Positions 1-26,250 of a stretch of 26,250 nucleotides of DNA are shown here, piece after piece. Within the stretch, counting starts at the first letter, position 1. Every line of letters starts with the position of its first letter. The notes under the pieces were generated by a model. That model saw only the letters and a program-made list of their open reading frames with translations. It was not told the origin of the DNA and made no database searches. Source of the DNA: Deltaproteobacteria bacterium RBG_13_61_14. Lineage in GTDB: Bacteria; RBG-13-61-14. The position numbers and the translations under genes are program-made. Location: contig MGQK01000040.1 in assembly GCA_001797815.1 (NCBI GenBank), positions 6,079 to 32,328 of the forward strand, in the 5' to 3' direction.

Positions 1-20
1 CAGGCCGGAGGAAAAGCCGG

Positions 21-587
21 ATGAAAGAAAATTCTCGACACGAGCTGATCATCGGGGGCACCGGCGGCCAGGGCGTCATCACCATCGGCTATGTGATCGC
101 CGCCGCGGCCGCGGAGCGCTACCGCTACGTTACCCGCTTCCCCATTTACCTGGCCACCATGCGCGGGGGACCGGCCTTTTGCACCGTGATTTTCTCGAAC
201 TCGGAAATCGCGGCGCCCATCCTCTCCCATGCCGAGAACGCCATCGCCATGGAGTCCGGCGCTTATGGCCGGCTGAAAAAGGAGGTCAAGCCGGGAGGCC
301 GGCTCCTGGTGAACAGCTCGGTCGTGACCAAGATCGAGCCGGCCGCGAATTTTCAGCTGGTGGCGGTTCCGGTGACCGACCTGGCCCAGGCCCTGGGCAA
401 ACCGCAGATGGCCAACATCATCATGCTCGGCGCTTACTGCGAGCTGAGCGGGATTTTTTCGGAAGAAGAGCTCCTGGAAGCCGTCCGCAAGGAGCTGATG
501 GAAGAGGATGATGCCGATCGGCTCGCCTTGAACCGCGCGGCTCTAAAGAAGGGCGCCGAGTCCGTCCGGAAAGAAAAAGGGGCCTGA
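21..587 (+). CDS. 2-oxoacid:ferredoxin oxidoreductase, gamma subunit
   Basis: This 188-aa protein looks like the gamma (KorC/PorG) subunit of a 2-oxoacid:ferredoxin oxidoreductase, a cytoplasmic enzyme that oxidatively decarboxylates a 2-oxoacid to an acyl-CoA while reducing ferredoxin. The N-terminal glycine-rich motif GGTGGQGV (residues 12-19) and the segment TRFPIYLATMRGGPAFCTV are typical of the family, and the length matches (about 180-200 aa). The ATG at 21 follows a GGAGG ribosome-binding site with suitable spacing. The alpha and beta subunits are not in the window and probably lie just upstream on the same strand, since gamma is often the last gene. The substrate (2-oxoglutarate, pyruvate or another oxoacid) cannot be assigned from gamma alone. 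Confidence 0.88.
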   Translation: MKENSRHELIIGGTGGQGVITIGYVIAAAAAERYRYVTRFPIYLATMRGGPAFCTVIFSNSEIAAPILSHAENAIAMESGAYGRLKKEVKPGGRLLVNSSVVTKIEPAANFQLVAVPVTDLAQALGKPQMANIIMLGAYCELSGIFSEEELLEAVRKELMEEDDADRLALNRAALKKGAESVRKEKGA

Positions 588-824
588 TCCGACCCGGCCG
601 ATCCTCGCATTCTCCTCCGACTCCAATTGAACCCTTTGCCTTTCCCCATCCTCTCCCGGAACCCTTCTCGAGAGGCAGAAGGCGAGCAGACGTAGATCGG
701 GGGCAAACCCCTTCCCGGCAGAAAAAAGGTTCCGCTCCATTGACGGGAATGGGATTATGGGATAGGAATAAGCCCAGGGTTTCGGGAAGAAGTAGATGGG
801 AATTTTAGCAAAGGAGGAGGGGCC
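588..824. other. Intergenic spacer between KorC-like gene and first NMO gene
   Basis: I see no gene in this 237-bp gap. It holds a small inverted repeat, CCTTCT (663-668) and AGAAGG (677-682), with no T-run after it. A TTGACG at 740-745 could be a -35 element for the next gene, but the matching -10 is poor, so I do not call a promoter. Confidence 0.5.
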
Positions 825-1829
825 ATGAGTTTCTTTACGACCCGGATTACGGAATTGTTCGGGATCAAGTATCCGATCATGCAAGGCGGGATGGGCGCGG
901 GCTTGGTCAGCACCGCGGAGCTGGCCGCGGCCGTCGGGAACGCCGGCGGGATCGGCTTCATGAGCGCGATCCAGTGGGACAAGGACATCACGAAGTTCGA
1001 GGACGAGATCAAGAAGGTCAAGGACCTGACCGACAAGCCTTACGGGGTGAACATGACCCTGTTCACCGAAGTGCCCAAGTCGTTTTTCGTCAAGGCGATT
1101 GAGATCATGGCCAAGCATCAGGTTCCGGCGGTGGAATCCTCGGCCCGCAAGCCCGACCCCTGGATGAAACTGATGAAAGAGGCCGGGATCAAGGTGATCC
1201 ACAAGGTGGCCCGGGTCCGGGACGGGATCACCGCGGAGCGGCTGGGCGCGGACGCCATCACCGTGGTCGGCACCGAGGAGGGCGGCCACCCCGGGGCGGA
1301 GCGGGTTTCGACTTCAGTGCTGGGTCCGTTGATGGTGGATTCGGTAAAAGTGCCGGTCTCGATCGGGGGCGGCTTTTGCGACGGCCGGGGATTGGTCGCG
1401 GCCCTGGCCTGGGGAGGCGAGGCCATTACCATGGGCACGAGGTTTGTCTGCTCGAAGGAGTGCATCGTGCACCCCAAGGTCAAGGAAGCCATTGTCAAGA
1501 TGGAACACACCGATACCGATTTCATTCTCACCTCGATCGGCGACCCGGTGCGGGCCTTAAAGAACCCGGTGACCCAAAAGATCCTGAAGAACGAGTTCCG
1601 GGACAATAAGACCGAGTTGATGCAGACCCTGATCCCGATCAAGACGCAGAACGACGAGAACCGGATGGCGGTCAACACCGGCGAGATCGAGAGCGGGATT
1701 GTCCCGGCCGGGCAGGTGGGGGGCCGCATCCACGAGATCAAGACCTGCCAGCAAATTATTGATGACATTATTGCCGAGGCGGAAGTGGTGCTGCGCAAGC
1801 TCTCGGAACGCAAGTATTGGAAGGCGTAG
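825..1829 (+). CDS. Nitronate monooxygenase (NPD)-family flavoprotein, copy 1
   Basis: A 334-aa FMN-dependent TIM-barrel protein of the nitronate monooxygenase/2-nitropropane dioxygenase family, which also includes FabK-like enoyl reductases. Visible family features are the N-terminal substrate/FMN region (IKYPIMQGGMG), the EEGGHPG motif carrying the conserved histidine, and the phosphate-binding GGGFCDGRGLVAALAWGGEAITMGTRF region. The ATG at 825 follows a strong AAAGGAGG. It lies 22 bp before a paralogue of nearly equal length, so the two are probably co-transcribed. The family name does not fix the substrate: in an apparent anaerobe, an oxygen-dependent nitronate role is doubtful, and an enoyl-CoA or related reductase role is equally possible. 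Confidence 0.85.
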   Translation: MSFFTTRITELFGIKYPIMQGGMGAGLVSTAELAAAVGNAGGIGFMSAIQWDKDITKFEDEIKKVKDLTDKPYGVNMTLFTEVPKSFFVKAIEIMAKHQVPAVESSARKPDPWMKLMKEAGIKVIHKVARVRDGITAERLGADAITVVGTEEGGHPGAERVSTSVLGPLMVDSVKVPVSIGGGFCDGRGLVAALAWGGEAITMGTRFVCSKECIVHPKVKEAIVKMEHTDTDFILTSIGDPVRALKNPVTQKILKNEFRDNKTELMQTLIPIKTQNDENRMAVNTGEIESGIVPAGQVGGRIHEIKTCQQIIDDIIAEAEVVLRKLSERKYWKA

Positions 1830-1851
1830 GCGCTGAAAAAAGGGGCTAGTT

Positions 1852-2844
1852 ATGAAAACCCGAATTACCGAGCTGCTGGGGATCCAGTATCCGATTGTGT
1901 GCGGCGGGATGATGCGTCTGGCCCGGCCCAAACTCTGCGCGGCCATTTCCGAGGCCGGCGGCCTGGGCAACCTGACCGCGGCCATGTATGGCAACAAGAA
2001 AGAGCTGATCGCCGCCATCCGGGAGGTGCGGGAACTGACGGACAAGCCGTTCTGGGTGAACGTGACCATGCTCCCGGCCATGAATCTGGGGGACCGGCAT
2101 TACCAGAATTACTTTGAGGCCGTGATCGAGGAGAAGGTGGCGGCGGTGGAGGTCGGAGGCACGCCGCTGGACCGTTTCGCCGGGGGCGAGTATTTGCAGA
2201 AGCTCAAGGACGCGGGGGTCAAGATCATCCACAAACTGGGATCGGTGCGCCACGCGGTGCACGCGGAGAAAGCGGGCTACGACGCGGTGATCGCGGCCGG
2301 GGTGGAGGAGGGCGGACATCCCCTGAATGACAACGTGGCCACCACGGTGCTCACCCCGCGCATGGCGGAGTCGGTGAAGATCCCGGTGATCACCGCCGGG
2401 GGCATGGCCGACGGCCGCGGTCTGGCCGCGGCGCTGTGTCTGGGAGCGGAAGGCATCCTCATGGCCTCCCGCTTCATCTGCACCCGCGAGTGCGAGGTCC
2501 ACGACAACGTGCGCCAGGAACTCATCCGCCGGCAGGAATACGAGACCGTGCTTTATGGAAATACCATCGGGCTTCAGGGCCGCGCCCTGCGCAATGACAC
2601 GATCAAGAAAGTCCTGGAGATTGAGGAACGCAAGGGCGGTCTCAATGAGATCCTGCCTCTGATCGCGGGCACGCTCGGGCCGGAAATCTGGGAAAAGGGC
2701 AATATCAACGCCGGCTCGATTAACGTGGGCCAATCCATCGGACTGATCCACGATGTGGTCTCCTGTCGGGAACTGCTGGACCGGATCGTCCATGAGGCGG
2801 AAGCGATCATCGGCCAGGTCAAGGCCCAGGCGGAAGCGAACTGA
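1852..2844 (+). CDS. Nitronate monooxygenase (NPD)-family flavoprotein, copy 2
   Basis: A 330-aa paralogue of the preceding gene with the same architecture: N-terminal IQYPIVCGGMMRLA, central VEEGGHPLNDN with the conserved histidine, and the FMN phosphate-binding stretch ITAGGMADGRGLAAALCLGAEGILMASRF in two pieces. The ATG at 1852 follows AAAAAGGGG. The copies have diverged clearly, for example at the residues after the conserved histidine and throughout the lid region. This suggests two different substrates or a heteromeric enzyme rather than a recent duplication. It is followed within 33 bp by a phosphotransferase gene, so it probably belongs to the same transcription unit. Exact reaction unknown. 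Confidence 0.85.
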   Translation: MKTRITELLGIQYPIVCGGMMRLARPKLCAAISEAGGLGNLTAAMYGNKKELIAAIREVRELTDKPFWVNVTMLPAMNLGDRHYQNYFEAVIEEKVAAVEVGGTPLDRFAGGEYLQKLKDAGVKIIHKLGSVRHAVHAEKAGYDAVIAAGVEEGGHPLNDNVATTVLTPRMAESVKIPVITAGGMADGRGLAAALCLGAEGILMASRFICTRECEVHDNVRQELIRRQEYETVLYGNTIGLQGRALRNDTIKKVLEIEERKGGLNEILPLIAGTLGPEIWEKGNINAGSINVGQSIGLIHDVVSCRELLDRIVHEAEAIIGQVKAQAEAN

Positions 2845-2876
2845 GCCCTGGCGGTCGGGGGACTGGAGGAGCTGGC

Positions 2877-3881
2877 TTGATTGAGCAAAAACTCAGAGAC
2901 TATTTGCATTCCCGGATGCCGGAGGCCGAGGAACTGGAGATTGCCAAGTTATCCCGGGGAGTCTATGGGGCCTCGCGCGAGACTTTTTTGTTTGAGGTGA
3001 ACTGGAAAGAAGGAGGAGTGCCGAAAACCCAAAGTATGGTTCTGCGCCGCGATCCGCCGACCGGGCTTTTGGATCATATTTCCCGGGACACCGAGTTTCG
3101 AATCTTGAAAAGCCTGGAGGGCACCGGGATTCCGGCCCCCAAGGTCCTTTGGTGTGAAACCGATCCCAGCATTCTCCAGCGGCCGTTTCTCCTGATGGAG
3201 CGGAAGGATGGATTTGTGAACCAGTCCTTCCAGAAATTCGCCGCCTCCAACCCGGAACTGCGCCACCAGATTGCCGAAGACTTTGTCGCGATTTTGGCGC
3301 GCATCCACAACTTGGACTGGCAGGCCCGCGGCTTGGATTTCCTCGGGGTGCCCCAGGGTCCGCGGGACTATGCCAAGCAAGAGATCGCCAAGTGGGAAGC
3401 GATCATGGAGAAGGTCAAGTTGGAACCCGACCCGATTCTCACCGAGGCCTTGATCTGGCTCAAGTCCAACATGCCCCCGGCAAAGGAAACCTGTTTAGTT
3501 CACGGCGATTACAAGCTGGATAACGTGATGTATCAGAAGAACCAGATCGTGGCGATCTTTGACTGGGAGATGGCCACCCTCGGGGATCCGCACGATGACC
3601 TGGGCTGGGTGTGCGCGCGCTATTACGAGGTGGATGGACTGCTCAACGGCTTGATGGAGCGGGAGTGGTTCCTCAGCCGGTATCAAGAGCTTTCCGGCCG
3701 GAAAGTGAACCCGGCCGCGGTTAAATTTTGGCAGGTCTTCTCGAATGTGAAAATGGCGGCCATCACCCTGACCGGGGCCCAGCGGTATATCTCCGGGGCT
3801 TCGCGGAAAAACATTTTGGCCCTCTTGCCCCTGCTCATGCCCAAACTGCACCGGGATATCATCGAGCTCTTGGGTTGGTAA
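2877..3881 (+). CDS. ACAD10/aminoglycoside-phosphotransferase-like kinase
   Basis: A 334-aa member of the APH/choline-kinase-like phosphotransferase superfamily, closest in look to the kinase domain of ACAD10-type proteins that accompany lipid and acyl-CoA genes. The catalytic loop is HGDYKLDN (His209-Asn216, Asp211 as catalytic base) and the Mg-binding aspartate is in FDWE (Asp229). TTG at 2877 is taken as the start because GGAGGA (2865-2870) sits six bases upstream and no ATG gives a better N-terminus. Proteins of this group are thought to phosphorylate hydroxylated acyl-CoA or steroid-like substrates; which applies here is unknown. It is 12 bp from the next gene. Confidence 0.85.
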   Translation: MIEQKLRDYLHSRMPEAEELEIAKLSRGVYGASRETFLFEVNWKEGGVPKTQSMVLRRDPPTGLLDHISRDTEFRILKSLEGTGIPAPKVLWCETDPSILQRPFLLMERKDGFVNQSFQKFAASNPELRHQIAEDFVAILARIHNLDWQARGLDFLGVPQGPRDYAKQEIAKWEAIMEKVKLEPDPILTEALIWLKSNMPPAKETCLVHGDYKLDNVMYQKNQIVAIFDWEMATLGDPHDDLGWVCARYYEVDGLLNGLMEREWFLSRYQELSGRKVNPAAVKFWQVFSNVKMAAITLTGAQRYISGASRKNILALLPLLMPKLHRDIIELLGW

Positions 3882-3893
3882 ACGGAGGAAATC

Positions 3894-4385
3894 ATGCGGC
3901 CGAGCCTGGCGGAACTTTTAGCGGGAATTCACCGGACCATCCTCTCCAATTCGATGCCGATTGTGCAAAAATCCGGAGAGATGGAATCGTTATGGGAGAT
4001 CGCCACCAGCACCCGGCTCCTGGCGTTTATCGAAACCCGGTGGAAAGACGAGTTCGGCCGCCTCGCCCGCGAAAATCTCGCCATGGTCAACATCCTTGGC
4101 GACGCGGTCCCGGCCCTGAAAGCTTTGGATCATCCCGCGGCGGGAGAACTGGCGCAGCTCCTGGAACGCCCGGGCGGCGAGATCAATGCCTTGCCCCCGA
4201 TCGAGACTCTGGAACAGCGGAACCTGGACTTGAAGGAGGGCCTGGACCGGTTCATCCGGCTGCACGCCGAAATGCCGGGGGGCGGAACGCCCGCGCTCCA
4301 GGCGGTGCGGGCCCGGATTCGCGAATTCCTCAAGGAGATCACCCAACGCGATTTCCCGGCCGCCCAGAAAGTGATCCTGTTATGA
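3894..4385 (+). CDS. Unknown 163-aa helical protein next to kinase
   Basis: I do not recognise a family. The protein is 163 aa, rich in Leu, Ala, Glu and Arg with few glycines, and looks mainly alpha-helical and cytoplasmic, with no signal peptide or membrane span. The ATG at 3894 follows GGAGGAA. It is tightly packed: 12 bp after the phosphotransferase, and its stop overlaps the next start (ATGA at 4382-4385), so all three are probably one translationally coupled unit. The context suggests an accessory or partner protein for the kinase or the CrtC-like protein. The coding assignment rests on the ribosome-binding site, the overlap and codon use like its neighbours. Confidence 0.72.
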   Translation: MRPSLAELLAGIHRTILSNSMPIVQKSGEMESLWEIATSTRLLAFIETRWKDEFGRLARENLAMVNILGDAVPALKALDHPAAGELAQLLERPGGEINALPPIETLEQRNLDLKEGLDRFIRLHAEMPGGGTPALQAVRARIREFLKEITQRDFPAAQKVILL

Positions 4386-5371
4386 TCGGACCCGCCGACG
4401 AATATTTCTGCCACCAGATCGTGGCCCCGGCGACGCAGGTGGCCTCGGCCGACCGGAATTGGCAGGACCGCTTCTATTTCAATTTCAATGATCCGGCCAA
4501 AGAGCTTTCCGGAATCCTGGCCATGGGGTTCTTCCCCAACCTGAATCTCTTCCAGGGAATCCTCAACCTGGCGGCCGGCGACAAGCTGATCTGCAAGAAT
4601 TATTTCCGGCCGATCCATAACGACCGCCTCCGGGTGTGGGCGGGGTCGCTCCAGGTGGAGGTGAAAGAGCCGATGCGGCGATGGAACCTCAAGCTGAACG
4701 AGCCGGGTCTGAACGTCGCGCTGGACCTGGCCTTTGCCGGCCGGGGCGAACCTTTTGAGTTCGGCGTGATCTCCTGGGAGCGGGACGGCGTCAAGGTCTG
4801 GGACCAGTGTCACTACACCCAGGCCGGGGAATTCTCCGGCACCCTCCAGGTCGGCGACCGCTCCTGGCATCGGCTGGTAGGAGTCCGGGACCGCTCCTGG
4901 GGCATCCGGAACCTGGCTCAGCTCGATTTCTGGATCTGGATCAGCGCCAATTTCGAGAATTTCTGGCTCACCGCCTGGCTGGGGGAAACCCGCGCCGGTC
5001 AACTCATCACCATTGACGGAGCGGTCTGCGGGGACGACGGCTCCCGGGACGAGATCAAGTCTCTCAGCTATGAGATCGGGTTTCGCCCGGGGATGAGGAC
5101 ACCCGCCTCATCCTCCTATCTCATCACCACCGCGTCCGGGCGGAAGTTCCGGCTCAAGGCCCGGGCCCTCCACACGATTTATGTTTCCATCCATAACGGA
5201 ATCTATGACCTGGCCGACCCGAAAGTTTTAAGCGAGAGGGACCGGACCACCCAAATTTTCGACCAGACCCAGGAGTTTGATCTGGAAGGCAGCGCCGGAA
5301 TCGGAATGATCGAATTTTTTGTGATGGGCGGCTGTCACCGCTATCCTGAAACCTGGCCGGCGATGCGATGA
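4382..5371 (+). CDS. CrtC-like / AttH-like beta-barrel protein
   Basis: A 329-aa soluble protein rich in Trp, Phe and Asp, with the signature VGVRDRSWGIRN near the middle and long beta-prone stretches. It resembles the group of hydroxyneurosporene-synthase (CrtC)/AttH-like double-lipocalin proteins that often sit beside APH-type phosphotransferases. CrtC hydrates carotenoids; these relatives have no proven function, and binding or modifying a hydrophobic ligand is an inference. The open frame extends upstream inside the kinase gene, but the ATG at 4382 overlapping the previous stop is the sensible start, and the upstream part reads as an antisense-like Arg/Pro/Gly-rich shadow. It ends facing a convergent gene. 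Confidence 0.75.
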   Translation: MIGPADEYFCHQIVAPATQVASADRNWQDRFYFNFNDPAKELSGILAMGFFPNLNLFQGILNLAAGDKLICKNYFRPIHNDRLRVWAGSLQVEVKEPMRRWNLKLNEPGLNVALDLAFAGRGEPFEFGVISWERDGVKVWDQCHYTQAGEFSGTLQVGDRSWHRLVGVRDRSWGIRNLAQLDFWIWISANFENFWLTAWLGETRAGQLITIDGAVCGDDGSRDEIKSLSYEIGFRPGMRTPASSSYLITTASGRKFRLKARALHTIYVSIHNGIYDLADPKVLSERDRTTQIFDQTQEFDLEGSAGIGMIEFFVMGGCHRYPETWPAMR

Positions 5372-5373
5372 GT

Positions 5374-5392
5374 CCGGCGGTTTCAACGCCGG
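5374..5392. terminator. Hairpin between convergent genes
   Basis: CCGGCG (5374-5379) and CGCCGG (5387-5392) form a 6-bp stem with a 7-base loop directly after the stop of the CrtC-like gene and before the end of the opposing gene. There is no T-tract, so at best it is a weak or factor-assisted terminator. Confidence 0.35.
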
Positions 5393-5427
5393 GTTCGAGC
5401 AGGCGGCCGCGGGGAGACGAATCAGCC

Positions 5428-7239
5428 TTACCAGTTGCGGGGCTCGAAGACGATCCGCTGGATCTGGACGTTGGACAGGTAGATCACGCGCCCCTCCGGG
5501 TCGGCGCCGGCCCAGCCGCAGATTTTGCAACTCAGCAAGTCCAGCCGCGAGCCGTCCGCGAGAATCAATTCTGAAAATAACGCCATCCGGGTCTTGGTCA
5601 CCGGCTCAAACTCCACATAATGGTTCTCTAACGAGCGGATCTCGGCCAAGGGGACCAGATGAAACGTCTGATCCGTGACCCGTTCTCCGAGAAAGAGAGT
5701 GCGGGGCGCCGCTTCCGGAGCGCCGACAAAGTAAGCCACTCGTTTCAAACGGATTTGCCGGTTGCGGGTATCGGTGAGCACGCCGTCCCGGCCCCCTTCC
5801 CAGGGAGGTCCGGTGCCGGCCGCCTTGGGTTTCGCCCGGCCCGGCGCCGCCTGGCCGCCATGGATATCAAGGGAAAGCGGGTAATCCAGAAGATCCAGCC
5901 ATTCCCGCGCTTCGGCGGGGGTCAAACCCGGACGGGCGAAGTAGGTGTCCAGCCGGAGCACAAAGCTCTCGGTGCCCAGCCAGTCCAGAATTTCAGGCGG
6001 GTAGTTCAGGATCTCAAGCCTCAGCCCGTTTCCGATCTCTCCCGGGACGTCATCAGGCGGGTTTTGCAGTTGGAGATCGTCGGTGAAATAAAGGGAGTTG
6101 AACTGATAAATGGCGTCCGGGAAGACCACCCTCGGGAACCAGGTTCCGACCCCCTCTTTCGTCGCCAGACCCCAGACGATGCCTTTTTTCTCAATTCGAT
6201 CCAGAACCGCCGGGGGGGTATGGCCGGTATAGGTGAATCCGCTCAGCCCCAGGTTGGTGTAGGCCTTGCCCCCGATCATCCCGGAGAGATCGCCGATCAG
6301 ATCCGCGCGGAGGGTCCGGACCCCCAAAACCTTGGCGACCTTTCGGATGTTGAACGGGAACCGGATGATCAGGGGTAAACTCATCAGGTGCGGGTAATAC
6401 TCGCCGATAGTGTCGAAGCTGACGCTGGGCAAGCCCTCGAAGAGCTTCACATGGTTCACACTGGAAAGGAGCACCCGGACCGGGCCGTCAATCCATCCTT
6501 GCACCTCCGCCCCAAAGCACTCCTCGTTCCGCTTCAGCGTCACCATGCCGCCGAAGAAGTCAATGGTGAAGCGGAACTTGATCCGGTCGAGAAAGTCCCG
6601 GCCGTCTCCCCCGGCGGACTCGAGGTAGATGAGGTCGTTGTAAAACATGAACCCCAGCCCTTTCGGGTAGCCGATGATACAGCAGGGGGATATCATCCGC
6701 TCGGTGTCGGGGTCGTAATGGATGTAATCCAGCGCGGAGCGGGGCGGAGCCCCCTGGTATCGAGCGAGGTAGGCCCAGGCCGGCTGTTCCGGATAACGGG
6801 GATCGGTGATCTCAATCTCGATTCGCCTTCCCCCCGCGAGCCTTTCCTCCTCGGGTAATTGATCGCCCGCATCCGAGACCAGAAACACCAGCTCGTCATT
6901 GGCATCCAACTTTCCGTTGTCCTCGTCCCCTCCCGCAATCTTGCCGGCGGTCATCACGTAATGGCCTTTGCGGTCGCGCTCGTCAATCTGAAACGGGATC
7001 GGCGCAAGAACCCCCTCCCGGAAAGCCAGAAGGGAAAGCCGGCCAATCGGAACCCCCTCGAAGAGGCTGAGAAGCTCACCGTTCACCTTGATGACATCGA
7101 ACTGGCGGGGCAGAGTCCTCCGGCCGGCCCCCTTCGGCGCCAGGGCCTCCTCCGCCGGCAGCCGGCCCGGCAAAAGGGCCATGCCCAACGCGAGAGCAAA
7201 AAGCCACGCAAGGGCAAGGATCACGCTTTTCATCGGCAT
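5428..7239 (-). CDS. Unknown exported 603-aa protein
   Basis: I do not recognise a named family. The N-terminus MPMKSVILALAWLFALALG is a clear export signal: a positive start, a hydrophobic core and a likely cleavage near LPAEEA. The mature part is beta-rich with many Trp/Tyr/Asp. It contains an EF-hand-like acidic segment, DEDNGKLDANDE, followed by LVFLVSDAGDQ, which suggests calcium or carbohydrate/lipid contact; that is inference. Two starts are possible (Met1 at 7239 or Met3 at 7233). It begins 11 bp after the stop of the exported tandem-SRPBCC gene on the same strand, so the two are probably co-transcribed and act together in the periplasm. Confidence 0.72.
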   Translation of the reverse strand: MPMKSVILALAWLFALALGMALLPGRLPAEEALAPKGAGRRTLPRQFDVIKVNGELLSLFEGVPIGRLSLLAFREGVLAPIPFQIDERDRKGHYVMTAGKIAGGDEDNGKLDANDELVFLVSDAGDQLPEEERLAGGRRIEIEITDPRYPEQPAWAYLARYQGAPPRSALDYIHYDPDTERMISPCCIIGYPKGLGFMFYNDLIYLESAGGDGRDFLDRIKFRFTIDFFGGMVTLKRNEECFGAEVQGWIDGPVRVLLSSVNHVKLFEGLPSVSFDTIGEYYPHLMSLPLIIRFPFNIRKVAKVLGVRTLRADLIGDLSGMIGGKAYTNLGLSGFTYTGHTPPAVLDRIEKKGIVWGLATKEGVGTWFPRVVFPDAIYQFNSLYFTDDLQLQNPPDDVPGEIGNGLRLEILNYPPEILDWLGTESFVLRLDTYFARPGLTPAEAREWLDLLDYPLSLDIHGGQAAPGRAKPKAAGTGPPWEGGRDGVLTDTRNRQIRLKRVAYFVGAPEAAPRTLFLGERVTDQTFHLVPLAEIRSLENHYVEFEPVTKTRMALFSELILADGSRLDLLSCKICGWAGADPEGRVIYLSNVQIQRIVFEPRNW

Positions 7240-7250
7240 CTAGTTTATCA

Positions 7251-8549
7251 TCACCTGGCTCGGGCGCGCTTTTCCGCCTCCTCTTTCACGCTGGACAGTT
7301 CGGTCCTGGACACGGTGAGGCACATCATGGTGGTAGCGGGAAAGGCCCCGGACTTGACCATGCGCATGGTCAGAGAAGAGTCCCGTTCCAGGTTCAGCCC
7401 CACGCTGTGAAAGAGCAAGGTCTTACTTCCACTTCCGAGGGGCAGAATCTGATAATCGCTGGCGCTGCCCTGGTAAAGTCCGTCAATGGTCCGGATCGAA
7501 AGGTGATCGGGCGGCTCCAGGGTGTAAAGGTTATGGAGCTCCATCCCGAAGCTGAAAATCAGGATCGAAAAGGAGGACGTTTTCAGCCGCGCCCAAACGC
7601 CGTTTCCTTCCCGCTTCTCGATCTGGAGCTGGCACTCCTTGAAAGTCCGGTGGTAGTTCTCGAAGTCCGTCAGCACCTCCCAGACCACCGGGGCCGGCGC
7701 GTCAATAAAAATGTAAGTGAGGCCATTGATGGTTTTGCCTTCCGGGGTTTCCCGGATCAGCCCGCAACTGGATCGGTCGAGTTTGCGCAGGGTTTCGATG
7801 TCCAGGGCCTGGTAAAGAAGGCCGGCCGGCTCCGGAGGCGGGGTATAGCCCACCAGCCGCTCGGCCTTTTGCTTATAGCCGCGCAAGATATAATTGGCCG
7901 CGGAGGCGGACACCGGCCACTCGATCATCGGGAGCACGGCTAAAACCGCGCGGACGGTAACGCCCATGGACTTGATGTGAGGATAATGGCGGAGGAAGAT
8001 CAAGGTGTTTTGATTCTGATCCATCGGCGCTAAAATCCAGTCAATCTGGCGGCCTTTGAGTCCGCCCTCCAGGGTCTCGGAGTGGAGGTGATAAGGCGGG
8101 TCTTCGGTGACGACATCCAGGATCTCGTAGTTGTATTCGAAATTGAGGATCGAGTTGACCGCCCGGTGCCAGTTCTTGACCTCGTTGCCCTGGCGAGAGA
8201 GGGTCTTCGATTCGAGCAGGGTGTCCGGCATGTATTCCGGATATCTTTCGTAGTCCGTTACCACCTTCCAGACCAGGTCGGGCGGGGCATGGATCTTCAT
8301 TGCCGCGACGGAGTCCCACTCCCCTTCTTCGGGCCGGGGCAGGTACCACTGGAGGTTGCCAGTGTCCAGGAGGGTGGAAAGGGTGTGGACGTCCAAGTTC
8401 CCTGGAATCGGCTGGGGATAGATCTCCGGCTTGGTCCAGATCCAGATCTTTTTGGTCTCTTCCAGCGGGTCTCGGCCGGCGCTTAGCATCAGCATGGCCC
8501 CGCCGAAAAGAAGTAAGGCGGCCGCTTGCCGGACGTGCTTTTTTCTCAT
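7251..8549 (-). CDS. Exported tandem START/SRPBCC-domain protein
   Basis: A 432-aa protein with an N-terminal signal or anchor (RQAAALLLFGGAMLMLSAG) and two repeats of the START/SRPBCC helix-grip fold, a hydrophobic-ligand pocket. Repeat one begins around residue 80 (AAMKIHAPPDLVWKVVTDYE) and repeat two around residue 280 (YIFIDAPAPVVWEVLTDFEN). The shared 'APxxVWxVxTDxExY' pattern shows the internal duplication. The start at 8549 has AAAAGGAGA upstream. It is the first gene of a two-gene (-) unit with the exported unknown protein. Binding of a lipid or polyketide-like ligand is the family role; the ligand is unknown. A REP palindrome lies just upstream of its ribosome-binding site. Confidence 0.78.
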   Translation of the reverse strand: MRKKHVRQAAALLLFGGAMLMLSAGRDPLEETKKIWIWTKPEIYPQPIPGNLDVHTLSTLLDTGNLQWYLPRPEEGEWDSVAAMKIHAPPDLVWKVVTDYERYPEYMPDTLLESKTLSRQGNEVKNWHRAVNSILNFEYNYEILDVVTEDPPYHLHSETLEGGLKGRQIDWILAPMDQNQNTLIFLRHYPHIKSMGVTVRAVLAVLPMIEWPVSASAANYILRGYKQKAERLVGYTPPPEPAGLLYQALDIETLRKLDRSSCGLIRETPEGKTINGLTYIFIDAPAPVVWEVLTDFENYHRTFKECQLQIEKREGNGVWARLKTSSFSILIFSFGMELHNLYTLEPPDHLSIRTIDGLYQGSASDYQILPLGSGSKTLLFHSVGLNLERDSSLTMRMVKSGAFPATTMMCLTVSRTELSSVKEEAEKRARAR

Positions 8550-8562
8550 TTTATCTCCTTTT

Positions 8563-8587
8563 AATACTAGGGACAGGCCCCAGTATT
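8563..8587. repeat. REP-like palindrome, RAYT-proximal copy
   Basis: Arms AATACT and AGTATT enclose a GGG/CCC pair and the asymmetric loop ACAGG. It is the inverted, one-mismatch copy of the palindrome at 9300-9324, so the two bracket the RAYT gene head to head. The TAA stop of the RAYT gene (8586-8588) overlaps the last two bases. Confidence 0.85.
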
Positions 8588-9269
8588 ATCCTGGCTTTCT
8601 CCTTTTTCCTTTCGGCCATCCCTCTGGCAAGGGCCGCATCCGCCGTCCCAACCTTTTCTCGATCTTGCTCAGGAAGGCGTCACTTCCCAGTGGCCGGCCC
8701 CGGCAGGTGTGCGAGCGCAAGCCGGCGACTTGTTTTTCATCTTCGGGCCGGATCAGGAAGGACCGCCAATCAATCCCGGCCAAAAATTCCTTCCATCGCT
8801 CTGCTTCCAGGAGGCCGACTTGATCCACCCCCTCCACATGCGCCTTGGCGCTGGACCAAGGGTAAAGCCAGGCGCGCTTGACCAGTTTGGCGCGGACGGG
8901 ATTGCGCTCCGCATAGGCCAGGGCCGCCAACAGGTGGGCCTCGTCCAGTGCGCATGAGTAGAAGCGGTTCTGCCAGAGATGCCCCGAGCGTCCGTGCAAA
9001 CGATTGACATACTGCGTATAAAGCAAATGTGTCAGTCCGATCGCCTGGTGAAGCGAGTCCTCGGTCTTCGGGATGGCAATCAGGTGCACATGATTGGTCA
9101 TCAGGCACCAGCCCAGCATCTCCAGGCCGTGCTGTTGGGCTTGCACTTTTAACACCGACAAGTAAAAACGCCGGTCGTCGTCCAGAAAAAAGACCTCCTG
9201 GCGGTTGTTCCCGCGCTGAACGATGTGATGGGGAATCCCCGGGATGACAATTCGGGCGATTCGGGGCAT
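8586..9269 (-). CDS. REP-associated tyrosine transposase (RAYT)
   Basis: A 227-aa Y1-type HUH transposase of the TnpA_REP/RAYT family. The metal-binding HUH motif is His60-Val-His62 (MTNHVHLI). The candidate nucleophile tyrosines are in HLLYTQYVN (Tyr84, Tyr87), and the family signature GRSGHLWQNRFYS follows. RAYTs nick and process REP palindromes as single-stranded DNA and are usually single-copy, domesticated genes. Here one inverted REP sits at each end (8563-8587 and 9298-9326), the classic 'REPtron' arrangement. The gene separates two divergent host units. Its basic C-terminal tail (WPKGKRRKPG) ends inside the left palindrome. All catalytic motifs look intact, so it may be active. Confidence 0.9.
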   Translation of the reverse strand: MPRIARIVIPGIPHHIVQRGNNRQEVFFLDDDRRFYLSVLKVQAQQHGLEMLGWCLMTNHVHLIAIPKTEDSLHQAIGLTHLLYTQYVNRLHGRSGHLWQNRFYSCALDEAHLLAALAYAERNPVRAKLVKRAWLYPWSSAKAHVEGVDQVGLLEAERWKEFLAGIDWRSFLIRPEDEKQVAGLRSHTCRGRPLGSDAFLSKIEKRLGRRMRPLPEGWPKGKRRKPG

Positions 9270-9297
9270 GAATCAATCCTATCACATTTTTTTGCTA

Positions 9298-9326
9298 CCA
9301 ATACTGGGGCCTGTCCCCAGTATTGG
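9298..9326. repeat. REP-like palindrome, RAYT upstream copy
   Basis: A perfect 12-bp stem, CCAATACTGGGG and CCCCAGTATTGG, with the 5-base loop CCTGT. Its core matches the reverse complement of the 8563-8587 copy with one difference. It lies about 28 bp upstream of the RAYT start and abuts a promoter-like sequence for the (+) operon. Confidence 0.88.
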
Positions 9327-9328
9327 TA

Positions 9329-9358
9329 TTGACATTGATGGGGCGATTTGCTAAGAAT
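9329..9358 (+). promoter_or_regulatory. Sigma70-type promoter for the dehydratase/reductase operon
   Basis: A perfect -35 TTGACA (9329-9334) is followed after 18 bases by AAGAAT (9353-9358), a 4/6 match to the -10. It begins three bases after the REP palindrome and 59 bp before the first gene of the (+) operon. The -35 is strong evidence; the -10 is only fair. Confidence 0.5.
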
Positions 9359-9387
9359 GAGGCGCGGAAGAATCGGGACAAGAACAG

Positions 9388-10521
9388 ATGAAGAAAGATG
9401 AGATCCTGGCCGAGTTCGGCGAGGTCATCAAGGGCCCGGACAACCGCTACCTCCAAGAGTGGAAGAAGTCCGGGGGCCGGGTGATGGGATATTTCTGCAC
9501 CTATGTGCCCAAGGAACTTTTCACCGCGGCGGGGTTTGTGCCGGTGCGCATCCGGGGGGCGGGGAGTGAGGACTCGGGAGCCGCAGATACCTATTTGAGC
9601 AACCGGGTGTGCAGCTTTGTCCGGCATGCCACCAGCCTGGCTCTGGCCGAGAGGTATGATTTCCTGGACGGAGCCGTGTTTCTCAACACCTGCGACCATG
9701 TTCGCCGGGCGAATGATGTCTGGCGGGCCAAGACCGGCCTCGGCTTTTTCGGCTTCCTCTCGGTCCCGCACAATGCCCGGGAATCCCTGCTTCCCTGGTA
9801 TCTGGAAGAAGTCAGCAACCTCAAGTCCCAGATGGAAGAGCACTTCGGGGTCAAGGTGAGCGATGATTCGCTGCGGGAGGCGATCCTGCTCCACAACCAG
9901 GTTCGCCAACGCTTGATCACCTTGAACGAGCTTCGCGGAGAGCAACCGCCGCGGCTCACCGGGGAGGAAATGCTGAGCATTGCCCTGGCCTCCCAGCTCA
10001 TGCCCGCGGCCCCGTTCCTGGAACGGGCGGATGAGTTGATCGCCGAGCTGAAAAACCACCCGCCGGAAGCCCGGCCGATCCGGGCCCGGGTCGTGGTGAT
10101 CGGGGGCGAGCTGGACGAGCCGGAATTCCTCCGGGTCATCGAAAGCCAGGGCGCGGCCGTGGTGGCCGACAACGTCTGCTTCAGCGCCCGCTCGTTCAGC
10201 CAAATGATCCCCGCCGAGGGTCCTCCGCTCGAGACGATCTGCCGGGGCTATTTTTTCAACATCCCCTGCGCGCGGATGATCGGCGGTTTCCCCAAGCGAT
10301 ATGAGCAAATTCAGACCCTGATGGCCCAATACCAGGCCAAAGGAGTCATCTTCCAGCGCATAAAATTCTGCGACCCCTGGGGCGGCGAAGCCCATAAAAT
10401 GCTCCACCGGAAAAAGACCACCGGCCTCCACCTGCTGGTGCTGGATCGGGAATATGGGGTGATCTCCACCGGACAGATCAAAACCCGGGTCCAGGCCTTC
10501 CTGGAAACAATGGGGAAATAA
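9388..10521 (+). CDS. 2-hydroxyacyl-CoA dehydratase / benzoyl-CoA reductase-type subunit (HgdB/BcrC-like)
   Basis: A 377-aa member of the HgdB/BcrB/BcrC superfamily of [4Fe-4S] subunits that carry out low-potential radical dehydration or reduction on CoA thioesters. Family marks are the N-terminal GYFCTYVPKELFTAAGFVPV, the cysteines in NRVCSF, LNTCDHVRR and VVADNVCFS, and the late IKFCDPWGGE motif. Length fits BcrC/HgdB-type subunits (370-440 aa). It is the first gene of the operon and is followed 19 bp later by a second family member, as expected for the catalytic heterodimer. The ATP-dependent activator (HgdC/BadF-BadG type) needed to reduce such enzymes is not in the window. The substrate (aromatic, hydroxyacyl or other cyclic acyl-CoA) is not determined. 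Confidence 0.85.
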   Translation: MKKDEILAEFGEVIKGPDNRYLQEWKKSGGRVMGYFCTYVPKELFTAAGFVPVRIRGAGSEDSGAADTYLSNRVCSFVRHATSLALAERYDFLDGAVFLNTCDHVRRANDVWRAKTGLGFFGFLSVPHNARESLLPWYLEEVSNLKSQMEEHFGVKVSDDSLREAILLHNQVRQRLITLNELRGEQPPRLTGEEMLSIALASQLMPAAPFLERADELIAELKNHPPEARPIRARVVVIGGELDEPEFLRVIESQGAAVVADNVCFSARSFSQMIPAEGPPLETICRGYFFNIPCARMIGGFPKRYEQIQTLMAQYQAKGVIFQRIKFCDPWGGEAHKMLHRKKTTGLHLLVLDREYGVISTGQIKTRVQAFLETMGK

Positions 10522-10540
10522 AGCAAAAGGAGAACCCGCC

Positions 10541-11842
10541 GTGCGAAGAACCCCGGAAGAACAACAACAGCTCCGAATCTGGAAGAACTTTTTCAATTTC
10601 GTTGATATGGGCTACCGGGCTTTCAGCGCGGATGAAGAAGGCACCGGGCTCACGGAGTTCGCCAACATGACCCGGCACTACATCGGCCGCCTGGTGGAAA
10701 ACCTCCAGCAGGGCAAACCCATCATCTGGCACAACCTCGGCTACAACCCGGAGCTGTTTTTCGCCTTCGAAGGGGTGTTTAACCTCTGCATCGAAATGAT
10801 GGGAGCAGTCTATATCATGTCCTATAACACCCAGGCGGCCATGGACATGATTGATCTGGCCGAGGCCGATGGAATCCCCAGCGATATGTGTTCCGCGGAC
10901 AAAATCTCGGTTGGGGCCATGTCCATGAAGCTTTATCCCAAGCCGGTGTGCCACCTGGCGATCAACAGCCCCTGCGATTCCCAGGTGGTTTCGACCCAGG
11001 CCATGCTCGAGCTGGAGCCGGCCCCCATGTTCGTGGTGGATGTGCCCTATGAGAGCGATGATCGGTCGGTCCGGTATGTGGCCGGCCAGCTCCGGGAGCT
11101 TTCCGAGTTTCTGGCCCGGCACACCGGGATCAAGATGGACTGGGACCGGTTGCGCCAGGTCTGCGAGATTTCCAATCAGACCGTGCAAACCCTCTGGGAC
11201 TGGATGGATTTCCGCAAACATGTGCCGGTGGTGCAACCGAGCAAGCTGTCCTCCTTTGTCGTCCCCTTGCAGATGATCTGCTGCGGCACCCAGGAAGGAC
11301 TGGACTTTGCTCGCGGCTTGTTGCACGAGGCCCGGCTCAAGGCCCACCGCGGCCGGCCGGTGATCGAGGAGAAGGTTCGGGCCATCTGGTATAACGACCC
11401 GGTCTGGTTCGATCTCCAGCTTTACGACTGGATGGAGAAGGTCCTGGGCCTGACCATGCCCATTGACCTCTTCGGCTATTACGCCGCCGAAGGCCTGATT
11501 GATACCTCCACCCCGGAGAGCATGCTTTTCGGACTGGCCAAAAAAATGATCCGGATCATGCCCATGACCCGGCAGTTCCGAGGCAAGGCCGAGACCTTTA
11601 TCGCCGACTTCCTGACCATGGCCGAAGTCTTCCAGGCCGACTGCGGGATCTTCGCCGGACACCTGGGCTGCAAGCACGCCTGGGGAGTGATCGGGCTGTT
11701 CAAGGAGGCTTGCCGCAAGGCCAACGTCCCCCTGTTGATCTTCCCTTATGACATGATGGACCCCCGGGTGACCAGCCGGGAGGATATCAAGTTCGAACTC
11801 AGCCGGTTCGTGAACGAAGTCGTTCTGCCCCGGAAAGGATGA
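10541..11842 (+). CDS. 2-hydroxyacyl-CoA dehydratase / benzoyl-CoA reductase-type subunit (BcrB/HgdA-like)
   Basis: A 433-aa second HgdA/BcrB-superfamily subunit. Typical stretches include IIWHNLGYNPELFFAFEGVF, DMCSADKISVGAM with a cluster-ligand cysteine, LAINSPCDSQVVS, and near the C-terminus an IFAGHLGCKHAWG motif. The start is GTG at 10541, supported by AAAAGGAGA (10525-10533) seven bases upstream. With the preceding subunit it would form the catalytic heterodimer holding [4Fe-4S] clusters. The downstream neighbours (SCP2-like, GMC oxidoreductase, geranylgeranyl-reductase-like) are unusual for benzoate or glutamate pathways and point to a lipid or terpenoid-type acyl-CoA, as an inference. 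Confidence 0.85.
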   Translation: MRRTPEEQQQLRIWKNFFNFVDMGYRAFSADEEGTGLTEFANMTRHYIGRLVENLQQGKPIIWHNLGYNPELFFAFEGVFNLCIEMMGAVYIMSYNTQAAMDMIDLAEADGIPSDMCSADKISVGAMSMKLYPKPVCHLAINSPCDSQVVSTQAMLELEPAPMFVVDVPYESDDRSVRYVAGQLRELSEFLARHTGIKMDWDRLRQVCEISNQTVQTLWDWMDFRKHVPVVQPSKLSSFVVPLQMICCGTQEGLDFARGLLHEARLKAHRGRPVIEEKVRAIWYNDPVWFDLQLYDWMEKVLGLTMPIDLFGYYAAEGLIDTSTPESMLFGLAKKMIRIMPMTRQFRGKAETFIADFLTMAEVFQADCGIFAGHLGCKHAWGVIGLFKEACRKANVPLLIFPYDMMDPRVTSREDIKFELSRFVNEVVLPRKG

Positions 11843-11882
11843 ATCCCCGGATGAGCTCCGCGCGGAGAGAAAGGACGGCCCC

Positions 11883-12674
11883 CTGAAAGAGACCACCAAT
11901 TTTGCCGAGCTCGGCGCCGGCTTCCTGACCGGACTGAACTCGCTCGGCCCTCTGATCCAGGGCTGGATGAAAATCTCGGGGGCCGGCTCGCGGCCGGCGA
12001 TCCTCCTGAAACTTCAGAACCCCGACAAGAAAGTCCTGATCACTCCCGGCCAGATTCCCCTGGTCAAGGAAGTGGACGGGGCGGATCCGGAAGTGAACGT
12101 GATCATGACCCTGGATGCGGAGATGTTCCATTACCTGATTTGGGGAAAGCTCACTTTTGCCAAGGCCCTGAATGAAAAGGTCCTGCTCATGGACTACACC
12201 CGCACCCTGCCCCCACAAGATCAGGCTTCTGCCGGTCCGGGAATGGCGGGCGAGCCTCTGCAATTTAACAATATTCTTTACGAGATGTTCCTGATCCGGA
12301 TCGGGGCCGGCCGGTTGATTACCGAGAAGACCTTCCCGGAGATCCCGCTGCCCGGAGAACGCCGGCCGGTCCAGGACATCCCTCTGGATCCCGTCCCCCC
12401 GGGTAGCCTGCTCGGTCCCATGGCCAATGCCTTGGCCTTCTTCCTCGGCGGGCTCGGCGGTCTGGTCTTGCGCCCGATCCTCCCCTGGCTCTTGAAGGAG
12501 GATCTGGAAGCGCCCCCGGTTTATTCCACCGTCCCGGACCCCCGACCCCCTATTCCCCCCGCCTCTTCCGGGGTCCGGCTGAAGCTGATGAAGTTTTTCT
12601 TCCGAAAGATTGACATCTTTTCCGCCCTCCAAAATCTGGCCCAGGGCATGCTGGCCACCGGGCCGTTCAAATAA
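11883..12674 (+). CDS. SCP2-like sterol-carrier-domain protein, non-canonical or frameshifted start
   Basis: The frame encodes about 263 aa with an SCP2-like fold: VIMTLDAEMFHYLIWGKLTFAKAL followed by NEKVLLMD resembles the SCP2 core that binds lipids or acyl-CoAs. The C-terminal part is Pro-rich with a hydrophobic GLGGLVLRPILPWLL stretch. No ATG, GTG or TTG occurs in frame before the ATG at 11967, which would cut off a conserved-looking N-terminus (KETTNFAELGAGFLTGLNSL). CTG at 11883 has AAAGGA (11870-11875) seven bases upstream. Alternatively, one extra C in the CCCCC run at 11879-11883 would join the frame to the ATGs at 11839/11851. It sits between the dehydratase pair and the GMC oxidoreductase in the operon. 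Confidence 0.62.
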   Translation: MKETTNFAELGAGFLTGLNSLGPLIQGWMKISGAGSRPAILLKLQNPDKKVLITPGQIPLVKEVDGADPEVNVIMTLDAEMFHYLIWGKLTFAKALNEKVLLMDYTRTLPPQDQASAGPGMAGEPLQFNNILYEMFLIRIGAGRLITEKTFPEIPLPGERRPVQDIPLDPVPPGSLLGPMANALAFFLGGLGGLVLRPILPWLLKEDLEAPPVYSTVPDPRPPIPPASSGVRLKLMKFFFRKIDIFSALQNLAQGMLATGPFK

Positions 12675-12693
12675 GGGAAAGGAGCACCCGGTC

Positions 12694-14013
12694 ATGGAGA
12701 TGGAGAAAATCCAAACCGAGGTCGTGGTGGTCGGCTCCGGTCCGGGCGGGGCCACCGTGGCCCGGGATTTAACCCTCCAGGGCAAGAAGGTCACCATCCT
12801 CGAATGGGGAGAAGACAACCCGCCCACCGGGACCACCTTCGGCGGGATCAAGAACTACATGGGCGGCTGGGCCTTTCTCGGGCTGAAGCGGGGCGCGCTC
12901 GTCTCCAAGGAGCTGACCCTGATGGTCCGCAACATCACCACCGGCGGCACCAGCATGATGTTCTGCGGCACGGCTTACGATCCGGACCCGGAGATGTGGG
13001 AGCGGTTCGGCTTTACCCTGGAAAAGGAGTCCAGCGAGATCCGGGACGAGTTGCGCGTGGGCCCCCTCCCCGACCGGCTGATCGGCCCCGGCGCCGCCCG
13101 GATCATGGCCGCGGCATTAGAGCTGGGCTACCCTTGGCACAAGCTCTCCAAGTTCATCAACCCGGAAAACTGTATCCCGAATTGCAACGAGTGCTCGATG
13201 GGATGCAAGCACGCCGGCAAGTGGCATGCGCGCGAGTGGGTGCTGGATGCCGTCCAGCAGGGAGCCGCGTTGCTGACCAAGACTTACGTGGAGAAGGTGC
13301 TCCAGGAAGGCGGGATCGCCGTTGGGGTGCTGGCCAAGGGGCCGGGCGGAAAGAGATACGAGATCCGGGCCCGGCAGGTGGTGATTTCCGCCGGAGGCGT
13401 CGGCTCTCCCCAGATCCTGCTCCGTTCCGGGATCACCGGGGCCGGGACCAACTTCTTCATTGACCCGTTTCAAATGGTCTGCGGGGTCTTTGACCAGCCG
13501 GTCAACGCCAAAGGCGAAGCCCTGATGGTGACCGGCATGCACCTCAAGCAAGAGGGCATCATGTTTGCCGACATGTGTTATAACTTTTCCCTGTTCGCGA
13601 TCATGGCCGGTCAGTTCTGGTATAAGTTCCCACCCACCCACAAATACCGGAGCACCCTTCCGGTCATGGTCAAGATCCGCGACGAGATGGCCGGCCGGAT
13701 CCCGGCCAAGGGCATGATCTCGAAACCCTTGACCTCCGCGGATCGGGACAAGCTGGACCAAGGCACCGCCATCGCCGCCCGGATTCTCAAGCAGGCCGGG
13801 GCTCGGTCCTTCTGGAAGACCGGGATCAGCGCCGCCCACCCCGGCGGCACTTGCCGCATGGGCGCCGTGGTGGACGCCAACCTACAGACCGAGATCAAGA
13901 ACTGCTACGTTTGCGACGCCAGCGTGATCCCGGTGCCCTTTGGAATTCCGCCCACCCTGACCGTCCTCAGCCTGGCCCGGCGCCTCTCCAATCACCTTTT
14001 GGGAAGGAATTGA
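12694..14013 (+). CDS. GMC-family FAD oxidoreductase with Cys4 motif
   Basis: A 439-aa glucose-methanol-choline-type oxidoreductase. The FAD Rossmann motif is VVVGSGPGGATVARDL (near residue 10), a GGTSMM-type flavin loop follows, and the C-terminal catalytic region is AAHPGGTCRMG with PPTLTVLSLARRL. Cys160, Cys164, Cys167 and Cys171 form CX3CX2CX3C in the substrate/cap part, reminiscent of GMC dehydrogenases that bind an Fe-S cluster. The residue before PTLTV is Pro where many GMC enzymes carry the second His/Asn, so the active site may be modified. ATG 12694 is chosen over an upstream in-frame ATG at 12610 because GGAAAGGAG precedes it and it does not overlap the SCP2 gene. It probably oxidises an alcohol or C-H bond of a lipid-like substrate. 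Confidence 0.83.
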   Translation: MEMEKIQTEVVVVGSGPGGATVARDLTLQGKKVTILEWGEDNPPTGTTFGGIKNYMGGWAFLGLKRGALVSKELTLMVRNITTGGTSMMFCGTAYDPDPEMWERFGFTLEKESSEIRDELRVGPLPDRLIGPGAARIMAAALELGYPWHKLSKFINPENCIPNCNECSMGCKHAGKWHAREWVLDAVQQGAALLTKTYVEKVLQEGGIAVGVLAKGPGGKRYEIRARQVVISAGGVGSPQILLRSGITGAGTNFFIDPFQMVCGVFDQPVNAKGEALMVTGMHLKQEGIMFADMCYNFSLFAIMAGQFWYKFPPTHKYRSTLPVMVKIRDEMAGRIPAKGMISKPLTSADRDKLDQGTAIAARILKQAGARSFWKTGISAAHPGGTCRMGAVVDANLQTEIKNCYVCDASVIPVPFGIPPTLTVLSLARRLSNHLLGRN

Positions 14014-14060
14014 TCCAATTCTCGACAGCTAAACCTTAACTCTCCTGTTATGCAACGAAG

Positions 14061-15224
14061 ATGAAGCATTATCCTGTGATCGTGGTGGGGGCCGGACCCG
14101 CCGGCTCCACCTGCGCCTATCACCTGGCCCGGCAAAAGGTGGAGGTGTTAATTCTGGACCAGGCCCGGATGCCCCGACTCAAGGCCTGCGGCGGCGGCTT
14201 TCCGGAAAAGACCCGGGCCTTGTATCCCTTTGACCTGTCCCCGGTCCTGGAGACCACGGTTCAATCAGCCACCATCTCCCTCCAACCCCAGCGCAAGATT
14301 TTCCTGCAGCGGCCCGAGGGAATGGGCTACATGGTGATGCGGGATAAATTCGACGCCCTGCTCGTGGAGCAAGCCAAGGCCCAGGGATCGCATTTCCACC
14401 CCGAAGAAAAATGTCTCTCGATCCAGGCCGAACCCAACCGCTGGCTCGTGCGCACCGACCGGGATACCTACGCCGCGGACTTCCTGGTCGGCGCGGACGG
14501 CGTGCCCTCCCGGATCGCCCGCCAACTCGGATTGATGCGCTCCTTTGACCGATACGGGGTGGCGATCGGGGCCGAGCTCCGGGTATCAGACCAACAGCTC
14601 GCCCGTCAGGGAGCCGGCGTCACGTTTGACTTTCACCACGTGCCCAAGGGCTATGCCTGGATCTTTCCCAAGGCCGATCACCTCTCCGTAGGGGTGTTCT
14701 CCACTCTGACCAAGCCCGGGAATGTCAAAGCCGCACTCCGGGCGTTCATCGAAAAAGAGGAAAACCTGAGAGGCTTTCAAGAGATGTTTTACTGCCGGGG
14801 CCACCTGATGCCCCGGGGAGGGGTTTACCATCGCCTGGTCACCGAGGGCGCGCTCTTGGTGGGAGATGCGGCGGCCATGACCGACCCTTTTTTTGGCGAG
14901 GGAATCTATTACGCGGCCCGCTCCGGCATCCTGGCCGGCCAGGCGATTGTCCGGGCGATGCGCGAGAACCACCGCCGGCTGGAGTCATACGATCAGGAAA
15001 TTTACCGCACCCTGGTCCGCGACTTCTGGTGGGCTCGCTTTTTCAACTTTTGCTTTTACCGGTTCCCGCGCCTTTCCTATCCGATCGTCCAGCACTCGTC
15101 CTACTTGCAGGAACTGGTCCTGGATGTGAACAGCGGGAAACTCTCCTACCAGGAATGCGTGCTCCGGGTCATCTTCTTGTCTCCCTATTGGGCCTTCAAA
15201 GGCGCAAAGGGACCAGCCGAATGA
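14061..15224 (+). CDS. Geranylgeranyl reductase-family flavoprotein
   Basis: A 387-aa FAD enzyme of the geranylgeranyl reductase/digeranylgeranylglycerophospholipid reductase family, which saturates or modifies isoprenoid double bonds. The FAD motif VVGAGPAGSTCAYHLAR opens the protein, followed by the family CGGGF motif (LKACGGGFPEK), the FLVGADGVPSRIAR loop and the GDAAAMTDPFFGEGIYYA flavin-binding motif. Length is usual. The Shine-Dalgarno is weak, but no other start fits. It is the last gene of the (+) operon, 47 bp after the GMC oxidoreductase, and is followed by a long repeat-rich non-coding stretch. Confidence 0.86.
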   Translation: MKHYPVIVVGAGPAGSTCAYHLARQKVEVLILDQARMPRLKACGGGFPEKTRALYPFDLSPVLETTVQSATISLQPQRKIFLQRPEGMGYMVMRDKFDALLVEQAKAQGSHFHPEEKCLSIQAEPNRWLVRTDRDTYAADFLVGADGVPSRIARQLGLMRSFDRYGVAIGAELRVSDQQLARQGAGVTFDFHHVPKGYAWIFPKADHLSVGVFSTLTKPGNVKAALRAFIEKEENLRGFQEMFYCRGHLMPRGGVYHRLVTEGALLVGDAAAMTDPFFGEGIYYAARSGILAGQAIVRAMRENHRRLESYDQEIYRTLVRDFWWARFFNFCFYRFPRLSYPIVQHSSYLQELVLDVNSGKLSYQECVLRVIFLSPYWAFKGAKGPAE

Positions 15225-15239
15225 TCCGAATACCTCTTC

Positions 15240-15625
15240 TTCAGATCATCCGCAGATGGACGCAGATAAACGCAAATGAAGAGGAAGAAAGGATTTATCC
15301 ACGAAAAGACACGAAGGGACACGAATAATCCCGGAAAATGCAATTAGGATTTAACCACAAAGACACAAAGGCTCTAAGTAAGAATGATTTCTTGGCAATT
15401 CGGCTGAATTTTTTTCGCAATCCAAGTTGACCTCTCGCGCCCATACTCAGTGGTCTCAACCCGTTTATTCTTGGTGTATTTGTGCCTTTGTGGTTATAAA
15501 TCTTTGAAAAGACACGAAGGGACACCAAGAGGAGGAAAGGAAGGACTAAACACCAAGGCACAAAGGCTCAAAAAGGAAAAGAAGAAGGAATTATCCACGA
15601 TAAGACACGAAGGGGCACGGAGGGT
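15240..15625. repeat. Intergenic zone of short degenerate repeats
   Basis: No gene is supported. The stretch holds clusters of short imperfect repeats with 8-10 bp spacing: CGCAGATGGACGCAGATAA (from about 15250), GACACGAAGGGACACGAA (about 15308), CACAAAGACACAAAGG (about 15356), an inverted cluster reading TTTGTGCCTTTGTGG (about 15479), then forward copies to 15625. The same word family recurs at 17840-18020 and 21480-22110. Open frames through it are low-complexity and not credible. Confidence 0.7.
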
Positions 15626-15718
15626 CTTAAAACGGTTTGCTCTTCCCTGACTACTGCCAACTACTATCTACTTTTCTATCAACTGCCAACCGTTAACTGT
15701 GAACTTTTCTTAGAGGGG

Positions 15719-15774
15719 GACAGACATTCTTGTCTGTCAACCTTGTAGCCCGCCCTTTGTCCGCAAAGGGTGGG
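15719..15774. repeat. Two adjacent intergenic hairpins
   Basis: GACAGACA (15719-15726) and TGTCTGTC (15731-15738) form a perfect 8-bp stem with loop TTCT. Ten bases later CCCGCCCTTTG (15749-15759) pairs with CAAAGGGTGGG (15764-15774), an 11-bp stem with one G.T pair and loop TCCG. Both look like REP-type elements of families different from the RAYT-flanking one. Confidence 0.7.
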
Positions 15775-16048
15775 GCAAGAAAAACTGCAACATTTCTACA
15801 TATTATAAGGGGGCTGAATGAACTGGGCGAGGCCAAAATTAAAGATCGGAAGTTTCGATCTAACTTCCTGTTTTTGCACTATTTTTAGTATCGCCCGCTG
15901 TTTCCTGTTCGCCATTGCTCGCGGCCCGGCCAGGATCAAAAAACGGGTCTTTCCGGTCAATCTTTCCATTTCTGTCCAGCCCTGCTTTACACTTTCTTCC
16001 TTCTCTTCCTGCTTCCTCAATCTTTCCCGCCTCTTATCCCCCCGGTCT

Positions 16049-16217
16049 CCTGCCTACTGCCTACTGCATACTTTCTTCAAACGTCCCCCCATTCTGCACG
16101 CCAACCACCCCATATTGCACAGCAACCACCCCATTCTGCACGGCAGCTACCCCATCTAACGCGGCAACCACCCCAGGTTTTTGAAAAGTAGGCAGTAGGC
16201 AGCAGGCGGTAGGCAGG
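16049..16217. repeat. 21-bp tandem repeat bracketed by inverted heptamer repeats
   Basis: Four tandem 21-bp units start at 16087, 16108, 16129 and 16150, each opening with CCCCAT and mostly containing a TGCACR(G/C)CAACCA-like end; a fifth begins CCCCAGG at 16171. They are flanked by inverted arms: 16049-16081 (CCTGCCTACTGCCTACTGCA then TACTTTCTTCAAA) and 16178-16217, which reads TTTTTGAAAAGTAGGCAGTA and continues with GTAGGCA-type heptamers. The heptamer GTAGGCA also recurs at about 22022-22037. All frames stay open because 21 is a multiple of three; I do not call a protein. Confidence 0.8.
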
Positions 16218-16268
16218 TCAGGAAAGGATCGTCCACAGATTACCCAGCGCGGCCAAGCCGCAACCGAA

Positions 16269-16292
16269 GTAGGGGCGCGATTTATCGCGCCC
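16269..16292 (+). repeat. REP-like palindrome, family 2, intact copy
   Basis: GTAG precedes the 9-bp stem GGGCGCGAT and ATCGCGCCC with a TT loop. It is the same family as 23169-23192 in inverted orientation. A G-C pair here is an A-T pair there, a compensatory change that supports selection on the hairpin. Confidence 0.85.
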
Positions 16293-16307
16293 TGCCTCCC
16301 TGACCGG

Positions 16308-16322
16308 GGGCGCAATGAATTG
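16308..16322 (-). repeat. REP-like palindrome, family 2, left half cut by IS110
   Basis: GGGCGCAATGAATTG is identical to the first 15 bases of the intact copy at 23169. The remaining CGCCCCTAC is found at 17782-17790, on the other side of the IS. With the copy at 16269 it originally formed a head-to-head REP pair. Confidence 0.85.
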
Positions 16323-16333
16323 ATATGGTGAAA

Positions 16334-16391
16334 GACGGGCACTTCTGTAAAATAGGGTTTGGAAGAACCAAATCACAGAAGGAGGCCCGTC
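16334..16391 (+). promoter_or_regulatory. Leader hairpin over the transposase ribosome-binding site
   Basis: GACGGGC (16334-16340) pairs with GCCCGTC (16385-16391) and TTCTGT (16343-16348) with ACAGAA (16375-16380). A small TTTGG/CCAAA hairpin (16358-16372) lies inside. The Shine-Dalgarno AAGGAGG (16379-16385) falls in the 3' side of this structure and the ATG follows immediately. It could keep transposase translation low, for example on read-through transcripts. Confidence 0.6.
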
Positions 16392-17456
16392 ATGGAAAAA
16401 GCGGAAGCGGTCGTGGCATTCGTGGGGATTGATGCTCACAGTGAACATTGTAGTCTGAAGGCGGTGGGAAGGCAAGGGGAGAGTTTGCTGGCGGTGGAGG
16501 TCGCCACCCAGGAGCGGCGGTTGCGGGCGGCGGTGAAGGGGTTGCCGCGGCCGGTGTGGGCGATGGTGGAATCGAGTTCGCTGGCGCCGTTGCTGAAGGA
16601 GTGGCTGGAGTCGGTGGTGGACCGGTTGATTGTGTGCGAGACGCGGGAGAACCGATGGATTGCGCGGAGCGAGGACAAGAGCGATCCGGCGGATGCGGAT
16701 CGGCTGGCGCGGTTGTTGCGGATGGGGGAGTTCCGGCCGGTGCACGTGCCGGGGCGGGCCGGCCTGGAGCGGCGGGAGCTGGTGCGGTTGTATCAGAAGT
16801 CGGTGCGGGACGTGACCCGGCTGAAGAACCGGCTGAAGGCGAAGTACCGGGAGCACGGGGTAGCGGTGAAGGGGGATAAGGTCTATACGGTTCGGCATCG
16901 GGCGAGCTATCTGCGCCAGGTGAAGCAGCCGGCGGTGCGGGCGATGCTGGCGGTGATCTATGAGCAGTTGGATGGAGCCCAGGCGGCGCACTTGAAGATC
17001 TGGGGCCAGTTGTTCGCGCGGCTGCGGACGCTGCCGGCGTATCGGTTGCTGAAGACGATTCCGGGGGTGGGTTCGCGGTTGGGGGCGATGCTGGCGGCGG
17101 GGATCGACGACCCGGAGCGGTTTGCGGGCCCGAATCGGAAGCGGAAGCTGTGGAAGTATAGCGGGCTGGGGGTGCGCAGCCAGTGGTCCTCGCATCCGGA
17201 GCAGGCGCGGGTGAGCGGGTCGCCGTCGGGGAACCGGCTGATGAAGTATGCGGCGCTGAGCGCGGCGCACAATGCGCTGCGGGGGAAGAACCGGTTTTCC
17301 CGGCATTATGCGGAAATGGTTGAGCAAGGAAAAGATCCGGCCATGGCCGAGCGGACCGTGGGGCGGCAGATTTTGGCGACGGCGCTTTCGATGCTGACGA
17401 GCGGCACGGTTTACCGGGAGCCGGAGCCGGGGCGGAGCCCGGTGGAGGAGGTTTGA
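16392..17456 (+). CDS. IS110-family transposase/recombinase (DEDD)
   Basis: A 354-aa DEDD recombinase. The RuvC-like residues are Asp14 (FVGIDAH), Glu60 (MVESSS), Asp98 and Asp101 (SDPADADRLARLL). The C-terminal Transposase_20-type domain carries TIPGVGSRLGAMLAAGIDDPERF and GNRLMKYAALSAAHNAL; the catalytic serine is probably in the SGSPSGN region but I cannot assign it surely. ATG 16392 follows AGAAGGAGG; an upstream in-frame ATG (16359) lies inside the leader hairpin and lacks a ribosome-binding site. Codon use (GCG, CGG, CTG, GTG) differs from neighbouring genes, which prefer GCC and GGC. The frame is intact, so the element may be active. These enzymes recombine DNA under guidance of a bridge RNA. 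Confidence 0.92.
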   Translation: MEKAEAVVAFVGIDAHSEHCSLKAVGRQGESLLAVEVATQERRLRAAVKGLPRPVWAMVESSSLAPLLKEWLESVVDRLIVCETRENRWIARSEDKSDPADADRLARLLRMGEFRPVHVPGRAGLERRELVRLYQKSVRDVTRLKNRLKAKYREHGVAVKGDKVYTVRHRASYLRQVKQPAVRAMLAVIYEQLDGAQAAHLKIWGQLFARLRTLPAYRLLKTIPGVGSRLGAMLAAGIDDPERFAGPNRKRKLWKYSGLGVRSQWSSHPEQARVSGSPSGNRLMKYAALSAAHNALRGKNRFSRHYAEMVEQGKDPAMAERTVGRQILATALSMLTSGTVYREPEPGRSPVEEV

Positions 17457-17634
17457 AGAAGCAACGGATTGGGCCGGGGGCAGTCTCGCGTAGGGGCGTG
17501 GCCGCAAAGGTCCTGGAATTGATTAGGCGCCCCCAGTCCCTCTTCTCAGGGGACAGGTCCCGAGGATCTCATAGGCGAAAAGTCTCGGATAGATGCCTTG
17601 GCCGAATTAGGCCGACGATCATGGCAGAGATCCT
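17446..17634 (+). ncRNA. Candidate IS110 bridge RNA
   Basis: The region downstream of the transposase has the order expected of a bridge RNA. Target loop: GCAACGGATTG (17461-17471) matches the left target GCAATGAATTG at 9/11, ending at the TG core; GTAGGGGCG (17490-17498) is the exact complement of the right target CGCCCCTAC. AGGAGGTTTG (17446-17455) and CAAAGGTCCT (17505-17514) can pair around them (8 of 10). Donor loop: ATAGATG (17589-17595) equals the IS right end plus core; then a TTGGCC/GGCCGA hairpin; the whole is closed by a perfect 8-bp stem AGGATCTC (17563-17570)/GAGATCCT (17627-17634). The right donor guide is not convincing (only ATCA at 17618-17621). The RNA ends are not known and the 5' part overlaps the transposase end. 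Confidence 0.5.
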
Positions 17635-17779
17635 ATTCCGGCTGCGAAGGCCGCCTCCCGCGGCGCGGTAACCGCGGCCGCCGACCTCGAAGCGGCGGAG
17701 TGCCCTCCCAAGTCCAGGACCAGAAGAAAAGAATCTGGTCTATAGGGTAAAAAATTTTCTTGACTTGGGCTTTCATAGA

Positions 17780-17790
17780 TGCGCCCCTAC
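17780..17790 (-). repeat. REP-like palindrome, family 2, right half with TG core
   Basis: TG plus CGCCCCTAC completes the palindrome whose first half ends at 16322. This marks the right edge of the IS110 element. Confidence 0.85.
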
Positions 17791-18157
17791 GCTGGTCTTA
17801 GCGACGGTTGAAAAATAACTTTCAAAAAGAAAAGATGTTGCCAAATTGCAATGCAGATTACGCAGATTTAATTCTGATAAACCTTGAACCTGAACTTGAA
17901 CTTGAACTGATTCCTTCTCTTCCCTTTGCCCCTTTGCGGCTTGGCGTGAAACCTCTCTTCCACAGATTTCACGGCTCGACCGAGCTCGCCGAGGTCAGAT
18001 TACACAGATTTTTTCGTTCCTGTGCCTAAAGTCCAAAGCCTAATGTCTAATGCCTTTTCTTTCCTTGTCCACTGCTTTGGGCACTTTTTACTGCCCTAAA
18101 CTCACAACTCAAGCTCTGACCCTACATGATCTAATATATTAATAAGGTTCATTATAT
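17791..18157. other. Intergenic, short repeats, left flank of A+T-rich island
   Basis: No gene is supported. It has ATGCAGATTACGCAGATTTA (about 17851), a hexamer run of TTGAAC/CTGAAC units (about 17884-17908), a CCTTTGCCCCTTTGCGGC segment, and GGCTCGACCGAGCTCGCCGA (about 17972), whose reverse complement shares both ends with a copy near 21623-21690. From about 18120 the sequence becomes A+T-rich. Confidence 0.55.
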
Positions 18158-20722
18158 TTAAAGTATAGAAATCATTTCCCCCTTAATAAATATTGATATA
18201 TCACCTCTCTCGCTACCTACTATTACAATTCCATTATTATTCAATTTAGTTGAATAAAATGCACCCGCCTCATGTCTCTTTCCCCGATTTTCCTTATATA
18301 ACTTTTGTTCAGTATCATAAGGAATAGACACTTTATTTCTATTAGGAACAGAAAGTGTTTGACCATAAGCAATAATTTTATTATTTTGAGAATCTACAAT
18401 GACAGCTCCATCACTTTTTAGATAGTCATTAATCATGTTTACTTTTTGCATATTATTTATTGATGATAACCTAATTGGTTCCATTAGCCATTTATGTCTA
18501 TCCTTGTGCCCTAAAAAGCTTTTATCATTTCTAATAATACATAGAGAGCAACCGTGATCAGATGTTAGAATTGTATGCATTACAAGGCAAATAGATAGAT
18601 AAATTGCTTGATTTGATATTCCTCCCGCTAATGACAGTACATCCTTCCATTTCGAATTCATTTCCTTATAATGTTTATCAAGAATATATCTTTTAAATGA
18701 TATTGGCATTCCAGATTGCCTTGTAAATAACTTTGTTTCATTTCCACTTATTATACATAATGCATTTCTTCTTGGAAATATAAATATACCAAAAAACTCG
18801 CATTCAGAGCATATTTTAGCAAATGGAATTATGCTAATAGGAATTGGGTATTCATAATATTGTTTATGATTGAATTGAATAATATTGTTGTGATTTTTAA
18901 ATATTGGGCCCAATATATTTTCATTTAAGTAAACAAAATATTCTCCACCAAGATGTATAGACTTTTTTAATTCTTCAATATTCTTTGTTCTATTTCGATA
19001 TGGATCAACTGAAATATTATACCTATTTTTAAATTCCTTCTTATTATCATTTACAATGATAAATGATAATTCTTTATATAACTTTTCGGCTGCCTTTGCA
19101 GGATTTCTTGCTGTTATCGCAATATCATATAACTTATTACAAATTTCATTAAATTGAATGCTGGTTGCTTTTTCTTCTAATTCAATATATTTCTTCAGCA
19201 CCTGTATTGATTTGCTATGTCCAGCGCATTCTAAGATATTAGACATCAACCATCTTTCATTTTCATCTTTTGGCTTTTTAATAATTGTGCTAATATTTTT
19301 TATAGCTATTTTGAATTTTCTATTTATATTACCAGTTTTTCCATAGTTTTTAGGATTTTCAAGAAAGCTAGATATGCAAATTGGATGATTTGTAATACCT
19401 TTTTTTGTCATTTTTAGAAGGCCTGTTTCAGAAATTATAAATTTATCTCGCTTATTAATCTCCTTTAAAATTGAAATCAAGGATGTTTCAGACATTATGC
19501 ATATTTCTCCGAATGTCAAAAAATTATCCTTTTTTCTAATAATCTTTTTGAATATCTTTTTTATATCTTTTTCTATTATCCCTTTATCTTCATCAAAAGG
19601 GCCTGATTTCAGGTGATCTCCAAATCCACAATTCAGCGAGGCTTTATAAAAATCTTTTGTCAAATCTAATATTTTATTACCTCCTATTTGATATTTAGTA
19701 TCAAGATGTTCAATTAATTTATCATCAATACCATCTTTCCCTTTTAAAAGCCCAGCTAAAGAACACGCAATTGATCCAACTGAATCAGCATCTCCTCCAA
19801 CGCAACCTATCAAATGATAGGTATCATCAAAATTACCTTTTGTAATTAGTAAAATACCAATACTAGTTAATATAACATCTATAGCATTTGTTGTTCCACC
19901 AATAGATAATACCTGTTCGAAATATCCAATTTTAATTAACTGTTGAAGAATAATAAACTTATCTCTGAATTTTGAGCAAGCATTCTGTATTTCTTTTCTT
20001 TTCTTTATTGGTTTTATCATTTCGCTTTGTTCCAAATCATCAACAGATTTATTTATAACATCTACCAGTTGATTAAAGCTAAAGGATGTTTCAGTAAATA
20101 GTAATTTAATAATTCCAGCCAATACTGACGTTGAAACTAATGCATCTGGACCATTGTGTGTTATACTAGAATAAAAGTATCCAGCTGGAATAGGATAATC
20201 GCTAAATCCCCTAAAAAGTAAAAAGGGTGCAAGCCTTGTAATAGGACCACAACTATTCGACTTTGAAGCAGAATATTCTTGTGTAGGATATTTTACAAAA
20301 TGTTTAGCTGCTTCTTCAGTAGTAGTACCTGCATATCTTGTAGCGTATCTATTTACCTCATGCTCCTTTAGTTTCAATTTCTTTTTAATAGAACCTCTGC
20401 GTCTCTCACATAAATTATACCAATATGCAAGAGCTCTTCTTACTACAATAAATGGCGTAGGATCATCCGGATAATGATTAATAAAATATTTAATTTGACA
20501 AAGGTTTAACATTGTATCATCCGTATAGCTACCTTCTGGTAGCTTAGAAAGAGGGTGCATTACATCTGGAGATAGAGGGGGTATTTCGGGAAAGTTAAAT
20601 ATTACATTATATCCAATAACTTTTCTTGGAACAAACTCTGCGGGCTTTCCGCAAGCATCACCGATAGCTCCTCCAAGAATACAACCTTGGAATTTGTCTA
20701 AAACTGTAATTTTGGAAATCAT
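18158..20722 (-). CDS. ADP-ribosylglycohydrolase (DraG-like) fused to DAC/DisA_N-like domain
   Basis: An 854-aa two-enzyme-like fusion. Residues about 5-370 are an ADP-ribosylglycohydrolase: GAIGDACGKPAEF at the start, metal ligands in YTDDT (Asp68, Asp69) and GGDADS (Asp311, Asp313), so the hydrolase site looks complete. The middle (about 400-600) is Lys/Ile-rich and helical, possibly with a winged-helix segment. The last ~250 residues resemble a diadenylate cyclase domain: HGCSLCII, DGAVIVD (Asp771), GKRHEAGA (Arg816-His-Glu) and GSERGDISIFIKGE, matching the DGA, RHR and SEE-G-IS positions. The third RHR residue is Glu, so the domain may bind rather than make a cyclic dinucleotide. Its ATG overlaps the stop of the upstream GXGXG gene. 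Very A+T-rich, unlike the surroundings, suggesting transfer. Cytoplasmic; partner and target unknown. Confidence 0.8.
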   Translation of the reverse strand: MISKITVLDKFQGCILGGAIGDACGKPAEFVPRKVIGYNVIFNFPEIPPLSPDVMHPLSKLPEGSYTDDTMLNLCQIKYFINHYPDDPTPFIVVRRALAYWYNLCERRRGSIKKKLKLKEHEVNRYATRYAGTTTEEAAKHFVKYPTQEYSASKSNSCGPITRLAPFLLFRGFSDYPIPAGYFYSSITHNGPDALVSTSVLAGIIKLLFTETSFSFNQLVDVINKSVDDLEQSEMIKPIKKRKEIQNACSKFRDKFIILQQLIKIGYFEQVLSIGGTTNAIDVILTSIGILLITKGNFDDTYHLIGCVGGDADSVGSIACSLAGLLKGKDGIDDKLIEHLDTKYQIGGNKILDLTKDFYKASLNCGFGDHLKSGPFDEDKGIIEKDIKKIFKKIIRKKDNFLTFGEICIMSETSLISILKEINKRDKFIISETGLLKMTKKGITNHPICISSFLENPKNYGKTGNINRKFKIAIKNISTIIKKPKDENERWLMSNILECAGHSKSIQVLKKYIELEEKATSIQFNEICNKLYDIAITARNPAKAAEKLYKELSFIIVNDNKKEFKNRYNISVDPYRNRTKNIEELKKSIHLGGEYFVYLNENILGPIFKNHNNIIQFNHKQYYEYPIPISIIPFAKICSECEFFGIFIFPRRNALCIISGNETKLFTRQSGMPISFKRYILDKHYKEMNSKWKDVLSLAGGISNQAIYLSICLVMHTILTSDHGCSLCIIRNDKSFLGHKDRHKWLMEPIRLSSINNMQKVNMINDYLKSDGAVIVDSQNNKIIAYGQTLSVPNRNKVSIPYDTEQKLYKENRGKRHEAGAFYSTKLNNNGIVIVGSERGDISIFIKGEMISIL

Positions 20723-21321
20723 ATCGATATTTTAACCTTTTTACAAAGATAGTTAGAAACATTTTCCATGGATTCCCTAATTCTTCTATTAATTTTAACA
20801 CGTGGTATATTGGAACACTTATTTACTTTAACTAAATAATGGAGATTACTACTAAAATCCTTAAAATCTTTAATTTCAAACGACTTTTGATTGCAAGGAA
20901 CTCTTATACCAAAAATATATATGCTTGGAGTCGATTTTTTGCATCCAAAAAGATGTCCTCCTATTTCACCTGTGCAAAATATTCTTGCAGGAGATTTTAT
21001 ATTTATCAAAAGGTCAATATTACCATCAACATATATCATACCATTATCAACATTAGAAATTCTATCCACATTCCCTTTAACGTAAAGGTAGCCACCAGAC
21101 ATGCCATTCCCAGTCCACCTTCCAAGGTTACCTTTAACCAAAATTAATCCATTCGATAAATTTGTGCCAACACCATTTAAAATTTTTCCATTCACAGAAA
21201 CAACTAAATACTCTGGTTCCTTCAGGTCGTCAGCTACCTGTGAAAGGACAATGGGAGGTAATTGTGGAGAAAATGATTTCTCAATCTCCGATGATTGCTT
21301 TAAATCTACAAGTATTGCCAT
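20719..21321 (-). CDS. GXGXG beta-helix domain protein (FwdC/GltS-C-like)
   Basis: A 200-aa protein whose centre carries repeating turns of the GXGXG right-handed beta-helix found in glutamate synthase C-termini and formylmethanofuran dehydrogenase subunit C: LVKGNLGRWTGNGMSGGYLY, then VKGNVDRISNVDNGMIYVDG, then FCTGEIGGHLFGC. No amidotransferase or redox partner of those enzymes is nearby, so it is a stand-alone scaffold here. The ATG at 21321 has AAAGGAG six bases upstream, and the stop overlaps the ATG of the DraG-DAC gene (ATGA), implying co-translation and probably a physical or functional pair. It is the first gene of the A+T-rich island operon. Role unknown. Confidence 0.75.
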   Translation of the reverse strand: MAILVDLKQSSEIEKSFSPQLPPIVLSQVADDLKEPEYLVVSVNGKILNGVGTNLSNGLILVKGNLGRWTGNGMSGGYLYVKGNVDRISNVDNGMIYVDGNIDLLINIKSPARIFCTGEIGGHLFGCKKSTPSIYIFGIRVPCNQKSFEIKDFKDFSSNLHYLVKVNKCSNIPRVKINRRIRESMENVSNYLCKKVKISI

Positions 21322-22122
21322 CTTTCACTCCTTTAGATTGTCGATTAAGCTATTTCCCTTTTCGGAATTCTGGAATTCGGGGGACACCATACCTAACTCG
21401 CCTGATGGGTGAAATTGGAGAAGTAGTGCACCCCGCTGAAAGGCGGGGCAGGCAGTGCACAGTGGACAGTGATTTTGAAAGAAGAGGTTCACGCCAAGGC
21501 GCAAAGACTCAAAGTTAAGGAGAAAGAGGGAAGAATTTGACGCCAAGAAGAATAAGCCGCGAATGGTTGTTCCTTTGCGACTTTGCTTCTTTGCCGTTGG
21601 GCGGGAGATAGGCAGGGGCATGGACTTCGGCGAGCTCCCCTCGGCAAGCTCGGGGCCTGAGTTTTTCGAAGGCAGTCGAGCCGCATGTCCTGTCTGTATG
21701 GAACTGCTATCTCCTTCGAAAGCTTGAACCCTTGGCATCTTGGCGTCTTTGCGTGAAACTCCCCGCTTCTGCTTGGGTTCCGGCTCGGCCGGGTTAGGGA
21801 TCATAAGCCTCTCCTTTTCCTTGCCAGGATGGGAAAAGGCTATCAGGGTTCATGAAGCTTGTCAAGAGGTTTTTTGGGCTTAAACCCACCCTTCCAAGAA
21901 AAGTTCACAGTTGGTGGTTCGCGGGTGCGGGCACCCGCGCCCCTAAGGTCAGCCACGCCCCTAAGGTCGTTGATTGACAAAGAATTTAGTGCCCTTCGTG
22001 CCCTTCGTGGATGATAAGAAAGTAGGCAGTAGGCAGGCAAGAAGAAGATTACCCTTCGTGTCTTTGAGCCTTGGTGGTAAAATATTTTCCTCCTCTTTCT
22101 CTGTGTCTCTGTGGTGAAAAAA
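21322..22122. repeat. Intergenic zone with dispersed repeats, right flank of island
   Basis: No credible gene in 801 bp. It holds CACGCCAAGGCGCAAAGACT-type repeats (about 21491), inverted versions (CTTGGCGTCTTTGCGTG, about 21738; CCCTTCGTGCCCTTCGTGG, about 21992; TCTGTGTCTCTGTGG, about 22099) and GTAGGCAGTAGGCAGGCA (about 22022). There is also a GCGGGTG/CACCCGC hairpin (21921-21938) followed by a direct repeat GCCCCTAAGGTC (21939-21950 and 21957-21968), and a GACTTCGGCGAGCTC ... GTCGAGCC element (about 21623-21692). Confidence 0.65.
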
Positions 22123-23103
22123 TTATATCTTGAACCAGATTTTGCCCATTTGAAAGGCAATGCCGGCCTGGCCTTTTTTCTTCTCGGCGATCCGCTGCTT
22201 GATGCCGGCGGTGAACCCCTCGAATTCCGCCTGGGCCTGCTTCGGGTCGGTGACGGCCAGGGCCGCGATTTTCCCGGAGATGAGGGCGCCGGTGATGCCG
22301 AAGCCGAGGTTGGTCTCGATGAAGCCGGCCAGGGTTCCGCTCAGGATGAAGCGGTCCCGGCAAATCAACTCGGGCCCCAGCTTGGGGGTTGCCCCGAAGA
22401 ACTGGCGCCACCCGGCGACGTGTTTGCCCTCGAACTTTTCCATCATTCCCCGAAAATAGTCCAGGTTCTCCGCGGGCAGCTCGCCCCGGGAAAATAGGAG
22501 CACATACCAGATGCCGTTCAAGGCGCTGGTGTAACCGTATTCCTTGCCTAAGCCCCCGAAGTAGATGGAGGCCCGGGCGTCATCCCGGGGGTGGTCGGAG
22601 AAAGCGTGATAGCCGGCGTAGCGGGAGGAAGGCTTATCCAGGAAGGAATACATGCCCGGGGTGAGGCCGGTGGCCAGGACGGTCTTGGCCGGGGCTTGTT
22701 GGAGGTCTTCGGCGAGGAAGGCGCGGCCGAACTGGAAGCGCACCCCGGCGGCGAGGGCGATCCGAAAGAGATAGGAATCCAGGGAGCTCTCCCGGCTGCC
22801 GCGCTCGCAGACCCAAAGTCCCTGGGGCACCCGGCTGAGGTTGAGCTTGTTCTGGTTCATGAACACGTCGCACTTTTCCGACACGTCCCGGAAGCAGGGG
22901 GAGCAGTCTATCCCGATGTATTCCCAGGTCTCCGGTCCTTTGAGGGGAGTGGCATGGGCCGAAGGATGCCAATCCGGATTGCCGCCCACCTGGGCCTCCT
23001 TCTCCATCACCGTCACTAAAAACCCCTCGCGGGCCAGGACGATCGAGGCCACCAGGCCGGCCGGGCCGGCACCCACCACCAGGACTTCCTCTGCTTTTCC
23101 CAT
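22123..23103 (-). CDS. NAD(P)/FAD-dependent oxidoreductase
   Basis: A 326-aa flavoprotein with the N-terminal dinucleotide-binding motif VLVVGAGPAGLVASIVLAREG and the following acidic strand end VTVMEKEAQVGGN. The C-terminal segment GFGITGALISGKIAALAV resembles the FAD-contact region of carotenoid-desaturase or geranylgeranyl-reductase-like enzymes. It is shorter than most of these, with an odd cysteine pair IDCSPCF near residue 70. GGAGG precedes the ATG. It is divergent from a CrtI-like desaturase gene 211 bp away, so the two may work on the same isoprenoid substrate. Exact reaction unknown. Confidence 0.78.
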   Translation of the reverse strand: MGKAEEVLVVGAGPAGLVASIVLAREGFLVTVMEKEAQVGGNPDWHPSAHATPLKGPETWEYIGIDCSPCFRDVSEKCDVFMNQNKLNLSRVPQGLWVCERGSRESSLDSYLFRIALAAGVRFQFGRAFLAEDLQQAPAKTVLATGLTPGMYSFLDKPSSRYAGYHAFSDHPRDDARASIYFGGLGKEYGYTSALNGIWYVLLFSRGELPAENLDYFRGMMEKFEGKHVAGWRQFFGATPKLGPELICRDRFILSGTLAGFIETNLGFGITGALISGKIAALAVTDPKQAQAEFEGFTAGIKQRIAEKKKGQAGIAFQMGKIWFKI

Positions 23104-23130
23104 CTTGATTTTTCCTCCAGACCGATTGCC

Positions 23131-23160
23131 ATTCTACTAAATTCATCGCGTTCAGGGCAA
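23131..23160 (-). promoter_or_regulatory. Candidate promoter for the (-) FAD oxidoreductase
   Basis: On the minus strand TTGCCC (23155-23160) and TAGAAT (23131-23136) are separated by 18 bases, a 4/6 and a 5/6 match to sigma70 boxes, 28 bp upstream of the start codon. Confidence 0.4.
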
Positions 23161-23168
23161 GGATTTGC

Positions 23169-23192
23169 GGGCGCAATGAATTGCGCCCCTAC
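23169..23192 (-). repeat. REP-like palindrome, family 2, uninterrupted copy
   Basis: The 9-bp stem GGGCGCAAT and ATTGCGCCC with a GA loop, followed by CTAC. It is identical to the site recreated by removing the IS110 element, and lies between two divergent promoters. Confidence 0.88.
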
Positions 23193-23244
23193 CTCGGCCG
23201 AGAATATGCGGTGGGGGAAAAAGTGAGGGGTGGCAAGCCGGTTC

Positions 23245-23281
23245 CAGGAATTGACTATTCCTGAGCGCGGTGCTCTATAAT
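23245..23281 (+). promoter_or_regulatory. Promoter with overlapping operator-like inverted repeat
   Basis: TTGACT (23251-23256) and a perfect TATAAT (23276-23281) are 19 bases apart, slightly long for sigma70. The perfect inverted repeat CAGGAAT (23245-23251) / ATTCCTG (23257-23263), with spacer TGACT, straddles the -35 box and looks like a repressor site. It precedes the CrtI-like gene by 33 bp. Confidence 0.5.
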
Positions 23282-23314
23282 AAAGCGGACCGGGTTCGGG
23301 AAAAAGGGGGAAAG

Positions 23315-24694
23315 ATGGCCAGTCAGGCGGACACGGTGATCATCGGCGGGGGAGTGGGAGGCACGGCCCTGGGTGCGCTCCTGGCCTCGGCCGGGCAACG
23401 GGTGATCCTGGTGGAGAAGAACCGCATCATCGGGGGACGGTGCGCTTCCTACACCCGGGACGGGTTTGTGGTGGACGTGGGGGTTCACCTGTTCGGCCTG
23501 GGCGAGAAGGGTCCGCTGGGCGAAGTGTGCCGCCGGGCCGGGGAGCCGGAGGCCATCTCCTGGGTCCTGGCCCGGCACCCCCGGGTCTCGGTGCATTTCC
23601 GGGGCCAGACCCAGGCCTTTACCCGGGAGATGATGAGCGCCAATGTCAAAAAGAATGAGTTGGGCAACCTGGCCCGGATCATGCTCCAGGTGATGCAGAT
23701 GAAAGAAGAGGAGTTGAGCCGGCTGTGGCATACCCCGCTTCGGGAATGGCTGGCCGGCTTCACCGCCGACCCGTCGGTGCACGGCCTGTTCGCGATGCTC
23801 TGCGGCATCTATTTTTGCATCACCCCGGAGGTGGCCAGCGCCGCGGAATTTATCCGGACCCTGCGGGAGGTGATGGCGGCCCGGAGTTCGGCTTATCCTC
23901 GCGGGGGCTGCGGGGCGATTCCCCGGGCTTTTCAGCGGATCCTGGAAAAGCACGGCGGCGAGGCGCGGTTGGGATGTCCGGCGGAAAAGATCCTGATCGA
24001 GCAGGGCCGGGCCCGGGGCGTGATGGCCGGGGGCGAGGTGATCGAAGCCGGCCGGGTGGTGTCCAACGCGGACATCAAAGCCACCATCGGCGGCCTGGCC
24101 GGGGCCGAGCACTTCCCCTCCGACTATGTCCAGCGGATCCAGGGGCTGACTTGGACCGCGCACGTGGTGGCTTTGAAAGTGGCTCTGGATACCAAGGTCA
24201 CGGACCAGAAGATGATCATGTATCTGCCGGACTTGAGCGAGGAGGAGATGGCGAAACTCCAGAGGCAATACCTGGAGGGGGGATCCCTGCCCATGGTGGC
24301 CGGGGGCATGCTCAACTCGCCCACCAACTTCGATCCCGACCTCGCTCCCCCTGGCCGGCAGTTGATCTTCTTCGGCACCCGGTGCGAGCGCCATCAAGAC
24401 TGGGGAAAATGGGGAGAGATCATGATGGATGCTCTCTGCCAGGTATTCCCCGGCATCGAAAAGCACGTGTTGTGGACCGCCCTAGACTCGCCCGACACGG
24501 TGGAGCGCTATGCGGGGGAAGAGGGCAATGTCATCGGCGTGGGCCAGACCGTGGACCAGATCCATGAGCGCCGGCCCCATCACCAGACCCCGGTTAAGGA
24601 TCTTTTCCTGTGTAGCGCCGAGGCCGGCGGCCATGGCATCGGCACCGAACTCGCCGCATCCTCCGCCCTCGAGCTGGCGGAAAAACTGCTTTGA
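23315..24694 (+). CDS. CrtI-like phytoene desaturase-family FAD oxidoreductase
   Basis: A 459-aa amino-oxidase/CrtI-superfamily flavoprotein. It opens with VIIGGGVGGTALGALLASAG, the acidic LVEKN end and the IGGRCASY motif, and has the C-terminal FLCSAEAGGHGIGTELAAS flavin motif typical of carotenoid desaturases and isomerases. ATG 23315 is used because GGGGGAAAG lies just upstream and the promoter -10 (23276-23281) would fall inside any longer version. It is followed 28 bp later by a DUF422/CruF-like membrane protein, which supports a carotenoid or other polyisoprenoid pathway. Whether it desaturates, isomerises or saturates is not shown by sequence. Confidence 0.85.
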   Translation: MASQADTVIIGGGVGGTALGALLASAGQRVILVEKNRIIGGRCASYTRDGFVVDVGVHLFGLGEKGPLGEVCRRAGEPEAISWVLARHPRVSVHFRGQTQAFTREMMSANVKKNELGNLARIMLQVMQMKEEELSRLWHTPLREWLAGFTADPSVHGLFAMLCGIYFCITPEVASAAEFIRTLREVMAARSSAYPRGGCGAIPRAFQRILEKHGGEARLGCPAEKILIEQGRARGVMAGGEVIEAGRVVSNADIKATIGGLAGAEHFPSDYVQRIQGLTWTAHVVALKVALDTKVTDQKMIMYLPDLSEEEMAKLQRQYLEGGSLPMVAGGMLNSPTNFDPDLAPPGRQLIFFGTRCERHQDWGKWGEIMMDALCQVFPGIEKHVLWTALDSPDTVERYAGEEGNVIGVGQTVDQIHERRPHHQTPVKDLFLCSAEAGGHGIGTELAASSALELAEKLL

Positions 24695-24722
24695 CCGTTG
24701 CGAAGGTCCTGGAGGGGGACCC

Positions 24723-25556
24723 ATGACCCAAGCTCACCTGGAACCTGCACCGGCCGCCACCGCGGCCGAACGGAGGGTGATGGCAGCGCTCTGCATCCTG
24801 GTCGGGCTCGGGGTCATCCTCTCCACCGTGCTCCACCATCTTTTCCCCCAAGTCCTTCACGTCCCGCCCAATGTGGGCGTCCCCCACTCCACTCTCCCGG
24901 AACAGTTCGCCCAGGATCTCGGGGCGCTCGCCCTGGCCTACCTCTGCGCCCGCCATGCCTGGACCTTCCAGGGAGGATACCGCACGGTCATTTTCCTCGC
25001 CGGCTCGTTCGTCTTCACCGGCATCGAAGAAAGCATGTGGATTATCGGCGGCCGCTTCTCGGATTTCCTGGACTCCTACTACTTCACGCGCGGGGGCTTG
25101 TGGTTCCTGGAAACGCCGGCCCAGGCCTGCCTGGGATGGTTCTTCCTCGCTTATGGATGCATGTTCATGGCCGAAATCATTTTTCCCAGGGCCCACGTTC
25201 TCCTGCGCGCGGCCGCGGCCGCGGCCTTGGCCATGGACCTCGACCTCTGGATGGATCCGATCATGACCCGGCAAGAGCATCGGGCCTGGGTCTGGCTCAA
25301 CCCGGACCAGGTCAACCTCTTCTCCATCCCCTTGCTCAACTTTGTGGGCTGGTTCCTGCTCATCTTCCTCTTTGCCATCGTCTATGAATACCTGCCCGGA
25401 ATGCGCCGCCGCCTCGGACCGGCACGCGCCGCGCTCAGGTTCTTCGGCATCCTCATGCTCTTCGAGATTGGAATCCTGGTCTTCTTTGTCGGCTACATCG
25501 TCGTCGAGCGCCGGCTGCTGCCCGAGCCGCTCAATTTCACGATCTGGGGGATTTGA
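24723..25556 (+). CDS. Carotenoid biosynthesis membrane protein (DUF422/CruF-like)
   Basis: A 277-aa integral membrane protein with about seven hydrophobic spans, for example ALCILVGLGVILSTVLHHLF and FVGWFLLIFLFAIVYEYL. Motifs typical of the DUF422/CruF family include FTGIEESMWIIGGRFSDFLD, DLWMDPIM, and VNLFSIPLLNFVGWF. CruF-type proteins hydrate the psi-end of carotenoids. ATG 24723 follows GGAGGGGG. An upstream in-frame extension overlaps the CrtI-like gene and is rejected. It lies between the CrtI-like gene and a small membrane protein in one unit. Its exact activity is inferred from the family and neighbours only. Confidence 0.78.
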   Translation: MTQAHLEPAPAATAAERRVMAALCILVGLGVILSTVLHHLFPQVLHVPPNVGVPHSTLPEQFAQDLGALALAYLCARHAWTFQGGYRTVIFLAGSFVFTGIEESMWIIGGRFSDFLDSYYFTRGGLWFLETPAQACLGWFFLAYGCMFMAEIIFPRAHVLLRAAAAAALAMDLDLWMDPIMTRQEHRAWVWLNPDQVNLFSIPLLNFVGWFLLIFLFAIVYEYLPGMRRRLGPARAALRFFGILMLFEIGILVFFVGYIVVERRLLPEPLNFTIWGI

Positions 25557-25557
25557 A

Positions 25558-25770
25558 ATGACCTCACCCGGCCGCTCCCGAACCGGCCAAGCGATCCATT
25601 ACTTTCCGATTCTGGCGGTGATGATCTTCTGGCTGGGCGCCGGCCTGATCGGTTCGCTTTTGGTCGCCACCCCGCACATCACCCGCCTGGGCTTGGTTAC
25701 CCTGCCGCTTCTGGCCGCGGCCGTCGCGGCGAGCATCAAAATTCATCGGGCGTTGAACAAGAAAGATTGA
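25558..25770 (+). CDS. Small two-span membrane protein
   Basis: A 70-aa protein with two hydrophobic segments, YFPILAVMIFWLGAGLIGSL and LGLVTLPLLAAAVAASI, and a basic tail. I do not recognise a family. Its ATG begins one base after the stop of the DUF422 gene (TGAAATG), so it is probably translationally coupled to it and may be a subunit or stabiliser of that membrane enzyme; this is inference. Confidence 0.65.
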   Translation: MTSPGRSRTGQAIHYFPILAVMIFWLGAGLIGSLLVATPHITRLGLVTLPLLAAAVAASIKIHRALNKKD

Positions 25771-25783
25771 GGCAGTAATCGGA

Positions 25784-25911
25784 TGTGCGACCTAAAAGGT
25801 GAGATGCTGGCAAGTTGTAGTAGTTGTGGTGCAGGCCTCTGGCCTGCTCCCGGCCTCTGATGGGCAGGCGGGGACGCCTGCACCACAAATCACCACCATT
25901 TAGGTCGCACA
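25784..25911. repeat. 128-bp nested inverted-repeat element
   Basis: Outer arms TGTGCGACCTAAA (25784-25796) and TTTAGGTCGCACA (25899-25911) are a perfect 13-bp pair. Inner arms TTGTGGTGCAGGC (25824-25836) and GCCTGCACCACAA (25876-25888) are another perfect 13-bp pair, and GCCTGC (25842-25847)/GCAGGC (25864-25869) pair inside. It looks like a MITE- or REP-doublet-like element between convergent genes. Confidence 0.82.
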
Positions 25912-25933
25912 CCCGCAGAAATCTTGCTCGTTC

Positions 25934-25965
25934 AAGGATCAGGGATTAATTCTCCCCTGATCCTT
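25934..25965. terminator. 11-bp hairpin at the end of the (-) SRPBCC gene
   Basis: AAGGATCAGGG (25934-25944) and CCCTGATCCTT (25955-25965) pair perfectly. The stem overlaps the stop codon (25964-25966) of the (-) gene. No U-run follows on either strand, so termination efficiency is doubtful. Confidence 0.45.
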
Positions 25966-26250
25966 AAGGCGCAGGTTCGGGCCGGGCCGGGGCGGGCTTG
26001 GGTTGGTCTTTCCGCTCCAGGGCGACCTGGTCGCAACGTTGCTTGACCGCGGCGATCCCGGCGATGACCGCGCGTTCGGTCAGGGTCTGGGAAAGAAAGG
26101 CCGGCACTTCAAAGACCAGCTTGCTATCCGACCAATACTGGAAGATCACGCCGCCGCGATAGGGGAAGAAATCCCAGCCGGCCTGGATATCCTCGAAGAA
26201 GCGGCGGGGGCGGTCTGGGTCCAGGTGGGCCTTGATGGTCTTCTTCTGAT
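25964..26250 (-). CDS. SRPBCC/START-like protein, C-terminal part (cut by window edge)
   Basis: The frame is open from the window edge to the stop, giving the last 95 or so residues. The stretch FFPYRGGVIFQYWSDSKLVF and the long C-terminal helix (LSQTLTERAVIAGIAAVKQR) match the end of an SRPBCC/START helix-grip domain, with a Pro/Ala-rich tail (KPAPARPEPAP). It resembles in type the tandem-SRPBCC protein at 7251-8549 but is not a close copy. A GTG at 26149 would only give an internal fragment; the true start is beyond the window. Confidence 0.62.
   Translation of the reverse strand, partial: QKKTIKAHLDPDRPRRFFEDIQAGWDFFPYRGGVIFQYWSDSKLVFEVPAFLSQTLTERAVIAGIAAVKQRCDQVALERKDQPKPAPARPEPAP

What the first reader, a model, noticed from the sequence alone, without database searches (positions are those of the whole stretch)
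18158..21321. Undescribed-looking two-gene module: GXGXG beta-helix protein plus DraG-ADP-ribosylglycohydrolase/DAC fusion
Seen: two overlapping genes (ATGA) in an A+T-rich island; the larger has complete-looking DraG metal motifs (Asp68/69, Asp311/313) and a C-terminal domain with DGA (771), RHE (816-818) and SERG-IS motifs in diadenylate-cyclase order. Known: DAC domains make c-di-AMP, and DAC-derived domains have been predicted as nucleotide sensors in conflict systems; DraG-type enzymes remove or hydrolyse ADP-ribose. Inference: nucleotide sensing or synthesis coupled to ADP-ribose chemistry, perhaps in phage defence or stress, with the GXGXG protein as scaffold or partner. I know of no described system with these three parts.
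Basis: partly seen in the sequence, partly recalled or inferred. Interest (0 to 1): 0.88.

Follow-up and report, generated by a model that had tools for sequence, protein, structure and literature searches.

The report
ADP-ribose hydrolase fused to nucleotide-binding domain
A foreign-looking pair of bacterial genes joins an enzyme that removes ADP-ribose tags to a domain related to the enzymes that make the signal c-di-AMP; no second example was found in the databases searched, so it may link nucleotide signalling to removal of ADP-ribose, but its function is untested.

Summary
Two genes on the minus strand (18158-20722, 854 aa; 20719-21321, 200 aa; ATGA overlap) lie in a 27-37% GC island of a ~60% GC genome (GC3 19-24% against about 83% for neighbours). 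The large protein is an ADP-ribosylglycohydrolase (residues 13-334, Pfam E 1e-32; predicted fold matches MJ1187, Tri1, DraG and ARH3, metal residues intact) fused to a real but divergent DAC domain (718-849, 36.6 bits, cut-off 27). The small protein is only weakly related to the GXGXG/FwdC beta-helix group. DAC ligand residues (D771, G814, R816, H817, S837) are kept. By profile comparison the domain is about as close to the DAC domains of Pfam's 'probable sensor' (DACN) proteins as to c-di-AMP synthases; the tree does not settle it. The host has its own DacZ. No fusion turned up in about 800 genomes, IMG/VR, phages or plasmids; both GTDB pattern scans were incomplete. Most likely: a laterally acquired accessory module in which a DAC-derived nucleotide-binding domain gates de-ADP-ribosylation. 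An active cyclase is not excluded. Defence is plausible but unsupported by context: no defence genes nearby, no PADLOC match. The architecture is new as far as these searches reach; the parts are known.

The parts
20719..21321 (-). First gene of the pair, 200 aa; distant relative of the GXGXG/FwdC (formylmethanofuran dehydrogenase subunit C) beta-helix group over residues 36-103
   Evidence: TIGR03122 E 5.7e-10 but far below the equivalog cut-off; PF01493 weak; weak hits in 10 other genomes, mostly frames of 250-276 aa, best 40% identity over 45 aa; all-beta low-confidence model
18158..20722 (-). Second gene, 854 aa, ADP-ribosylglycohydrolase-DAC fusion, start codon overlaps the stop of the first gene (ATGA)
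19721..20686 (-). ADP-ribosylglycohydrolase (DraG/ARH) domain, residues 13-334, metal residues T67 D68 D69, D311 D313 S314, plus E29
   Evidence: PF03747 1.1e-32; model pLDDT mostly above 80 and Foldseek E 1.2e-10 to MJ1187, 8.5e-10 to Tri1, 4.8e-9 to R. rubrum DraG; D68, D311, D313 invariant in 19 aligned sequences
19400..19590 (-). Possible winged-helix-like segment, residues about 378-440 (inference only)
   Evidence: predicted helix-helix-helix-strand-strand order at pLDDT 45-55; no Pfam match above threshold
18176..18571 (-). DAC (DisA_N) domain, residues 718-849: HGCSL 723-727, DGA 771-773, GKRHE 814-818, SER 837-839
   Evidence: PF02457 3.8e-9, 36.6 bits over cut-off 27; hhalign to DACN-type and CdaA DAC profiles
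16359..17456 (+). IS110-family transposase gene beside the island (GC 0.66, GC3 0.83); not part of the module, possible agent of past rearrangement
   Evidence: PF01548 and PF02371; composition

Best explanation
A horizontally acquired two-gene accessory module. The N-terminal ARH domain hydrolyses ADP-ribose from a macromolecule or small ADP-ribosylated target. The C-terminal DAC-derived domain binds an adenine nucleotide or cyclic dinucleotide (ATP, c-di-AMP or a related signal) as a dimerising sensor, and this binding switches or localises the hydrolase. The small beta-rich GXGXG-like protein is a co-translated partner, probably a scaffold or targeting subunit. Shown: the two genes, the fusion, intact hydrolase residues, DAC homology, foreign composition, and an own DacZ in the host that could supply c-di-AMP. 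Inferred: that the DAC binds rather than makes a nucleotide, that it regulates the hydrolase, and that the partner acts with it. Not shown: a role in defence.
For: ARH and DAC domains above curated thresholds in one uninterrupted frame. Hydrolase fold and metal residues intact. The DAC scores 40.7 bits in the genome-wide scan against 85.9 for the host's own DacZ; in other genomes the DACs scoring about 23-53 bits are mostly long sensor-type proteins, while synthase-like ones score about 66-157. hhalign aligns the window DAC to four DACN-type proteins over 140 columns (E 2.9e-6) and to CdaA over 69 (E 1.2e-5); with three sequences each, DACN 40.6 over 126 columns, CdaA 35.9 over 69, DacZ 29.6 over 76. 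It shares HGC[ST]L with a DACND-DACNH-DAC protein (L107). ATGA coupling and GC3 19-24% against about 83%. Host DacZ present.
Against: The larger canonical CdaA profile (12 sequences) scores slightly higher (48.0) than the 4-sequence DACN profile (44.6), though over fewer columns. The tree places the window domain beside the DACN group with support of only 54/66 on a long branch. No Pfam DACN N-terminal sensor domain is recognisable before the DAC. No homologue shows conservation of the arrangement, so the pair could be a lineage accident. No defence context.
Confidence: 0.4

Rival explanations
1. The DAC domain is an active diadenylate cyclase and the protein is bifunctional: ADP-ribose binding or release by the ARH domain controls c-di-AMP synthesis (ARH as input, DAC as output).
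For: CdaA active-site side chains listed in PMC7288161 map to L727 (alignment ambiguous), D771, R816, H817 and S837. The metal-binding Glu of CdaA is R839 here, but the DisA of G053 also has SQR and DacZ has SES, so that change alone does not imply loss. The third RHR residue is not listed as a ligand and is S, A, W or I in other DACs.
Against: Low DAC score like the DACN group. GALI is replaced by HGCSL as in sensor-type DACs, Thr102 is Lys815, and RHR is RHE. An RHR-to-AAA change abolishes ATP binding in M. tuberculosis DacA (PMC3328451), so effects of changes here are uncertain. The host already has DacZ.
Confidence: 0.25
2. A host counter-measure against ADP-ribosylation by phage or competitor toxins, comparable in role to the ARG-centred systems predicted in PMC9503650, with the DAC as infection or stress sensor.
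For: Lone ARH without an adjacent ADP-ribosyltransferase, in a foreign island, matches the logic of PMC9503650 section 3.8; Tri1-type immunity ARHs are among the structural neighbours.
Against: None of the partners of those systems (Nudix or WYL regulator, phosphatase, chaperone, ARPP) was recognised here; no PADLOC match; neighbours are metabolic genes and transposases.
Confidence: 0.2
3. A metabolic regulator in the style of DraG, for example controlling nitrogen or one-carbon metabolism through the GXGXG/FwdC-like partner.
For: Best named relative of the small protein is FwdC, and GXGXG domains occur in glutamate synthase; DraG is a hydrolase in nitrogen control (established knowledge).
Against: Only residues 36-103 match, far below the equivalog cut-off. 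No nitrogenase, PII, Fwd or glutamate synthase gene was recognised among the window genes tested. Atypical base composition suggests an accessory rather than a core role.
Confidence: 0.1
4. A fortuitous or decaying fusion in a mobile fragment, without a coupled function.
For: Single example; the neighbouring IS110 gene and a repeat-rich intergenic region show local rearrangement.
Against: Both frames are intact and overlap by ATGA with a good ribosome site, and both domains keep their key residues.
Confidence: 0.05

Closest known systems
DraG/ARH ADP-ribosylglycohydrolases (PF03747): DraG, MJ1187, ARH3, Tri1
   Same: Same fold and complete binuclear-metal motif; Foldseek E 1e-10 to 1e-7
   Different: Those compared are proteins of about 280-370 aa; here about 480 further residues with a C-terminal DAC domain
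Diadenylate cyclases CdaA, DisA, DacZ (PF02457)
   Same: DAC family by Pfam above cut-off; DGA, G-x-RH and SE motifs
   Different: Divergent: HGCSL for GALI, K for T, E for the last R of RHR, R for the metal Glu of CdaA; at the C-terminus of an ARH; synthesis unproven
DACN-type proteins (Pfam DACND, DACNH, DACNG, DACNK, DACNV 'probable sensor domain' plus DAC)
   Same: DAC of similar divergence, HGC[ST]L and RG-x-R-[HY] features, longest profile alignment
   Different: No DACN sensor domain recognised before the window DAC; none of the DACN proteins seen carries an ARH
ARG-centred host systems predicted against viral ADP-ribosylation (PMC9503650)
   Same: ARH without adjacent ADP-ribosyltransferase, with accessory genes
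   Different: No regulator, phosphatase, chaperone or ARPP; that paper's main text contains no mention of DisA or GXGXG
FwdC / GXGXG (TIGR03122, PF01493)
   Same: Detectable similarity over about 70 residues
   Different: Below both curated cut-offs; no Fwd or glutamate synthase context

Membership tests
ADP-ribosylglycohydrolase (PF03747) | Profile match above the gathering score over the full domain | tested here: met
   114.3 bits, cut-off 26.2, positions 1-286 of 287
ADP-ribosylglycohydrolase (PF03747) | Metal residues T-D-D and D-x-D-[ST] | tested here: met
   T67 D68 D69, D311 D313 S314
ADP-ribosylglycohydrolase (PF03747) | Hydrolysis of an ADP-ribose bond | not testable with these tools
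   needs purified protein
DAC domain (PF02457) | Profile match above the gathering score | tested here: met
   36.6 bits, cut-off 27, positions 7-118 of 119
DAC domain (PF02457) | DAC fold | tested here: inconclusive
   AlphaFold2 without C-terminal homologues, pLDDT mostly under 50
Active diadenylate cyclase | GALI, DGAhh, GxRHRxA, (V/I)SEE motifs (PMC7288161) | tested here: inconclusive
   DGAVI met; GKRHEAG and GSER partly; GALI replaced by HGCSL; other DAC classes also vary
Active diadenylate cyclase | c-di-AMP synthesis | not testable with these tools
   needs assay
DACN sensor proteins | A DACNx domain N-terminal to the DAC | tested here: not met
   no DACN family at E up to 10
DACN sensor proteins | DAC domain groups with DACN DACs | tested here: inconclusive
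   weak grouping 54/66; profile comparison mildly in favour
GXGXG / FwdC family | Match above the curated cut-off | tested here: not met
   PF01493 17.1 of 32.5 bits; TIGR03122 38.9 of 130.65 bits
ARG-centred counter-ADP-ribosylation systems (PMC9503650) | ARH with Nudix/WYL regulator, phosphatase or chaperone genes | tested here: not met
   none among Pfam matches of the module or of the window genes tested
Known anti-phage system (PADLOC) | Match to a PADLOC model | tested here: not met
   0 families for either protein at E up to 1

The most novel reading that the evidence does not exclude
A first example of direct coupling, within one protein, of cyclic-di-AMP-type nucleotide signalling and reversal of ADP-ribosylation: the DAC domain makes or senses the nucleotide and the ARH domain removes or reads ADP-ribose, with a dedicated beta-helix partner, possibly as a stress or phage-response switch.
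Probability: 0.3. Interest if true: 0.8.

Novelty: new variant of a known kind. Interest (0 to 1): 0.55.

Why it matters
ADP-ribosylation and cyclic dinucleotide signalling both matter in stress responses and conflict, and no paper in the library searched holds both 'ADP-ribosylglycohydrolase' and 'c-di-AMP'. A protein carrying both activities, or the second as a sensor of the first, would give a directly testable link: one purified protein, two assays. It would also show another use of DAC-derived domains outside c-di-AMP synthesis.

Tried and rejected
Searches for a second example, all negative for the fusion: full protein in 98 genomes; C-terminal 280 aa in 386 genomes (its one extra hit, L010, is an ABC transporter ATPase by its sequence, rejected); full protein in 39, 2 and 398 genomes of other phyla; plasmids and phages; IMG/VR. 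Absence is therefore not proven. Looking in IMG/VR for DACs to deepen the structure alignment failed. The GXGXG model gave no significant PDB match. Argument rejected: 'RHE means dead enzyme'. The third RHR residue is not a listed ATP ligand and varies in other DACs. Argument rejected: 'DACN proteins sit in defence islands', since the neighbours of the ones fetched here are ordinary genes or unrecognised. A same-order check for an empty site failed because the flanking gene has no close orthologue in G001 or G002. The 44-nt 75% inverted repeat flanking the island (17919-17962, 21476-21519) was considered as an element end, but similar repeats occur at other places in the same intergenic regions, so it is more likely a dispersed host repeat.

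Full report
OBSERVATION. On the minus strand, 20719-21321 encodes 200 aa and 18158-20722 encodes 854 aa; the stop of the first and the start of the second overlap as ATGA. The first gene has AAAGGAG seven bases before its ATG. GC falls from about 0.60 to 0.24-0.41 across 18000-21400, and GC3 is 0.19 and 0.24 against 0.80-0.83 in four other window genes. The pair is therefore foreign to this genome by composition. To the left lies an IS110-type transposase gene; the other neighbours that Pfam recognises are metabolic genes (nitronate monooxygenase-like, 2-hydroxyglutaryl-CoA dehydratase-like, FAD oxidoreductases, carotenoid synthesis), an APH-family phosphotransferase, a polyketide-cyclase-like protein and a Y1 transposase.

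THE HYDROLASE. Residues 13-334 match ADP_ribosyl_GH end to end (1.1e-32). In an alignment with 18 homologues from other genomes and viral contigs, D68, D311, D313, G309, G310, T188 and H189 are invariant, and E29, T67, D69 and T70 are kept here. The AlphaFold2 model of this part is confident, and its best PDB matches are MJ1187, Tri1, DraG and ARH3. An active hydrolase is the natural expectation; its substrate is unknown.

THE DAC DOMAIN. Residues 718-849 match PF02457 at 36.6 bits (39.4 when the C-terminal part is scanned alone), above the cut-off of 27. The fold could not be confirmed by prediction because no C-terminal homologue was available. CdaA uses Leu31, Asp71, Thr102, Arg103, His104, Ser122 and Glu124 side chains for ATP and metal (PMC7288161). 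The window has L727 (alignment ambiguous), D771, K815, R816, H817, S837 and R839. The two changes do not prove inactivity: the DisA of G053 has SQR, DacZ has SES, and the position before RH is variable among DACs. A scan of 290 genomes with PF02457, and a full listing for 25 of them, show synthase-like DACs at about 66-157 bits and a second class at about 23-53 bits; most of the fetched members of that class carry Pfam 'probable sensor' domains DACND, DACNG, DACNH, DACNK or DACNV. The window domain, 40.7 bits, falls in the second class. One of that class (L107) has HGCTL where synthases have IGAL and the window has HGCSL. hhalign gives 140 aligned columns to the DACN profile and 69 to CdaA; with three sequences each the DACN score is also the higher, while a deeper CdaA set scores slightly higher than four DACN sequences. 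A maximum-likelihood tree puts the window beside the DACN group with only 54/66 support and long branches. I read this as mild evidence for a sensor-type DAC, not as proof. No DACN domain is recognisable ahead of the DAC. The host genome has a second DAC, a DacZ with the DacZ_P domain, so c-di-AMP is probably made in this cell independently of the module.

THE MIDDLE AND THE PARTNER. Residues about 378-440 have a predicted helix-helix-helix-strand-strand order at low confidence, suggestive of a winged helix; this is a guess. The 200-aa protein is a distant relative of FwdC/GXGXG over residues 36-103 only and lies below all curated cut-offs. Its model is all-beta and its best fold matches are non-significant, many of them beta-helix proteins, FhcC among them.

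DISTRIBUTION. No second fusion was found in roughly 800 genomes, IMG/VR, phages or plasmids. Lone hydrolases at 22-35% identity were the only relatives found there.

MECHANISM. Most likely the DAC-derived domain binds an adenine nucleotide signal and gates or localises the hydrolase, with the small protein as partner (0.4). An active cyclase driven by the hydrolase domain is the main rival (0.25). A counter-ADP-ribosylation defence role in the sense of PMC9503650 fits the lone ARH and the foreign island, but no partner of those systems is present and PADLOC finds nothing.

NOVELTY. The parts are known; the combination was not found in the sequence collections searched, and no paper in the open library holds both 'ADP-ribosylglycohydrolase' and 'c-di-AMP'. 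That is absence in the searches made, not proof of absence. I file it as a new variant of a known kind.

Noticed in passing
L007:1462-2445 (minus strand): The host's own diadenylate cyclase is of the DacZ type with a DacZ_P domain; DacZ is best known from archaea (own knowledge).
   Followed up: partly
L109:2692-3882: A divergent DAC protein with no Pfam DACN domain; its longest open frame (from 2614) overlaps the end of an L-lactate permease gene (906-2621), suggesting translational coupling of a DAC-like protein to a transporter.
   Followed up: no
L104:2449-4206: A DACNG-DACNH-DAC protein whose fetched neighbours are ordinary genes (EngA-like GTPase, ABC transporter), not an obvious defence island.
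   Followed up: partly
window:16087-16170: About four tandem 21-bp units (CCCCATTCTGCACGCCAACCA type) just left of the IS110 transposase gene.
   Followed up: no
window:15289-15619 and 21579-22082: Dispersed intergenic repeats of the 'AAAGACACGAAGG' and 'CTTGGCGTGAAAC' kind lie on both sides of the island; a 44-nt imperfect inverted pair (17919-17962, 21476-21519) brackets it.
   Followed up: partly
window:5428-7239, 23255-24466, 11967-12674: Long high-GC open frames of 603, 403 and 235 aa without any Pfam match at the thresholds used.
   Followed up: no
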